Source: Terriglobia bacterium (GTDB lineage Bacteria > Acidobacteriota > Terriglobia > Terriglobales > Acidobacteriaceae). From it: a stretch of DNA of 64,000 nt. Positions 1 to 64,000 of the stretch are shown here, piece after piece (the first letter of the stretch is position 1; each line of letters begins with the position of its first letter). The stretch is from contig JAIQFZ010000028.1 of NCBI GenBank assembly GCA_020073015.1, positions 1 to 64,000 on the forward strand. Reading direction: 5' to 3'. Under the pieces are notes generated by a model. It was not told the DNA's origin. It ran no database searches and was given only the letters and a program-made list of their open reading frames with translations. A program made the position numbers and the translations under genes.

Positions 1-75
1 GACGCGCTCATGAAGCTTGATCTCCCGGCGGGTGTGGACGTCGAGATCAAGGCGTTCGGGAAGGAACATAAGTAG
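1..75 (+). CDS. rpsJ: ribosomal protein S10, C-terminal fragment
   Basis: The reading frame enters from the left edge and ends at TAG 73-75. It encodes 24 residues containing LPAGVDVEIK, the conserved last strand of S10, which sits in the 30S head and doubles as NusE in antitermination complexes. It lies directly before rplC, the usual first-gene position of the S10 operon. Only the tail is visible, so start and regulation cannot be judged. Confidence 0.88.
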   Translation, partial: DALMKLDLPAGVDVEIKAFGKEHK

Positions 76-111
76 CTCTCAGCCGTCAGCAAAGGTGGAG
101 CGACGATGATC

Positions 112-222
112 AGCCCCGAAGGGGCGGAATAAGTTAGCCCAGGGCGTAAGCCCTGGGTGAGCGCGAAAAATCAATTGAGTCCCGTAGGGACGACATAAAG
201 AGCGAGGGCGTAAGCCCGAAGC
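112..222. repeat. compound intergenic hairpin repeat
   Basis: The rpsJ-rplC gap holds successive perfect stem-loops: CCCC-GAA-GGGG (114-124), an 8-bp stem CCCAGGGC-GTAA-GCCCTGGG (138-157), GTCCC-GTA-GGGAC (179-191) and a GGGC-GTAA-GCCC stem (206-217). No poly-T follows, so these are unlikely to be terminators. Comparable multi-hairpin intergenic repeats are common in acidobacterial genomes (general knowledge, not searched). Confidence 0.7.
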
Positions 223-266
223 CCCCAGCCAATAGCCACTGAGCCATGCTGGGAACGGAGAAGGAA

Positions 267-1004
267 ATGGCAAAGGTTACAGGCATTCTCGGCAAGAAAG
301 TCGGCATGACGCAGCTCTTCGATTCCAAGGGCGATGTGCGGCCGGCGACGGTGTTGCAGGCTGGTCCCTGCGTCATCACGCAGCACAAGACCAACACCAA
401 AGACGGCTACGACTCCGCCCAGATCGGCCTCGTCGAATTCGTGAAGGAAAAGAAGCTGACCAAGCCGATGCGCGGACACTTTGCCAAGCACAACCTTCCG
501 CCGGTCAAATTCCTGCGCGAAGTGGGCATCGAAGTTGAAGGGCCCAATGAGGATGCAACCAACGGCGCGGTCAAAGTCGGCGACCGCGTGCTGGTCGACA
601 TCTTTGAAGGCGAAAAGTTTGTGGACATCGTCGGCGTTAGCAAGGGCCGCGGCTTCCAGGGCGTCGTGAAGCGCCACCATTTCGCAGGCGGCGCCAAGTC
701 GCACGGTTCGATGTTCCAGATCACCGGTTCGATCGGCTCCTCGGCGTTCCCGTCGCGCGTGTTCAAAGGCATGCGCATGTCGGGTCATCTGGGCGACGCC
801 CGCGTCACGGCGCGCAACCTGCGCATACTGGGCGTCGATAAAGACGATAACCTGCTCGTGGTCGAAGGCAGTGTTCCGGGTCCGAATGGCGGATACATCG
901 TCATCAACAAGGCGAAGCGGCCGCCCAGAGAGCGCCGCGGATTTGCGGGTGCGGCGACCGTCGATCCGTTGAAGGCGGCCAAGCGCGCTGCCAAGAAGGG
1001 CTAG
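267..1004 (+). CDS. rplC: 50S ribosomal protein L3
   Basis: L3 is an early-assembling 23S rRNA-binding protein near the peptidyl-transferase centre. The start was set at ATG 267 (MAKVTGILGKKVGMTQLF), preceded by GGAG at 257-260, rather than the in-frame ATG at 246. The conserved loop with GGAKSHGSMFQ and the SGHLGD segment is intact. At 245 residues it is longer than most L3 proteins because of a basic C-terminal tail (KAAKRAAKKG). Second gene of the S10 operon. Confidence 0.96.
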   Translation: MAKVTGILGKKVGMTQLFDSKGDVRPATVLQAGPCVITQHKTNTKDGYDSAQIGLVEFVKEKKLTKPMRGHFAKHNLPPVKFLREVGIEVEGPNEDATNGAVKVGDRVLVDIFEGEKFVDIVGVSKGRGFQGVVKRHHFAGGAKSHGSMFQITGSIGSSAFPSRVFKGMRMSGHLGDARVTARNLRILGVDKDDNLLVVEGSVPGPNGGYIVINKAKRPPRERRGFAGAATVDPLKAAKRAAKKG

Positions 1005-1012
1005 CAAAAGGC

Positions 1013-1032
1013 GGCGGACAAGAGTGTCCGCC
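1013..1032. repeat. GCGGACA/TGTCCGC hairpin
   Basis: A perfect 8-bp stem GGCGGACA, loop AGAG, TGTCCGCC lies between rplC and rplD. Related copies occur at 52782-52801 and 53632-53651. Confidence 0.75.
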
Positions 1033-1047
1033 CTACATGGAAAGCAT

Positions 1048-1761
1048 ATGGCAACGATTGATATCTACAATCTGAGCGGAGCGAAGGTCGGCAGCATGGA
1101 CCTGGCCGATGAAGTGTTCGGCGCGGTCAATGAAGACCTGCTCTGGGAGGCTGTGAGGCACTATCGCGCCGCCGGGCGTGCGGGCACGCACGCGACCAAG
1201 AACCGCTGGCGCGTTTCCGGTTCCGGCAAGAAGCTGTGGAAGCAGAAGGGGACAGGACGGGCGCGTATCGGCTCGATCCGCTCGCCCCTGTGGCGTCATG
1301 GCGGCACCGTGCACGGCCCGCAACCGCGCTCCTATGACTACACCTTCCCGCGCAAGAAACTGCTGGGGGCGTTGCGGTCGGCGCTGGCCGCGAAATTGGC
1401 AGACGGCAAGATCGTGGTTGTCAAGGCGTTCGACGTGAAAGAACCGAAGACCAAGCTGTTTCGCGAGGCGCTCGACAAGCTGAAAGTCGAAGGCACCACG
1501 CTGCTGGTCGACGTTTCCACGCAGCCGAATCCGAACCTCGAGCTCAGCTCGCGCAACATCGACGGGCTTGAACTGGTGCGTGGCAACGAAGTGCATCCTT
1601 ATCACCTGATGCGCTACAGCCACGTCGTGTTTGCGCAACCTGCGCTCGAGAGGCTGCAGGATTCACTGAAGAAGTCGGCCTCCAGGCGCGACCATGTGGC
1701 TCCGCCGGCTGCCGAGAAGAAAAAATCCGCGCGGCGTTCGCGTAAGGCGGAGGTGGCCTGA
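1048..1761 (+). CDS. rplD: 50S ribosomal protein L4
   Basis: L4 binds 23S rRNA domain I and lines the exit tunnel. ATG 1048 gives MATIDIYNLSG, the usual L4 start; an ATG at 1024 would place the preceding hairpin sequence in the coding region. The tunnel loop with KKLWKQKGTGRARIGSIRSP and WRHGGTVHGP is present. A basic tail of about 25 residues extends beyond the normal end. The stop overlaps the rplW start (TGATG at 1759-1763), implying translational coupling. Confidence 0.96.
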   Translation: MATIDIYNLSGAKVGSMDLADEVFGAVNEDLLWEAVRHYRAAGRAGTHATKNRWRVSGSGKKLWKQKGTGRARIGSIRSPLWRHGGTVHGPQPRSYDYTFPRKKLLGALRSALAAKLADGKIVVVKAFDVKEPKTKLFREALDKLKVEGTTLLVDVSTQPNPNLELSSRNIDGLELVRGNEVHPYHLMRYSHVVFAQPALERLQDSLKKSASRRDHVAPPAAEKKKSARRSRKAEVA

Positions 1762-2054
1762 TGAAATCCGCGTATCAGATTATCCGGAAGCCGGTCATCA
1801 CCGAAAAAGGCCTTGGGATCAAAGAAACCCAGAACACTCTGGTGTTCCAGGTTGCGCCCAAGGCGACGAAGACGGAGATCAAAGAAGCGGTGCAGGCGAT
1901 CTTCAAAGTGAAAGTCGCTTCGGTGCGCACCGCAAATTATCCGGGCAAAGAGCGGCGCCGCGGCAAGTTCGCAGGCTACCGTCCGGACTGGAAAAAGGCG
2001 TACGTGCGGCTGAAGACCGGCGAAAAGATGCCGGAGTACGCACAAAACCTGTAG
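1761..2054 (+). CDS. rplW: 50S ribosomal protein L23
   Basis: L23 lies at the tunnel exit and is the docking site for trigger factor and SRP. The 97-residue protein has the family N-terminus (YQIIRKPVITEKG) and the basic RRGKFAGYRPDWKKAYV loop. Its ATG overlaps the rplD stop. Confidence 0.95.
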   Translation: MKSAYQIIRKPVITEKGLGIKETQNTLVFQVAPKATKTEIKEAVQAIFKVKVASVRTANYPGKERRRGKFAGYRPDWKKAYVRLKTGEKMPEYAQNL

Positions 2055-2056
2055 TT

Positions 2057-2108
2057 CGGAGCTCGGAGTTAGTAGCTCGCGAAGCGTGAGCTAGAAGCGA
2101 AGAGCTGA
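2057..2108. repeat. short-word repeat, rplW-rplB gap
   Basis: The gap consists of iterated GAGCT/AGCTC words (GAGCTCGG, TAGTAGCTCGCG, GTGAGCTAGAAG, GAAGAGCTG). It is one member of the word-repeat family found throughout the ribosomal operon. Confidence 0.6.
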
Positions 2109-2112
2109 ATTT

Positions 2113-2940
2113 ATGGCGATCAAAACATACAGACCGACGACGCAGACGCTGCGCTATCGCACCACGCTCGTGACCGACGACATTACGGCGAAGAAGCCGC
2201 ACAAGCCACTGGTGGAAGGCAAGATACGCACTGGTGGACGCCGCAATTCCGGCGACACGACCATGCGGTTCCGGGGCGGCGGCAACAAGCGCAAGCTGCG
2301 CACCATCGATTTCAAACGCGACAAGCACGGCATTCCGGCCACCGTCGTCTCGATCGAGTACGATCCGGGCCGCTCGGCGCGCATCGCGCTGCTCAGCTAT
2401 GCCGACGGCGAGAAGCGCTATATCGTGCAGCCCGACGGATTGAAGGTTGGACAGAAAATCGTGAGCGGGCCCGAAGCCGACATTCTGGTGGGCAACGCGC
2501 TTCCGCTCCGCAATATTCCGCCCGGCACCACGATTCACAACCTGGAGTTGAAGCCCGGTAAAGGCGCGCAGATGGTGCGTTCGGCGGGCGGTTCGGCGCA
2601 GTTGGTCGCAAAGGAAGGCGACTATGCGCTGGTGAAGCTGCCTTCCGGCGAAACTCGCAAGGTGCTGCAGGATTGCCTGGCAACGATTGGACAGGTTGGG
2701 AACACGGACCACGAGAACGTCACCTGGGGCAAGGCGGGACGCACGCGCTGGGTGGGGAAACGTCCGCATAACCGCGGCGTGTCCATGAATCCGGTGGACC
2801 ATCCGCACGGAGGCGGCGAAGGCAAGACCTCCGGCGGGCGCCATCCGGTGACCCCGTGGGGCCAGCCGACGCGTGGCTACAAAACGCGGAACAACAAGCG
2901 CACCGATGCGTTTATTGTGAACCGCCGGAAGAAGGGCTAA
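2113..2940 (+). CDS. rplB: 50S ribosomal protein L2
   Basis: L2 is essential for subunit association and peptidyl-transferase activity. The 275-residue protein has normal length. The universally conserved [14 protein letters not shown] motif begins at about residue 225, with the functionally important His at about 230. It stands between rplW and rpsS, the canonical S10-operon order. Confidence 0.97.
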
Positions 2941-2942
2941 CG

Positions 2943-2994
2943 GTAGAGACGCCGCTTGCGGCGTCTCCGAGACGCGGTAAGCCGCGTCTCTACA
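2943..2994. repeat. double GAGACGCGGC hairpin, rplB-rpsS gap
   Basis: Two hairpins in tandem (GAGACGCCGC-TT-GCGGCGTCTC, then GAGACGCGG-TAAG-CCGCGTCTC) are flanked by GTAGAGAC and GTCTCTAC, so the whole element can also fold as one long palindrome. Sister copies lie at 4596-4647, 10027-10108, 11988-12010, 15644-15693 and 17436-17460. Confidence 0.8.
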
Positions 2995-3003
2995 GAGGGA
3001 GTT

Positions 3004-3354
3004 ATGGCACGTTCAACAAAAAAAGGGCCGTTCGTGGATGCGCACCTGGCGACGAAAGTCGAAGCCATGAATGCGCGCAACGAGAAGAAGGTGGTGCGCA
3101 CCTGGTCGCGGCGCTCGACGATCATCCCCGAAATGGTGGGACACACGATCGCCGTGCATAACGGGAAGAAATTCATCCCGGTCTATGTGACCGAGAACAT
3201 GGTGGGACACAAGCTGGGCGAATTCAGCTTCACCCGCCAGTTCAAGGGACACTCGATGAAGGCAGCGACCGAAGTGGCCGCGAAACCGGCCGGCATTCCG
3301 GGGGGTCCGGGAGCGATCGCTCCGTCGGCCCCGCCGGCGGCGCCGAAGGCATAA
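3004..3354 (+). CDS. rpsS: 30S ribosomal protein S19
   Basis: S19 binds the 16S rRNA head with S13. The start is ATG 3004 ([15 protein letters not shown]) after an AGAGGGAG Shine-Dalgarno; an upstream in-frame ATG at 2956 lies inside the repeat and is rejected. Core motifs [19 protein letters not shown] and FKGHS are present. At 116 residues it exceeds the usual 90-95 because of an Ala/Pro/Gly-rich tail of about 25 residues. Confidence 0.95.
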
Positions 3355-3359
3355 GAACA

Positions 3360-3394
3360 GCTTCGAGCTACGAGCTTCGGGCTACGGGCTAAAG
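3360..3394. repeat. short-word repeat, rpsS-rplV gap
   Basis: Iterated words CTTCGAGCTACGAGCTTCGG and GCTACGGGCTAAAGGC occupy the gap. This is a member of the word-repeat family. Confidence 0.6.
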
Positions 3395-3405
3395 GCAAAC
3401 AGATT

Positions 3406-3903
<498 letters not shown>

Positions 3904-3911
3904 GAGCAACG

Positions 3912-4586
3912 ATGGGACAGAAGGTTCATCCTTATGGTTTCCGCCTCGGCTACACCAAGCCGTGGAAGTCGCGCTGGTTTGTCGAGCGCGATTACGACAA
4001 ACTGCTGCTCGAAGACGTCAAGCTGAAGGCCGAACTGAAGGACAAGCTCAAGTCGGCGGGCGTGAGCGCCGTCGAGATCGAGCGTCCGGGAAACAAGCTG
4101 CGCATCATTATCAAGACCGCGCGGCCGGGCATCATCATCGGCCGCAAGGGCGCCGAGATCGACAAGCTCAAGCAGGAACTGCAGAAGCGCACCGCGCGCG
4201 AAGTGCACGTCGATATTCAGGAAGTGCACAAGCCGGAACTCGACGCCCAACTTGTGTCGGAGTCGATTGCGCTGCAACTCGAAAAGCGCGTGGGTTTCCG
4301 CCGCGCGATGCGCAAGTCGGTGGATTCCGCGCTGCGTTTCGGATGCAAAGGGATTAAGGTTCGCGTCAGCGGACGCCTGAACGGCAACGAAATCGCGCGC
4401 TCGGAGTGGTACCTGCAAGGACGGCTGCCGCTGCACACGCTGCGTGCCGATATCGACTACGGTTTCACCGAGGCACGTACCACGTACGGTGTAATCGGCG
4501 TGAAGTGCTGGGTTTATAAAGGCGAAATTCTGCCAGCGAAGAAGCGGGAAGCGACGCCGCAACGCGAGACCACCGGCGCGTTCTGA
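3912..4586 (+). CDS. rpsC: 30S ribosomal protein S3
   Basis: S3 shapes the mRNA entry channel. The type II KH domain is clear, with [11 protein letters not shown] at residues 70-80 providing the RNA-binding GxxG loop. The C-terminal domain contains the family segments [14 protein letters not shown] and DIDYGF. The length of 224 residues is normal. Confidence 0.96.
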
Positions 4587-4595
4587 GGGTGGATG

Positions 4596-4647
4596 GTAGA
4601 GACGCGGCTTGCCGCGTCTGCTGAGACGAGGCAAGGCTCGTCTCTAC
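4596..4647. repeat. double GAGACGCGGC hairpin, rpsC-rplP gap
   Basis: GTAGAGACGCGGC-TT-GCCGCGTC is followed by GAGACGAGGC-AAG-GCTCGTCTCTAC. It has the same two-hairpin architecture and flanks as 2943-2994, but the second stem differs in sequence on both sides so that pairing is kept. Confidence 0.8.
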
Positions 4648-4660
4648 AGGAAAACGATTT

Positions 4661-5074
4661 ATGTTGATGCCGAAGAAAGTGAAGTACCGCAAGCAGCAGC
4701 GCGGACGCATGACCGGGAAAGCCTGGCGCGGCTCGGAGCTCTCGTTCGGCCAGTATGGCCTGAAAGTGCTCGAGCCGGGCTGGATCACCGACCGGCAGAT
4801 TGAAGCCAGCCGCGTGGCCATGACCCGTTTTGTAAAGCGCGGCGGCAAGATCTGGATCCGTCTGTTCCCGGACAAGCCGGTCACCAAGAAGCCGGCCGAA
4901 ACCCGTATGGGCAAGGGCAAGGGCGCGCCGGATCACTGGGTCGCGGTCGTTCGTCCCGGCAAAATTTTGTTTGAGATGGAAGGTGTTTCCATCACCGACG
5001 CGCAGGAAGCCATGCGCCTGGCGTCCCACAAACTTCCGCTGCGTACAACGTTCGTAAAGCGCGAAGTGCTGTAA
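4661..5074 (+). CDS. rplP: 50S ribosomal protein L16
   Basis: L16 stabilises tRNA in the A site. The protein begins [17 protein letters not shown] and carries the [17 protein letters not shown] core and the [17 protein letters not shown] loop, where hydroxylated or functionally critical residues lie in homologues. The 137-residue length is standard. Confidence 0.96.
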
Positions 5075-5083
5075 AGGATTGCA

Positions 5084-5140
5084 GAAGTCAGAGGCCGGGA
5101 AGGTTTTCCTGAGACCTGACAGCTGAGAACTGAGACCTGA
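5084..5140. repeat. short-word repeat, rplP-rpmC gap
   Basis: The gap contains AGAAGTCAGAGG, GAGACCTGACAGCTGAGAAC and TGAGACCTG words. It is a variant of the word-repeat family built on CTGAGA units. Confidence 0.55.
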
Positions 5141-5143
5141 TTT

Positions 5144-5359
5144 ATGAAAGCAGACAAGATTCGTAACTTGACCGACGCCGAGCTCCAGCACCAGGAGCGG
5201 GACTTGGCCGACCAACTCTTCAAGCTGAAGTTCCAGATGAATATGGGACAGACGGAGAGCCTGAAAAAGATTCGCGGGCTGCGCCGGGACATCGCGCGTG
5301 TGAAGACCGTCCTGCGCGAGCAGGAGCTGGCCGCCGCCCGCAAGACGGAGAAGAAATAA
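5144..5359 (+). CDS. rpmC: 50S ribosomal protein L29
   Basis: L29 sits at the tunnel exit next to L23. The 71-residue, two-helix protein carries LFKLKFQMNMGQ and the IRGLRRDIARVKTVLRE helix characteristic of the family. It lies 2 nt before rpsQ. Confidence 0.94.
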   Translation: MKADKIRNLTDAELQHQERDLADQLFKLKFQMNMGQTESLKKIRGLRRDIARVKTVLREQELAAARKTEKK

Positions 5360-5361
5360 CC

Positions 5362-5685
5362 ATGCCGGAAACTACAGGCCAGCCGGGAAAGCACTCGGGC
5401 CGCAAGCTGCTGCTGGGCACGGTCGTCTCCAACAAGATGAAGAAGACGATCGTGGTCGAAGTCACGCGCAAGAAAGCGCATCCGCTCTACGGACGGGTGA
5501 TCTCGATCCGGAAGAAGTTCTACGCGCACGACGAGAAGAATGAAGCGCACGTCGGCGACACCGTGCGTATCGAAGAATCGCGTCCGCTGTCGCGGCTGAA
5601 GCGGTGGACGTTGAAAGAGATCGTGCGCAAAACGGCCCTGGTGCCGGAGATCGCTGCCGACGTCGATGTTGTCGCGGGCCGCTAA
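5362..5685 (+). CDS. rpsQ: 30S ribosomal protein S17
   Basis: S17 is an OB-fold primary 16S rRNA-binding protein. The core has GTVVSNKMKKTIVVEV and HDEKNEAHVGDTVRIEESRPLS-type residues. There is a short charged N-terminal extension and a C-terminal tail, giving 107 residues against about 85 in E. coli. Confidence 0.94.
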   Translation: MPETTGQPGKHSGRKLLLGTVVSNKMKKTIVVEVTRKKAHPLYGRVISIRKKFYAHDEKNEAHVGDTVRIEESRPLSRLKRWTLKEIVRKTALVPEIAADVDVVAGR

Positions 5686-5706
5686 GAGGCGAAGGGAGAA
5701 ACGAAC

Positions 5707-6078
5707 ATGGCCGTAATGATGAGATCCATGCTCGAAGTCGCCGATAACTCCGGCGCGCGCAAGCTGCAGATGATTCTGCCGCTTGGCGGCGGGACCGGCC
5801 TGCGGGCCGGGCTCGGCGACGTGATCACCGCCAGCGTGAAAGAGGCTTCGCCCGACGGGCAGGTGCAGAAGGGCAAAGTGGTGAAAGCGGTCATTGTGCG
5901 CACACGCAAGGAGCATCGCCGCCGCGACGGAACGTACATCCGTTTCGATTCGAACGCAGCTGTGCTGATCAACGACGCGGGCGAGCCAGTCGGCACACGC
6001 GTATTCGGTCCAGTCGCGCGCGAATTACGCGAGAAAAAGTTTTTGAAGATTGTGTCGCTTGCGCCTGAGGTGTTGTAA
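5707..6078 (+). CDS. rplN: 50S ribosomal protein L14
   Basis: L14 forms an intersubunit bridge. The sequence contains [13 protein letters not shown] near the N-terminus and [18 protein letters not shown] later, both diagnostic. A GAAGGGAGAAACGA ribosome-binding region precedes ATG 5707. The length of 123 residues is normal. Confidence 0.96.
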
Positions 6079-6116
6079 GGCAGGTTCGCGGGGCAGGCAC
6101 CAGAAGGATTTTGGCA

Positions 6117-6458
6117 ATGAGAACAGTATCAACTGAACACAAGCGAGTGGATATCCGGCGCAATGACACCGTGAAGGTGATGACCGGACGGGATGCGGGC
6201 AAGGAAGGACGCGTGCTGCGCGTGCTTCCCGACGAAGCCAAGGTGCTGGTCGAGCACGTCATGACGGTGAAAAAGCATGTGCGCCCGAATCCCCAGCGCA
6301 ACATCAAGGGCGGCATCGCCGAACAGGAACGCCCGATTTCGATTTCGAATGTCGCCCTGGTCTGCGCCACTTGTGGCCCGGTCCGCGTCGGACACGAAGT
6401 TCGCGGCGACCGCAAGGTGCGGATTTGCAAGAAGTGCGGGACGACGCTGGACAAGTAG
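6117..6458 (+). CDS. rplX: 50S ribosomal protein L24
   Basis: L24 initiates 50S assembly. ATG 6117 is chosen because GAAGGA at 6103-6108 lies at proper distance; the in-frame TTG at 6111 would be too close. The KOW motif (NDTVKVMTGRDAGKEGRV) and the C-terminal CATCGPVRVG and ICKKCG segments are visible, forming a two-CxxC putative zinc ribbon of the kind found in many bacterial L24 proteins. Confidence 0.94.
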   Translation: MRTVSTEHKRVDIRRNDTVKVMTGRDAGKEGRVLRVLPDEAKVLVEHVMTVKKHVRPNPQRNIKGGIAEQERPISISNVALVCATCGPVRVGHEVRGDRKVRICKKCGTTLDK

Positions 6459-6590
6459 CTACTAGCTTCTAGCAAGCCCATGACGGGCGTAGGCCGTGGG
6501 CGAAACAGAGAGATTTGGAAGGTGCTTACGAACCGGAGATGCCTGGATTGCTAGAAGCTAGTAGCTAGCAGCCAGTAGCTGATTCCGAAA
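6459..6590. repeat. long inverted word repeat, rplX-rplE gap
   Basis: AGCTACTAGCTTCTAGCAA at 6458-6476 is matched by its near reverse complement TTGCTAGAAGCTAGTAGCTA at 6549-6568, enclosing about 70 nt. A further CAGCCAGTAGCTGATT extension follows. The arms could form a long stem in the operon transcript. Confidence 0.75.
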
Positions 6591-6614
6591 CCGTGAGAGA
6601 AGGCAGCAACGAAC

Positions 6615-7259
6615 ATGGCGAAAGAAGAACAAAAAAAGGGTAAGCCGGGCAAAGGCGACAGGCATGCCGCCGAAGAGCCCAAGGCTGGGCCGGAAGCCCC
6701 GCGGCATTCTGCAAAAGAACGTCCGCGGTTGCGCTCGCGCTTTGAGAAGGAAGTGGCTCCGGTCCTGATGAAGGAACTTGAGCTCAAGAACGCGAACGCG
6801 GTTCCGCGGCTCAACAAGATTGTCGTCAACATGGGCGTCGGCGAAGCTACGCAGAACGCGAAAGTTCTGGACCCGGCGGTCAACGAACTCGGCCAGATTA
6901 CCGGACAGAAGCCGGTGGTCACGCGCGCCAAGAAGTCGATCGCGGCCTTCAAAGTTCGCGAAGGCATGCCGATCGGCGCCATGGTTACGCTGCGCGGCGA
7001 CCGCATGTACGAGTTCTTCGATCGCCTGGTCAGTATCGTGCTTCCTCGGGTGCGCGATTTCCGCGGGGTCTCGACGAAATCGTTCGATGGCCGCGGCAAT
7101 TACACGCTCGGCCTGCACGATCAGTTGATCTTTCCGGAGATTGATTACGCGAAAGTCGATAAGCTGAAGGGCATGAACGTCACGATCGTGACGACCGCGC
7201 GTTCCGACGATCAGGCGCGGACTCTGTTGAAGCACCTGGGCATGCCGTTTAGGGCTTAA
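6615..7259 (+). CDS. rplE: 50S ribosomal protein L5
   Basis: L5 binds 5S rRNA and contacts P-site tRNA. The core begins at about residue 37 ([20 protein letters not shown]) and includes [32 protein letters not shown] and [19 protein letters not shown] charged, low-complexity N-terminal extension of about 36 residues is unusual for this normally 180-residue protein. ATG 6615 is the only plausible in-frame start before the core. Confidence 0.95.
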
Positions 7260-7261
7260 GT

Positions 7262-7352
7262 CAGAAGTAAGAAGTCAGATTGCAGAAGTAAAACCGGTTG
7301 CACAAGAAGATCCGGTTTGAGCTAGAAGCTAAGAGCTAGGAGCTAGAAGCTA
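7262..7352. repeat. short-word repeat, rplE-rpsN gap
   Basis: A first half built from AGAAGTAAGAAGTCAG words is followed by GAGCTAGAAGCTAAGAGCTA and GGAGCTAGAAGCTAAG. The last word overlaps the GTG start region of rpsN. Confidence 0.6.
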
Positions 7353-7353
7353 A

Positions 7354-7539
7354 GTGGCCACTACAGCAAAACGAGTCAAGGACGCGAGAAAGCCGAAGTT
7401 CTCGTCGCGCAAGCACAACCGCTGCAAGATCTGCGGACGTCCGCGGGCCTTTATCCGGAAGTTCGGCATCTGCCGTCTCTGTTTCCGGCAACTGGCGCTG
7501 CGGGGCGAGATCCCCGGGGTTTCGAAGTCGTCCTGGTAA
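7354..7539 (+). CDS. rpsN: 30S ribosomal protein S14, zinc type
   Basis: The 61-residue short S14 contains Cys24-x2-Cys27 and Cys40-x2-Cys43, the zinc site of the C+ (type Z) form. Translation must begin at GTG 7354. The typical C-terminus [11 protein letters not shown] is intact. S14 assembles late into the 30S head. Confidence 0.94.
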
Positions 7540-7540
7540 G

Positions 7541-7606
7541 AACGTCGTTAGGAGTTTGTCGTTAGTCGTTCACTAACGATCGGCAAGGAACGACCGAGTA
7601 AGCAGC
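7541..7606. repeat. short-word repeat, rpsN-rpsH gap
   Basis: The gap contains CGTCGTTAGGAG, GTCGTTAGTCGTTCACTAAC and CGGCAAGGAACGACCG, a GTCGTTAG-based word variant with partial inverted symmetry (GTTAGT...ACTAAC). The remainder to 7663 shows no gene. Confidence 0.5.
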
Positions 7607-7663
7607 TGCCGCAGGTTCTCCGCTGGACGCGGAGCGAACGGGTGGCTCGAGGAGAAGCAAACG

Positions 7664-8062
7664 ATGAGGTTGACCGATCCGGTCGCAGACATGCTGGCGC
7701 GCATCCGCAACGCGATTCGCGCGCGGCACCAGAAAGTCGACATTCCAGCTTCCAAGCTGAAGACCGAAATCGCCCGCATCCTGAAGGAAGAGGGCTATAT
7801 CGCGAACTTCAAGCCGACCGAAGAAGAAGGACACAAGGTCCTGCGTGTCTACTTGAAGTATGGCAACAACAACGAGGCCGCCATCTCGAACCTGGAGCGC
7901 GTGTCGCGCCCGGGCTGCCGAGTCTACGTACGCCGCACCGAGATTCCGCGCGTGCTGGGCGGACTCGGTATCAACATCCTGACCACGCCCAAGGGCGTGA
8001 TGACTGGACGCCAGGCGCGCAAGCAGGGCCTGGGCGGCGAGCTGTTGTGTGAGATCTGGTGA
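7664..8062 (+). CDS. rpsH: 30S ribosomal protein S8
   Basis: S8 is a primary 16S rRNA binder and a translational repressor of spc operons in enterobacteria. The 132-residue protein starts LTDPVADMLARIRNA and ends with the signature GLGGELLCEIW, with TPKGVMTGRQARK before it. Lengths match the family. Confidence 0.96.
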   Translation: MRLTDPVADMLARIRNAIRARHQKVDIPASKLKTEIARILKEEGYIANFKPTEEEGHKVLRVYLKYGNNNEAAISNLERVSRPGCRVYVRRTEIPRVLGGLGINILTTPKGVMTGRQARKQGLGGELLCEIW

Positions 8063-8120
8063 AGCAGCTTCGAGCTGCTAGCTGCTAGCTAGTAGCCAGA
8101 AGCTAGAGGCTAAGAGCGAA
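8063..8120. repeat. short-word repeat, rpsH-rplF gap
   Basis: The gap carries GCTTCGAGCTGCTAGCTGCT, AGCTAGTAGCCAGAAGCTAG and AGGCTAAGAGC. The AGCTAGCAGCT-type words are self-complementary. Confidence 0.65.
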
Positions 8121-8123
8121 TTT

Positions 8124-8663
8124 ATGTCACGAATTGGAAAAAAACCGATCGCGATCCCGAAGGGCGTGACGGTCAAGTTCGAAGGCAACACCGTCCTGGT
8201 CCAGGGGCCCAAGGGCAAACTGGACACGCCGCTTCCCTTCGGCATCAAGATGGAGCAGAAGGACGGCAACCTGGTCGCCATCCGCGAGAACGACTCGCAG
8301 GCCGCGGTGCACGGGCTCGCCCGCGCGCTCGTTAACAACGCCGTCGAGGGCGTGACCAAGGGCTGGACCCGCGAACTCGAAATCGTCGGCATCGGCTACC
8401 GCGCCGAACTGAAAGGGAAGGGGACCGTGGTGTTCAGCCTCGGCTATTCCCACCCGATCGAGTATCCGCTGCCTACCGGCGTCGACTGCGCCGTCGATCC
8501 CAAGCAAACGCGCCTGACGCTGACCGGAATTGACCGTCAGAAAGTGGGACAGGTCGCCGCCGAAATGCGCTCGCTGCGTCCGCCCGATCCGTACAAGAAC
8601 AAAGGTGTCCGCTATGTCGGCGAGCGCCTAAAGAAGAAGGTTGGTAAGACCGGAGCTAAGTAG
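8124..8663 (+). CDS. rplF: 50S ribosomal protein L6
   Basis: L6 lies near the GTPase-associated centre. [15 protein letters not shown] opens the protein and the C-terminal signature [14 protein letters not shown] is intact. Its 179 residues cover the two duplicated L6 folds. Confidence 0.96.
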
Positions 8664-8678
8664 GAAGTAAGTGTGTGG

Positions 8679-8700
8679 GGACGGGCGACTTCGCCCGTCC
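8679..8700. repeat. GGACGGGCGA hairpin, rplF-rplR gap
   Basis: A near-perfect 9-10-bp stem GGACGGGCGA/TCGCCCGTCC is followed by a second GCCGGGCGAAGCTCGGC-like sequence. This is a variant of the paired-hairpin repeats of the window. Confidence 0.6.
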
Positions 8701-8780
8701 AGGCCGGGCGAAGCTCGGCAAAGGATTTTCGGCGCGCAGCGCCACCCCGGCATAGAACCCCGGGACAAAGGAAGAAACAG

Positions 8781-9146
8781 ATGCTGACAAGAGCCTCCAA
8801 GAACCAGACGCGGCAGCGGGTGCACGATCGTATCCGCAAGAAAGTGATCGGCACGCCCGAGCGTCCGCGCTTGAACGTCTACCGGTCTTTGAATCATATC
8901 TATGTGCAGGTGATCGACGACCTCAAAGGCGTCACCGTGGCCGCGGCCTCGACCGCTGAAGGCAAGAAGGGTGAACGCGTCACCGGCGGCAATGTGGCGG
9001 CAGCGAAGACGGTCGGAAAGAAGATCGCCGAGCTCGCCAAGCAGAAGGGCATCACCAAGGTGGTGTTCGATCGTGGCGGATACATCTACCACGGCCGCAT
9101 CAAGGCGCTGGCCGATGCCGCGCGCGAAGCAGGATTGCAGTTTTAG
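8781..9146 (+). CDS. rplR: 50S ribosomal protein L18
   Basis: L18 carries 5S rRNA into the 50S subunit. ATG 8781 gives 121 residues, the family length; the open frame upstream to 8673 encodes the intergenic hairpin and is rejected. Family segments [20 protein letters not shown] and [26 protein letters not shown] are present. Confidence 0.95.
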
Positions 9147-9154
9147 ACCGAGCC

Positions 9155-9232
9155 ACGGGCTGCTAGCTGCTAGCTACTAGCAATCGGGAAGGCGGTTTGC
9201 TAGAAGCCAGTAGCTAGAAGCTAGAAGCTGAA
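9155..9232. repeat. inverted word repeat, rplR-rpsE gap
   Basis: GGGCTGCTAGCTGCTAGCTA and CTAGCAATC are followed by a short spacer and TTGCTAGAAGCCAGTAGCTA plus GAAGCTAGAAGCTG. Most words on the right are reverse complements of words on the left. Confidence 0.7.
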
Positions 9233-9252
9233 TTAAGAAATGAGATTTCAGG

Positions 9253-9762
9253 ATGCCAACAGTTATAAAGAAACTCGATGCGGGTGCGTACCAGTTGAAA
9301 GACCAGGTGGTCTCGATCAACCGCGTGACCAAAGTCGTCAAGGGCGGCAAGAACCTGTCGTTCGCGGCATTGGTGGTGGTCGGCGATCCTTCGGCGGCCG
9401 TGGTCGGCTACGGATCCGGCAAGGCGAAGGAAGTTCCCCAGGCCATTCGCAAGGGAATTGAGTCGGCGAAGAAGAATCTGGTCCGAATCAATCTGACCCA
9501 GACGACCGTGCCGCACACTGTTCTCGGGCGCTACGGTTCCGGCATGGTGTTGCTGAAGCCGGCTCCCGAAGGAACGGGTGTAATCGCCGGCGGCGCGGTG
9601 CGGGCGGTCATGACCTCGGCGGGCATTCAGAATGTGCTCACCAAGTCGATTGGCACCACCAATCCGCACAACGTGATCAAGGCGACGTTCGACGCGTTGA
9701 AGAAACTGAAGAACAAGGAAGACGTAGCCGCGTTGCGCGGGAAGACGGCGCAAGAACTGTAA
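9253..9762 (+). CDS. rpsE: 30S ribosomal protein S5
   Basis: S5 contributes to decoding fidelity and mRNA unwinding. The dsRBD-like N-terminal domain ([20 protein letters not shown]) and the C-terminal domain ([34 protein letters not shown]) are intact in 169 residues. Confidence 0.95.
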
Positions 9763-9763
9763 T

Positions 9764-9812
9764 CTCGAGCTGCTAGCTACTAGCTAGTAGCCAGAAGCTA
9801 GTAGCCAATGTA
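9764..9812. repeat. short-word repeat, rpsE-rpmD gap
   Basis: CGAGCTGCTAGCTACTAGCT and AGTAGCCAGAAGCTAGTAGC fill the gap. The centre ACTAGCTAGT is palindromic. Confidence 0.65.
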
Positions 9813-9822
9813 AGGAATCATA

Positions 9823-10029
9823 ATGGCAGCGAAAACGTCAAAAGCAGCGAGCAGCACCAAGATCCACCTCAAGTGGGTGCGGTCGGCGATCTGCTCTCCG
9901 GTGAAGCACAAGAAAGTTGTCAAAGGGCTGGGATTCACCCGGCTCAACCAGATCATCGAGCGCCCCGACACTGCCGCCATCCGCGGCATGGTAAAAAAGG
10001 TGCCGCACCTGGTGGAAATCGTGAAGTAG
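9823..10029 (+). CDS. rpmD: 50S ribosomal protein L30
   Basis: The 68-residue protein shows the L30 core IHLKWVRSAICSPVKHKKVV and KGLGFTRLNQIIERPDTAAI, ending GMVKKVPHLVEIVK. A short Ala/Lys-rich N-terminal lead of about 10 residues precedes the core. Its TAG stop is the first part of the following GTAGAGA repeat. Confidence 0.93.
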   Translation: MAAKTSKAASSTKIHLKWVRSAICSPVKHKKVVKGLGFTRLNQIIERPDTAAIRGMVKKVPHLVEIVK

Positions 10030-10108
10030 AGATGCGACTTGTCGCGTCTCCTTGTTGGATCCTTTAAAGTCAGCCGAGACGCGGCAAGCCGCGCCTGAAC
10101 GCAGGGAT
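10027..10108. repeat. degenerate GAGACGCGGC hairpin, rpmD-rplO gap
   Basis: TAGAGATGCGACTTGTCGCG is followed, after a GC-poor spacer, by GAGACGCGGCAAGCCGCGCC. It is a diverged, split copy of the double-hairpin family; stem one keeps complementarity (GCGAC/GTCGC) despite changed sequence. Confidence 0.65.
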
Positions 10109-10118
10109 AGAGATTGTT

Positions 10119-10556
10119 ATGAACCTTTCGACCATCAGAGCACCCCGCAAGGGAACGGAAAAGCGCAAGCGCGTCGGACGCGGTATGGGTTCCGGCATGG
10201 GCAAGACCTCCACGCGCGGCCACAAAGGACAGCGTTCCCGCTCCGGTTCGCGCCTGCTGCGTGGATTTGAAGGCGGCCAGATGCCGCTCCACCGCCGTAT
10301 CCCCAAGCGCGGCTTCAAGAACATCTTCCGCGAAGAATACGCGGTCGTGAACCTGGACCGTCTGGCGGAACTCGGTGAGACCGAGATCACGCCTGAAGTC
10401 CTGAAGAAAGCTGGCGTCGTGCACGGCAAAAAGCCGGTCAAGATTCTGGGCAACGGCGAACTCAAATCGGCGATCACCGTGCACGCGCACAAGTTCTCGA
10501 AATCGGCAAAGGAAAAAATCACCAAAGCAGGCGGCAAGTTCGAGGTCTTGCAGTAA
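10119..10556 (+). CDS. rplO: 50S ribosomal protein L15
   Basis: L15 is a late assembly protein of the 50S subunit. The Gly/Arg-rich N-terminus ([19 protein letters not shown]) and the [17 protein letters not shown] block are diagnostic. The stop TAA overlaps the secY ATG by one base (10556). Confidence 0.96.
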
Positions 10557-11938
10557 TGCTGGAAAAGCTGGCGAACATCTTCCGGGTTCCCGACCTTCGC
10601 AAGCGGGTGCTGTTTACGCTGGGGTTGCTGGCGGTGTACCGCATCGGTGGCCACATCCCCACACCGGGCATCAACGGCGACCGCCTGGCGCAATTTTTCG
10701 AGCAGAACCGCGGCACCATGCTCGGTTTCGTCGACCTGTTCAGCGGCGGCAACCTGCGACGCCTCACGATTTTCGCGCTGGGCATCATGCCTTACATCAC
10801 GGCGTCGATCATTCTTCAGTTGCTTACAGTCGTCTATGAGCCACTCGCCAAGCTGCAAAAGGAAGGCGAGATGGGCCGGAAGAAAATTACCCAGTGGACC
10901 CGGTACCTTACCGTCATTCTCAGCGCCGTGCAATCGTTCGGCATTGCGATCAGCCTCGAAAAGGCCGGCGACTTCGTCACCTATCCCGGTCCGCGTTTCA
11001 TCCTGATGACCATGCTCACCCTGACCACGGGCAGCGCATTCATCATGTGGCTCGGCGAGCAGATCACCGAGCGCGGGATCGGCAACGGCATGTCGCTGCT
11101 GATCTTTGCCGGCATCGTTGTCGGTCTGCCGCGCGGGATAATCGACCTGTACGAGAAAGCCAAGACCGACGCCTGGGGAGCCTTTACCTTCCCCGCCATC
11201 ATCATGCTGCTGATTCTGATGATCGCGGTGGTCGCCTTCATCGTGTTCGTCGAACGCAGCGAGCGTCGCATTCCGGTGCAGTATGCCAAACGCGTCGTGG
11301 GACGCAAAGTCATGGGCGGCCAATCGACCCACCTGCCGCTGCGCGTCAACGCCGGCGGCGTGATGCCGGTCATCTTCGCCTCTTCGATCCTGGCCTTGCC
11401 GCAGATGCTGGCTCAGCCCCTGCGCAACAACAAAGTCATCGGACCGGTGCTCGAAGCGCTGCGCTGGGGCGAGCCTCTCTACACGCTGCTCTACTGCGTG
11501 GGCATTGTTTTCTTCGCCTACTTCTATATCTCGATCGTGTTCAACCCGAACGAGGTGGCCGACAACATGCGGAAGTGGGGCGGGTTTATTCCCGGCATCC
11601 GGCCAGGCAAGCGCACCTCCGACTTCATCAACGATGTGCTCACGCGCATCACTCTAGTCGGAGCGGCCTATCTGATCATCATCTCGCTGATCCCCGAGTG
11701 GATGATTGCCGGGATCAAGCTCAACCATCTGCCGCTCTTGGGCCGGTTTTTCGAGAACCTGCCCGCCTGGGTGACGAACGGTCTGGGCGTAAACTTTTAT
11801 TTTGGCGGAACGTCGCTGCTGATCGTAGTCGGCGTCGCCATGGATACGGTCACGCAGATTGAGGCGCAGCTGATCATGCGCCACTACGACGGCTTCACCC
11901 CGCGCAGCGGGCGCATTCGCGGCCGCCGCACCTGGTGA
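10556..11938 (+). CDS. secY: preprotein translocase subunit SecY
   Basis: SecY forms the ten-helix protein-conducting channel of the Sec translocon in the inner membrane. The N-terminal RKRVLFTLGLLAVYRIG, the plug region, GERGIGNGMSLLIFAGI in the middle and the cytosolic loop IRPGKRTSDFI are recognisable over 460 residues. Translationally coupled to rplO, as is usual in spc operons. Confidence 0.97.
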   Translation: MLEKLANIFRVPDLRKRVLFTLGLLAVYRIGGHIPTPGINGDRLAQFFEQNRGTMLGFVDLFSGGNLRRLTIFALGIMPYITASIILQLLTVVYEPLAKLQKEGEMGRKKITQWTRYLTVILSAVQSFGIAISLEKAGDFVTYPGPRFILMTMLTLTTGSAFIMWLGEQITERGIGNGMSLLIFAGIVVGLPRGIIDLYEKAKTDAWGAFTFPAIIMLLILMIAVVAFIVFVERSERRIPVQYAKRVVGRKVMGGQSTHLPLRVNAGGVMPVIFASSILALPQMLAQPLRNNKVIGPVLEALRWGEPLYTLLYCVGIVFFAYFYISIVFNPNEVADNMRKWGGFIPGIRPGKRTSDFINDVLTRITLVGAAYLIIISLIPEWMIAGIKLNHLPLLGRFFENLPAWVTNGLGVNFYFGGTSLLIVVGVAMDTVTQIEAQLIMRHYDGFTPRSGRIRGRRTW

Positions 11939-11987
11939 CAGGCAGCACTCTGCGGTTGCGGTAGAACGAGGTTGTTTCCCTGCGGGG

Positions 11988-12010
11988 CGTGGAGACGCGG
12001 CTGGCCGCGT
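11988..12010. repeat. single GAGACGCGGC hairpin, secY-adk gap
   Basis: GGAGACGCGGCTGGCCGCGTC is a one-hairpin copy of the GAGACGCGGC family in the 119-nt gap before adk. Confidence 0.65.
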
Positions 12011-12040
12011 CGAGGGCGGACGACCGAAAGAAATACGAGT

Positions 12041-12063
12041 AAAGGGGCCATTTCGGGATGGCC
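12041..12063 (+). promoter_or_regulatory. hairpin over adk ribosome-binding site and start
   Basis: AAAGGGG (12041-12047) is the likely Shine-Dalgarno of adk. GGCCAT at 12046-12051 can pair with ATGGCC at 12058-12063, placing part of the SD and the start codon in a 6-bp stem. A role in translation control is inference only. Confidence 0.35.
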
Positions 12064-12786
12064 GTAAAAACCGCTCGCAAGATTGGGCCGGTCGTTCTGC
12101 TGGGTCCTCCGGGAGCTGGCAAGGGGACGCAGGCCAAACGGATTGTTGAACACTACGGGATCCCGCAGATCTCCACCGGCGATCTGCTGCGGGATCACGT
12201 GCGGCGTGGAACACCGCTCGGCCTCGAAGCCAAAAGCATCATGGCGCGCGGCGAATTGGTTCCCGACGAGTTGATGTACGGCATCGTGGCCGACCGGTTG
12301 CACGAACCGGATTGCCGCAATGGTTATGTGCTGGACGGTTTTCCTCGGACCGCCGCCCAGGCGGGATGGCTCGACGCCTTCCTGGAACAAGAGATCTTTG
12401 AAAATTCGGAGAAATGTCCGCCGGTTGTGATCCAGCTGCTGGTGGATTATACTCAGTTACTGCAACGTCTTACCGGCCGGCGTTCCTGTCCCACCTGTGG
12501 GCGGCTGTACAACGTCCACTCTCAGCCACCTCGCTTCGACGAGTTGTGTGATCTGGACGGCTCGAAGCTGGTGATCCGCAATGACGACCGCCAGGAGGTC
12601 ATCTCGGAGCGTTTGTCTGCTTACGAGAATATGACCAAGCCGGTCGCCGAGTATTACCGGGCAAAGGGGCGGCTGGTTCCGGCAAATGCCGATCGGACGC
12701 CTGAGGAAATCACCGCCGAACTGTTTGGCGTGATTGACGGCCACGCCGCCGTGCACGCTGCGAGCGAAATGGCAAAGCCAGAATGA
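12058..12786 (+). CDS. adk: adenylate kinase
   Basis: Catalyses ATP + AMP to 2 ADP in the cytoplasm. The P-loop GPPGAGKGT is at residues 16-24, the AMP-binding STGDLLR at 39-45 and DGFPRT at 93-98. The LID carries Cys144-x2-Cys147 and Cys164-x2-Asp167, the Cys3-Asp zinc site known from Bacillus enzymes. At 242 residues it is slightly long, with a C-terminal tail. map begins four bases before its end (ATGA overlap). secY-adk-map order is classical. Confidence 0.96.
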   Translation: MAVKTARKIGPVVLLGPPGAGKGTQAKRIVEHYGIPQISTGDLLRDHVRRGTPLGLEAKSIMARGELVPDELMYGIVADRLHEPDCRNGYVLDGFPRTAAQAGWLDAFLEQEIFENSEKCPPVVIQLLVDYTQLLQRLTGRRSCPTCGRLYNVHSQPPRFDELCDLDGSKLVIRNDDRQEVISERLSAYENMTKPVAEYYRAKGRLVPANADRTPEEITAELFGVIDGHAAVHAASEMAKPE

Positions 12787-13553
12787 TGAGTTTCGGAGAA
12801 GATCGCATCGTCCGCAAATCGCCCCAAGAGATCGAAAAAATGCGGCGCAGCGGCCAGATGGTTCGCCAGATTCTGAACCATCTGAAGGGACTGGTGGCGC
12901 CGGGTGCTACCACCATGGACCTCGAGAAGGCCGCCGAAAAGATGATCGCGGACCTCGGAGCCAAGCCGGCGTTCAAGGGTTATTACGGTTATCCGTGCGT
13001 GCTCTGCACGTCGATCAATGAAGAGATCGTGCACGGTATCCCGTCGGAAAAGCGCGTGATGAAAGCCGGCGACATAGTCTCCATCGATTGCGGAGTCGTA
13101 TTCGATGGCTACTACGGAGACGCCGCCATCACGGTGCCCGTGGGCGAGACGGTGACCGCGGAACTGAAAAAGCTGCTCGAAGTAACGGAAGCGTCGCTTT
13201 ACAAGGGCATCGAGCAGGTCAAGATTGGCAACACCGTCGGACACGTGGGCTCGGCGATCCAGAAGCACGTGGAAGCGAACGGCTTCAGCGTGGTACGGGA
13301 ATTTGTCGGGCACGGCATCGGAACGAAGCTGCACGAAGCGCCGCAGATTCCGAACTTCGGCAAGAAAGGCCAGGGGGCCGAACTGACCGAAGGTATGGTG
13401 CTGGCGATCGAGCCGATGGTGAATTCGGGACGCCCGGAAGCCAAGGTGTTGAGCGATAAATGGACGGCCGTAACGCTCGACGGCAGTTACAGCGCGCACT
13501 TCGAACACTGCGTGGCTGTAACCAAGCAGGGGCCAATGATTTTGACCCAATAA
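12783..13553 (+). CDS. map: type I methionine aminopeptidase
   Basis: Removes N-terminal Met from nascent proteins. All five metal ligands of the M24 fold can be placed: Asp102, Asp113, His177, Glu210 and Glu241, with His84 as the catalytic histidine in EEIVHGIPS. The 256-residue length fits the class Ia enzymes. ATG 12783 overlaps the adk stop; a second ATG follows immediately at 12786. Confidence 0.96.
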   Translation: MMSFGEDRIVRKSPQEIEKMRRSGQMVRQILNHLKGLVAPGATTMDLEKAAEKMIADLGAKPAFKGYYGYPCVLCTSINEEIVHGIPSEKRVMKAGDIVSIDCGVVFDGYYGDAAITVPVGETVTAELKKLLEVTEASLYKGIEQVKIGNTVGHVGSAIQKHVEANGFSVVREFVGHGIGTKLHEAPQIPNFGKKGQGAELTEGMVLAIEPMVNSGRPEAKVLSDKWTAVTLDGSYSAHFEHCVAVTKQGPMILTQ

Positions 13554-13555
13554 CC

Positions 13556-13612
13556 CAGCTATTGGCTTTTGGCTTCTAGCTAAAGGCCAAGAGCTAGAAG
13601 CTAAGAGCTGGT
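13556..13612. repeat. short-word repeat, map-infA gap
   Basis: GCTATTGGCTTTTGGCTTCT and AGCTAAAGGCCAAGAGCTAG plus AAGCTAAGAGCTGG. GGCTTTTGGC-type words on the left face GGCCAAGAGC-type complements on the right. Confidence 0.6.
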
Positions 13613-13624
13613 TTCAGGAGGGGA

Positions 13625-13843
13625 ATGAGTAAAGAGGACGCGATTGAAGTGATGGCAGTGGTGGTTGAGCCCCTGCCCAATGCCATGTTCCGGGTGGAAC
13701 TTGAAAACAAACACCAGGTCCTGGCGCACGTCTCGGGCAAGATGCGGAAGAACTTCATTCGGATTCTGCCGGGAGACAAAGTCGCAGTCGAACTTTCCCC
13801 CTACGACCTGAATCGCGGCCGGATTGTGTACAGGTATAAATAA
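13625..13843 (+). CDS. infA: translation initiation factor IF-1
   Basis: IF-1 occupies the A site during initiation. The 72-residue OB-fold protein contains [20 protein letters not shown] and [20 protein letters not shown], ending RIVYRYK. A strong CAGGAGGGG Shine-Dalgarno precedes ATG 13625. Confidence 0.96.
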
Positions 13844-13849
13844 TCTTTA

Positions 13850-13932
13850 CTGTTGTCATCCTGACCCTGAGCAAAGTCGAAGGGGAAGGATCTCTACCGC
13901 TGAGAACTGACAACTGGGAACTGAGATCTGAT
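13850..13932. repeat. composite repeat, infA-rpmJ gap
   Basis: CATCCTGACCCTGAGCAAAG plus TCGAAGG is a copy, in reverse orientation, of the CCTTCGCTCAGGATG family. It is followed by word repeats CTGAGAACTGACAACTGGGA and ACTGAGATCTG. Confidence 0.6.
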
Positions 13933-13934
13933 TT

Positions 13935-14048
13935 ATGAAGGTAAGAGCATCGGTAAAGAAAATTTGCGACAAGTGCAAGATCATCCACCGCAAGGGTGTG
14001 GTGCGGGTGATTTGCGAGAACTCGAAGCACAAGCAGCGTCAAGGCTGA
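13935..14048 (+). CDS. rpmJ: 50S ribosomal protein L36
   Basis: This 37-residue ORF encodes [17 protein letters not shown] and continues to a TGA at 14046. Cys11, Cys14, Cys27 and His32 form the zinc site of the C+ form of L36. Position between infA and rpsM is canonical. Confidence 0.95.
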
Positions 14049-14061
14049 TTAGAGAGGAACT

Positions 14062-14448
14062 ATGGCTCGTATTGCTGGCGTCGATCTTCCGCGCAACAAG
14101 CACGCGAATATCGCGCTCACTTACATTTACGGCATCGGCAACTCGCGCGCCGCGCGCATTCTCGACGAAGCGAAAGTCGATCCGATGAAGAAAGTCCAGG
14201 ACCTGGGCGAAGACGAAGTCAACCGCATCCGCCAGGTCATCGAGGGCGAAGGCGGGGTCGAAGGCGACCTGCGCAAAGACGTTTCGATGAACATCAAGAG
14301 GCTCATCGAAATCGGTTCCTATCGCGGATTCCGTCATCGCCGCAACCTGCCGGTCCGCGGACAGCGTACCCACACCAATGCCCGTACCCGCAAAGGTCCG
14401 CGCAAAGGCACCGTCGCCCAGAAGAAGAAGGCGACCGCAAAAACTTAA
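14062..14448 (+). CDS. rpsM: 30S ribosomal protein S13
   Basis: S13 contacts P-site tRNA and forms intersubunit bridges. [20 protein letters not shown] opens the protein, and [20 protein letters not shown] with [10 protein letters not shown] closes it. The length of 128 residues is normal. Confidence 0.96.
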
Positions 14449-14451
14449 AAC

Positions 14452-14519
14452 CAGGTGACGGGTCACAGGTCTCAGGAAAACCTGGACCGCCGTGACCTGT
14501 GACCAGTGACCTGAGACCT
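14452..14519. repeat. inverted word repeat, rpsM-rpsK gap
   Basis: GGTCACAGGTCTCAGG (14461-14476) is answered by CCTGTGACC (14496-14504) and CCTGAGACCT (14510-14519). The two word pairs are reverse complements, but in an order that does not allow both to nest in a single stem. Confidence 0.75.
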
Positions 14520-14524
14520 AAACT

Positions 14525-14908
14525 ATGGCAAAACCAGCAGCAGCGGGCGGCGCAGCCGTACCGGAGAAAAAAGGCAAGAAGAAGACGTTCAAGAAGAAAG
14601 AGCGCAAGCACGTCCCGCACGGACTCGTGCACGTGCAGGCGTCTTTCAACAACACGATCGTGACGTTCACCGACATGACCGGCAACGTGCTGGCATGGAA
14701 GAGTTCGGGATCGCTCGGCTTCCGTGGATCGCGCAAAGGCACTCCGTTCGCCGCGCAGCAGGCTGCCATGAACGCCGCCAATATGGCGCGCGATCACGGT
14801 GTGCGCAGCGTCGACGTGCGGGTACACAACACCGATTCCGCACAACGGCTGCCGTCCGCCGAAGCGGCGCAGAGTATAAGAAACGAGTGGTTAGTGAATG
14901 GTGGTTAG
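14525..14908 (+). CDS. rpsK: 30S ribosomal protein S11 with internal deletion and frameshift
   Basis: The first 99 residues are normal S11 ([53 protein letters not shown]). After Val at 14822-14824 the frame becomes unrelated sequence ending at 14908. The true S11 C-terminus ([16 protein letters not shown], then TAA at 14877-14879) is present in the next frame starting at 14829. About 27 residues corresponding to KGPGPGRES...ITDV of S11 are missing and only 4 nt remain, so the lesion is roughly 77 nt and out of frame. S11 is essential, so either the assembly is wrong here, the gene is truly broken with another copy elsewhere, or an unusual mechanism acts. Confidence 0.9.
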
Positions 14909-14959
14909 TGGTTGGCACGAAACAACAACTAACTACTATCCACTATTCACTAACCACTG
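14884..14959. repeat. inverted word repeat, rpsK-rpsD gap
   Basis: GAGTGGTTAGTGAATGGTGG and TTAGTGG on the left are matched by CCACTATTCACTAACCACTG on the right (14940-14959), giving a near-perfect stem of almost 20 bp. The left arm begins just after the original rpsK stop at 14879. Confidence 0.8.
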
Positions 14960-15017
14960 ATTTTCAATCGGGACGAAAGGGTCGCCACCCCGTAAACCGA
15001 TTTCCATAAGGAGAAAA

Positions 15018-15647
15018 ATGGCACGTTACACCGATGCAGTTTGCCGTCTATGCCGCCGGGAAGGCATCAAGCTCTTCCTGAAAGGCACCAAGTGCTTCAG
15101 CGACAAGTGTCCCATTGAGAAGCGCAACTACGCTCCCGGCCAGCACGGGAAAGACAAGAAGACGAAGGTTGTAGGCTACGGCCTGCAGCTGCGCGAAAAG
15201 CAGAAAGCCAAGCGCATTTACTTCACCCAGGAAGGCCAGTTCCGCAATTACTTCGAGACCGCGGTCAAGTCCCGGGGGGTGACCGGCGCGAAGCTGCTCG
15301 AACAGCTCGAACGCCGGCTCGATAACGTGGTCTTTCGTCTCGGTTTCGGAATCTCCCGCCGCCAAGCACGCCAGTTGGTGCGTCACGGACACGTGCAGGT
15401 GGATGGCCGCAAGGTCAATATCCCCTCGTACGAAGTCAGCGTCGGAGAAGAGATCGCCATCCGCGAGAGCAGCCGCAAGGTGCCGATCCTGGAAATCGCA
15501 AAGGATTTCGCCAGCCATCAGCCCACACCGGTGTGGCTCGAAATCGATCGCGACAATTACAAGGGCCGCATCATCGCCCTGCCGAAGCGGGACGACATCC
15601 AGTTGCCCGTCAATGAGCAGCTGATCGTCGAGTTGTACAGCAAGTAG
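15018..15647 (+). CDS. rpsD: 30S ribosomal protein S4
   Basis: S4 nucleates 16S rRNA folding. Cys9, Cys12, Cys26 and Cys31 form the N-terminal zinc site of C+ S4 proteins. The S4 RNA-binding domain ([35 protein letters not shown]) is at about residues 95-160. The TAG stop at 15645 lies inside the GTAGAGAC start of the downstream repeat. Confidence 0.96.
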
Positions 15648-15693
15648 AGACGGGGCTCGCCCCGTCTCGAGCCGCGGCAAGCCGCGTCTCTAC
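15644..15693. repeat. double GAGACGCGGC-type hairpin, rpsD-rpoA gap
   Basis: GTAGAGACGGGGC-TC-GCCCCGTCTC is followed by GCCGCGGC-AA-GCCGCG and closing GTCTCTAC. The rpsD stop codon is part of the left flank. It has the same architecture as 2943-2994 and 4596-4647 with altered but still pairing stems. Confidence 0.8.
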
Positions 15694-15804
15694 AATAGGT
15701 TTTTGGCCTTTTTCGCGCCAGATCAGCCCGCTGCGGCGCCTGATCCGAACCCGGGCCGGTTCGGAGAGCCGCTGCGGAGCCACATGGCCGAGAGGAGAAA
15801 CACA

Positions 15805-16836
15805 ATGCTTTGGAAAGGTTTTCAAAAACCGAAACGGCTGGCGAGCGACGCCGGTTCCCTCACCGACAAGTACGGAATGTTCTGGGCGCAACCCTTTGAG
15901 CGCGGCTTTGGCACCACCATCGGCAACGCTCTGCGGCGCGTGCTGCTGAGCTCGATCGAAGGCGCGGCGGTCACCGCCGTAAGGATCGAAGGCGTGCTGC
16001 ACGAATTCCAGTCCATCACCGGCGTCGTTGAGGACGCGACCGACATCATCCTCAACCTCAAGCAGATTCCGTTCAAGCTCTCCGGCGACGGGCCGAAGGC
16101 GATCTATCTGCGCGCCGATCAGCCGGGCGTCGTTACCAGCGGCATGATCGAGGCCGACGCCGACGTCGAAGTGCTGGACAAGGAAATCTACATCGCGACC
16201 GTCAGCGAGGGCGGCAAGCTCGACATGGAGATGCGCCTCAAGCGCGGCCGTGGCTATGTCTCCGCCGACAAGAATTTCGAAGACGATCTCGGGATCGGAT
16301 TCATTCCGATTGACTCCGTGCATACGCCGGTGCGCAAGTGCAACTACACGGTGGAAGCCGCGCGTCTCGGTCAGATCACCGACTACGACAAGCTGACACT
16401 CGAAGTCTGGACCAACGGTTCGATCACGCCGGGCGACGCGCTCGGATTGGCCGCGAAGCTGGTGAAGGACCACATGAACATCTTCATTAACTTCGAGGAA
16501 GAGATTGAGACCGCTGCCGCCAGCGAAGAGCGCCGGCCGGAGATCAAGAACGAGAACCTGAACCGCTCGGTCGAAGAACTCGAGCTTTCGGTCCGCAGCT
16601 ACAACTGCCTGAAGAACGCCAACATTCAGACCATCGGCGAACTGGTGCAGAAGACCGAGGCGGAGATGCTGAAGACCAAGAATTTCGGACGGAAATCGCT
16701 GAACGAGATCAAGGAGATTCTCTCCTCGATGGGCCTGAGCCTGGGCATGAAGATCGACGAGCACGGCAACGCTGTCCCCGGACCGACTTCCAACCAGGTG
16801 CTACCCGCTTCGGCATACGGCGATAACGATCTGTAA
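15805..16836 (+). CDS. rpoA: DNA-directed RNA polymerase subunit alpha
   Basis: Alpha dimerises to nucleate RNA polymerase and its C-terminal domain contacts UP elements and activators. ATG 15805 ([12 protein letters not shown]) follows GAGGAG at 15792-15797; the longer frame from 15703 has no ribosome-binding site. RPII domains with [21 protein letters not shown] lie near residues 35-60 and the alpha-CTD with [24 protein letters not shown] and [15 protein letters not shown] near 255-310. It has 343 residues. Confidence 0.96.
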
Positions 16837-16843
16837 GAACAAG

Positions 16844-16924
16844 TAGCCGGTAGTCAGTAGTCAGTAGTCAGTGAGTTCGCGAAAACTGGCTCCTGACTAC
16901 TGGCTACCGACTACTGACTACTGG
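16844..16924. repeat. inverted word repeat, rpoA-rplQ gap
   Basis: GTAGCCGGTAGTCAGTAGTC and repeated AGTAGTCAGT words on the left are answered on the right by CTGACTACTGGCTACCGACT and ACTGACTACTGG, across a 15-20-nt spacer. The arms are largely reverse complementary. Confidence 0.8.
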
Positions 16925-16932
16925 AGTTTCCC

Positions 16933-17439
16933 ATGCGTCACAAAGTTGCAGGCTACAAACTCGGCCGCACCACCAGCCATCGCCGCTCAATGCTGCGCAA
17001 CATGGTTACGTCGCTGATCATGGAAGAGCGCATCGAGACCACCGTCATCAAGGCCAAAGCTGTGCGCCCGCGAGTCGAAAAGATGATTACCCTTGGCAAA
17101 AAGGGCGATCTCGCAGCCCGTCGTCAGGCGGCTGCCTACCTGATGACCGACGAAGCCGTCCGTAAGCTGTTCGATACCGTCGCCCCACGCTTCGGCGATC
17201 GCAACGGCGGATACCTTCGCATCGTCCGCACGGGATGGCAAAAAGGCGACGGCGCCGAGAAAGCTTTCATCGAACTGCTCGGTAGCGAGCAGGTGCTCGA
17301 CGAAAAACGCCAGAAGCGCGCCGAAGTTCGCGCCAAGCGAGCCGAAGAAACCCGCAAGGCCATGGAAGAAGCCGAAGCCCAATCCCAGGCCAGCGGCGCA
17401 GCCGAACCGGCCGAAGGCGGCGAGAAGAAAGAAGAGTAG
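16933..17439 (+). CDS. rplQ: 50S ribosomal protein L17
   Basis: L17 lies at the tunnel exit. The core [20 protein letters not shown] and [17 protein letters not shown] with [17 protein letters not shown] is intact. From about residue 120 there is a long charged Glu/Lys/Ala extension, bringing the length to 168. Last gene of the ribosomal superoperon; its TAG is again embedded in a GTAGAGAC repeat. Confidence 0.95.
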
Positions 17440-17460
17440 AGACGCGGCTCGCCGCGTCTC
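17436..17460. repeat. single GAGACGCGGC hairpin after rplQ
   Basis: GTAGAGACGCGGC-TC-GCCGCGTCTC overlaps the rplQ stop codon. No poly-T follows. Confidence 0.75.
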
Positions 17461-17494
17461 CAGCCTGTTCCTGAATCTCCAAGGCAATTACCAG

Positions 17495-17521
17495 GGGCGT
17501 CCATTTCGGATGCCCTTTGTA
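17495..17521 (+). terminator. candidate intrinsic terminator of the ribosomal superoperon
   Basis: GGGCGTCC (17495-17502), loop ATTTC and GGATGCCC (17508-17515) form an 8-bp stem with one G-U pair, followed by TTTGTATTT. It is placed between rplQ and the guaB promoter, as expected for an operon end. Confidence 0.55.
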
Positions 17522-17572
17522 TTTGCGGAGTTGTTTGACGAAGCCGTACTCCGTTCCGCCACAACTCCCCAT

Positions 17573-17601
17573 TTGCCTGTTCCGCACCTGCTCCCTACAA
17601 T
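17573..17601 (+). promoter_or_regulatory. candidate sigma70 promoter of guaB
   Basis: TTGCCT (17573-17578) and TACAAT (17596-17601) are separated by exactly 17 nt. Transcription would start about 15 nt before the guaB ATG, leaving a short leader. Consensus match only. Confidence 0.5.
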
Positions 17602-17603
17602 AG

Positions 17604-19130
<1,527 letters not shown>

Positions 19131-19143
19131 GGAAGAAATCAAT

Positions 19144-19614
19144 TTGCCCGCATCCCGCCCCAATCTCCTGCGCGCCTGGTGGCCAGCCATCGTCTGGATC
19201 GGCCTGATCACGTTTGAATCCACCGATTTCTTCTCGTCGCAGAATACCGGGAGCATGCTGTATGCGCTCCTGACGCGCCTGTTCGGCGAAATCAATTTCT
19301 ACGATTTCCTTGTTTTCCATCACTACCTCCGCAAGACCGGACACGTCCTGGGCTACGGCATGCTGAGCCTGCTGATGCTACGGGGATGGTCCGCGACATT
19401 CGGCTACGTGCATGCATGGATGTGGCGCACGGCACTGCTGGCCTGGGTTGGGACCGCCTTCGTCGCCTCGATGGATGAATGGCACCAGAGTTTCATTCCG
19501 TCGCGCACCGGCAACGCCAGGGACGTTCTGCTCGATAGCGCCGCCGGACTGATCTTTCTGCTGATCGCCCACATCTGGCTGCGCCGATCCGCCACGGCTG
19601 AGCAAGCTGCCTGA
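19144..19614 (+). CDS. VanZ-like membrane protein
   Basis: A 156-residue protein with about four membrane segments and the VanZ-family motif SMDEWHQSFIPSRTGNARDV followed by LLDSAAG. VanZ-like proteins are associated with lipid II or glycopeptide tolerance in some bacteria, but most, like this one, have no assigned role. TTG 19144 is preferred because GGAAG at 19131-19135 is at the right distance and it begins just after the guaB stop; the longer frame from 19000 overlaps guaB by 131 nt. Confidence 0.8.
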   Translation: MPASRPNLLRAWWPAIVWIGLITFESTDFFSSQNTGSMLYALLTRLFGEINFYDFLVFHHYLRKTGHVLGYGMLSLLMLRGWSATFGYVHAWMWRTALLAWVGTAFVASMDEWHQSFIPSRTGNARDVLLDSAAGLIFLLIAHIWLRRSATAEQAA

Positions 19615-19640
19615 TTTGCGGCGAACTACAGATCCCTCCC

Positions 19641-19668
19641 CTTCGCCTTCGCTCAGGGTCGGGATGGC
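19641..19668. repeat. CCTTCGCTCAGG repeat copy
   Basis: CCTTCGCCTTCGCTCAGGGT followed by CGGGATG is a member of the CCTTCGCTCAGGATG family also seen at 13860, 23933 and 46953. It lies in the 184-nt gap between the VanZ-like gene and the convergent transporter gene. Confidence 0.55.
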
Positions 19669-19798
19669 AGGAATCTCGCGAATTGAGAGTGCAGCGCAGG
19701 GTCTTGCCGTCACCACGGACTCTGTTGGATCAGCACGAGAAGGGAAGGGCACGGCACGAGTTTAGTCGTGCCATCAAGGCGTCGCGATAAACAGCGCC

Positions 19799-21055
19799 TT
19801 AGCGCCCGAGGTGAGCTTCCTTGCCCGCCGCTGGACGTGCCAGCAGCGCCACCGCCGACACCGCTGCAATTCCCGCCGAAAGATAAAACGGCACCGGCGC
19901 TCCATAGACCTTCCATAACTCACCGGTGATCACGCTGGCCAGCAGGGTCGTCAGGCTGGTCACGAAAAAGTAAATTCCCAGCGCGCGTCCGCGCACTTCG
20001 GGTGCCACCGTCTCCACCACCAGCGCTTTGAGCACGGGATTGGTCAGCGCGTAGAACAGTCCGTAGCAGGCCATCGTCAGCCAGATTGCCCGTCGAGACG
20101 GCGCCATCGCAAACACGAAATACACCCCCGCGAAGACAAAGTATCCGGCCGCTGCAATGGTGGAGCGTGAGAAGCGGTCGCTGAATGTTCCGGCCGGCCA
20201 GGAAAGCAGTGTGTACATGATGTTGAACACCAACCCCAGCAACGGCGCTTCCGACGCCGGAATGCCCACGTTCCCCGCCCGCAATACCAGAAACATGTCG
20301 CTCGAGTTGCCCAGTGAAAACAGCGTGACCACCCCGAGCACATAGTAAAATCCGCCCGGCAATCGGAGCCGTATGCCGGACTCTGGCAGTGTGCCCACCG
20401 CGACGGAGTTGGGTCTGGCGGGAGCGTCACTGTGCTCGTCATCGGAAACCGAAGCCGTGCCGCCCCTTCCTGCGCGATGCACCTCCCGGATGCCGAACCA
20501 GGCCACCAGCACGCATAGCGCGCCCGGCACTGCTGCTGCCCCAAACACGCCGCGCATTCCAAAGTGTCCGATCAGCGCCAGTGCCGCCAGCGGCCCGGCG
20601 ATCGCGCCCGCCGAATCCATCGCCTGAATCAGCCCGTAGGCCGAGCCGATCCGTGACTGGTCCACCGATTCCGCCACCATCACATCGCGCGCAGTCCCGC
20701 GAATCCCTTTGGCGAAGCGATCGGCAAAACGAATCCCCAGGATCTGCCACCACGAAGAAACCGCTGCCAGCAAAGGCTTCACCGCGTTGGCGACGAAGTA
20801 TCCGCCTACCACGATCGGCTTGCGGCGGGGAACACGGTCCGAAAGATACCCGGAGAACAATTTCGCAAACGATGCGACACTCTCCGCGAGGCCTTCGATG
20901 ATCCCCAACTGCGCCGGTCCCGCGCCGAGCGACGCTAGGAACGCCGGCAGCACCCAATACGCCATCTCGCTGGCCGTGTCGTTGAGAAACGACGTCAGCC
21001 CGAAGGCATAAACATTGCGCGGAGTGGTTTGCTGTGGGGGAGGTCCCTTCGGCAC
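19799..21055 (-). CDS. MFS transporter
   Basis: A 418-residue inner-membrane protein with the 12-helix pattern of the major facilitator superfamily. The loop 2-3 motif appears as GYLSDRVPRRKPIVVGG and a second copy in the C-terminal half as AGTFSDRFSRSTI. The substrate is unknown. GTG at 21055 was chosen because the open frame further upstream encodes the AGCCAAGAGCC word repeat; no clear ribosome-binding site supports it, so the start is uncertain. Confidence 0.8.
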   Translation of the reverse strand: MPKGPPPQQTTPRNVYAFGLTSFLNDTASEMAYWVLPAFLASLGAGPAQLGIIEGLAESVASFAKLFSGYLSDRVPRRKPIVVGGYFVANAVKPLLAAVSSWWQILGIRFADRFAKGIRGTARDVMVAESVDQSRIGSAYGLIQAMDSAGAIAGPLAALALIGHFGMRGVFGAAAVPGALCVLVAWFGIREVHRAGRGGTASVSDDEHSDAPARPNSVAVGTLPESGIRLRLPGGFYYVLGVVTLFSLGNSSDMFLVLRAGNVGIPASEAPLLGLVFNIMYTLLSWPAGTFSDRFSRSTIAAAGYFVFAGVYFVFAMAPSRRAIWLTMACYGLFYALTNPVLKALVVETVAPEVRGRALGIYFFVTSLTTLLASVITGELWKVYGAPVPFYLSAGIAAVSAVALLARPAAGKEAHLGR

Positions 21056-21095
21056 GTAGTGAACATAGCATGGGACGGGCTTTAGGCTTTCGGCG

Positions 21096-21142
21096 CTGGG
21101 CGCTTGACTCCGAAAGCCAAGAGCCAATAGCCAAGAGCCGCT
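21096..21142. repeat. short-word repeat between MFS and DUF2203 genes
   Basis: GGCGCTTGACTCCGAAAGCC is followed by AAGAGCCAATAGCCAAGAGC, iterated AAGAGCC/AATAGCC words. It lies in the divergent promoter region of the two genes. Confidence 0.55.
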
Positions 21143-21166
21143 TTCCATCCGTTAGAATAGAAGTCG

Positions 21167-21604
21167 ATGTCCGACCGCACCTTCACCCTTGACGAAGCAC
21201 AGACCCTGCTTCCCATCCTCGAATCGCTTCTCAAGCAAGCGATCCAGGGCAAGAAGCTGATTGAAGAAGTGGATGCCGAACTGCAGGAGACCGCGCACCG
21301 CGTCTTCCTCAACGGCGGCACGCTGGTGAACGTGGTCCATCTGGCGCGGCGCAAGGCCGAGCGCGAGAAGGCGATTCGGCGCATCAAGGACGCAGTCGCC
21401 GAAATCGATGCCACCGGTGTGCAGGTCAAAGACCTCGATGTCGGCTTGCTCGACTTTCCTTGCCAGGTTGAGGGCGAGATCATCCTGCTCTGCTGGAAGC
21501 TGGGCGAGGAGAAAATCACGCACTGGCACAGCACCAGCGAAGGCTTTGCCGGACGCAAACCCATCGACGATCGCATCGCCAACGCCGGCAAGAAACAGAA
21601 ATAG
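21167..21604 (+). CDS. DUF2203 family protein
   Basis: A 145-residue cytoplasmic protein matching DUF2203: N-terminal FTLDEAQTLLPILESLL, central VQVKDLDVGLLDFPCQVEGE, then ILLCWKLGEEKITHWHSTSE and GFAGRKPID. The function of the family is not known. The middle section is a predicted coiled coil. Confidence 0.85.
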   Translation: MSDRTFTLDEAQTLLPILESLLKQAIQGKKLIEEVDAELQETAHRVFLNGGTLVNVVHLARRKAEREKAIRRIKDAVAEIDATGVQVKDLDVGLLDFPCQVEGEIILLCWKLGEEKITHWHSTSEGFAGRKPIDDRIANAGKKQK

Positions 21605-21928
21605 ATCGGGCTTTGGGCTCTGGGCCATCGGAAGCCCGTTCTTTGCTCCAGCGCAAATACTCTTCTGAACGAGCGGGCTACGCTTTAATGGTCTGTCGGG
21701 TGCCGTCCCCTGGTTCCCGAGCCCGCATCCCCAGCGGGGCAGCGGATTGGCCGTCAGATGCGGCCGGGCGGAAAATCGCCTGCAAGTTATGCCCGTCCTC
21801 AACGTTCCTTGTGATGACCACGGCGGGACAATATGTCCGTAGTATGGGGACGACTCCAGACATGTACTAGCGGCGACCCGGGCAGGGCCGGGCATTCTGC
21901 TAAAATCAGGGTTCCGAGGCGATTCGTT
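21605..21928. other. intergenic region without recognised gene
   Basis: 324 nt with no convincing ORF. GGGCTTTGGGCTCTGGGCCA near the left edge resembles the word repeats. No promoter or terminator is claimed. Confidence 0.4.
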
Positions 21929-22573
21929 ATGTTGACTGGGCGCAAAATTCCGTTGACCCTTGCTTTTGCGGTGTTGGTTGTCCTGGCTTTTGGCGCCGGT
22001 TGCCATGGGTTCTTTGTGGACCCAGTGCTGACTTCGATCGCAGTGGGGCCGGCCAATCCGACCATCCCTGTGTCGACCGGAACTCCTCCGACCCCTAGTA
22101 CTCAACAATTTACGGCAGTGGGCACTTTCGATGACGGCAGTACCAGCAGTACCCCGGTCACATGGTCTAGCAGCAAATCGACTACAGTTGCCAGCATTGG
22201 CTCTTCATCCGGACTCGCGACCGCCATCGACGTTGGCGAAACGACGATTACCGCTACCTCGACAAAAAACCCGACGATCGCTAACAACACCACGCTTACA
22301 GTTGTTCCGGCGAACATTACTTCCATTACCCTTTCTGGAGCGTGCGGTCAATCGGTTCAACAGGGCGTTGTGTTCGAGTTGTTGGCAAAGGATCAAAGTG
22401 GGAACGATATCAGCGGTTCTATTACCACCTGGACCTTCACTGCGCACGGAACCGGCACGACGGAGACTGGCTTTACGTTAGGTACGCCTGACGCTGGCGG
22501 GCAGCCCTTCACGGCCACACTGAACCCGCTTCCGCCGTCGTTTCCGTTTCCGTCGATGTCGTCGCGAGCTTGA
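21929..22573 (+). CDS. secreted bacterial Ig-like (BIG2-type) protein, possibly frameshifted at the end
   Basis: ATG 21929 follows GAGG at 21916. The N-terminus LTLAFAVLVVLAFGAGC is a signal sequence with a candidate lipidation Cys, although position -3 is not Leu. Residues about 25-115 resemble a BIG2 repeat (LTSIAVGPANPTIPV, QQFTAVGTFDDGSTSS, VTWSSS, GLATAIDVGETTITATS). After QPFTATLN the frame becomes Pro-rich. From about 22520 the -1 frame reads PASAVVSVSVDVVASLKIGS and continues to TAG 22630, which looks like a genuine beta-strand end, so one base may be missing or extra. Confidence 0.6.
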   Translation: MLTGRKIPLTLAFAVLVVLAFGAGCHGFFVDPVLTSIAVGPANPTIPVSTGTPPTPSTQQFTAVGTFDDGSTSSTPVTWSSSKSTTVASIGSSSGLATAIDVGETTITATSTKNPTIANNTTLTVVPANITSITLSGACGQSVQQGVVFELLAKDQSGNDISGSITTWTFTAHGTGTTETGFTLGTPDAGGQPFTATLNPLPPSFPFPSMSSRA

Positions 22574-22750
22574 AGATCGGTAGCACTACTATTTCTTCGA
22601 CTGCGCTTTGCCAGCTTTCGTTCTCGCAATAGGCAGTGCGAACGATCACGTTAGACCTTCCCTGAGAAACGCTCCAACTTCCCATCCATGTGGGCACGAC
22701 CCCCCGTTCGTCCTCAACCGCTCCTCCTCGCGTTATGATCATGGGTTGCC

Positions 22751-23815
22751 ATGCCCAACATCAACTGCATAGGAATCTGCACCGGGGGCGGAGACGCTCC
22801 GGGACTGAACGCCGTCATTCGTGCGGCGGTGAAATCTGCCATCCTCAAGTACAAATGGAAGGTCATCGGCATTCCCGATGGCTTTGACGGCCTGATCTGG
22901 CCGGAGCGCTCGCACGAACTCACGCTCAAAGACGTCAGCGGCATTCTGCCGCGGGGCGGCACGATTCTCGGCACCACCAACCGCGGCGATCCTTTCCACT
23001 ACAAGACCATCGAAAACGGCCAGGAAGTGGTGCGCGATATTTCCGACCAGGTGATTGCCAGCGCGAAGAAGCTCGGCATCGACGCCGTTATTTCGATTGG
23101 CGGCGACGGTTCGATGAAGATCGCGCTTGACCTGTTCAAGAAAGGCATGCCGATTGTCGGTGTGCCCAAGACCATTGACAACGATCTCTCCGCCACGGAA
23201 GTGACGTTCGGCTTCGACACCGCGCTGCACACGGCCACCGATGCGGTCGACAAGATCCACACCACCGCCGAATCGCATCATCGCGTGATGGTCGTGGAAG
23301 TCATGGGCCGCGATGCGGGTTGGATCGCGCTCGAGGCGGGCATCGCGGGCGGGGCGCACATCATTCTGATTCCGGAGATTGCCTTCAGCATTGAAAAAAT
23401 CTGCCAGCACCTGGCGGCGCGCGAGAAGTACGGCAAGCGCTTCACGATCATGGTGGTGGCCGAGGGCATCAAACTGCCGCCGGAGATGAAACAAATGTCG
23501 CGGACCTTCGCGGTTGGCAACATGATTGGCGATGCCATCGGGCTGATGTCGCGCAAAGAGGTGCGGGTCAGCGTGCTGGGGCATATCCAGCGCGGCGGTT
23601 CGCCCTCGCCCTACGACCGCATTCTGGCCACGCGCTTTGGGGTGGGTGCGGTGGACCTGATTGCGGCGGGTGGCTTCGGGAAAATGGTCTGCCTCCAGCA
23701 GGAGTCCATTCGCGCGGTCATGATTGCGGACGCGGTGGGAAAAATGAAGACGGTGGATCCGGCCGGCGAGATTGTGCGCGCGGCGCGGGCGATCGGCATC
23801 AGCTTTGGGGATTGA
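22751..23815 (+). CDS. pfkA: 6-phosphofructokinase, ATP-type group III
   Basis: Phosphorylates fructose-6-phosphate in glycolysis. GGDGS at residues 117-121 and PKTIDND at 139-145 give Gly at the position 104 equivalent and Lys at the 124 equivalent. The Gly predicts ATP rather than PPi as donor, and the G/K pair is the group III pattern known from actinobacterial ATP-PFKs. VMGRDAGWIALEAGIAGGA and GHIQRGGSPSPYDR are further signatures. 354 residues. Confidence 0.92.
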   Translation: MPNINCIGICTGGGDAPGLNAVIRAAVKSAILKYKWKVIGIPDGFDGLIWPERSHELTLKDVSGILPRGGTILGTTNRGDPFHYKTIENGQEVVRDISDQVIASAKKLGIDAVISIGGDGSMKIALDLFKKGMPIVGVPKTIDNDLSATEVTFGFDTALHTATDAVDKIHTTAESHHRVMVVEVMGRDAGWIALEAGIAGGAHIILIPEIAFSIEKICQHLAAREKYGKRFTIMVVAEGIKLPPEMKQMSRTFAVGNMIGDAIGLMSRKEVRVSVLGHIQRGGSPSPYDRILATRFGVGAVDLIAAGGFGKMVCLQQESIRAVMIADAVGKMKTVDPAGEIVRAARAIGISFGD

Positions 23816-24046
23816 GAGCTACGAGCCGCGAGCTACGAGCAGACAAGAACTCGCTGGTTGCTGGTCAAGATCTCACGCGGGTTGCCTCGTTGTTCTGGCA
23901 GAGTGACGAGAGGGTGCGGGCGGAATGCATGGATCCTTCGCTTCGCTCAGGATGACAGACGGTAAGGGAGTGATGAGGTGGGCAACCCGTTCGCTCGCCT
24001 TCGAATTGCTCTGCCCAAGAGCCAAGAGCCAAGAGCCAAGAGCCAA
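23816..24046. repeat. mixed repeat block, pfkA to SH3 lipoprotein gap
   Basis: The 296-nt gap holds GAGCTACGAGCCGCGAGCTA words (23817-23836), an ATCCTTCGCTTCGCTCAGGA copy followed by TGAC (about 23934-23957), and four AAGAGCC units in tandem near 24009-24036. No gene is seen. Confidence 0.65.
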
Positions 24047-24111
24047 AGCCTCCGTCCCTTCGGTGCTACCCTTTTTTCTTCCTTCCCGCGCTATAGTGAA
24101 GGGTTGATCCC

Positions 24112-25146
24112 GTGAAGTTTCTCCCGACATTGCTGCTCCGAGTCGTTGCAGTCGCGCTCTGCGTCTCGGGCGTCGTGTTCCTTGCCGGCTGCAATCGCGG
24201 GCGCGGACGCGTGCTGGAGGTCGCGTACGTTTCGGGCGTGCAGGTCAACCTGCGCGACCGGGTGGCAGTGGCGTATGAAAAAGCCGGGGTGGTGAAGAAC
24301 GGCGATCGCGTGGAGGTGCTCGATCACGACCGGCGCTTCGTCAAGGTACGGACCGCGGCGGGCGTTACGGGTTGGATGGAGCAACGGTACCTGGTCAGCC
24401 AGCAGGTGTTCGATCAGTTGCAGAGGCTGACGAAAGAGAACGCGAACGACCCCGTGCAGGGCCAGGCCACGGCGCGCAATGACACCAACCTGCACGTGGA
24501 GCCGGGCCGTGATTCCGAACATCTCTACCAGATTTCGTTGGGGGAGAAAGTGTCGCTGCTGAAGCGCGGTACAGCCCAAAAGCCAGGGGCGGTAATGGCG
24601 CCGCGTCCTGGCGCAAAAGCGGACGAGAAGAAAGAACCGGTGCCGGTGATCGAGGACTGGTGGCTGGTGCGCGACAGCCATGACCGCGTGGGGTGGGTGC
24701 TGGGGCGGATGATCGATCTCGACGTGCCGCTCGAGGTCGCGCAATACGCCGAAGGGCAACGCATTGTCGCCTTCTTCGTGTTGAATGAAGTGCAGGACGG
24801 CGATAAGAAAGTCGCACAATATCTGACCGTGGTCACCGAGCCGAAAGATGGCTTGCCGTTTGACTTCAACCAGATTCGCGTCTTCACCTGGAATGTAAAG
24901 CGTCACCGCTATGAAACGGCGTACCGCGAGCGCATGGAAGGCATATTGCCCGTGACGGTTTCCCAGGAGAACTTTGACAAAGAAGGCGTGTTGCCGGCGT
25001 TCGTGATTCGGGTGCAGGATGAAAAAGGAAATGTCGCCGAACGAAAGTACAAACTCAACACCCCGATCGTGCGGCGCATTTACGCTTCGGGAGAACAACC
25101 GGTTCATCCGTCATCGCCGAAACGAGCGGGGCGGCGCAAGCGATGA
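24112..25146 (+). CDS. lipoprotein with two SH3 domains
   Basis: A 344-residue envelope protein starting at GTG 24112. Residues 1-27 form a signal peptide ending in the lipobox LAGC, so it should be lipid-anchored. Bacterial SH3 folds cover about residues 35-95 (VNLRDRVAVAYEKAGVVKNG, GVTGWMEQRYL) and about 118-205 (NLHVEPGRDSE, WWLVRDSHDRVGWVLGRMID). The C-terminal 130 residues are unassigned. SH3b domains commonly bind peptidoglycan; the specific role is unknown. Confidence 0.8.
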   Translation: MKFLPTLLLRVVAVALCVSGVVFLAGCNRGRGRVLEVAYVSGVQVNLRDRVAVAYEKAGVVKNGDRVEVLDHDRRFVKVRTAAGVTGWMEQRYLVSQQVFDQLQRLTKENANDPVQGQATARNDTNLHVEPGRDSEHLYQISLGEKVSLLKRGTAQKPGAVMAPRPGAKADEKKEPVPVIEDWWLVRDSHDRVGWVLGRMIDLDVPLEVAQYAEGQRIVAFFVLNEVQDGDKKVAQYLTVVTEPKDGLPFDFNQIRVFTWNVKRHRYETAYRERMEGILPVTVSQENFDKEGVLPAFVIRVQDEKGNVAERKYKLNTPIVRRIYASGEQPVHPSSPKRAGRRKR

Positions 25147-25604
25147 CACTGTCGCATGCTAGGCCTTGGCGCTGGTGTGCCAGGCTTTAGGATTCTGATA
25201 ATTTCTTGTTCATGAAGAAACCATGACCTAGAACATCACAGAATCTCTTTGAGTACATGAAAGACAAAATTGCCGCAGTGATGAACAACGAAGAGATCCG
25301 CTCTGCGCTCCAACAGGACACATAAGCAGCGGATCTTTCCAATCGAAGGCGTCCCTCGGGCGCTAATGCGTGGACAAAGTCTAAACACGTAACGGCACGC
25401 CTGCAGTCTTGCCCTTCCAAAAGCGCCAAAAATCAGAACTCTCAGCAGCCCACCATCGTGAATTCCAACCGCCCTTCTGCACGAAGGGCTCAGCTTCTAC
25501 CTCAATGATCTAAGCCCACGCGCCCGAGTGTCGATAGAACTTAGGATGGCTCATCGCAGCGTTCCTGATGTTTGACGAGCCTCGCGACTTAGTCAAGGGA
25601 GAAT
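25147..25604. other. intergenic region without clear gene
   Basis: 458 nt, less GC-rich than the surroundings. A short frame MKDKIAAVMNNEEIRSALQQ (from 25257) and fragments around it could be gene remnants, but nothing is long enough to support a call. Confidence 0.4.
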
Positions 25605-26861
25605 ATGCGTCGACGAACCGTCCTATTGCTATCGATTTGCCTATGCGCGGCTGGGTTGTCTGTGTGTGCGCAGGAATTCAGGGTCTTTGACCATCCGGTC
25701 CAAATTCACGGGTTCGCCTCGTAGGGGTTCGTCCACACGAACAACAACAACTGGCTGACCATGAACACCAGCAACGTCGGCAGTGGTGAATTCACGGATT
25801 TTGGTGCGAACGCCTCCGTGCAGGTCACCGATAAGTTTCGCATCGGGGCGCAGTTCTACGACCGCAACATTGGCGAGATCGGCAAATGGCGCCCCGCGGT
25901 GGATTGGGCGTACGGGGACTACCGCTTCAAGAACTGGCTCGGCATCCGCGGCGGCAAAATCAAAACCGCACTCGGCTTGTATAACGACACGCAGGACCTG
26001 GGTCTTCTCCAAACCTGGGCAATCCTTCCCCAGGCCATCTACCCTCTGGATTTGCGTTCATCGACGATCTCCCATTTGGGTGGCGATATCTACGGCGCAC
26101 TCAAACTCCCCAAGAAACTGGGTACGCTTTCTTACACCTCCTATGCGGGAGGGCGTCCTCAGGATCCGCATGGCGGGTTTGTCTTAGCCCTGGCATCCGT
26201 CGGACTCACCATGCACAGCTATGGCGGCTGGGTGCAAGGCGAAGACCTGCGGTGGAATACACCGGTCAAGGGGTTGCTGGTCGGCGCATCGTTCATGAAC
26301 CAGCACATCACAGGTGACGGCGTGCTCACCGGATCCAGTTCGGGAATCACATACTTGTCCGGCCTGTTGAAACTCCCGGTCGGATCGTTGGAACGGGAGC
26401 ACTCCAAGAAGGACGACTACTACCAGTACTACGTTGAGTACGCATGGCGCGGGCTGCGGCTGGACGGCGAATATCGCAGAGAGTTTCGCGACGAGTGGGT
26501 AGGGTACTGGGAACCCAGTTCCACGACAATGGCAGTGACCTTTGATGCGATCTCGGATAGTCGAGCCTGGTACGGAGCGGCTGCCTACCGGGTATCGAAG
26601 CGACTGGAACTGGGCACTTACTATTCCCGGTTCATCGCAGATTGGAGAAAGGATCCGTCCCCGCCGACCAACCATGTGTACGACCGAGTAGCGAGTGCAC
26701 GCATCGACTTGACCAATCACTGGTACGCGAAGATCGAAGGTCATTTCATGAATGGGTATGGAGCTTTCGACTCGATCCGCGGTTTCTACGGGCAACAAAA
26801 CCCGAATGGCCTGAAACCCGGCACGAATGCGCTGGTTGTTAGGACCGGTTTCAACTTCTAG
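25605..26861 (+). pseudogene. outer-membrane porin-like protein interrupted by in-frame TAG
   Basis: The gene starts at ATG 25605 after AAGGGAG with a signal peptide (RRRTVLLLSICLCAAGLSVC) and reads VQIHGFAS, then TAG at 25722-25724, then GFVHTNNNNWLTMNTSNVGS in the same frame to 26861. HGFASQGF is a frequent opening of this porin type, so a CAG-to-TAG change is likely. The remaining 378 residues have alternating beta-barrel pattern and end in FNF, the outer-membrane insertion signal. Without readthrough only a 39-residue fragment is made. An internal start at 25761 would lack the signal peptide. Confidence 0.75.
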
Positions 26862-26881
26862 CCTTTGCGGGGCACACGCAA

Positions 26882-27580
26882 ATGAAAACTGTGATGAAGA
26901 ATCCGAATGGCCTCCTCGTAATCGCCAGCCTTACCATCCTGCTGTCGGCCAATGCACTCGCGGGCGACGTCAGAATCATTGCCAATCCGAGTGTCAACGC
27001 GGAAGCGATTTCCGCCAGTGAGATCAAGAGCGTCTTCCTTCAGGAACGGAATTCCCTCCACGACGGCACGCATGTGGAACCGGTGCTCTCGAAGGGAGGG
27101 CCGACTCACGAAGCGTTCTTGAGGGACTATCTCGGCAGAAACGACGATGCGTTGCAGAACTACTACCGCAGCCTGGTGTTCACGGGGAAGGGCTCGATGC
27201 CGAAGGCCCTGCACTCGGATGCAGAGGTCGTTGCCTACGTCGCGAAGACACGAGGTGCAATCGGATATGTAAGTGCCACCGCCGTTGTGGACGGGGTCAA
27301 AACCTTAGCGGTGTATCAGTCCGAAAACGACGGAGCCAGAAAGCTGATCTCCCGGGTCGAACCTGTGTATCCCGGCATTCTGCAGAGCAACCACATCGGC
27401 GGGACCGTGCGACTGAAAGTGACCATTGCCTCAAACGGCAGGGTCGAAGGCGTCGAATTGCTCGGAGGCAACCCGATTCTGGGTGAGGCTGCGATCGCTG
27501 CAGTCCAGAAATAGGTCTACGCCGGCGGCCATTCGCGAACGACGACCGAGGTTAGCATCCCTTTCGACGCCTATCGTTAG
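26882..27580 (+). pseudogene. PstS-like / TonB C-terminal protein with in-frame TAG
   Basis: Signal peptide (residues 1-27, ending ANALA) is followed by a periplasmic substrate-binding-like domain of the small PstS type (VRIIANPSVNAEAISASEIK, VFLQERNSLHDGTHVEPV, GAIGYVSA). From about residue 155 a TonB C-terminal domain begins (VEPVYPGILQSNHIGGTVRL, VEGVELLGGNPILGEAAIAA). TAG at 27512-27514 stands where the conserved Trp of AVQKW is expected; the same frame then continues VYAGGHSRTTTEVSIPFDAY to TAG 27578. A TGG-to-TAG change would remove 22 residues of the final strand. Confidence 0.72.
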
Positions 27581-27601
27581 AGAGTGGCTGTGGGAGTGAG
27601 C

Positions 27602-27628
27602 AAAAAAAGGGAGCGGTATCACGCCGCT
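27602..27628 (-). terminator. candidate terminator after DegT aminotransferase gene
   Basis: On the minus strand AGCGG-CGTGATA-CCGCT is followed by CCC and seven T. The 5-bp stem starts at the stop codon. Modest support. Confidence 0.45.
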
Positions 27629-28806
27629 TACGAATAGAACTCCGCGATACTTTCCACCACCCAGCGAATTTCCGAGTCGGTCAGTTCAGGAAACATGGGT
27701 AGCGCGAGGACTTCCTGTGCAGCCTGTTCGGCGACGGGCAGGTCCCCGGCTTTCAATCCCAGATCTGCGAACACCGGCTGCAGGTGGAGCGGCAATGGAT
27801 AGTAGATTTCCGTTCCGATCTTCCGGTCGGCGAGGAACTTGCGCAGGCCGTCGCGGCGCCCGGCGCGGATCACGTACTGATGGAACACATGCTTGGCTTC
27901 CGGTCGGCGAGCGAGCAATTGCACTGGCGCGTTGCCCCCTTCCAAAGTCAGCCCGGCATCCGCGAACATGCGGCCGTAGGCCGCTGCATGCTGGCGGCGG
28001 CTTTCGTTCCAGTTCGCGATGTGCCGGAGCTTCACGCGCAGCACGGCGGCCTGGATTGCGTCCATGCGCCCGTTCCAGCCAAACTCGTCGTGATAGTAGC
28101 GGCGCGGGCTGCCGTGGTTGCGCAGGCGGCGCATGTGTTCGGCCATCTCGGGATGGGTGGTGGTGACGATGCCGGCGTCTCCGTAGGCGCTGAGGTTCTT
28201 GGTGGGGTAGAAGCTGAAGGCAGCCGCCTCGCCGAGCGACCCCGCAGGACGGCCGCGCCATTCGGCGCCGATGGCTTGGGCGGCGTCTTCGACGATGGCG
28301 AGCGGGAATTCCTGGCCAATACAGGCGAAGGCATCCATGTCAGCGCACTGCCCGTAGAGATGCACGGGAAGAACGGCACTAATCTTTTCCGCCGGCTTGG
28401 CATGCAACCGCTGCTCGACCAGCGCCGGGTCGAGATTGAGCGTGCCGGGATCGACGTCCATCAAGATGGGAGTGGCCCCGGCGCGCACGACGGCGCTGGC
28501 GGAGGCGAAGAAGCTGAAGGCCGTGGTGATGACGGAGTCTCCCGGCTTGACCCCTGCGGCGACCAGCGCCAACCACAGAGCTTCCGTTCCGGAAGCGCAG
28601 CCCACGGCGGAGTCCGCTCCGGTGAGCGTGGCGATTTCACGCTCGAGCGCTTCGACCTCGGGCCCGAGGATAAAGCTCTGCGAATCGCACACGCGGGCGA
28701 TCGCGGCGAGCACGTCCTCGCGAATGCTCTCGTACTGGCGGCGGAGATCGAGGAACGGAACGGACTCCGGCGTCGCGGTTCGCGGTGGCGTGGAATTGGA
28801 TTTCAC
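27628..28806 (-). CDS. DegT/DnrJ/EryC1/StrS aminotransferase
   Basis: PLP-dependent sugar-nucleotide aminotransferase of 392 residues. VPFLDLRRQYESIREDV opens the protein; GCASGTEALWLAL is the cofactor phosphate loop, VEDAAQAIGAEWRGRPAGS contains the PLP-stacking region, and SFYPTKNLSAYGDAG places the Schiff-base lysine at about residue 203. Start is GTG 28806. No other sugar-pathway gene is adjacent, so the substrate cannot be inferred. Confidence 0.9.
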   Translation of the reverse strand: MKSNSTPPRTATPESVPFLDLRRQYESIREDVLAAIARVCDSQSFILGPEVEALEREIATLTGADSAVGCASGTEALWLALVAAGVKPGDSVITTAFSFFASASAVVRAGATPILMDVDPGTLNLDPALVEQRLHAKPAEKISAVLPVHLYGQCADMDAFACIGQEFPLAIVEDAAQAIGAEWRGRPAGSLGEAAAFSFYPTKNLSAYGDAGIVTTTHPEMAEHMRRLRNHGSPRRYYHDEFGWNGRMDAIQAAVLRVKLRHIANWNESRRQHAAAYGRMFADAGLTLEGGNAPVQLLARRPEAKHVFHQYVIRAGRRDGLRKFLADRKIGTEIYYPLPLHLQPVFADLGLKAGDLPVAEQAAQEVLALPMFPELTDSEIRWVVESIAEFYS

Positions 28807-28872
28807 TCGAACGAGATTTTAGCAGGGCTTCGGAAGCAACCACAGCACAGGGGGCAGAGAGGTTCCTCAAGG

Positions 28873-29226
28873 CTAAGGTTTGTGCGCGGCGATCTGCGGC
28901 GGCGCCGGCCGGGGTGCAGCACCAGCCAAATGCCTCTGCCAATCCGCCATGTCGGCACGAAGCTGGCCGAGGTCGAGTGTGGGGAACGACATTTCTGCGC
29001 CGGTCAGATTCCGCAGTGCCCGGTCGAGCACCGAGCGAGCGCCGCGCAGATTGCCGCGCGACTCATGGTGGAAAGGGACGGCCAACTGTACCAGGCCCTG
29101 CAGATGTTTCTTCGCGGCAGAGGTGCGGGGCAGAGCGCGCCAGACGTCCTCGAGCGCCTCGTGCGCCTCAAAGAAACGGGCGGAGTTGAACAGCGTCAGG
29201 CCGCGTCGGACGTTGTTTTCGCGCAC
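28873..29226 (-). CDS. DUF309 family protein
   Basis: A 117-residue helical protein with the DUF309 signature FNSARFFEAHEALEDVWRAL and GLVQLAVPFHHESRGNLRGA. The HExxxxxW pattern suggests metal binding but the family is functionally uncharacterised. Start GTG 29226 lacks a clear ribosome-binding site. Same strand as the DegT gene 66 nt away. Confidence 0.8.
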   Translation of the reverse strand: MRENNVRRGLTLFNSARFFEAHEALEDVWRALPRTSAAKKHLQGLVQLAVPFHHESRGNLRGARSVLDRALRNLTGAEMSFPTLDLGQLRADMADWQRHLAGAAPRPAPPQIAAHKP

Positions 29227-29541
29227 GGTTCTACCGGTAGGGGTTGGGTTCCTCGCTACGATTCCCCATATTCCACTTCAATCTGTTATTCCAAAAATAG
29301 TATTTTCTATACATTGTTCTAGTAAGCAGCACAAAAATAAGAAGTTATGTTGTGGTCGTTTTGGAGTGCGAGTTGCTATTCTTATGACTTTGAGCGCGCA
29401 GGACGTCACATCCCTACTAAGCCCCGGTGCTTTCTTGCGGGACACGATTCTTGGAAATGAAGGGGGAGCGGGTGGGCTTTTTGCCTTGACCGCTTCCTCT
29501 GTCTGCGGCGCTTAAGTCCGATGATACCCCGAGGAGATGAC
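29227..29541. other. AT-rich upstream region of the TonB receptor
   Basis: Around 29270-29350 the sequence becomes markedly AT-rich (for example AAAAATAGTATTTTCTATAC), unlike its neighbours, and probably contains the receptor promoter. No -35/-10 pair is convincing. The 5' end of DUF309 is on the other side. Confidence 0.4.
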
Positions 29542-32500
29542 ATGAGAGCAATCAAGATTTTCTTAACTGCCGCTTTGATCCTTGTGGCCAGTCTTGCCGT
29601 AGCCCAGACGGCCTCCATAGTAGGTACCGTGAGTGACGCGTCGGGGGCGGTGGTTTCGGGGGCGCAGATCACGGTTCAAAACACCGACACTGGTGCCGTT
29701 CGTACGTTGACTACAGGGGATACCGGTATCTACTCGGTGACCAATCTGCCGGTTGGCAACTACCAGATCGAAGTGAAGAGGGGAAACTTTGCGAATTACC
29801 GGCTGACCGGCATTACGCTCTCGGTGGCTCAGGTTCTGACCGCCAATGTGATTCTCAAACCCGGGCCGGTTTCCGAGGAAGTGAACGTCAGCGCGACGGA
29901 TTTGCCGCCGGTTGACCTGGAGACGTCCCAGGTCAGCAATCTGGTGGACTCACGCCAGATGAAGGATCTGCCTCTGATCACCCGTGATCCCTACAGCCTG
30001 GTGCTGCTTTCGCCAGGAACCTCCCAGACCACCTCCTACCTGGGTGGTTTCACGGTGAACGGCTCGCGCGAACGAAACAACAACTTCCTGCTCGATGGTG
30101 TGGACAACAACGATACGTCGGTGCCGGGCGGGGCAAGTGGCGCTTTAAGCATCAACCCCGATTCGACAGAAGAGTTCCGCGTCATCACAAATAATTTCAA
30201 TGCCGAGTATGGACGGGATACCGGGGCCATCATTGATGTCGTCACCAAAAGCGGAACGAACAGCTTCCACGGCGGAGCCTATGAATTTGGACGCTGGAAC
30301 AGTTTCGGCGGGGCACGCGACTGGTTTAACCGGAAGGTTGATCCCACCTCGGGAGAACCACAGAAGATGGATCCTTACATCCGGAACCAGTTCGGGTACA
30401 CGTTCGGTGGCCCGATCCGCAAGGATAAGACCTTCTTTTTTGTGAACCAGGAGTTCCAGCGCTTCCGCACGACCCTGACCAATTCCGCCACGGTTCCCAC
30501 CGCCGAGTTCAAGACCGGGGTATTCAATTATCTAGGACAGCCGATCGACTTGACGGAGACCGGCGCGAACAACGCGTACGGCCTGCCGCTGGATCCGACG
30601 GCTCAGAAGATTCTCGCCCTCTACCCCACCCCAACCTCTTCCCCGGACGGCCTGACCGGTACGGTTTTCTACCCAAGTTCTTCGCGGCAGAACAGCTGGC
30701 AGGGAGTCGTGAAGGTTGATCACCACCTCACCGACAAGCACACGCTGAGCCTGCGCTACGCCTACAACGATTTCTCCGACCCAGATCCATTCCACGACGA
30801 CATCTTGCCGGGGAATATGGGGGCCACGGCGGAGAAAGCGATCAGCCAGGGCGTAGTTGCGAACCTGACCTCGGTTTTCCGTCCCACGCTGATTAACAAT
30901 TTCATTGTCGGGTGGAACCACATTTATGCGGCCTTCAGCTGCACCAACCGTACATTCGATGGCATCAGCCAGCTCGACCAGTTCGGCAATGGCACCGATT
31001 ATTACTTGAGTCCCTTCAGCGCCATCGGCTGTACTGACCTGGTTTCCAATGGCCAGGGTCGCCGGACTGGAACCACCAGCTACACCGACACCCTCAGCTG
31101 GGTGAAGGGTGCGCACACCCTGAAGTTTGGGTTTGACTTCCGAAACGTGCGTGAGGACGGCGCCAACAGCTTCTACTCGCGCCGGCAGGTCACACTGGAC
31201 GCGTACACTTATTTCGGGGGGCAGATCAGCGTAATCAACCCTCCCGCCAACGATTCCAACGCCTTGGAGGACGCCGCTTCCGCCTTGTACGGACTGGTTG
31301 CCAACGATTTCGCCGGCGAGTATTTTGACAAGACGGCGACGCGCCGGGGAACCGACAACAAGATCTTTCGCCAGCACGAGTACGACTGGTTTGGACAGGA
31401 TACCTGGAAGGTACGTTCCAACCTTACTCTGACCCTGGGTTTGCGTTACCAATTAGATGGAGTACCGTACGAAGAAAACGCGAACTTCTCCAACCTGTTG
31501 ACGCCGCCGGACGCCTTTCCGGTCGTGCTCTCCATTGTGGGTCCGGGAACGGGAAAACAGCTCTATCAGCCCGACCACTCGAACATCGAGCCACGGATTG
31601 GATTCTCCTGGGATCCGTGGAAGGATGGCAAGACGGCAATCCGGGGCGCGTTCGGTATCTTCCACGATCGCGTTTTCGGCAACCTCTTTGGCAACGCCCG
31701 CGGCAACCCGCCTTTCGAGCAGGACTACAACAATTACCCGGTCGAGACGATGAACAACGCGTTCGGATCTGATCAGTTTCCCACGGTCGTTCCCAATACC
31801 ACGCCCTCAGCAACGATTCCTGACGGGAGCTTGCTTGCCCCGATCGTTTTCGACACCCACTTCCGCAATTCGGCCAGCAACAGCTGGAATTTCGGCATCC
31901 AGCGCGAATTGCCCGGGAACAACACTCTGGATTTGAGCTACGTGGGTTCCAAGGGAACGCACATCTATCGCCAGAGGGACGGCAACCCGCCGGATCCCGC
32001 GCTGGTGAACAGCCTGGTCGCGTACTGCAGTGTTCCGAACGACTACGACTGCACCCCCGCCACGGTTTCCGGCGGGTTCCTGTACTACGGGGCCGATTAT
32101 GGATACCTCCCCTACAATGCTGTGGCTCACAATGCCCTGCTTCAGCCCTACTATCAGATATCGGCCGGGAACTCCATCTACCACTCGATGCAGGCGAAGG
32201 TTACCCACCGCCTGAGCCACGGTCTGCAGGTGCAGGGGTCGTACACCTGGGCGCATGGTATTGATGACTCCTCCGACCCGCTGGCCCCGGCCGCGGGCAA
32301 CCGTACTTTCCCGCGCAACTCCCGAAACTTGGCCCAGGATCGCGGTAACTCCGACAACGATATTCGTCACATCCTGGTAATCAACTACGTCTGGGAGATG
32401 CCGTTCGGTCACGGCCGCGCCTTCATGAACACTGGCGCACTCGGCAAGATTTTCGAGGGGATGCAGTTCGCGGGCGTCACCAGCGTGCAGGGTGGCCATC

Positions 32501-32919
32501 CTTTCCAAGTCCGTTGTAGCCTGGACACCCAGAGAACGGGCATTGCGTCCTGGTGCGATCAGACGGGCGATCCGTATGCCGCTGGCGCTACCTCAGTCGA
32601 TCACAAGGTGTACTTTGGAAATCCTGGAGCGTTCACCAACCCTCCTTACGGCCGGGCAGGAAACGTCGCCCGCAACCAGTTCTACGGACCGGGCTACGTC
32701 AACTTCGACCTGGTTTTCGCGAAGAAAACAAAGCTGACGGAGCGGTTCGAGCTGGAGTTGCGTGTGGAGGGTTACAACATCTTTAACCATCCCCACTTCA
32801 GCCAGCCCGATAACGGGCAGACCGATCCAACATTTGGTTTGATCAGTTCGACCTACACCCGGCCGGATGCCACCACTTCGGCGCGGCAAATGCAGGCGGC
32901 GCTCAAGCTCAACTTCTGA
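29542..32919 (+). CDS. Oar-like TonB-dependent outer-membrane receptor
   Basis: A 1125-residue outer-membrane protein. ATG 29542 follows GAGGAG at 29531. The signal peptide ends at AVAQ; residues about 24-110 are a carboxypeptidase-regulatory beta-sandwich (ASIVGTVSDASGAVVSGAQI). The plug follows (GGFTVNGSRERNNNFLLDGV, EFRVITNNFNAEYGRDTGA), then a large beta-barrel ending ALKLNF. Acidobacteria carry many such receptors, thought to import large substrates or display adhesive loops; the ligand here is unknown. Confidence 0.92.
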   Translation: MRAIKIFLTAALILVASLAVAQTASIVGTVSDASGAVVSGAQITVQNTDTGAVRTLTTGDTGIYSVTNLPVGNYQIEVKRGNFANYRLTGITLSVAQVLTANVILKPGPVSEEVNVSATDLPPVDLETSQVSNLVDSRQMKDLPLITRDPYSLVLLSPGTSQTTSYLGGFTVNGSRERNNNFLLDGVDNNDTSVPGGASGALSINPDSTEEFRVITNNFNAEYGRDTGAIIDVVTKSGTNSFHGGAYEFGRWNSFGGARDWFNRKVDPTSGEPQKMDPYIRNQFGYTFGGPIRKDKTFFFVNQEFQRFRTTLTNSATVPTAEFKTGVFNYLGQPIDLTETGANNAYGLPLDPTAQKILALYPTPTSSPDGLTGTVFYPSSSRQNSWQGVVKVDHHLTDKHTLSLRYAYNDFSDPDPFHDDILPGNMGATAEKAISQGVVANLTSVFRPTLINNFIVGWNHIYAAFSCTNRTFDGISQLDQFGNGTDYYLSPFSAIGCTDLVSNGQGRRTGTTSYTDTLSWVKGAHTLKFGFDFRNVREDGANSFYSRRQVTLDAYTYFGGQISVINPPANDSNALEDAASALYGLVANDFAGEYFDKTATRRGTDNKIFRQHEYDWFGQDTWKVRSNLTLTLGLRYQLDGVPYEENANFSNLLTPPDAFPVVLSIVGPGTGKQLYQPDHSNIEPRIGFSWDPWKDGKTAIRGAFGIFHDRVFGNLFGNARGNPPFEQDYNNYPVETMNNAFGSDQFPTVVPNTTPSATIPDGSLLAPIVFDTHFRNSASNSWNFGIQRELPGNNTLDLSYVGSKGTHIYRQRDGNPPDPALVNSLVAYCSVPNDYDCTPATVSGGFLYYGADYGYLPYNAVAHNALLQPYYQISAGNSIYHSMQAKVTHRLSHGLQVQGSYTWAHGIDDSSDPLAPAAGNRTFPRNSRNLAQDRGNSDNDIRHILVINYVWEMPFGHGRAFMNTGALGKIFEGMQFAGVTSVQGGHPFQVRCSLDTQRTGIASWCDQTGDPYAAGATSVDHKVYFGNPGAFTNPPYGRAGNVARNQFYGPGYVNFDLVFAKKTKLTERFELELRVEGYNIFNHPHFSQPDNGQTDPTFGLISSTYTRPDATTSARQMQAALKLNF

Positions 32920-32944
32920 CCTGGTTCCTTTTCGACGAGTTCGA

Positions 32945-32978
32945 CCGCCCGCGGACATCCCGCGGGCGGCTTTTCTTT
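32945..32978 (+). terminator. intrinsic terminator after the TonB receptor
   Basis: A perfect 10-bp stem CCGCCCGCGG/CCGCGGGCGG with a 5-nt loop (ACATC) is followed by CTTTTCTTTT. It is one of the strongest terminators in the window. Confidence 0.88.
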
Positions 32979-33042
32979 TGCAATCGTCTGTGAGACCGTT
33001 GAACAAGGGGCCGTTTTAGCGGGCTAAAAAGGCAGGGTTAAC

Positions 33043-33912
33043 ATGCGTATTTCGAAGGCTCTGGTTGGTCATGCTTCGGTTATCTTTTTCTTCCTTGGAA
33101 GCACGCTTTCACCTCTAGCGTACGCAGGCGATTCGGCGCCGAAGGCGGCGGAGTTAGTGGCCCGGCACCTCGATGCCATCGGGTCGGCGGACGCACGCTC
33201 GGCCGCCAAGACACGCGTGGTGCAAGGTTCAGCAACTTATAACGTTGTGGTGGGTGGAGGCGGCCGAATCGAAGGTAAGACTGGCCTCGTGAGTGAAGGT
33301 CGCAAAATGCGGTTCTTGATGAGGTTCCCTCAAGCCGACTACCGGGGAGAGAACGTCGCGTTTAATGGCGACTCAGTCGGCGTGGCCTTCGCCAATTCTA
33401 GCCAGAGCCGCTCCCCGTTCGCCTCATTCCTGACGTCCCAGGACGTCATCGTGCGAGACGGCCTGCTGGGAGGCGTCCTCTCGACTGGCTGGGGGCTCTT
33501 GAGCGTGGCCGATCCCAATCCAAAGCTTACGGTGGAAGGTGTGAAGAAGGTGGACGGGCGTCCCGCCTACCAGGTGCACTATGAACCGCACAAGCACAGC
33601 GAAGTTCAGATCATGCTTTACTTCGACTGCGAGACCTTCCGCCACGTCAAGACCGTGTACTCCACTTCAATTGCAAACAACGTGGGCGCGAGCATTGTCG
33701 AAACCTCCAAGCTGCTCCCCGAGCGCAACACCCTCGAAGAACGGTTCAGCGAGTTCAAGACCGTCGACGGGTTGACCCTGCCCACTCATTGGAATATCCA
33801 GTTCACACGGGAACTGCCGAACGGCAGCACCACGATTTCCGAATGGGATTTGAAGGAAGACCAGATCACCAATAACATGGGACTCGACCCCCGAAATTTC
33901 GAACTCAAGTGA
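33043..33912 (+). CDS. secreted LolA-like hypothetical protein
   Basis: A 289-residue protein with a signal peptide ending near PLAYA. The body has the features of the outer-membrane lipoprotein-sorting-like fold: repeated helix AAELVARHLDAIGS, then beta-rich segments (KMRFLMRFPQADYRGENVAF, GRPAYQVHYEP, YFDCETFRHVKTVYS). Such proteins often accompany TonB receptors in acidobacteria. The specific role is unknown. Confidence 0.65.
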   Translation: MRISKALVGHASVIFFFLGSTLSPLAYAGDSAPKAAELVARHLDAIGSADARSAAKTRVVQGSATYNVVVGGGGRIEGKTGLVSEGRKMRFLMRFPQADYRGENVAFNGDSVGVAFANSSQSRSPFASFLTSQDVIVRDGLLGGVLSTGWGLLSVADPNPKLTVEGVKKVDGRPAYQVHYEPHKHSEVQIMLYFDCETFRHVKTVYSTSIANNVGASIVETSKLLPERNTLEERFSEFKTVDGLTLPTHWNIQFTRELPNGSTTISEWDLKEDQITNNMGLDPRNFELK

Positions 33913-33974
33913 GAAGGTAATACCTTTGCCGCAACGCTGAAAGGGTCTAACCCAAGGCTAAATCCGAGCTGACC

Positions 33975-34553
33975 TTACTTTCCACGCTCCACGTACAGCT
34001 TTGTTGTTCTCAGGCGCGCCCCGAGCCAGGCTGTGCTGGCCAGCATTCCGCACCATCCCATGAGGCGGACGATCGCGGCGATCCTGGTGTCATAGGGCAG
34101 AAGTCCGAGACTCGAAAAAATCGTGTTCCAGTCGTGCTCGACGTAATCGGAGTCACCGGTGGTCACCAGGGGCAAAGACATGGCGCGGGCGTCGGCCATG
34201 TAGGTGGCGGTATACAGCCAGTTCTCGAAGAAGAAAAACATGCAGAACACGAAGGCTGCGGGCTGACGTTCGTGGAAGAAATACGCTGCCAGTAGCAGCG
34301 GGACCAGCCACTGCAGAATCGTTCCTCCCCATAGGCCGAGCGCTGGCCCGAACCATCCGAAAAGCATGTGGCCGCCTTCGTGGACAACGAGGTTGGCGGA
34401 GTCGATGAACAGGAAGCCGCCCTGCATGCGGAATGTATAGATCAGGAATAGGGCGTAGAAGACGAGCCAGGCCAGGACGGCCGGGCGCGAGACGGGACGC
34501 CATTCTTGCCGGGTACCGGACCATTCCACGATTGAGTGCAGGTACTCGCGCAT
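33975..34553 (-). CDS. membrane protein with HEGGH motif
   Basis: A 192-residue integral membrane protein with about five hydrophobic segments. In the second helix region ANLVVHEGGHMLFGWFG matches the HExxH zinc motif in a membrane context, as in site-2 protease-like families, but no second metal-ligand motif such as NxxPxxxLDG is visible. It may be a minimal metalloprotease or a non-catalytic relative. Confidence 0.6.
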   Translation of the reverse strand: MREYLHSIVEWSGTRQEWRPVSRPAVLAWLVFYALFLIYTFRMQGGFLFIDSANLVVHEGGHMLFGWFGPALGLWGGTILQWLVPLLLAAYFFHERQPAAFVFCMFFFFENWLYTATYMADARAMSLPLVTTGDSDYVEHDWNTIFSSLGLLPYDTRIAAIVRLMGWCGMLASTAWLGARLRTTKLYVERGK

Positions 34554-34638
34554 GCTGGAATCAATTGTAGAAAGGGTGGTCGGCCGGGGGCGAGATTACG
34601 GCGGTGCACCCGTCTGGGAGAAGTGCAAACTGCCCGCT

Positions 34639-34703
34639 GGACAGGCGAGGACGCCCGTCCCTCCATCGGCTTTGCCCCGCTGGACGGCCGAGGGCGGCCG
34701 TCC
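34639..34703. repeat. paired GGACGGCC hairpins
   Basis: GGACAGGCG-AGGA-CGCCCGTCC (imperfect) is followed by GGACGGCCG-AGGG-CGGCCGTCC (perfect 9 bp, 34682-34703). This is the two-hairpin architecture seen between ribosomal genes, with yet another stem sequence, in a 172-nt gap. Confidence 0.65.
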
Positions 34704-34725
34704 CTACGTGAGCCGGGCGACGCAC

Positions 34726-35352
34726 TCAGTTTGATTTCTTCTCGGAGCCTTCTACCGCGGTCGCCGTTTCTTCTTTCAGATAGCCTGGGGCCAGCGTGCC
34801 TTTCTTTTTCGCGATCTCGAGCAGCGTGGGATAGAACTGCACAAATGTTGTATCGACGGCGCCGTGCTGCTCGTGGCAGGAGTAACACACGGCCTCTTTC
34901 GGAATCTGCTTGGAAGGCTTGCCTTCGTCATAACCGAAGAAGGCCCATTTGCCGGGGAAGCGCGACTCGTCCTTGACGTGGACGGACCGCATCATGACGT
35001 CGTTGGTCTGGTAGTGTCCGGCCTTGTTGATCGAGCCCTTGCTGGTAGCCATGCGTCCTTCCAGCACGACCATCGTTTTGTCGGGCCAGGTGCCGGTCGC
35101 GACGAAAGCTTTGTAGGCCTCGGGATTGACGAAGACATTGTCGAACATGGAGTGTCCGGCCATGGCGATATCCGGGTTGTAGTCCATATCCATGCCCGTG
35201 GTCAGGTAGATCCATTCGCGATAGTTCGCGGGGAACACGAGCCGGCCGTCCGCCGTATAAACAGGTGCAGTGGAGTTGTTGGGCGCGGTTTTGGGGGTGT
35301 CCTGGGCCATCAGCAGGGCAGTAAGGCATAGCAAGAATGAAAAGCGCAACAT
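34726..35352 (-). CDS. cytochrome P460 family protein
   Basis: A 208-residue exported haem protein: signal peptide ending near LLMAQ, P460-fold segments (RLVFPANYREWIYLTTGMDM, DIAMAGHSMFDNVFVNPEAY, TMVVLEGRMATSKGSINKAG, WAFFGYDEG) and a covalent haem motif CYSCH at 156-160. ATG 35352 follows GAGGAG. It lies 97 nt downstream of the PuuD-like membrane gene on the same strand, suggesting a shared redox function. Confidence 0.82.
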   Translation of the reverse strand: MLRFSFLLCLTALLMAQDTPKTAPNNSTAPVYTADGRLVFPANYREWIYLTTGMDMDYNPDIAMAGHSMFDNVFVNPEAYKAFVATGTWPDKTMVVLEGRMATSKGSINKAGHYQTNDVMMRSVHVKDESRFPGKWAFFGYDEGKPSKQIPKEAVCYSCHEQHGAVDTTFVQFYPTLLEIAKKKGTLAPGYLKEETATAVEGSEKKSN

Positions 35353-35449
35353 GGAATTGTCTCCTCGGGGGCCCACATCCTGTGCGACGCAGCGTAGAGG
35401 CTGCTGGTTGCCTTTTTTCTAGACGCATCCTCCCGGTGTTCGTTAGCAG

Positions 35450-36178
35450 CTATTTCCCGAACATTGGATAGTGGCTGGCCGCTCCCATCAGGAAAAGCAT
35501 CGGGAACGACAGGAAGAAATTCGTGCGCGAGCTGAGAAACGCCTGGCGCGCGAGATATTTCGCTTGGTCGGGCATGGACGTGCCGTTGGCGGCGTTCTCG
35601 GCTGTCCAGCGGATAATCTTCTTCTGCGCGCGCCAGATTACGCCCCAGACGTTGAGCATCATCATCCAGCCCATGCCACCGCCGATGCCGATGGCGAGGA
35701 GGCGATTGCTCTCCCAGCCATGATCATTGAGGCGCAGAAAGAGGCACGCGGCCACGACCACCACGATGGTGTAAATCACCGCCAGCACAGGACCTTTATT
35801 GAGCGCACCCTTGCCGGGGGTCAGGCAGGCGTATAACAGGGCCCACGCGATGGTCCAGATCACGAAAAAGCTAAGGGTTGCGGTGCCGACGGAGCCGCCG
35901 CCGTTGTGAGCATCGGAGCCTACGATACTTTGCCAATAGCCAAAGCCCATCAGCACGGTGAGTACTGATCCCCAGCGAAACCACCACAACGCGCGCGACA
36001 TCAGGCTGGGCAGGATCTTGCCCTTGGTCGCCGGATCCAGTTCCTTCATAAACGGGACGTTGACCAGGTTGAAAAAATACAGCAGGCCGATCCAGGTGAT
36101 GCCGGCGACAAAATGCAGCCAACGAAACAGCATCAGAAGGTTTGTTTGGAAGTCGGTGGGCAGGCTGATGAGGTTCAT
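35450..36178 (-). CDS. urate hydroxylase PuuD-like membrane protein
   Basis: A 242-residue protein with about seven membrane helices resembling the N-terminal domain of PuuD (LMLFRWLHFVAGITWIGLLY, SRALWWFRWGSVLTVLMGFG, GWMMMLNVWGVIWRAQKKII). PuuD oxidises urate in proteobacteria and carries a C-terminal cytochrome c, absent here but possibly supplied by the adjacent P460 gene. Function with urate is not established. ATG 36178 follows AGGAG. Confidence 0.7.
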   Translation of the reverse strand: MNLISLPTDFQTNLLMLFRWLHFVAGITWIGLLYFFNLVNVPFMKELDPATKGKILPSLMSRALWWFRWGSVLTVLMGFGYWQSIVGSDAHNGGGSVGTATLSFFVIWTIAWALLYACLTPGKGALNKGPVLAVIYTIVVVVAACLFLRLNDHGWESNRLLAIGIGGGMGWMMMLNVWGVIWRAQKKIIRWTAENAANGTSMPDQAKYLARQAFLSSRTNFFLSFPMLFLMGAASHYPMFGK

Positions 36179-36457
36179 GGCGAGCTCCTGTTCTGAGATG
36201 GACGATTGTAGACGGACGGCGAGTGAAATGGAAACGAGCCACGCTTGAATCACCACAGAGGGCACCGAAGGAAACCGTGCGCGAAATGAGGCGTCCGCTG
36301 CGGCGAGCGCGGAATCAATTCAAACAACTATGTTGGGCCGAAAGGTTGAAAAGCTCGGAGTAACGCCGTATTGTAAGAACCGCAGGAGAAGAGCCGTAGC
36401 CAGTTGCCTCCCCAAACTGAGTGGCACGGTATCTAAAAAAAACAAGGAGATCGGCAG

Positions 36458-36760
36458 ATGGAAACCAAGCCGGCACAACAGAACATTCAAGATTCCTTCC
36501 TCAATACGGCTCGAAAGGAACGGCACAACATCACGATTTATCTGGTCAGCGGCGTGAAGTTGACAGGCCGAATCCGATCGTTTGACAAGTATTCCGTGGT
36601 GCTCGAAACCAGTAATCAAGAGCAGCTCATCTTCAAACATGCAATCTCAACCGTGGTGATGGGGCGCGGCGCACACGGCCACGTGGAGCCCAAGCCGACG
36701 GTAGTCTCTTCCCATGCCGAGGCGGCAAGTCCGGATTCCGCTTCTGGCACGGAAGGATGA
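36458..36760 (+). CDS. hfq: RNA chaperone Hfq
   Basis: Hfq hexamers pair small RNAs with mRNA. The 100-residue protein has the Sm1 motif ([28 protein letters not shown]) and Sm2 motif ([12 protein letters not shown]). A 25-residue Ser/Ala/Glu tail follows. A CAAGGAGATCG ribosome-binding region precedes ATG. Its neighbour hflX is downstream as in many bacteria. Confidence 0.94.
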
Positions 36761-36772
36761 AGTGAGCTTTGC

Positions 36773-38197
36773 TTGCCTCGAAATGATTCCAGACTGACGG
36801 GCCGGGAGACTTCGCGGAACAAGCTCAAGCCGGTGCTGAATCCTGCCCAGAGACAGGAAGCAGCGTTCCTGGTGGGGGTGGAGTTTCGCACCAGCCGCCG
36901 TGGTGCGGGGAAAACTGCGTCCGTCTCGCTCACCGCGGGAGCGCAGGCGGCCCGGGATCACGCCACCAGTACGGCGGCCTCGTTGCCGGCGGATTCGCCG
37001 GATTTCAGTTCGGAAGAGTCGCTCGACGAACTCCGCGCACTGGCTACGAGCGCGGGCGCGCGCATCGCCGGTGAATTCATGCAGCGCCGCGACCGGCCCG
37101 ATCCTGCCACCCTGATCGGCAAGGGCAAGCTGGAGGAAATTGCCGGCGCGGCCGCTTCGGTTTCCGCCGACGTCATTCTCTTCGACCACGATCTTTCGCC
37201 GTCCCAGCAGCGCAATATCGAGCGGGTGGTGAACACGCGCGTCATCGACCGGACGCAGCTCATTCTCGACATTTTCGCGAAGCACGCGCGTACGCGCGAA
37301 GGCCAAATGCAGGTTGAACTGGCGCAGCTGGAGTATCTGCTGCCGCGCCTGGCGGGACGCGGCGTGGAAATGTCGCAGCTGGGCGGCGGGATCGGCACCC
37401 GCGGACCGGGCGAAACGCAGCTCGAGACCGACCGCCGCAAGATTTACCGGCGCATCCGGCACGTGAAACAGCAAATCGAGAATGTGCGTCGCATCCGGGC
37501 GCAGCAACGGCAGCGGCGCGAGTCGGTTCCGGTGGCGACCGTCGCACTGGTTGGGTACACGAACGCGGGGAAATCAACGTTGTTCAATGCGATTACCCGG
37601 GCGGACGTGCTGGCTTCACCGCGCATGTTTGCCACGCTGGACCCGACGATTCGGGCGGCGGAATTGCCTTCGAAACGGAAGGTGCTGTTGTCGGATACGG
37701 TCGGATTCATCCGCCATCTGCCACACACGCTGGTGTCGGCGTTTCGCGCAACGCTGGAAGAGGTGCAACGCGCGGCCTTGATTCTGCAGGTGTCGGATGC
37801 GAGCAGCCCGATCTCGGCCGAGCAGGATACGCAGGTGGAGAGTGTGCTGAAAGAACTCGAAGCCGACAAGAAGCCGCGGCTTCACGTGATGAACAAGATC
37901 GATCTGCTGCCGGCAAAGCAGCGCGAGGCACTGCGGGACGACGAGCAGTCGGTTCACGTGTCGGCAGCCAAGGGAATCGGGCTGGGCGCGTTGCTGGATC
38001 GAATCGACACACTGCTTGAGGAAGACCGCCCCAGCCGCGTTCGCCTGCGCATTCCCCAGCAGGAAGGCAAGACGCTCGCGCTGCTGCAGGCGCGGGCGCG
38101 CATCTATTCCCGTCAGTACCGGGACGGACTTGTGGAACTCGAAGCAGAAGCGCCCGATTCGCTCCTGCGGAAGATGCGGGAATGGGTCGTGGAGTAG
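36773..38197 (+). CDS. hflX: GTPase HflX
   Basis: HflX splits stalled or heat-damaged ribosomes. The 474-residue protein has the ribosome-binding N-terminal domain, the glycine-rich linker [15 protein letters not shown] at about 204-218, P-loop GYTNAGKST at 261-269, DTVG in [13 protein letters not shown] and NKID. Translation seems to start at TTG 36773, 12 nt after hfq; no ATG is available near the N-terminus. Confidence 0.93.
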
Positions 38198-38528
38198 GTT
38201 CTCTAGAAAATTCTGTGGCAAGGGCCGGGCATGCATCAGAGCTGCTGCGGCCTTTTTTTGCGCTGGCATAGCCCGGAAGCAGCCCGGTTCTGCCAGGCTC
38301 GAGGATGGCGCGAAAGCTGCACTTCTCAGTGCTTCCAACGGTCCGGTGGGGCGAGCATTCCGACCCCGCTATGAACCTTGGCTGCGAGAGAAGATGTGGC
38401 GGCAAGTCCAGACTGTTCAATCGGATAGACAAGAATCGATCCCGAATCACAGCGCCGGAGTTCGGCAGCGCGTAGACTTGCCGAGCAGCCCACGTGTCAA
38501 GAAATTTCGACAGTCCAAGGGGTCTTCT
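38198..38528. other. hflX-histidine kinase intergenic region
   Basis: 331 nt without a gene. Near its start GGCCG (38223-38227) and CGGCC (38248-38252), followed by seven T, form a weak terminator candidate for hflX. An open frame entering from within hflX runs through but has no supporting codon pattern. Confidence 0.4.
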
Positions 38529-39869
38529 GTGATCGAGAAACTGTACACGAGGTCGTCGTTCACCGCGTCCGATCTGCCCTCGTTCCGGCGTCAGGAGACC
38601 GTATTCATTCTTCTGAACATCGGTTTTCTGGCGTTGCTGCTGACGCTGCACACCATCTTCGCGTCGTATTGGGGGCGTCCCACAGTCGCCCTGATTCTGG
38701 TGGCGGGCGCGGTGCTTCTGATTAACACGGTCGAGCTGGCCTGGGTCCGAGGTCTTAAACAGCAACCGAAGTCGTGGACATTAACGCTGCTCACATGGAG
38801 TTCGATTTGCCTGAGCCTGGCAGCGGCTGGACTGCTTACCGTTCTGGTTGACCACGAAGACAGCCCTTATTTCGCGGTGGCGATCGTGCCGGTCCTGGTT
38901 GCGGCGTTTCGCCTTTCCCTGCCCGCGCTGGTGGGCGTGGTCGGGGTCGCGACGTTTCTGAATCTTGCCGAAGTGGATTATTTCTTCCGGCATCATCCTC
39001 CGGCTGATTCCGGCGAGTTCTTTGAGGCCGGGATCAATTCGCTGATTTTCGCGATTGCGGGGCTGCTGGTCTCGCTGCTGGTGAAACAGATCCGGGAGCA
39101 TGAGAGCAATCTGGCCCGACACCTGCTTGAACTGAAGCAGGCGAGAGCGAAGCTTCTGGAAGAAGAGACGCTGGCGGCGGTGGGGCGGCTTTCCAGCGCG
39201 ATTGCCCACGAGATTCGGAATCCGGTGGCGATGATTTCGAGTTCCCTGGCTATGGCGCGGAGATGTCCCATTGACACGGAGCAACGGGACGAGATGTGTG
39301 ATATCGCCGCGCGCGAGGCGGACCGGTTGGAGAAACTGACCACCGAGTTTCTCAGCTATGCGCGGCCGCGACAGCCCGAGACCTCACCGACCGTGGTGCT
39401 CGATACGCTGGCGTATGTGGCCAGTGTGTGCCGCGCCCACGCAGTGGACCGGCAAGTAGCCATCGAGGTCGAGGCGGCGGAGTCGCTGGAAGCTGAACTG
39501 GACCCCGCGCAGATTCAGCAGGCGCTGCTGAACCTTGTGATGAATGCGGTGGATGCCTCTCCCCGCGGAGCCAAGGTCCGGCTCAAATCGGACTGGGACG
39601 GATTTTCTGAAGTGAAGGTTTGGGTGACGAACAGCGGGTCCCAGATTCCGGAGACGGTTTTGCCGCGGATCTTCGAGCCGTTTTTTACGACCAAAGCGCG
39701 CGGAACCGGGCTCGGGCTGGCGATTGCGCGGAACATCGCGCGCGCCCACGGTGGGGATCTTTCGATTTGTTCAAACCAGCCCGACAACATTTGTTTTTGC
39801 CTGCGGCTGCCGGCTGCCAAGGCCGTTGCCGACGAAGCGACAAAGGACGGAACATGGCACGAATCCTGA
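38529..39869 (+). CDS. sensor histidine kinase (NtrB type)
   Basis: A 446-residue membrane kinase. GTG 38529 with AAGGGG just upstream is preferred to earlier starts in the intergenic region. Five to six membrane helices occupy residues 25-185, then a coiled coil and the HisKA box LSSAIAHEIRNPVAMIS with phospho-acceptor His227. The ATPase domain shows LNLVMNAVDASP, IFEPFFTTKARGTGLGLAIA. It overlaps the next gene by 16 nt and should phosphorylate that regulator. Confidence 0.88.
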   Translation: MIEKLYTRSSFTASDLPSFRRQETVFILLNIGFLALLLTLHTIFASYWGRPTVALILVAGAVLLINTVELAWVRGLKQQPKSWTLTLLTWSSICLSLAAAGLLTVLVDHEDSPYFAVAIVPVLVAAFRLSLPALVGVVGVATFLNLAEVDYFFRHHPPADSGEFFEAGINSLIFAIAGLLVSLLVKQIREHESNLARHLLELKQARAKLLEEETLAAVGRLSSAIAHEIRNPVAMISSSLAMARRCPIDTEQRDEMCDIAAREADRLEKLTTEFLSYARPRQPETSPTVVLDTLAYVASVCRAHAVDRQVAIEVEAAESLEAELDPAQIQQALLNLVMNAVDASPRGAKVRLKSDWDGFSEVKVWVTNSGSQIPETVLPRIFEPFFTTKARGTGLGLAIARNIARAHGGDLSICSNQPDNICFCLRLPAAKAVADEATKDGTWHES

Positions 39870-41263
39870 TCGTCGATGATGAACCGCACATGCGGCGCAT
39901 CCTCGCCTCCAATTTGCGTCAAGACAAACATGAGATTGCAGAAGCCGCCGGGGTCGAGGAAGCCCGTGCCACGTTGAGCGGGAACGACTTTGACGTGGTC
40001 TTCACCGACCAGAAGATGCCGGACGGCGAGGGCCTGGAAGTATTGGCGGCGGTTCGCGAGGGCAACGCGGCGATCCCGGTCATCATGTTGACCGCGATGG
40101 CCAGCATTGAACTGGCGGTGGAAAGCATGCGGCAGGGGGCCTTCGATTTCCTGACTAAGCCCTTCCAGCCGGAAGTGGTGCGTGCCGCCGCGAATCGCGC
40201 GGCCCAGCATGCCTTACTGTTGCGCGAGAATGCGCTGTTGAAGGGAGCAGTAGTTCGGCTGGAGGGCAAGTCCGATATCTATGGAGCGAGCGCAGCGATT
40301 CAGAATGTGCGCGAGACCATCAACCGAGTGGCGCCGACGAACGCGACGGTACTAATCACGGGCGAGACGGGCACGGGCAAGGAACTGGTGGCGCGGGCCC
40401 TTCATCGCAACAGCCCGCGGGCCAACAAGCCGTTTGTCGCCGTCAACTGTGCCGCCTTTACGGAAACGCTGCTGGAAAGCGAGCTGTTCGGCCACGAAAA
40501 AGGAGCCTTCACCGGCGCTGATCGCGCGCGCCAGGGTCTGTTCGAGGCGGCGCATGAGGGCACGCTGTTTCTGGACGAGGCGGGCGAGATGTCCCCGGCG
40601 GCGCAGGCCAAACTGCTGCGTATTTTGACGGACGGACAATTGCTGCGGGTCGGATCGACGAAACCTCGAACCGTGGATGTGCGTGTGCTGGTCGCAACTC
40701 ACCGAAATTTGCAGCAGCGCGTGCGCGACGGCATATTCCGCGAGGATCTCTATTACCGGCTGGCGGTCGTGCCGATCCACATCCCGCCGCTGCGCGAGCG
40801 CCGCGAAGACATACCGCTGCTAGCCGAGATGTTTGCGAAACGCACGGCGACCGAGTTGAGCCTGCCCTCGCGGAAGTTGAGCCCGCAGGCGTTGCAGAGT
40901 CTGGAGCAGTACGATTTTCCTGGAAACATTCGCGAGCTGAGAAATCTGATCGAGCGCGCATATATCCTCTCGATCCGCGAAGAAATCGGGCCAGAAAATT
41001 TCCCCATGCCGCGCGCGTCCGAGCTGCCGATTGTGGTAGCGCCCAGCAACGGCCACTCAGCAGCGCAAACTTCGAGCATGCAGTTACCCGCCGAGCCCTT
41101 CGACCTGACAGGATTCCTTGAAGGCACCGAAAAAGAATTGATCTTGCGCACGCTGGCGTCGACGAATGGCGCACAAGCCGAAGCAGCCCGCCGCATGGGC
41201 CTTTCACGCAGTGCGCTGGCGTACAAGCTGAATAAGTACGGGATCCGGGCCGCCGCAGACTAG
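39854..41263 (+). CDS. sigma54-dependent response regulator (NtrC family)
   Basis: A 469-residue activator: receiver domain with Asp52 in VVFTDQKMPDG and Lys102 in FLTKPF; AAA+ domain with Walker A GETGTGKE (170-177), the sigma54-contact loop GAFTGA (217-222) and Walker B TLFLDEAGEM; C-terminal Fis-type helix-turn-helix (AEAARRMGLSRSALAYKLNK). ATG 39854 follows AAAGGACGG. It is cotranscribed with the kinase; targets are unknown. Confidence 0.93.
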   Translation: MARILIVDDEPHMRRILASNLRQDKHEIAEAAGVEEARATLSGNDFDVVFTDQKMPDGEGLEVLAAVREGNAAIPVIMLTAMASIELAVESMRQGAFDFLTKPFQPEVVRAAANRAAQHALLLRENALLKGAVVRLEGKSDIYGASAAIQNVRETINRVAPTNATVLITGETGTGKELVARALHRNSPRANKPFVAVNCAAFTETLLESELFGHEKGAFTGADRARQGLFEAAHEGTLFLDEAGEMSPAAQAKLLRILTDGQLLRVGSTKPRTVDVRVLVATHRNLQQRVRDGIFREDLYYRLAVVPIHIPPLRERREDIPLLAEMFAKRTATELSLPSRKLSPQALQSLEQYDFPGNIRELRNLIERAYILSIREEIGPENFPMPRASELPIVVAPSNGHSAAQTSSMQLPAEPFDLTGFLEGTEKELILRTLASTNGAQAEAARRMGLSRSALAYKLNKYGIRAAAD

Positions 41264-41293
41264 TGGAGAGCCTGGCGTCCCAGCCTGGGTGAG

Positions 41294-41308
41294 CGGGCGA
41301 GGCGCCCG
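41294..41308. repeat. short CGGGCG hairpin
   Basis: CGGGCG-AGG-CGCCCG with flanking CCTGGCGTCCCAGCCTGGGT is a small hairpin of the kind seen at 34639 and 8679, in the gap before the aminotransferase gene. Confidence 0.45.
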
Positions 41309-41428
41309 TTCCTCCATCCTGCGCATCTGGGGTCACCAGCCCCGTGTGATCTTAGTCACCAGGGGAAGTCCTGATATCACCGCGCGCGAGCTCCAACAAA
41401 GATAGAATCAGTTAACGGGAGGGTACGA

Positions 41429-42709
41429 ATGTCCACTACTTGGACTTCCCGTTACGCGCAACGGGCGAAGAACCTTAAAAGCTCGGCCATCCGCGAGCTC
41501 CTGAAAATTACCCAAAACCCGGACATCATTTCCTTTGCGGGAGGACTGCCCGCGCCGGAGGTGTTTCCCGCCGAACGCTTCCGCGAGGCCTGCGACCGGG
41601 TCCTGGAAAAGCAGGCGCGCCTGGCTTTGCAGTATGGCGCGACGGAAGGCTACGAGCCGCTGCGCGAGATGATCGCGCGCCACACCTCCCGGTATGGAGT
41701 GAAGGCGAAGCCGGAGAATGTTCTGCTCACGTCTGGCTCGCAGCAGGCGCTGGACTTGATCGGCAAGCTGATGATCAACCCCGGCGACCGCGTGCTGGTG
41801 GAAGCACCGACCTATCTGGGGGCGCTGCAGGCCTTCAATGTCTATGGCGCGGAATACGTCTCGGTGCCGAGCGACAACGATGGCTTGCGCTCCGACTTGC
41901 TGGAAGCTTCTCTGCGGTTGGGCCCAAAATTCATGTATGTGCTGCCCAATTTCCAGAACCCGGGCGGCACCACGCTGGCCGAGGGGCGCCGCCACGAACT
42001 GGTGCTGCTGGCCGACCGCTACGGCATCCCGATCATTGAGGACGATCCCTACGGGCAGCTGCGTTATGAAGGCGAGCACCTTACGCCGCTGATCGTGCTC
42101 GATCGCGAGAACCTCCGCCGGGATGACGGCTACTCGATCGGCAACGTGATTTATCTCAGCACATTCTCGAAGACGCTGGCGCCGGGTCTGCGGCTGGGCT
42201 GGATCGTGGCGCCGCCCGAAGTCATCAGCAAGCTGGTGCAACTCAAACAAGGCGCTGACCTGCACACTTCGACGTTTGTCCAGATGGTGGCGTTCGAAGT
42301 GGCGCGTGACAATTTTCTGGATGAGCACATTAAGCTAATCCGCCGAGTGTATGGCGAGCGGCGTGACGTGATGCTGCGCGCGATGGAGGAAAACTTTCCG
42401 CCTGAAGTCACGTGGACCCACCCGCACGGCGGCTTGTTCCTGTGGGTGACGTTGCCGGAGGGGATGGATTGCCACCAGTTGTTCGAAGCGGCGATCAAAG
42501 AAAATGTTGCGTTTGTGCCGGGAGATTCTTTCTACGCCAGCAACGGGCACGCCGACGAAGGGCGGCGTCACTTCCGGCTGAACTTCTCCAACGCGTCGCC
42601 CGAGCAAATCAGGGAAGGGATTCGGCGGCTCGGCGTGGCTATCAAGAAGCAGTGGGCAAGGCTTCACCCTGGATATGATCGCCCGGTCGATCAGCACGTG
42701 TTCGACTGA
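41429..42709 (+). CDS. PLP-dependent aminotransferase, LysN/MocR-like
   Basis: A 426-residue fold-type I aminotransferase. ISFAGGLPAPEVFP opens the catalytic domain, TSGSQQALDLIGKLM binds the cofactor phosphate, EAPTYLGALQ and VLPNFQNPGG follow, and STFSKTLAPGLRLGW carries the Schiff-base Lys248. Closest in pattern to 2-aminoadipate transaminase LysN and related broad amino-acid aminotransferases. There is no GntR DNA-binding domain. Confidence 0.88.
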   Translation: MSTTWTSRYAQRAKNLKSSAIRELLKITQNPDIISFAGGLPAPEVFPAERFREACDRVLEKQARLALQYGATEGYEPLREMIARHTSRYGVKAKPENVLLTSGSQQALDLIGKLMINPGDRVLVEAPTYLGALQAFNVYGAEYVSVPSDNDGLRSDLLEASLRLGPKFMYVLPNFQNPGGTTLAEGRRHELVLLADRYGIPIIEDDPYGQLRYEGEHLTPLIVLDRENLRRDDGYSIGNVIYLSTFSKTLAPGLRLGWIVAPPEVISKLVQLKQGADLHTSTFVQMVAFEVARDNFLDEHIKLIRRVYGERRDVMLRAMEENFPPEVTWTHPHGGLFLWVTLPEGMDCHQLFEAAIKENVAFVPGDSFYASNGHADEGRRHFRLNFSNASPEQIREGIRRLGVAIKKQWARLHPGYDRPVDQHVFD

Positions 42710-42792
42710 GGGGGAAGAGACGCTACGCCTTGCGAGATCGGCCACACTTCCAAAATACGGGGATATTAACAGAGCCGCATTCTGTCTTCCTT

Positions 42793-44079
42793 CTACGATC
42801 TCCCGAACGGCTCTTCCAGTGATGGGCTCTGCGGCGTGAACAACTCCGCGCCGTTTTCCGTGATGTGCATGTCGTCCTCCAGACGGATACCAAACTCTCC
42901 TCGGATGTAAACCCCGGGCTCATCGCTGAAGGTCATATGGGGCTGGAGTTTCAAGGGGTTCCCTCGCACTAGGTAGGGCCACTCGTGGCCATCCATGCCC
43001 ATGCCATGGCCGAGGCGGTGCGTGAAGTATTTGTAGTCGGGGCCGTAGCCTGCGTCGCTGATGACTTGGCGCGCGGCGGCGTCGATGGAACCGGCTTCGG
43101 CCCTGGGTTTAGCGGCGGCTAGTGCGGCGCTCTGGGCGCGGTGCACGATGTCGAAAACCTGCTTCATCTTGTCGCTGGCTTTTCCGATTACGAACGTGCG
43201 GGTGATGTCGGAGGAATATCCCTCTGCCCTGCAGCCGCCATCGATCAGAATGATCGTGCCTTCATGGATCACCTGCGGAGTGACCGAGCCGTGCGGAAAC
43301 GCGGAGAACTCTCCGAACAGTACCAGTGCATCGCCTTCGAAGCCCAATTGGCGGTGCGCTGCCTCGACCAGGTCCGCAACTTCGTGGTGGGTCATGCCGA
43401 CTTTGAGCGCGCTATAGGTTGCCTGGTAGGCGGTGAGCGTGACTTTCGAAGCCAGGCGCATCAGTTCGATTTCGTGCGGGCTCTTGATCATGCGGCATCC
43501 GGCGGTGACCGGCGTCGCGCTGGTGAAAGTCGCGCCGGCGGCCGCTTTCTTCAGGCTGTCGCTGAAAACGAACTTGACGGTTTCTTCGATGCCGATCGTA
43601 CCGCCGGCAATGCCGCGGTCGCTCAGTCCCTGGGTTACGCGTTCGTAAGGACTTTCATTTTCCTGCCAGATGCGAACATCAGGATGGGCGCCATCGGGCG
43701 ATAGGGTAATTTGTTCCCGTGCGCGTCCTTCTTCAAATGCAGGTGCGACATAAAACGCCTCACCTTTGGCGGGCAGCACCATCGCAAAAAGGCGCTCGCC
43801 ACCCCACCAGCGGATGCCGGTGAAGTAGTTGAGCGAAGTGCCCTCGGCGAGCAGGATGGCTGACAAGTTGTTCTCGCGCATGAGTTGCCGCGCTCTCTCT
43901 TGGCGCTGGCTGCGCTCGTCGAGAGTGATGGGTCTGGCTTCGTCGCGGAGAGACTTAAGTGCTGCGATCGACGGCGGGACGTGTTGATCACCTTCGGACG
44001 CTTCGGCTAGCTTTGGCAGGACTGCGCCAACACTCGCGGCGATAGAACCGGTCTTGAGGAATCGGCGACGGGAGAGCAA
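42793..44079 (-). CDS. Tat-exported Xaa-Pro aminopeptidase (M24)
   Basis: A 428-residue peptidase. TTG 44079 has GGAGG six bases upstream and yields MLSRRRFLKTGSIAA, a twin-arginine signal; the longer frame to 44148 lacks such support. The creatinase N-terminal domain is followed by the M24 domain with metal ligands in IDGGCRAEGYSSDITRTF, HRLGHGMGMDGHE, SDEPGVYI and RLEDDMHIT. It should cleave N-terminal residues next to proline in the periplasm. Confidence 0.88.
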   Translation of the reverse strand: MLSRRRFLKTGSIAASVGAVLPKLAEASEGDQHVPPSIAALKSLRDEARPITLDERSQRQERARQLMRENNLSAILLAEGTSLNYFTGIRWWGGERLFAMVLPAKGEAFYVAPAFEEGRAREQITLSPDGAHPDVRIWQENESPYERVTQGLSDRGIAGGTIGIEETVKFVFSDSLKKAAAGATFTSATPVTAGCRMIKSPHEIELMRLASKVTLTAYQATYSALKVGMTHHEVADLVEAAHRQLGFEGDALVLFGEFSAFPHGSVTPQVIHEGTIILIDGGCRAEGYSSDITRTFVIGKASDKMKQVFDIVHRAQSAALAAAKPRAEAGSIDAAARQVISDAGYGPDYKYFTHRLGHGMGMDGHEWPYLVRGNPLKLQPHMTFSDEPGVYIRGEFGIRLEDDMHITENGAELFTPQSPSLEEPFGRS

Positions 44080-44333
44080 TGGGGGCCTCCAGGAAAGAAC
44101 CCTATTATAAAGACACTCGGAGGTGTGGTACTCGTCTGCCATGATCATGGCTGCAGTCGAAGAAGGGTGTCGGCGCTGGACATGGAGTGTGCCGCATTAT
44201 TCCCATTCCGGAACAAAGCGCAAAATGATATCCGTTACTCATCCCAGGGCCGTAACAATTCCCCTGAATCTGTGTTTATTCAAATGAAGTCCGACGCCGA
44301 AAGCATCGCGTTGACAAATCAGCAGGAGGCCTC

Positions 44334-44756
44334 ATGCAAAAGCGGTATTTTCATCTTCTTGTAGTTCTGGTGGTGGTTATTTTCACGTCCATGGTCTGGG
44401 CACAGCGTGGGCCGGGCAGTGGTGTGCCCCGCTACGATCCAAAGACCGAAACGACAGTCAGCGGAACCATCGAGGACATCCAGTTGCTCCCCGGGCGCCA
44501 TCAGTGGACCGGAACGCATCTCATCCTGAAAACCGAATCCGGCACGATCGAGGTGCACGTAGGTCCCACGGCCTACATCGAAAAGCGTCAATTCTCGTTC
44601 ACGAAAGGCGACCGCATCGAAGTTCTGGGCTCGCAGGTCAAGGTCGGGAGCAAAGACGCGCTCTTGGCACGGGAGATTACGAAGGAAGGCAAGAAACTTA
44701 TTCTTCGGGATCAGGACGGCGTGCCATCGTGGTCGCGGCGGAATCGAACCAACTGA
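44334..44756 (+). CDS. secreted hypothetical protein, OB-fold-like
   Basis: A 140-residue protein with signal peptide MQKRYFHLLVVLVVVIFTSM ending at VWAQ. The mature part alternates beta segments (TETTVSGTIEDIQLLPGR, HLILKTESGTIEVHVGP, KGDRIEVLGSQVKV) typical of small OB-like periplasmic proteins. No catalytic motif. AGGAGG precedes ATG. A terminator follows. Confidence 0.62.
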   Translation: MQKRYFHLLVVLVVVIFTSMVWAQRGPGSGVPRYDPKTETTVSGTIEDIQLLPGRHQWTGTHLILKTESGTIEVHVGPTAYIEKRQFSFTKGDRIEVLGSQVKVGSKDALLAREITKEGKKLILRDQDGVPSWSRRNRTN

Positions 44757-44781
44757 TCTGAAACCAATCGCACAACAACGA

Positions 44782-44805
44782 GGGGAGCCGTGTGCTCCCC
44801 CTTTT
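44782..44805 (+). terminator. intrinsic terminator
   Basis: GGGGAGC, loop CGTGT, GCTCCCC and CTTTT form a compact terminator 25 nt after the preceding stop. Its presence argues against an upstream start of the next gene in this frame. Confidence 0.78.
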
Positions 44806-44939
44806 CCAGATCGGCTGCGGTGCGGGAACATGCGCCGGCCTGGTTCGGTGATAACTGTGCTACAAGAAGGAGTTCAAGAGAATTTGTACTCCTCACGAAA
44901 ATGGGGTACAAAAGTGTTTTCCAGACGGCAGGAGGCACG

Positions 44940-45305
44940 ATGGCTACGTATTCCGCGGCGGCGGGACGCATGGTCCCGCACAACATGGTGACTACGCAGT
45001 TCGAACTGGATGGGTTTCGAGTCGTGCGTACGCTGGGAGTAGTCCGTGGGATAACCGTGCGCTCGCGATCCATCTTTGGAACGATCGGGGCCGGTTTACA
45101 AACACTGGTCGGCGGCAATATTACCCTGCTGACCAACCTGTGCGAGAAGACACGGGCGGAAGCATTCGATCTCATGCTGCAGCACGCCGCTGAGATTGGG
45201 GCCAACGCCGTGGTAGGCGCACGCTACGATGCCACCGAGGTGATGCAGGGCGTCACCGAAGTTCTCGCCTATGGGACGGCGGTGTTCGTGGAGCAAGCGC
45301 GGTAG
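44940..45305 (+). CDS. YbjQ/UPF0145 family protein
   Basis: A 121-residue protein. ATG 44940 is four to five bases after GGAGG. The family pattern FRVVRTLGVVRGITVRSRSI, LCEKTRAEAFDLMLQHAAEI and GANAVVGARYDATEV is clear. Heavy-metal binding has been suggested for related proteins; the function is unknown. Confidence 0.8.
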   Translation: MATYSAAAGRMVPHNMVTTQFELDGFRVVRTLGVVRGITVRSRSIFGTIGAGLQTLVGGNITLLTNLCEKTRAEAFDLMLQHAAEIGANAVVGARYDATEVMQGVTEVLAYGTAVFVEQAR

Positions 45306-45378
45306 ACAGGGTTGATTTCTGAATCATTGATGGTTGACGGGAGGTCTGTACGAACGGTCAGAAATCAACGCCCCGACA

Positions 45379-45798
45379 TTATTCTTTGTACAAGAAGCCC
45401 GCGACCAGGGTAGCCAGGATCGATCCTACCCACAGATCGAGCATCCACCCGAGGGGCAGCACGCGCGGGATCGGGGACCAGGCTGCCTGAGCGAAATTAC
45501 CCGGGACACCGGCGCAGAAACCGACCAGCATGCCGATCTTGACAGCCGTCCTGGGCCCGGCGCCCGCGGTGGCACGGCTCCAGGCATAGAGATAGGCCAG
45601 CAGAATGGACATCACGAACACCAGCAGAATCCACTGTCCGGCAAAGAACGGATAACGCGATTCCTTCAGGAACAGTCCCTGCTTCTGCATAGCCTCGTAG
45701 AACGGCCCCAGCCGCGTGTTAATGAAAAAACTCCACGCATTCCAGACCACTCCACCCGCAATGCCGCCGAGCCATATCCGAGCCTGATTCAGCTTCAT
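45379..45798 (-). CDS. four-helix membrane protein, unknown
   Basis: A 139-residue protein with hydrophobic segments near residues 8-26, 50-72, 85-105 and 112-135. GGIAGGVVWNAWSFFINT at the N-terminus and GWMLDLWVGSILATLVAGFL at the end are typical of small acidobacterial membrane proteins; no family could be named. Start preceded by GGGGGCGAA. Confidence 0.55.
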   Translation of the reverse strand: MKLNQARIWLGGIAGGVVWNAWSFFINTRLGPFYEAMQKQGLFLKESRYPFFAGQWILLVFVMSILLAYLYAWSRATAGAGPRTAVKIGMLVGFCAGVPGNFAQAAWSPIPRVLPLGWMLDLWVGSILATLVAGFLYKE

Positions 45799-46150
45799 TT
45801 CGCCCCCTTGTGAACGGATGTTTCTTCCGGCACAGTGTACTCCCGGACGGCATTTTTTCTGCAGTTTTGTAGAGGGGGGAGCCTAGTTGGGAAGCAGCCG
45901 CTCCAGCGCTTGCCGGCGATCGGCAAGGCTGCGGTGCATTTGGGGACGACAAAGAGCGCGCTAAGGTGCCGTCCCGCCGGTTCGAACTCCATTGTGCCGC
46001 CCACGCGTCACGAGAAATGGTGACGGGTCTCACAGCGGGATGTCCGGTGCCGGACTAGGCTAAATTTGCGCTCGACTCGCCTGAGTCGAACGACGCCAGA
46101 CTATCAAGACCTTCCGCCCGACGTTCGTGCAGGGGCCAAGGAGGAGCGTC
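45799..46150. other. intergenic region without recognised gene
   Basis: 352 nt between divergent small membrane-protein genes. No convincing ORF, hairpin or promoter was recognised. Confidence 0.4.
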
Positions 46151-46891
46151 ATGCTGCTGCTGTTCTGGTTTCTTCTCTTCGTGGTTGGCACATGCCTTGT
46201 GCTGCTGATGCCGGCGCTTTGGGGCAAGCAGATCTATAACACTTATCGCGGCACCCGCACGGTGAACTGCCCAGAGACACATGCGTCGGTTGCAGTTCGC
46301 TTCCGTGCCCTGCGCGCTGCCTTTACAGGCCTGAGCGGTAAACCGAAACTGCGTCTGGCGGACTGCTCGCGCTGGCCGGTGCACGCCGACTGTGGGCAGG
46401 AATGCATCCCCGATGCCGAAAAGAGGGGGCCGATTCCGGTGGTGCGCGCCGCGTTACCGGAGAAAAACAGGATCTGTCACCTGCCGGTGTTTCTCGCGGC
46501 GGCTGCGGCTTGGGTGCTGGGCATGGCGTGGCATTCCGAGTATCTGTTCCGTCCCCTGTGGATGAATGCCACGAATCTGAGCGACCACGATACGCGGGTC
46601 GTAGCCGAGATGTGGACGCCACACCTGCTCACGGTGGCCGCTTGCCTTCTGTTCGCATACGCCGTCGGCGCGCTGCTTGCCTGGTTTGGAAAGCGCACGC
46701 TGTTCAGCGGCCTCCAGATGGCGCTCTCCCTCTGGCTGGTGGTTGTGGCTGCGATCATGATGGCGACGCGATCCGAGGTTACTGCGCAGCTGATGTGGAT
46801 CGAGGGGGGCTACAGTTTCCTGGGCGCACTTCTTGTTGGAATGATCGTCGGCGGTGTTCCGCGCCGGGTGTTTGTGAAGGACAGCGAGTAG
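46151..46891 (+). CDS. membrane protein, unknown
   Basis: ATG 46151 follows AAGGAGGAG. The 246-residue protein has a strong N-terminal helix (MLLLFWFLLFVVGTCLVLLM), a soluble stretch containing a cysteine cluster (ADCSRWPVHADCGQECIPDA) and four further hydrophobic segments. The cysteines could bind metal or form disulfides. No family recognised. Confidence 0.55.
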   Translation: MLLLFWFLLFVVGTCLVLLMPALWGKQIYNTYRGTRTVNCPETHASVAVRFRALRAAFTGLSGKPKLRLADCSRWPVHADCGQECIPDAEKRGPIPVVRAALPEKNRICHLPVFLAAAAAWVLGMAWHSEYLFRPLWMNATNLSDHDTRVVAEMWTPHLLTVAACLLFAYAVGALLAWFGKRTLFSGLQMALSLWLVVVAAIMMATRSEVTAQLMWIEGGYSFLGALLVGMIVGGVPRRVFVKDSE

Positions 46892-46919
46892 CAGTTTCTC
46901 CTGATGACGGCTGCAAGGA

Positions 46920-46973
46920 CGAAGGACCTATGTATCTCAGAATGGTACATAGGTCCTTCGCTTCGCTCAGGAT
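46920..46973. repeat. 15-bp hairpin plus CCTTCGCTCAGGATGAC repeat
   Basis: CGAAGGACCTATGTA (46920-46934) and TACATAGGTCCTTCG (46946-46960) are perfect reverse complements around an 11-nt loop. The right arm runs into CTTCGCTCAGGATGAC, the repeat also seen at 23933. No T-tract follows. Confidence 0.75.
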
Positions 46974-47016
46974 GACCGCGTAAGACTTGGAGGCGTACAG
47001 TCTCGCAATTCCGTGC

Positions 47017-47739
47017 TCAATCCTGCAACACGATGAGTGGGCCGGGTTCCGGACGCTGATGGAGCCCGCACTCTGTCTTGGCGAAGCCCGCCCACCGTCC
47101 CGAGCGCGGGTCTTCTCCGCTCTCGACCGGTCGTGTGCAGGGTTCGCAACCGATGCTGGGATAGCCACGATCATGCAGCGGGTTGTAAGGAAGATCGTTG
47201 CTGCGCACGTAATCCCAGACCATGTCGTTGGTCCAGTCGCAGAGCGGATTGATCTTGATCAGTCCGAACTTCGCATCCCAATCCACCTTCTGAGCATGGG
47301 TTCGATCCGGCGTTTGATCGCGGCGGATGGCGGCAATCCAGGCGTCCAGCTTAGATAGCTTTGCCCGCAGTGGCTCGACCTTTCGCATGTAGCAGCAGCG
47401 GTCCGGGCTGTGCAGCCACAACGAGGGCCCGTGCTTTTGATTCTGCTCGTCTACGGTTAACGCGGGCTTCAGGCGTTCCACTTCAATGCCATACCGGCGC
47501 TCGATCTTGGCCATGAGTTCGTACGTCTCAGGGAAGAACAGACCCGTATCAAGCGTGAATACACGGACGTCCGTGCGCAAGCGCATCGCGATGTCGATGA
47601 GTACGATTCCTTCGGGGCCAAATGCGGACGCAACCGCGATCCGCTTTCCGAAGCGGTGCAGCGACCAGTCAAGCAGTTCTTCGGCAGTCCACGATTCGGC
47701 GAATCCCTGCATGGTTCGAAGCCAGGTGCGCTCACCCAT
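47017..47739 (-). CDS. cysH: adenylyl-sulfate (APS) reductase, Fe-S type
   Basis: Reduces activated sulfate to sulfite in assimilation. The 240-residue protein has Cys115-Cys116 (DRCCYMRKVEPL) and Cys198-x2-Cys201 (GCEPC), the four ligands of the [4Fe-4S] cluster that marks APS rather than PAPS reductases, plus catalytic Cys224 in TECGLH. Nucleotide-binding SAFGPEGIVLIDIA is near residue 38. Last gene of the sulfur operon, overlapping cobA by 8 nt. Confidence 0.92.
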   Translation of the reverse strand: MGERTWLRTMQGFAESWTAEELLDWSLHRFGKRIAVASAFGPEGIVLIDIAMRLRTDVRVFTLDTGLFFPETYELMAKIERRYGIEVERLKPALTVDEQNQKHGPSLWLHSPDRCCYMRKVEPLRAKLSKLDAWIAAIRRDQTPDRTHAQKVDWDAKFGLIKINPLCDWTNDMVWDYVRSNDLPYNPLHDRGYPSIGCEPCTRPVESGEDPRSGRWAGFAKTECGLHQRPEPGPLIVLQD

Positions 47740-48568
47740 GAATCACCGCCTGATTGGCAGCCAGCCGGTAATCGTCGGTTGCAGTAGGGACCGCGGGCTG
47801 CGCAGGCAGCGGCTGGCCGTAAAGCGTCTCGAGCCGGAGCCGGTCGTGCTGTGAGAGACGGACGACGTCTCCAATGATGAGGATGGACGGTTTGGCCTGC
47901 ATGGTGATCTGGGGAAGTTCGTTCAGCGTGGTCAAGATCATCTGTTGTGATGGGGTGCTGGCGCGTGACACGATCGCGACGGGCGTTTGCAAGGCGAGGC
48001 CAGCCGCCGCGAGTTTGCGTGCGGTGATGCGCGCGTCGGGGCCGGGCATGTACAGCGCGATGGTTGTGCCTGAGGCCAGAAGGGAGCGGAGATCGGGGAG
48101 AGGCCGGTCATTGTCATTGGCACTGGCGAAGTGGCCGGTCATAATGAGAAGCGACGAAGCGGTTGCGCGCCTGGTCAGCGAGATTTCCGCCGCTGCGGCC
48201 GCCGCCAGAACTGAGGTCACGCCGGGCACCACTTCGAATTCGATGCCCGCCTCGCGCAACGCCTGGATTTCTTCTCCCGAGCGGCCGAACACGAGCGGGT
48301 CGCCGCCCTTGAGGCGAACCACCTGCAGACCCTGCCGGGCGAGTTCGATCATGAGGAAGTGGATGGCCTCCTGGCGCGTGCTCTTCTGGCCGCAGCGCTT
48401 GCCCACGTCATAAATGCGAGCCTTCCTGGGTGCATGGCTCAGAATCTGAGGCGATACCAGGTCATCGTGCAGGACCGTGTCGGCCTGACGGAGGATGCGC
48501 AGCGCTTTCAGCGTGAGTAGCTCCGGATCACCGGGGCCCGCGCCAACGAGATAAACTTTGCCGTTCAC
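47732..48568 (-). CDS. cobA: uroporphyrinogen-III C-methyltransferase
   Basis: Methylates uroporphyrinogen III at C2 and C7 toward siroheme, the cofactor of sulfite reductase. GTG 48568 with AAAGGA upstream gives VNGKVYLVGAGPGDPELLTL; SAM-binding LKGGDPLVFGRSGEE and VVPGVTSVLAAAAAAEISLT follow. 278 residues. The GTG overlaps the preceding TGA (GTGA). The longer open frame further upstream is a shadow. Confidence 0.92.
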   Translation of the reverse strand: MNGKVYLVGAGPGDPELLTLKALRILRQADTVLHDDLVSPQILSHAPRKARIYDVGKRCGQKSTRQEAIHFLMIELARQGLQVVRLKGGDPLVFGRSGEEIQALREAGIEFEVVPGVTSVLAAAAAAEISLTRRATASSLLIMTGHFASANDNDRPLPDLRSLLASGTTIALYMPGPDARITARKLAAAGLALQTPVAIVSRASTPSQQMILTTLNELPQITMQAKPSILIIGDVVRLSQHDRLRLETLYGQPLPAQPAVPTATDDYRLAANQAVIHG

Positions 48569-49197
48569 AAAAGGTCCTTTCCTGTTTCGAGTAGCCGGTC
48601 GTGCTCGAATTCTGCAAACGCTTCCGGAGTGACGGATTGGTGAAGCAGACTGCGCCGCAGCTGAGGTTCGCAGCCGCTCTGGAACAACGCTGCCCGCTTC
48701 TTGCCCAGCTCTTCGAGCCAAACGCCGTAGACGGGCGGAAACTCTTCTTCGAACTGCTTGCGGACGCGCTGCGCCAGCGCGGGGCTGAGTCCGCCGGTTG
48801 AAATCGCGATCTGGAAGTGACCGCGACGCACCACCGCCGGATAGAAGAAATCGCAATGGGGCGGATCGTCGACGACGTTGCAAAGGATGCCTCGCTCCTG
48901 CGCTGCCCGGTAGATCCCGTGATTTACTGCCACCGACGAGGTGGCGGCGACTACAAGGAAGACGCCGTCGAGATCGGACGGCTCGAAGGTTCGTTGCGAC
49001 CAAGCCAGCGTGCCACGGCTCGCTGCGTCCGTGACGGCAGCTGAGGCCGAAAGAGCGACCACGTGAACCCGGGCTCCGCAGTCGACGAGACTGCGAATTT
49101 TTGGCTCGCCGATACTGCCCGCTCCGACAACCAGGCAGGGGCGTCCGTCGAGCTTGAGGAACATCGGGAATAGTGGTGCGGCGCTCATTTCGATCAA
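48565..49197 (-). CDS. precorrin-2 dehydrogenase / sirohydrochlorin ferrochelatase
   Basis: Corresponds to the N-terminal half of CysG (or yeast Met8): NAD-dependent oxidation of precorrin-2 and, in many members, iron insertion to form siroheme. MFLKLDGRPCLVVGAGSIGE and VVDDPPHCDFFYPAVVRRGH are the hallmark segments, with AISTGGLSPALAQRVRKQFE after them. 210 residues, overlapping the sulfite reductase stop by 4 nt (ATGA). Confidence 0.9.
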   Translation of the reverse strand: MIEMSAAPLFPMFLKLDGRPCLVVGAGSIGEPKIRSLVDCGARVHVVALSASAAVTDAASRGTLAWSQRTFEPSDLDGVFLVVAATSSVAVNHGIYRAAQERGILCNVVDDPPHCDFFYPAVVRRGHFQIAISTGGLSPALAQRVRKQFEEEFPPVYGVWLEELGKKRAALFQSGCEPQLRRSLLHQSVTPEAFAEFEHDRLLETGKDLL

Positions 49198-50747
49198 CCT
49201 TCCACCGCCTGCGGCACCGGAGCGGCCGGGCGATCGCGTTCCACGGGCTCGACCTGCTCCCCGGCCAGAAATTGCCGAAGCTCGGCGTCACTGTGCCGTC
49301 CGAAGAAGCGGCGGAGATTCTCGCCGGGCTCCCGGGTTGCGCGGTAGGTGCGCAAGAGGCGCTCGATGGCATCGGGCACCTGCTGCGCCGCGCAGCGGTA
49401 GCCAACCGGACGTGCAATCGTCGGAAACGAACCCACGGCTCCGCCTACGCAGAAGTAGTAAGCGTCCACGAATGAGCCGTTGACTTTGAGCTTCTTGCCT
49501 TCGAGGCCGATGTCGGCGATCCAGTGCTGGCCGCAACTGTTGGGGCAGCCAGTGACGTGCAGCTTGAAGTCCTGATCGAAGCCGGGCAGGCGGTCGTCGA
49601 GTTCTTCAGTGAGCCAGCGTGAATTTACGATCAGCAGGTTCTGCATGGCGGTGGTTCGCAGGTCACCGGAGGCATGGCGTTCGGAGAGTTCGGCTGCCGC
49701 ATGTAGCTGTTCCCAACTGACGCGTCCACGCACGACTGCGGCCCCCACGAAGCACAGGCCCTCCTGTTTTTGCGAATGAATTCCGAGGTGATCGCGATAA
49801 TTGTCCTGGGGCGGATGCTCGGGCTCGGCGGGATCGAGTTCAAAGCCCAGCAGGCGTTCAAGTTCGCGCTGGAAGGCTTCTGCGCTCCAGCCTTCGCGGA
49901 GGAAAAGAAACTTCAGGCGGGCGCGCTCACGATGTTCGCGCAGGGAGGTCGTCGCGCGGAAGAGTTCGGCCACTCCGCGAATCACGTCCACTACCTGAGG
50001 CCAGCGCACAAAGGCGTTGAGACGGACCGCCAGGTGAGGATCGGTCGAGAGTCCACCGCCGACCCGCAGCGAGAAGCCGGTTTCCAACTGTCCGCGAAAA
50101 CTGCGCGTGATCGCCGTCAAGCCGACGTCATTGATCTCCGGATACGAGCACCAGGCGCGGCAGCCGGTGAGTGAGACTTTGAACTTGCGCGGCAGGTTAT
50201 AGAACTCGGCGTTGCCCGCGAGCAGACGCGAAGCTTCCATCGCCAGCGGGGAAGGGTCGCAGATTTCGTCGGCATCGACGCCGGCCACCGGGCATCCGGT
50301 GATGTTGCGGACCACGTCGCCGCACGCGCCCAAGGTGGTAAGTCCTTGTTGTTCCAGCGTTTGGAGAACTTCGGGGAGCGATTCGGGCGTCACCCAGTGC
50401 AGTTGAATGTTTTGGCGCACGGTGATGTCGGCAACGCCGCGTCCGAAGCGCCTGGAGAGATCAGCGATGGCGCGGAGTTGAGCGGCGCGCAGGATGCCGT
50501 TCGGGATGCGGATCCGAACCATGAAGTAGGGAAGGGCTTTGCCTTCGCCGTTGTGTCCTCCCACCACCCCAGCGCCATCGCCCTGCGTGTACACACCCCA
50601 CCAGCGCAGATAGGTGCCGAGCCATTCGGGTGGAATTGCCGGGAAGCCGGTGCGTGCGAACCCGCGAATTTCCTCGAGTGCGTCCCAGGGATTCTTCTCT
50701 CGCTTCAACCGTTCGACGCGTTGTGCTTTCGATTCTTTCGTCGCCAT
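49194..50747 (-). CDS. siroheme nitrite/sulfite reductase lacking two cluster cysteines
   Basis: A 517-residue duplicated-fold siroheme protein; genomic context indicates sulfite reduction to sulfide. RRFGRGVADITVRQNIQLHW, NITGCPVAGVDADEI and KVSLTGCRAWCSYPEINDVG form the first half, and HVTGCPNSCGQHWIADIGLE (Cys401, Cys405) the end of the second. The C-x5-C motif that normally supplies the other two [4Fe-4S] ligands (CTGxxxC) is absent: NLLIVN (370-375) joins directly to SRWLTEELDDRLPGF, where roughly 50 residues are expected. The frame is unbroken. ATG 50747 follows GGGGA. Confidence 0.85.
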   Translation of the reverse strand: MATKESKAQRVERLKREKNPWDALEEIRGFARTGFPAIPPEWLGTYLRWWGVYTQGDGAGVVGGHNGEGKALPYFMVRIRIPNGILRAAQLRAIADLSRRFGRGVADITVRQNIQLHWVTPESLPEVLQTLEQQGLTTLGACGDVVRNITGCPVAGVDADEICDPSPLAMEASRLLAGNAEFYNLPRKFKVSLTGCRAWCSYPEINDVGLTAITRSFRGQLETGFSLRVGGGLSTDPHLAVRLNAFVRWPQVVDVIRGVAELFRATTSLREHRERARLKFLFLREGWSAEAFQRELERLLGFELDPAEPEHPPQDNYRDHLGIHSQKQEGLCFVGAAVVRGRVSWEQLHAAAELSERHASGDLRTTAMQNLLIVNSRWLTEELDDRLPGFDQDFKLHVTGCPNSCGQHWIADIGLEGKKLKVNGSFVDAYYFCVGGAVGSFPTIARPVGYRCAAQQVPDAIERLLRTYRATREPGENLRRFFGRHSDAELRQFLAGEQVEPVERDRPAAPVPQAVEG

Positions 50748-50757
50748 TCTGTTCCCC

Positions 50758-50795
50758 AAAAACAAAAACCCACCGCCATTTTCTGGCGATGGGTT
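50758..50795 (-). terminator. attenuator terminator upstream of sulfite reductase
   Basis: On the minus strand AACCCATCGCCA (50795-50784), loop GAAAA and TGGCGGTGGGTT (50778-50767) form a 12-bp stem with one wobble, followed by TTTGTTTTT. It ends about 10 nt before the sulfite reductase start codon, so an unregulated terminator would silence the operon. Confidence 0.88.
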
Positions 50796-50828
50796 TGATG
50801 TATGCCGAAACTCTAACTAAGAATTAGA

Positions 50829-50906
50829 TCAGCAACCCCCTGCGCCAGAACACACGTTGGCGCAACAACAACAGCACATCATGGAGTTGAGCTGATTTCC
50901 CGACAT
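50829..50906 (-). CDS. cysteine-rich leader peptide
   Basis: A 25-residue ORF on the minus strand starting at ATG 50906 (MSGNQLNS) or at the tandem ATGs 50882/50879, then five consecutive Cys codons (50876-50862), ANVCSGAGGC and TGA at 50829-50831. Seven of the last 15 residues are Cys. GGGA precedes the first ATG only very closely, so the exact start is uncertain. Its place before a sulfate-assimilation operon and a terminator marks it as a regulatory leader rather than a functional protein. Confidence 0.75.
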   Translation of the reverse strand: MSGNQLNSMMCCCCCANVCSGAGGC

Positions 50907-51187
50907 CGTCCCGTTACTCTACGCGGATTTTCACTGCGGTGTCCAATCAGTAAAACAATTTGGTCGCAGCAAAATTTTGGATGAACTGGATGCCAGGCGC
51001 GATGCAGTTTCTTTCCGACGGGAGATTTCCACAGACGAGCGGAGTCAAGTGTCTGCTGCAGCGAGGCAGCAGAGGTCGAACCAAGCCTGCAAACGCAATC
51101 CCTAGTGGTCATCCAGTTGGTTAACTACAAGGCCTCGCGTTTTGCCGCTTGAGCCTCTTACGGAAGTCTCAACCTGAAACTTTCCTG
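50907..51187. other. divergent region between sulfur operon and dcw cluster
   Basis: About 280 nt without a gene. It should contain the sulfur-operon promoter on the minus strand; TTGCTG/TTGTTT-like elements around 50960-50980 are too weak to call. Confidence 0.35.
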
Positions 51188-51215
51188 TTGACAATAAACT
51201 AGTTAGGCGTAGGAT
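51188..51215 (+). promoter_or_regulatory. sigma70 promoter of the dcw cluster
   Basis: A perfect TTGACA (51188-51193), 16-nt spacer and TAGGAT (51210-51215) precede the MraZ box. The leader to mraZ would be about 200 nt. Confidence 0.65.
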
Positions 51216-51243
51216 GTGGACAAAAGTGGTCGAAAGTGGAGTA
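51216..51243 (+). promoter_or_regulatory. MraZ operator (three GTGG repeats)
   Basis: GTGGACAAAA, GTGGTCGAAA and GTGGAGTAAG stand in tandem with exact 10-nt period (GTGG at 51216, 51226, 51236), right after the -10 element. MraZ of other bacteria represses its own operon by binding such repeats; autoregulation here is inferred. Confidence 0.78.
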
Positions 51244-51423
51244 AGTATTAGAGGACGTGGGCAAGAACGCTAACTTTCGAGGCGCCAGTGGTTTCAGAGA
51301 CTGACACCCGCAAAAAGAGGCCCAACGAACCCGGATCCACTGCTTTTGTGACCGCTTCTACCTCCCTCGTGTTGGCTGTGGTAGCAGCCGTAATTAAACG
51401 AAGCCCAGCCAAGAGCAGGACGC
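51244..51423. other. mraZ 5' leader
   Basis: The untranslated region between the MraZ box and mraZ, with no recognisable ORF or hairpin. A CCAAGAGCAGGACGC stretch lies just before the mraZ ATG. Confidence 0.4.
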
Positions 51424-51864
51424 ATGTTTCGCGGAAACCATCCAACTCGCGTGGACGAAAAAGGGCGTCTCAAGGTTCCCGCCGAATTCAAGCGGGTGAT
51501 CGACGAGAAGTATGCCCAACGCTTCTATATCACGAGTCTGGATGGAAACGTTGCTCAAATTTACCCCTTCGAGGAATGGGAGCGGATCGAACAGAAGCTG
51601 GCATCGCTGTCGACCTTCAACCCGACCAAGAAGAAGTTTTTGAATCGCGTGAACTATTACGGGCAGGTCGTGGAGATGGACGGGCAGGGGCGCCTGCTGG
51701 TCCCGCAGATCCTGCGCGAGTCGGCGCAGATCCGCGGCGAAGTGGCAGTGCTCGGCAATCTGACCTACCTGGAAGTCCGGAACCTGGAAGCGTTCGGCAA
51801 GGAGATTAAAGAGCAAGCGTTCACGGATGAAGACATCAAGACGCTCGACGAATTGGGCATCTAG
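51424..51864 (+). CDS. mraZ: transcriptional regulator MraZ
   Basis: A 146-residue AbrB-like regulator made of two SpoVT-type repeats: MFRGNHPTRVDEKGRLKVPA at the N-terminus and VEMDGQGRLLVPQILRESAQ in the second half. It forms a ring that binds GTGG repeats like those upstream. First gene of the dcw cluster; rsmH starts at its stop. Confidence 0.94.
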   Translation: MFRGNHPTRVDEKGRLKVPAEFKRVIDEKYAQRFYITSLDGNVAQIYPFEEWERIEQKLASLSTFNPTKKKFLNRVNYYGQVVEMDGQGRLLVPQILRESAQIRGEVAVLGNLTYLEVRNLEAFGKEIKEQAFTDEDIKTLDELGI

Positions 51865-52781
51865 TGCGCACGGATTCAACAGACACCCCCGAGCGGGGTG
51901 GGCATGGAGTGGTTGGCCATGTTCCCGTTCTTTTAAAAGAAGCGATCGATTTTCTGGCCGTACAGCGTGGCGGAACTTATCTGGATGCCACGGTGGGCTT
52001 GGGCGGGCACAGTTGCGAAATCGCAAAACGCCTCGGCGCACCGGGACATTTGATTGGCTTCGATAAGGATCCGGCGGCGCTGGAACGGTCCCGCGCAAGG
52101 CTGAGTAGCGCCGGCGACTCGCCGGCCATCACGTTGATCCACGGATCATTTGCGGAAGTCGGTGAGCGAATTACTCCGGCTTCTCTCGACGGTCTGTTAG
52201 CGGATCTTGGAGTGAGCAGTTTGCAGCTCGAGGACGCGGCGCGGGGATTCAGTTTTCGGGCGGATGGACCGCTCGACATGCGGATGAATCCGATGTCGGG
52301 CGAGACCGCCGAACAAGTGGTAAACCACATCGACGAGCGCGAGCTGGCCGATGTGATTTACGAATTCGGTGAGGAAAGGAGGTCGCGGAGAATCGCCAGA
52401 GCCATTGTCCGGTCGCGGCCGATATTGACCACGAGGCAACTTGTGGACGTGATATCAGCCGCGGCCCGGCCAATGAAACATGAGCGGATTCATCCGGCGA
52501 CCAGAACCTTTCAGGCTCTCCGAATTTTCGTAAACCATGAACTGGACGATCTGAAAGCACTGCTGGAGGCGGCGCCTGGCGTGCTGAAGCCGGGCGGAAG
52601 GCTGGTGGTCATCAGCTTTCACTCGCTCGAGGACCGGATCGTCAAGGATGCGCTTCGCGAAGGCGCGAAACAGGGGCTGTACCGGCTGCTGACGAAAAAG
52701 CCGGTGAGGGCCACGGAAGAAGAAATGGATCGCAATCCGCGGTCGCGCAGCGCAAAGATGCGCGCGGCCGAGAAAGTGTAG
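51864..52781 (+). CDS. rsmH: 16S rRNA m4C1402 methyltransferase RsmH
   Basis: N4-methylates C1402 in the ribosomal P site. GTG 51864 overlaps the mraZ TAG. HVPVLLKEAIDFL, the SAM loop YLDATVGLGGHS, DGLLADLGVSSLQLEDAARG and VISFHSLEDRIVK are all present over 305 residues. Confidence 0.95.
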   Translation: MRTDSTDTPERGGHGVVGHVPVLLKEAIDFLAVQRGGTYLDATVGLGGHSCEIAKRLGAPGHLIGFDKDPAALERSRARLSSAGDSPAITLIHGSFAEVGERITPASLDGLLADLGVSSLQLEDAARGFSFRADGPLDMRMNPMSGETAEQVVNHIDERELADVIYEFGEERRSRRIARAIVRSRPILTTRQLVDVISAAARPMKHERIHPATRTFQALRIFVNHELDDLKALLEAAPGVLKPGGRLVVISFHSLEDRIVKDALREGAKQGLYRLLTKKPVRATEEEMDRNPRSRSAKMRAAEKV

Positions 52782-52801
52782 CGCGGACACTCTTGTCCGC
52801 G
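52782..52801. repeat. GCGGACA/TGTCCGC hairpin after rsmH
   Basis: CGCGGACA-CTCT-TGTCCGCG, a perfect 8-bp stem starting with the last bases of the rsmH stop. Same family as 1013-1032. Confidence 0.7.
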
Positions 52802-53006
52802 TAGCGCTGGCAACGAGCTTGATTTTGTCCGGAGAAACTGCCGGGCTTCCCGGTGCGGTGATTGGAAGGCGTGCCGGGTAAAAGATTTTGGTAGGGCGGC
52901 CCAAGTCCCGCAAGGACAGGTCGCAACTCTGTGGTGGAGTTTTTCCGGAGCGGCCAAGCAAAACAAAACAAGGCCGCGTCCGGAAGAAAAACAGGAACAC
53001 CTAAAA

Positions 53007-53162
53007 ATGACGTTCACGGGCACCTTGATTGAAGATCTGATCGCGACGGTGGAACGCGCCGAAGCGAAAGCGCAAGACCTCGAAATGACGGAAATCGAAC
53101 CGTGGTTCGCTTCCGTTCAGGAAAACACAAACTACGATTCCAGACTCGTCGGAGTGGCATAA
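53007..53162 (+). CDS. small hypothetical protein between rsmH and ftsL
   Basis: A 51-residue ORF starting MTFTGTLIEDLIATVERAEA and ending NYDSRLVGVA at TAA 53160. ACAGGAACA precedes it at about 10 nt. It is acidic and helical, with no membrane segment or known family. The position inside the division cluster, 3 nt before ftsL, suggests it is real; a possible shared function with ftsL is only inference. Confidence 0.5.
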   Translation: MTFTGTLIEDLIATVERAEAKAQDLEMTEIEPWFASVQENTNYDSRLVGVA

Positions 53163-53165
53163 CCT

Positions 53166-53621
53166 ATGAGCGCCGCCGCAGCCACCGCATTTTCTCGCAC
53201 CGGGCGCCAGTCCTGCTGGCTCGGAACTCCGGAGATTTATTTTCGCAAAACCATCGACAACTCACGCCTCGTAAAAGTCGAAGATCCGCGCCGGGCACGC
53301 GAGATGAAGCACTTTGGAATCGCCCTTTGCTTGCTATTCCTTCTGGTGATGGGCTACGCGCTGCAGCATTTCCGGGCCATTGAATACGGATACAAGATCG
53401 AGTCACTGCGGGCCGAGCGCGACGGGCTTACGGAAATGAACCGGGCGCTGCGCCTGGAAGAAGCGTCGCTGCGCGATCCGGAGCGCATCGACGTAATGGC
53501 CCGCAAGCTGGGTTTGCAGTCGCCGCAACCCGGCCAGGTGATCCGCATGGATGCGAGTGACGATAGCGCAACGCCGGTGATGGCCAGCGTGACGCCCGTG
53601 TCGGTGGTTTCAGCCAGGTAG
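53166..53621 (+). CDS. ftsL: cell division protein FtsL
   Basis: A 151-residue bitopic protein: cytoplasmic part to about residue 48, membrane helix FGIALCLLFLLVMGYALQHF, periplasmic coiled coil (IESLRAERDGLTEMNRALRL) and the DPERIDVMARKLGLQSPQPG ending typical of FtsL. With FtsB/FtsQ it activates FtsWI. The N-terminal cytoplasmic part is longer than in E. coli. Confidence 0.82.
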   Translation: MSAAAATAFSRTGRQSCWLGTPEIYFRKTIDNSRLVKVEDPRRAREMKHFGIALCLLFLLVMGYALQHFRAIEYGYKIESLRAERDGLTEMNRALRLEEASLRDPERIDVMARKLGLQSPQPGQVIRMDASDDSATPVMASVTPVSVVSAR

Positions 53622-53631
53622 CTGTGTGTGG

Positions 53632-53752
53632 GGCGGACACTCCTGTCTGCCGCTCTTGATTCGTATCAGGGCATCGCTTCAGCGATGCCGTTGAACGTAA
53701 GGTACACAGCCCCTTCAGGGGTTGCTTGGCGGCGGCTCTTCGGGGCCGCCGA
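53632..53752. repeat. composite hairpin block between ftsL and ftsI
   Basis: GGCGGACA-CTCC-TGTCTGCC (53632-53651, one mismatch), then GGCATCGC-TTCA-GCGATGCC, then AGCCCCTTCAGGGGTTGC and a GGCGGC...GCCGCC stem. The later hairpins resemble the compound element at 112-222. Confidence 0.65.
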
Positions 53753-53770
53753 AGTTATCTAGGAACGAAA

Positions 53771-55936
53771 GTGGCCGCAAACACGTCTCCCACCGGCGCG
53801 CGATTCAGGCTCTACGCCTTGTCCGGGCTGCTCTGCCTGTGGCTGCTGGCCATCTGCCTGCGGCTGGTCTACCTGCAGATTTTCTGCTATGGAGATTTTC
53901 AGCATCGCGCTCAGCACCAGCAACAGCGCAGCTTCGACCTTTCGCCGAAACGGGGAGTCATTTACGACCGGGCGGGCCGCGAGTTGGCGATGTCGATCCA
54001 GGTGGATTCGGTCTTCGCCGTCCCTACCGAGATTCCCGACCTTGCCAATACCATCAGCCTGATTACGCGCATTACACGAGATGACCCGCGTGTGGTACTG
54101 GCGGATTGCCGGGCACACAAAACTTTTTGCTGGGTCGCCCGCAAAGCCGATGCCGAAAGGGTCGAGCGGATGCGTTCGCTCAACCTGCAAGGCATCCACT
54201 TCCAGAAGGAGCCCAAACGTTTCTATCCCAAGCGCGATTTGGCGGCGCAGGTACTGGGCTATGTCGGCACTGATGATGAGGGTCTGAGCGGCATCGAGCG
54301 GCAGTTTAATGCCGAGCTTCAGGGTAAGCCCGGCAAGCTGATGATTTCCGTGGATGCGCGCAAGCGCTGGTTCGCGAGCGTCGAAAAACAGCCGGAAGCG
54401 GGCAACAATGTAGTCCTGACGATTGACCAGAACATCCAGTACGTCGCCGAGCGCGAACTGGAGCGCGCGATGGACGAAACCCACGCCATCGCCGGTACGG
54501 TGATCGTGGAAAACCCGCACACCGGCGAAGTCCTGGCTCTCGCCAACCGCCCCACTTTCAATCCCAACATCCGGAGGGAAATCCGGAACGAAGCATTGAA
54601 AGACCGCGCCGTCAGCGACGTCTACGAGCCCGGTTCGACGTTCAAGATGGTGACCATCTCGGCCGGGCTGGACGAAAAAATCACCCGTCCAGACGAAATG
54701 TTCGACTGCCAGATGGGGTCGATCGTCATCAACGGCATGCGCATCCGTGACAGCAAGGCGCACGGCGTGCTCTCGGTCGCGGATATTCTGGCGGAGTCGA
54801 GCGACGTGGGCGCGATCAAGGTTGCGTTGCGGCTGGGAGAGGATCGGCTTTACAAATACATTCGCGCCTTCGGCTTCGGCCAGCGGACCGGAATCGAGCT
54901 ACCGGGCGAAACTCCGGGCTTGACCAAGCCCGTGAGCCGCTGGTCGAAAGTTTCGATCGGCGCTATTTCCATGGGGCAGGAGATCGGGATCTCGCCGCTG
55001 CAACTGATTTCGCTGGTCTCGACTATTGCCAACGACGGCGTGCGTGTTCCGCCGCGCATCGTGGCGGGGACGATTGAGCCGCAGAATACTCCGCAGAGAA
55101 TCTCCTTCCAGCCGGCGGAGGGGACGCGAGTCATCTCGTCGCTGACAGCCGCACAAATGCGCCAGATGTTGCAGGGCGTTGTACTGCACGGCACGGGCCG
55201 CAAGGCGCTTCTGGAAGGCTACAGCTCGGCGGGCAAGACCGGAACCGCGCAGAAAGTAGACCCAGCCACCGGCACCTATTCGAAGACGAAATACGTCGCT
55301 TCGTTTGCTGGATTTGCTCCCATCAACAATCCGCAGATTGCCGTGGCCGTGATTCTTGATTCCGCGGTCGGCCTGCACCAGGGCGGGCAGGTGTCCGCGC
55401 CCGTGTTCCAGCGGATCATGCAACAGGTGCTCGAATACCAGCACGTACCCCACGACGTCGAGTTGCCGCCCAGCCGCCAGGTTCTGCTTGCGCGGCGCAA
55501 AGCCAGTGACGCGAATCTGGACGAGAGTTCGCCGGATCATCTGGGCGCGCCGCTGGATATGGCGGAGGCCGGCGAACCATCGAACGCGCCGGCGGCTACC
55601 AAGCCGGCCGCCATCGCGCCGCAGGTTGTACCCGCCTCGTTGACCCAGAAAGAGGCGACCGCCTTGGCGTCGGACGCGCCGTCTTCGTCCTCAAAGCCCG
55701 ATGCATCACCGGCCACGAAATTGCCGGCCAGTGGAACGGTGGTCCTGGATGTTGAGGAGGGCGGCATCGCGGTCCCATCGTTCTTGGGGAAGAGTGTGCG
55801 CGCCGCCGTTGAGGCCGCCCAAGACGCCGGCCTGGATCTCGACGCGATTGGCAGCGGGACCGCCCGAGAGCAGACGCCCCTGCCCGGCTCCCATGTGGCA
55901 GCCGGATCGCGCGTCACCGTGCGATTTGGAAGATGA
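53771..55936 (+). CDS. ftsI: penicillin-binding protein, FtsI type with PASTA domain
   Basis: The septal transpeptidase, 721 residues from GTG 53771 (AGGA at 53761 upstream; the frame from 53726 overlaps the repeat). An N-terminal membrane helix (residues 15-38), dimerisation domain, then transpeptidase motifs: STFK with nucleophile Ser289, SSD at 343-345 in place of the usual SxN, and KTG at 489-491. An Ala/Pro/Ser linker leads to one PASTA domain at about 650-720 (IAVPSFLGKSVRAAVEAAQD). Confidence 0.92.
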   Translation: MAANTSPTGARFRLYALSGLLCLWLLAICLRLVYLQIFCYGDFQHRAQHQQQRSFDLSPKRGVIYDRAGRELAMSIQVDSVFAVPTEIPDLANTISLITRITRDDPRVVLADCRAHKTFCWVARKADAERVERMRSLNLQGIHFQKEPKRFYPKRDLAAQVLGYVGTDDEGLSGIERQFNAELQGKPGKLMISVDARKRWFASVEKQPEAGNNVVLTIDQNIQYVAERELERAMDETHAIAGTVIVENPHTGEVLALANRPTFNPNIRREIRNEALKDRAVSDVYEPGSTFKMVTISAGLDEKITRPDEMFDCQMGSIVINGMRIRDSKAHGVLSVADILAESSDVGAIKVALRLGEDRLYKYIRAFGFGQRTGIELPGETPGLTKPVSRWSKVSIGAISMGQEIGISPLQLISLVSTIANDGVRVPPRIVAGTIEPQNTPQRISFQPAEGTRVISSLTAAQMRQMLQGVVLHGTGRKALLEGYSSAGKTGTAQKVDPATGTYSKTKYVASFAGFAPINNPQIAVAVILDSAVGLHQGGQVSAPVFQRIMQQVLEYQHVPHDVELPPSRQVLLARRKASDANLDESSPDHLGAPLDMAEAGEPSNAPAATKPAAIAPQVVPASLTQKEATALASDAPSSSSKPDASPATKLPASGTVVLDVEEGGIAVPSFLGKSVRAAVEAAQDAGLDLDAIGSGTAREQTPLPGSHVAAGSRVTVRFGR

Positions 55937-55946
55937 TGGAAAAAAT

Positions 55947-56062
55947 CACCACGGAGACACGGAGAAAATTACTTCTTGAAATCGTGCCCGCAAGCTGCTG
56001 GCCCCTTGATGAATCGGTGCACATTTTTTCTCGTTTCCTCCGTGTCCCCGTGCCTCCGTGGT
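55947..56062. repeat. CCACGGAGACACGGAG inverted repeat, ftsI-murE gap
   Basis: CACCACGGAGACACGGAGAA (from 55947) is answered by TTTCCTCCGTGTCCCCGTGC plus CTCCGTGGT ending at 56062. Further copies of this family precede murD, ftsW and murG. Confidence 0.75.
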
Positions 56063-56122
56063 AGAAATTAGATCATCGAACCGCGACGAATCCGTGAAAC
56101 GCGGCTGTTTATAATCACTCCA

Positions 56123-57652
56123 ATGACTTTCCGACAACTGCTCGAGGGTGCGGAAATCCTCTCTCAAAGCGGCAATCCTGCCGTCAAGGGAGTGGAATAC
56201 GATTCCCGCCGCGTCAAGCAGGGCAGTGTTTTCGTCGCCATGAAGGGCGAATCGAGCGACGGTAATCGCTACATTGATCAGGCCATCGCAGCCGGAGCGG
56301 TCGCGATCGCTACAGATTCCGCCGTCGAGCAACCGCGCCCCGGGGTCGCATGGGCGCAAGTCCTGCATGGAAGGCGCGCACTGGCTCGGCTGAGTGCGAA
56401 TTTCTACAAGCGCCCGGCCGAGCGCATCGCGAATACGGGAATCACGGGGACCAATGGCAAGAGCACCACGGCTTTTCTGATCGACTCCATTCTCCGTGCT
56501 GCCGGACGCAAGACCACGCTGGTCGGAACGATCGAATATCATGTGGCTGGAAAAATTCTTCCCGCGCCGCACACCACCCCGGAAGCGCTCGAACTGAACC
56601 GCCTGCTCGCCGACGGATTGGCCCAGGGCGTGACCGAGTCGGTGATGGAGGTTTCTTCGCACGCCCTCGACCAGCAGCGCGTCTTCGGAATTCCGTTCGA
56701 TGTCGCCGTGTTTACCAACCTCACGCGCGATCATCTCGACTACCACGGCACCATGGACGACTACTTCCGCGCGAAGCAAGTGCTGTTTGAAGGCTGCGGG
56801 ACCGAACCACCGCGCGTTGCCGTCATCAATATCGACGATGAATCGGGCCGACAGTTGCTGGCGGTGAATAAGAAGAGGAACTCACAAGTGATCTCATACG
56901 GATTGACTTCTGGTGATTTCCACGCCGAGTCTGTTGAGATCACCGCACGTGGCACGCGCTTTCAGATGGCAACACCGGTGGGAGTGATTGCGATATGGTC
57001 GCCACTGATCGGCAACGTGAATGTGTACAACGTTCTTGCCGCTGCGGCGGCCGGGTACGCACGCCACTGCCCGGCCGAATTCATCGCGAAAGGCGTGTTC
57101 GAACTCGCCCGCGTTCCCGGACGCTTCGAGCGCGTGGACTGCGGCCAGCCCTTTACAGTCGCGGTGGACTACGCGCACACCGACGATGCGCTCCGCAACC
57201 TGACTGCTCTGGCCCGTGATTTTGTCGCTCGCGCGGGACTCAAAGGCAAAGTCATTACGCTTTTCGGTTGCGGCGGCGATCGCGATCGCACCAAGCGTCC
57301 GCTGATGGGCGATGCTGCCGGCAAAGGGAGCGATTTTGTGGTCCTGACCTCCGACAACCCGCGTTCGGAGGATCCGTTCGCCATCATGAATGACGCGCTG
57401 GTTGGACTCCAGAAGTCCGGCACGAAGTATGTGATCGAACCCGATCGCCGCAAGGCCATCTACACAGCGCTACAGCAAGCAGCGCCCGGCGACATTGTCC
57501 TCCTGGCCGGCAAAGGACACGAAAGGGTGCAGGTCGCGAAGGAAGGCACGATTCCTTTTGACGATGTGGAGGTCGCGCGCGAAACGCTGAGAGCGCTGGG
57601 GTATGACTGCGAGAACGCGGCCCGGGCCAGCGGCGCGGGGAAGACCGTATGA
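56123..57652 (+). CDS. murE: UDP-MurNAc-tripeptide synthetase (meso-DAP adding)
   Basis: Adds the third residue to UDP-MurNAc-Ala-Glu. The ATP loop GITGTNGKST is at 106-115. DNPR at residues 411-414 is the signature of enzymes selecting meso-diaminopimelate rather than lysine. 509 residues. Ends in a 4-nt ATGA overlap with murF. Confidence 0.95.
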   Translation: MTFRQLLEGAEILSQSGNPAVKGVEYDSRRVKQGSVFVAMKGESSDGNRYIDQAIAAGAVAIATDSAVEQPRPGVAWAQVLHGRRALARLSANFYKRPAERIANTGITGTNGKSTTAFLIDSILRAAGRKTTLVGTIEYHVAGKILPAPHTTPEALELNRLLADGLAQGVTESVMEVSSHALDQQRVFGIPFDVAVFTNLTRDHLDYHGTMDDYFRAKQVLFEGCGTEPPRVAVINIDDESGRQLLAVNKKRNSQVISYGLTSGDFHAESVEITARGTRFQMATPVGVIAIWSPLIGNVNVYNVLAAAAAGYARHCPAEFIAKGVFELARVPGRFERVDCGQPFTVAVDYAHTDDALRNLTALARDFVARAGLKGKVITLFGCGGDRDRTKRPLMGDAAGKGSDFVVLTSDNPRSEDPFAIMNDALVGLQKSGTKYVIEPDRRKAIYTALQQAAPGDIVLLAGKGHERVQVAKEGTIPFDDVEVARETLRALGYDCENAARASGAGKTV

Positions 57653-59043
57653 AGCTGTCACTGGCGCGAATCGCAGAATTCATCGCCGCCACCGGGGATT
57701 ACGACGGTCGGGCAATCGCGTTAGGCTACTCGATCGACTCCCGCACGGTGCAGGCGGACGAACTGTTTTTTGCAGTCAAGGGCGAACGCTTCGACGGGCA
57801 CGATTTTGTCGAACAGGCGCTGAGCGCGGGTGCCGTCGGAGCGGTGGTTCGAAAAGATCAGTGGCCGCGTTATTCGTCGCGCAAGGGCCTGCTCGCGGTC
57901 GACGATACCCTGGTTGCCCTGCAAACTCTCGCAACAGCGGTGCGAAAACTGTGGGGGAAGGCCGCCATCGGTATCACCGGCTCGATGGGCAAGACCACGA
58001 CCAAAGAAGCAATGGCGCATCTGCTCTCGGTGCGGCATCGTGTGCATCGCACCAAGGGCAACTTCAACAATCATTTCGGTCTTCCGTTGGGTTTGCTGAC
58101 GCTCGAGCCCGAGTATGACCTGTCGGTGATCGAGATGGGCATGTCGCATGCCGGCGAGATTGCCGCGCTGGCCCGAATCGCGCAGCCGAATGAGGGAGTG
58201 GTCACGACCGTCGCCCCCGTGCATCTGGAGTACTTTGATTCCATCGCAGGAATTGCACGCGCCAAGTACGAACTCATCGAGGCGCTTCCTCATGGCGGCA
58301 CGGCTGTTTTGAACGCGGATGACGAGTACGTTTCCCAATTCGGTCGCGACTTCAAAGGCAGGGTCATTCTGTTTGGCTTGAAGGCGGCGGCCGACGTCCG
58401 CGCGGAGAATATCGAGGTGGTCGGCGCGCAAGGTACGCACTTCGATCTCGTTTGTCATGGCGTGCGGCAGCCGGTGCACAGTCCGCTGCTTGGCCAGCAC
58501 AATGTGTACAACGTGCTCGCCGCGGCCGCGGTTGCCGTGGAGCACGGCATCACCGCGTCGGAAGTCGCGGCTGCCCTACCGTCTCTTCAAGCCGCCGACA
58601 AACGCGGGCAGGTCGTCCAAGTGGGTAACATCACGGTGCTGTACGATTGTTACAATTCCAGTCCGAAGGCGCTGGCGGCTGCGGTGGACACTCTGGCGGC
58701 GATGCTGGCTCGGCGCCGCATTGTGGTCGCCGGAGAGATGCTGGAACTCGGCGCGACCGGCGAGCAACTGCACCGCGACTCCGGCAGACATATCGCCGAA
58801 AAGAAGCTGGACTTTCTGCTCGGCGTGCGCGGCCTGGCGAAGGCCATGGTAGAAACAGCAGCCGGAGCCGGCATGAAAGCGGAATTCGTAGCCACGCCCG
58901 AGGACGCAGGTGAGTGGCTTGCACGGGAGGCGCGCGAGGGAGACGCAGTGCTGCTGAAAGCGTCGCGCGGCGTTAAGTTGGAGAAAGCCCTAGAAGTCTG
59001 GCAGAAGAAGTTAGCGACGGGAAGTCAAACGGCGAACGACTAG
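57649..59043 (+). CDS. murF: UDP-MurNAc-pentapeptide synthetase
   Basis: Ligates D-Ala-D-Ala to complete the cytoplasmic precursor. [20 protein letters not shown], the ATP loop [15 protein letters not shown] and [20 protein letters not shown] are present; YNSSPKA belongs to the C-terminal domain. 464 residues, coupled to murE. Confidence 0.95.
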
Positions 59044-59062
59044 AGAAGTTCTCGGAGGCGGA

Positions 59063-60196
59063 TTGCTCTACTGGCTGCTCTATCTGAAGCTCTACCATTA
59101 CTTTCCGCCCTTCCGTATTTTTCGTTACCTCACGTTTCGCACTGCCTTCGCCAGCCTTACTGCGCTTTTCACCGGCCTGATCGTTGGTCCGATCGTGATT
59201 CGACGGCTGCGCGATTTTCAGATCGGCCAGTACATCCGCGAGGAAGGCCCGCAGGCGCATCAGAAAAAAGCCGGCACGCCCACGATGGGCGGCCTCCTGA
59301 TCGCCATTGCTATCCTGGTTCCGACGCTGCTCTGGGCCGACTTGAGCAATCCCTTTGTCTGGATTGCCGTGCTTTCGACCTCGGCTTTCGCAGCGATTGG
59401 ATTTGCCGACGACTACATTAAGGTCGTCCGCCGCCGCAACCTTGGTTTAACGGCGCGTGCGAAGCTCGGCTATCAAGTTGGAGCCAGCGCCCTGATTGCG
59501 ATTGCTCTTGTCGCCCTGCGATATCGAGGGCAGTACTCCACTAAACTGGTTGTCCCGTTCTTCAAGCAATTCCGGCCGGACTTGTCGATCGAAACCTGGG
59601 TCCACGACCCGCATCTCTGGCCCTTGGCGTTCGTGCCCTTTGTGGCATTCGTTGTCTTTATTATTGTGAGCTCCAGTAATGCAGTCAATCTTACTGACGG
59701 CCTTGATGGGCTCGCCATTGGCTGCACGGTCATCGCCGCAGGAGCTCTCTCGGTTCTGACCTACGTCAGTGGCCACGCGACGTTTGCCACGTATCTGGAC
59801 CTTCCGCGCATGCCGCAGATCGGCGAACTCACCATCTTCTGCGGCGCTATGGTTGGATCGGCCATCGGATTCCTCTGGTACAACGCGCACCCCGCGGAAG
59901 TGTTCATGGGCGACGTGGGTTCGTTGGCGCTGGGCGGTGCGATCGGAACCGTGGCCGTCATGATCAAGCAAGAACTGCTGCTGCCCTTTATTGGCGGCAT
60001 CTTTGTGATCGAGGCGCTCTCGGTGATCTTGCAGGTCGGTTCCTACAAACTGCGCAAGAAGCGTATCTTCAAGATGGCGCCCATCCATCACCATTTTGAG
60101 CTGCTGGGCTGGTCGGAGTCGAAGGTGATTGTGCGCTTCTGGATTGCATCGCTGGTGTTCGCGCTGTTTGCGTTAACGACATTGAAACTACGGTGA
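59063..60196 (+). CDS. mraY: phospho-N-acetylmuramoyl-pentapeptide transferase
   Basis: Transfers phospho-MurNAc-pentapeptide to undecaprenyl phosphate, giving lipid I. TTG 59063 is four bases after GGAGG. Catalytic-site segments [42 protein letters not shown] and the His-rich [15 protein letters not shown] are intact. Ten membrane helices, 377 residues. Confidence 0.95.
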
Positions 60197-60204
60197 TTCT
60201 TCAC

Positions 60205-60297
60205 CCAGAGTCACAGAGACAACAGAGGAAAAACGAAAACAAATGAAAACAAGCAATGGTTTTCTCTGTGTCTCTGTGACTCTGTGGTGAAATAGGT
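60205..60297. repeat. CACAGAGAC inverted repeat, mraY-murD gap
   Basis: TTCACCCAGAGTCACAGAGA and ACAGAGG on the left, TTTTCTCTGTGTCTCTGTGA and CTCTGTGGTGAA on the right, separated by an A-rich spacer. It is a CAGAG-type variant of the CCACGGAG family. Confidence 0.75.
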
Positions 60298-60300
60298 TTG

Positions 60301-61668
60301 ATGGAACTCACGAACAAACGCGTCCTCGTCGTCGGTCTCGGCAAGTCCGGAGTGGCTTCCGCTCTCTTTCTGAAGTCGCGTGGCGCTCGGGTCACGGTTT
60401 CCGACTCGAAGCCCGAGGCCGAGCTCCGCAATGAAATCCTCCTGCTCTTGGAGCACGGCATCACGGTCGAAACGGGCGGCCATGGCGACCGCACTTTCCG
60501 CGGACAGGACCTGATCGTCGTGAGCCCGGGCGTGCCCTTCGATGCGCCGCAATTGGAGCAGGCACGCGCCATCGAAGAGCCGGTCATCGGCGAGCTTGAA
60601 CTCGCCGCGCGGTTTCTCGCTGGTCCCATCGTCGCGATCACCGGCGCGAACGGCAAAACCACCACCACGTCACTCGCCGGAGAGATCATCGCAGCCGGGC
60701 GATTCCCGACGCTGGTTGGAGGAAACATCGGTACCCCGGCTATCACATTCGTGGATCAGGCCAAGTCGCAGACTTGGATCGTGCTCGAGGTCTCCAGTTT
60801 TCAACTGGAGACGATCGTCACCTTCCGCCCGCGCATTTCGGTGATCCTGAACATCACGCCCGATCATCTCGACCGGCACAAGACGTTTGCAAACTACGTG
60901 AACGCCAAGGCGCGTATCTTCGAGAATCAGAAGCCGGACGATTTCACCGTCCTCAACGCGGACGACGCGACGACGGCCGGGTTGGCGGATCGTACGCGGG
61001 CTCAACTCGCCTGGTTCAGCAGGACGAAAACCGTTGAGAAAGGAGCCTTCGTCCACGAGGCCCACATCTTTGTCCGCGACGGCCAGCGCGAGCGCGAGAT
61101 CATGCCGCTGGCCGAAATCCCGCTGAAAGGCGCGCACAATCTGGAAAACGTCCTTGCGGGAGTTGCAATCGGCGCGCTGGTAGGCTGCGAGTCGGAGCAG
61201 ATTCGCGCAGCTGTCCGGAACTTCAAGGCGGTTGAGCATCGCCTCGAATTTGTGACGAAGATCGCGGGTGTGGACTACTACAACGATTCCAAGGCCACCA
61301 ACGTGGATGCGACCATCAAGGCGCTGGAGTCGTTTCCCGCCAACATCCATCTGATCCTGGGCGGCAAGGACAAGGGCAGCGACTACACGGTGCTCAACGA
61401 ATTGCTGCGCCAGCGCGTGAAACGGGTGTACACCATCGGAGCCGCCGCGGCGAAAATCGAATCGCAGATTCAGGGCGCTGTGGAGGTGGATCACTCAGAG
61501 ACTCTGGAGGTCGCCATCCGCCGCGCGAGTGAATCGGCCGCTGCCGGCGACGTCGTGCTTCTCGCCCCAGCCTGCGCCAGCTTCGACCAGTTCCAGAACT
61601 ATGAACATCGAGGGCGCGTCTTTAAGGAAGCCGTGTATTCGCTGGCCGATGCTGCCGTGAAGTCCTGA
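60301..61668 (+). CDS. murD: UDP-MurNAc-L-alanine:D-glutamate ligase
   Basis: Adds D-Glu to the peptidoglycan precursor. VLVVGLGKSGVASALFLKSR is the N-terminal Rossmann loop and AITGANGKTTTTSLAGEI the ATP loop; EHRLEFVTKIAGVDYYNDSK and TNVDATIKAL mark the C-terminal domain. ATG 60301 is used; a TTG directly before it is an alternative. 455 residues. Confidence 0.95.
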   Translation: MELTNKRVLVVGLGKSGVASALFLKSRGARVTVSDSKPEAELRNEILLLLEHGITVETGGHGDRTFRGQDLIVVSPGVPFDAPQLEQARAIEEPVIGELELAARFLAGPIVAITGANGKTTTTSLAGEIIAAGRFPTLVGGNIGTPAITFVDQAKSQTWIVLEVSSFQLETIVTFRPRISVILNITPDHLDRHKTFANYVNAKARIFENQKPDDFTVLNADDATTAGLADRTRAQLAWFSRTKTVEKGAFVHEAHIFVRDGQREREIMPLAEIPLKGAHNLENVLAGVAIGALVGCESEQIRAAVRNFKAVEHRLEFVTKIAGVDYYNDSKATNVDATIKALESFPANIHLILGGKDKGSDYTVLNELLRQRVKRVYTIGAAAAKIESQIQGAVEVDHSETLEVAIRRASESAAAGDVVLLAPACASFDQFQNYEHRGRVFKEAVYSLADAAVKS

Positions 61669-61736
61669 TCGTCCGAGTACTTTCGCACGAGGCGGAACCA
61701 AGAGAGTCATCCCCCACCCAAAATCCACAAGCTAAA

Positions 61737-61769
61737 TCTCTCCGTGTCTCCGTGCCTCCGTGGTGAAAT
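61737..61769. repeat. CTCCGTGTCTCCGTG repeat before ftsW
   Basis: CTCTCCGTGTCTCCGTGCCT followed by CCGTGGTGAAATG is a one-armed copy of the CCACGGAG family, ending shortly before the ftsW start. Confidence 0.65.
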
Positions 61770-61778
61770 GAAATTTCC

Positions 61779-62870
61779 ATGGCCAAGCGCGTCAGTGTCG
61801 ATGGCTGGATGTTCACGGTGACCTCGATCCTCGTCTTCATTGGGTTGGTCATGGTGTTCAGCGCCTCGGCCGTGATGGCTAAAGAGCGCTTCGGGTCCGC
61901 CTACACATTCCTCTTCCGGCAACTGGCGTGGGCCGTCGCGGGATTGGTGGCGATGGTCCTCGCCATGAAGCTCGACTATCGCAAGCTGAAGCACCCGGCC
62001 GTCGTTTTCACTCTGCTGGGCGCAACCACGATCCTGCTGATTTCAGTTTTCTTCCTCGATCGCACCCACGGCACGCACCGCTGGTTTCACCTGGGGCCGG
62101 TGTCGTTTCAGCCGTCGGAGTTGGCCAAGCCCACCATCATCTTGTTTCTTGCCTGGTTTCTTGAGGCCAAAACCAAAGCGATCGACGACTGGCGCAATGC
62201 GCTGGTGCCCGCGGTGGCGCCCACTATGGTCTTCCTTGGGCTGATTGTTTTTCAGCCCGACCTGGGCACAGCGATCGCCTGCGCCGGCATCACCGCGTGC
62301 ATTCTGTTCGTTGCGGGGATACGCCTACGCTACTTTGGATACGCTTTTCTGGTCTCGCTGCTGCCGCTCTACATTCTGATCTTCCACGTGGCCTACCGGC
62401 GCGACCGCATCCTGGCTTTTCTGAATCCCTATTCCGACCCGCAGGGACGCGGCTTCCACATGATTCAGTCGCTGATTGCGGTATCCACTGGCGGCGTGAC
62501 GGGTCTCGGCCTGATGGAGGGCAAGCAGAAGCTTTTCTACTTGCCGGAGCCGCACACCGATTTCATTTTCGCTGTCACGGCGGAAGAACTCGGCATGGTC
62601 GGGGCGCTGGCAGTCATCATCCTATTTGCGATCTTTCTGTGGCGCGGAACTCGCGCTGCGCTCCGCACCCAGGACAACTTCGGCCGCTTCCTCGCCGTGG
62701 GAATCACGGGCATGATCGTGCTGCAGGCCTTCATCAATATTAGCGTGGTGCTCGGGATGATGCCGACCAAGGGGATCCCGCTGCCATTTGTTTCCTACGG
62801 CGGATCGTCGCTGTTCGTGACGCTCGCGTGCGTGGGCGTGCTGCTGAATATCACGAAGCAAGCCGAGTGA
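61779..62870 (+). CDS. ftsW: septal peptidoglycan glycosyltransferase FtsW
   Basis: A SEDS-family polymerase working with FtsI. The 363-residue protein has about ten helices and the family motifs VMVFSASAV, FQPSELAKP, FQPDLGTA, TEPHTDFIF-type PEPHTDFIFAVTAEELG and KGIPLPFVSYGGSSL. Start ATG 61779. Confidence 0.94.
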   Translation: MAKRVSVDGWMFTVTSILVFIGLVMVFSASAVMAKERFGSAYTFLFRQLAWAVAGLVAMVLAMKLDYRKLKHPAVVFTLLGATTILLISVFFLDRTHGTHRWFHLGPVSFQPSELAKPTIILFLAWFLEAKTKAIDDWRNALVPAVAPTMVFLGLIVFQPDLGTAIACAGITACILFVAGIRLRYFGYAFLVSLLPLYILIFHVAYRRDRILAFLNPYSDPQGRGFHMIQSLIAVSTGGVTGLGLMEGKQKLFYLPEPHTDFIFAVTAEELGMVGALAVIILFAIFLWRGTRAALRTQDNFGRFLAVGITGMIVLQAFINISVVLGMMPTKGIPLPFVSYGGSSLFVTLACVGVLLNITKQAE

Positions 62871-62979
62871 GAGGAACCGCGTTGATCCCCGTTTCCGGAA
62901 GCCGTCCTGGATAGTTGGCGCACAGGCCTGCTTACATTCAATTATTCTCAAACGCTCGGAAATGCGGCAGAATCTTTGT

Positions 62980-63324
62980 ATGGAATGGCAGCCAGCAACC
63001 GTTGAGGCGGTTAGGAAGATCGTCCGAGAACATTTAGCAGAGTGCGACGCGGAGCAGGCTGCGGTATTCAAGAGATATGCTGTGGAGCCATATGTTGCGC
63101 CGATTTTTCGATACGGCGAGATGGAAAGCGTAGTTGTTGTTGCACGCAGAGGAGACGAGGTGATTTATTGGGAAGATGTTGAGGAGGGCTTTAACCTCTC
63201 CCCAACAGCGCCTGACGGGCGAATCCTTGAGCACTGGTGCAATCAGGACGAATTGCGCTTTGCGCTGAATGCATGGATAGAGGGAAGAGCACGCACCATC
63301 AGACTCGCCGGCCACACCAATTGA
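62980..63324 (+). CDS. hypothetical protein between ftsW and murG
   Basis: A 114-residue protein starting MEWQPATVEAVRKIVREHLA (an ATG 18 nt earlier is an alternative; no clear ribosome-binding site). FRYGEMESVVVVARRGDEVI, YWEDVEEGFNLSP and LRFALNAW suggest a small cytoplasmic alpha/beta protein. No family recognised. Its insertion in the middle of a dcw cluster and somewhat lower GC suggest a recent arrival. Confidence 0.55.
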   Translation: MEWQPATVEAVRKIVREHLAECDAEQAAVFKRYAVEPYVAPIFRYGEMESVVVVARRGDEVIYWEDVEEGFNLSPTAPDGRILEHWCNQDELRFALNAWIEGRARTIRLAGHTN

Positions 63325-63353
63325 ATAAGTGGCGGGAAATTGCCTCCCACGAA

Positions 63354-63489
63354 ACCCTCAAGGGTGCCCCGTCCAAGCTCGGCTTGGGCGGGTTTCGTGG
63401 CACACCGACTCAAGCTTCGAGTTTGGCGGGCCTGCCGCGCCTCAACTTCCCCATCCTAACGTCGCAAAAAGCGCGACGTTAGGATGGGG
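63354..63489. repeat. paired long hairpins before murG
   Basis: An 11-bp imperfect stem CCCGTCCAAGC/GCTTGGGCGGG at about 63369-63393 is followed by a perfect 17-bp stem CCCCATCCTAACGTCGC (63449-63465)/GCGACGTTAGGATGGGG (63473-63489) with loop AAAAAGC. GGTGCCCC and GGGGCACC flank the pair. Confidence 0.8.
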
Positions 63490-63522
63490 CACCCTCGTCT
63501 TCCCGCCGGAGACTGTCTCAGC

Positions 63523-63553
63523 ACTGCTCCGTGGCTCCGCTTCTCCGTGGTAG
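63523..63553. repeat. CTCCGTGG repeat before murG
   Basis: TGCTCCGTGGCTCCGCTTCT and CCGTGGTAGATT form a degenerate one-armed copy of the CCACGGAG family, 20 nt before the murG ATG. Confidence 0.6.
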
Positions 63554-63573
63554 ATTCTGGTGTTGGCCTGACT

Positions 63574-64000
63574 ATGCGCATCGTCATCGCCGGCGGCGGC
63601 ACGGGCGGACACGTCATCCCCGCCCTGGCCATCGCTCAGGAACTCAAGAAGCAGTTCGCCGCCGAAGTGCTCTTCATTGGCACGGCGCGCGGCATTGAAA
63701 CACGGCTCGTCCCGCAAGCCGGATTTCCGCTCGAACTGATCAAGGTGGGCGCGCTGAAGAACGTCAGCCTCCTGACTCGCGCGAAAACGATGTTCGACCT
63801 GCCGCGCGCGCTCTGGACGTCAGGCCGCATGCTTTCCGATTTCGATCCCGATGTGGTGATTGGCGTGGGGGGATATGCATCCGGGCCGGCGATGCTGGCG
63901 GCCATTCGCCGCCGCATTCCGACGCTGGCTTTCGAACCCAACGTTGTTCCCGGATTTGCGAATCGCCTGGTGGCCCGCTGGGTTTCGGCTGCCGCGGTGC
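63574..64000 (+). CDS. murG: UDP-GlcNAc:lipid I transferase MurG, 5' part
   Basis: Converts lipid I to lipid II at the inner membrane. The first 142 residues are visible: [20 protein letters not shown] with the acceptor GGTGGH loop, [19 protein letters not shown] and [16 protein letters not shown]. The gene runs off the right edge, so its length and ending are unknown. Confidence 0.93.

Follow-up and report, generated by a model that had tools for sequence, protein, structure and literature searches.

A cysteine-codon leader before the sulfite reductase operon of Acidobacteriota, a predicted and probably leaderless transcription attenuator

Why should a short open reading frame with an uninterrupted run of cysteine codons stand before an operon for sulfate assimilation, and could it govern transcription of that operon according to cysteine supply? 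The locus lies in the window (the whole 64,000-nucleotide stretch of contig JAIQFZ010000028.1 that was analyzed), which comes from a 5.5 Mb draft genome of a Terriglobia bacterium. The sir operon occupies the minus strand in the order sir, siroheme synthase N-terminal domain, uroporphyrinogen-III methyltransferase and cysH (Table 1), so that the sulfite reductase, siroheme synthesis and cysH genes named in the original prediction are indeed those found downstream. Divergent from the operon, on the plus strand at 51424–52781, mraZ and rsmH form the start of a division and cell-wall cluster; mraZ likewise adjoins sir divergently at one related locus (L031).

Table 1. Features of the sir operon and its leader, given as window positions.
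Feature	Position	Strand	Remarks
-35 element	50940..50945	(-)	TGGACA; TTGACA/TTGACC in most relatives
-10 element	50916..50921	(-)	TAGAGT; TAGAAT in many relatives; leader ATG 9 nt further on
Leader ORF	50829..50906	(-)	MSGNQLNSMMCCCCCANVCSGAGGC and stop, 25 codons; probably (near-)leaderless
Proposed sensing run	50862..50876	(-)	five consecutive Cys codons, TGC TGT TGT TGT TGC
Segment 1	50858..50864	(-)	TGCGCCA, able to pair with segment 2; this form in only part of the relatives
Segment 2	50836..50850	(-)	TTCTGGCG-CA-GGGGG, antiterminator 5' arm
Inner stem	50803..50834	(-)	TGCTGA.../TCGGCA; stacks inside the antiterminator, compatible with the terminator; absent from the original prediction
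Segment 3	50781..50796	(-)	AAACCCATCGCCAGAA, common to the antiterminator and the terminator 5' arm
Intrinsic terminator hairpin	50766..50796	(-)	segments 3:4, 13 pairs, then TTGTTTTTGG; from sequence and helix covariation
U tract	50758..50768	(-)	TTTTTGTTTTT
Sulfite reductase (NirA/Sir family, siroheme), first operon gene	49194..50747	(-)	ATG at 50747
Siroheme synthase N-terminal domain protein (precorrin-2 dehydrogenase)	48565..49197	(-)	
Uroporphyrinogen-III C-methyltransferase (CobA/CysG-C)	47732..48583	(-)	start codon provisional
CysH, (phospho)adenylyl-sulfate reductase	47017..47739	(-)	

The leader holds two further Cys besides the run of five, exactly as originally described, and the elements around it were likewise all recovered at the positions first given. 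The terminator proposed before sir is present, but its stem ends about 18 nt from the sir ATG, and the 10 nt first given holds only when the U tract is counted in. The 7-bp pairing TGCGCCA/TGGCGCA within the leader (50864–50858 with 50847–50841) exists at this locus, but its partners vary among relatives and are not seen in some. The 8-bp alternative pairing TTCTGGCG/CGCCAGAA lies where it had been placed, at 50850–50843 and 50788–50781, and is lengthened by GGG/CCC. A search of positions 50600–51100 with the covariance models of Rfam 15 gave no match up to E 1; the only match in the whole window was an Acido-Lenti-1 RNA (RF01687, 65.6 bits, positions 112–157, minus strand), which is unrelated to the attenuator, and no riboswitch, T-box or known leader family was matched at the attenuator itself.

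The minus-strand RNA from 50910 to 50740, the stretch singled out for folding in the original prediction, folds better than its shuffles (z = −3.3), and RNA 50857–50758 does so with z = −5.7. Masking the leader RNA switches the fold between two mutually exclusive structures. When the RNA upstream of 50851 is masked, representing a ribosome held on the Cys run, co-transcriptional folding yields the antiterminator from a 3' end at 50782 and holds it until 50770; when the mask extends to 50818, as it would with a ribosome that has reached its stop, the terminator appears once the 3' end is at 50774. For the full-length RNA at equilibrium with the leader arm free, the terminator is still favored (−35.9 versus −29.0 kcal/mol), and control must therefore be kinetic. 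The polymerase hides about 10–14 nt of transcript, so that once the polymerase has reached the last U-tract position (50758) the decision falls in the interval marked by 50782–50770 and 50774. With the ribosome edge taken as about 12 nt from the A-site codon, the stall position leaves the antiterminator arm free and the stop position covers it.

These elements would operate in the following way. Transcription would begin a few nucleotides before the leader ATG, with ribosomes loading at the 5' end of the mRNA. With ample cysteine, the ribosome would reach the stop codon and cover the 50850–50843 part of segment 2, whereupon the terminator would form and the polymerase would leave before sir. 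When charged Cys-tRNA is short, the ribosome would halt in the Cys run, its front edge a little upstream of 50850; the free segment 2 would pair with segment 3 and pre-empt the terminator, and sir, the siroheme genes and cysH would be transcribed. On this sequence evidence, the sir leader very probably acts as a ribosome-mediated transcription attenuator with charged Cys-tRNA as its signal; the transcription start, the translation of the leader, stalling at low cysteine and termination in vivo are steps that we infer.

To assess how widely the leader is conserved, short ORFs with closely spaced Cys were sought ahead of sir in 30 related genomes and 80 named contigs; a Cys leader was defined as having at least four Cys within eight residues. 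The relatives found by name are Acidobacteriota, including Candidatus Sulfotelmatobacter, Terracidiphilus, Edaphobacter, Granulicella and Silvibacterium. Such a leader stands upstream of sir in 19 of 24 same-family loci and in 32 of 53 named loci, counts that do not represent independent events, the loci being related by descent and two of them (L005 and L031) being one contig. The reverse strand gave 0 and 0, and dinucleotide shuffles gave means of 0.15 (24 loci) and 0.3 (53 loci). By the same definition no Cys leader was found at any of 13 Rokubacteria-type loci or 10 other-phylum loci having the same gene; some Acidobacteriota loci (for example L043, L049 and L052) also showed none by the criteria applied to them. 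The leader Cys codons are enriched for TGT, with a TGT:TGC ratio of 230:140 versus 39:127 in the long ORFs of the window. One contig filed as Opitutia (Verrucomicrobia, L057) carries an Acidobacteriota-like sir with a Cys leader, a case of misbinning or transfer.

As the original prediction had anticipated, the short Cys-rich ORFs upstream of sir in relatives are followed by terminators with alternative pairings. Both the Cys run and the alternative stems, whose lack among relatives had been named as a refutation, persist at the level of genus, family and order, each lineage with complementary sequences of its own. An automatic search recovered a terminator together with a pairing between leader and terminator arm in 68 loci, where the distance from the first Cys codon to the terminator is mostly 70–95 nt. 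The sequences sort into types by lineage; among these, Sulfotelmatobacter-like genomes have CTGGCGCGGGGA/ACCCACCGCCAG, L026 has TGCCGGCGTGAGC/GCTCACCGCTGGC and L062 has CTCGCGCGGGC/GCCCGCG. The duplexes that leaders form with their own arms are stronger than those obtained by swapping between genomes; none of 10,000 permutations reached the observed value overall, and 4 of 10,000 did so among loci without a CGCCAG-type arm. In the genus-level alignment A2 the terminator helix contains six pairs with double changes, a score reached by none of 500 shuffles, and the antiterminator core is 93% paired and nearly invariant, its covariation within the genus being not significant; antiterminator covariation is seen only between lineages. 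At three loci (L019, L041 and L090) the change at the arm edge is matched in the leader and in the two arms of the terminator. Positions 12-91 and 11-92 at the edge of the helix pair in some of the sequences but not in others, and only the CCA/TGC clade is cited as support. The hairpin between segments 1 and 2 is unevenly conserved: it was found in 22 of 31 sequences by a loose MFE criterion, is clear in L001–L005, uses another arm in L017, L019, L041 and L090, and is weak or absent elsewhere.

The start of the transcript was approached with a scan, blind to start codons, that picked out the best sigma70-type promoter ahead of the Cys run. A fair promoter was found in 70 of 75 loci, and in 62 of these 70 an ATG in the Cys frame lies 5–13 nt past the −10 box, with peaks at 6, 7 and 10 nt; at the same spacing the other two frames have 0 and 2 ATGs, and a few other loci have a GTG in that same place. 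With the promoter directly before the leader ATG in these 62 loci, transcripts should start before 50829, as the attenuator originally proposed would need; a start downstream of that position had been named as evidence against it. The leader mRNA looks to begin at its start codon, or within about three nucleotides of it, and is predicted to be leaderless.

The same RNA chassis recurs before other genes. A covariance model (R1) was built from A2 starting 12 nt before segment 2, so that the Cys run was excluded, and was applied to relatives, the class and the phylum. With Cys-rich leaders, it matched before NirA/CysI-like sulfite reductase genes (L318, L322, L324, L325, L329, L267), cysD (L308, L266), genes of the rhodanese/mercaptopyruvate sulfurtransferase type (L307, L313, L315, L319, L327), a CysG-type gene (L310), an SsuA gene (L312), TauE genes (L320, L328) and genes for outer-membrane proteins (OMPP1/FadL-like, porin and TonB-type barrel; L269, L304, L306, L317), the last of which are perhaps uptake routes for sulfur compounds. 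It also matched, with a Cys leader and terminator, before family 2A encapsulin genes (L309, L311, L332), where the predicted attenuator would link this nanocompartment to cysteine supply. Functions were assigned by visible similarity to scanned members or by reading of the sequence for L320, L313, L315, L319, L327, L322, L324, L325, L329, L311, L332, L266, L267 and L269.

Before genes of other pathways the codon run is exchanged. Aspartokinase genes have Thr-rich leaders (L265, containing STTSTTTTSTIL, L321 and L272) or Thr/Met-rich leaders (L270 and L271), and ilvC has a leader with Ile/Val codons (L268). In two single cases at phylum level, with genes judged by eye, the leader of a DAHP-synthase-like gene (L331) has aromatic (Trp/Tyr) codons and that of an O-acetylhomoserine-sulfhydrylase-like gene (L334) has Cys/Met codons. 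The chassis before asd (aspartate-semialdehyde dehydrogenase; L316 and L326) is the same, and the leader there has only two or three Cys codons. Two further phylum-level matches (L333 and L335) were set aside as weak; they look like ordinary terminators beside other features. Nothing argues more strongly that the ribosome would read these runs as a supply signal than their agreement with the pathway. It is reasonably likely, on this comparative evidence, that Acidobacteriota share a single leaderless chassis and vary only its codon run (Cys, Thr, Ile/Val, and probably also aromatic and Cys/Met). Stalling would then be a main regulator of their sulfur and amino-acid genes, and the Cys version would serve a sulfur regulon of several operons, the family 2A encapsulin among them. 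The probable leaderless start, the range of sulfur genes across the class and the exchangeable codons all go beyond the original prediction, whose attenuator reading is supported by conservation, the mutually exclusive folds and codon runs that match the downstream pathway.

The window's own genome, searched with TGYTGYTGYTGY, gave 75 matches, and of those checked only that of the window looked like an attenuator; within the genus, no Cys leader followed by a terminator was seen before cysE or ATP-sulfurylase genes. Two cysK loci (L175 and L202, genomes G013 and G015) stand apart from the rest of the genus in that they have a short ORF ending in CACCCCCCR and a stop about 70–80 nt upstream of the gene and no obvious terminator, possibly an instance of translational attenuation. 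Upstream of cysK, an AT-rich box resembling ATAGACAAGTAAAGTAGTAGAGTTAAT is conserved in L192, L195, L196, L197, L198, L199, L203 and L205 and is perhaps the site of a regulator of the Rrf2/CymR/IscR type.

The exchange of codon runs also bears on whether the signal is cysteine itself. Any stall at the run would expose segment 2, and redox has been suggested as a possible signal for mycobacterial ORFs (PMC4633059), so that the leader might respond to whatever blocks its translation, antibiotics and redox stress included, with the Cys codons as one input among several; we regard this broader input as unlikely, since the run fits the pathway in each setting, Cys with sulfur genes, Thr with aspartokinase and Ile/Val with ilvC. 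A control of translation in the mycobacterial style, in which stalling or termination on the polycysteine leader governs ribosome access to the sir start, seems less likely again. It would suit a leader that looks leaderless and poly-Cys, as in the mycobacterial cases described in the passages cited here (PMC13236596, PMC9031893), and the cysK loci of G013 and G015 with their poly-Cys ORF; against it, relatives keep a strong intrinsic terminator with its U tract in the stretch from leader to sir, the helix of this terminator covaries, and the Shine-Dalgarno-like GGGGA of sir (50757–50753) lies outside both hairpins.

The preferred reading, transcription attenuation on Cys-tRNA supply, also accounts for what is kept in the leader. 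The tail reads V-C/S-S-G-A-G/R... in most of the genus, and at L018 the CTGGCGCGGGGAGG DNA is kept but read in another frame, while at L020 the ORF stops ahead of that segment; the conserved 3' part is therefore kept as RNA and not as peptide, and SGAGRL as a functional peptide tail was rejected on the strength of these two loci. That the leader instead encodes a Cys-rich metal- or redox-binding peptide, or an arrest peptide, with the terminator merely ending its own transcript, is accordingly very improbable despite the VSSGAGRL segment kept in many leaders, given those two loci, the wide variation of the peptides outside the Cys run and the specific complementarity of leader and terminator arm.

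Acidobacteriota are among the most abundant soil phyla, and the predicted attenuator gives a direct account of how their sulfate assimilation would be controlled. Its short sequence signature can be used to find further regulon members, the different codon runs carried by a single RNA scaffold amount to a natural experiment on mechanism, and the leaderless start unites two regulatory themes known separately. In the literature searched, outside of which lies Lopatovskaya et al. 2010 (cited in PMC4833913), no such element in Acidobacteriota was found, in keeping with the original statement that none was known to have been described; nor were any worked-out Acidobacteriota attenuator or cysteine-specific attenuation with a full terminator and antiterminator. 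The predicted system is new in coupling cysteine sensing to a terminator, in its leaderless start, in its phylum, in the number of sulfur genes it would serve and in its use of one shared chassis.

Several known systems resemble it in part. Naville and Gautheret 2010 predicted premature terminators in 5' regions of Acidobacteria, almost none with an associated function (PMC2965389), whereas here the sensing part and the target pathway are given. Candidate Cys leader peptides before actinobacterial cys operons were proposed by comparative genomics (Seliverstov et al. 2005, PMC1262725); they share the Cys codon runs upstream of cys operons, but no conserved terminator hairpins were found there, whereas those described here are present and covary. 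Mycobacterial Cys uORFs were proposed as the first cysteine-directed attenuation by Shell et al. 2015 (PMC4633059), and the mycobacterial polycysteine leaderless short ORFs (Canestrari et al. 2020, Mol Microbiol 114:93) are reported, in the passages cited, to act on translation (PMC13236596, PMC9031893). As far as those passages describe them, they are alike in having a poly-Cys short ORF at the mRNA 5' end upstream of cysteine and sulfur genes and differ in acting on translation with no terminator hairpin, whereas the conserved terminator and antiterminator here indicate control of transcription; the operons and the phylum differ as well. The closest likeness is to the trp, his and thr attenuators of Proteobacteria, also known in Actinobacteria, with which the sir leader shares a leader ORF rich in codons for the product, an intrinsic terminator, a mutually exclusive antiterminator and a biosynthetic operon. 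The predicted attenuator belongs to this ribosome-mediated type in every defining feature that could be tested, apart from the variable 1:2 hairpin; it differs from those attenuators in that cysteine would be sensed, the leader ORF is predicted to be (near-)leaderless, the phylum is Acidobacteriota and one RNA chassis, with its variable 1:2 hairpin, carries different codon runs.
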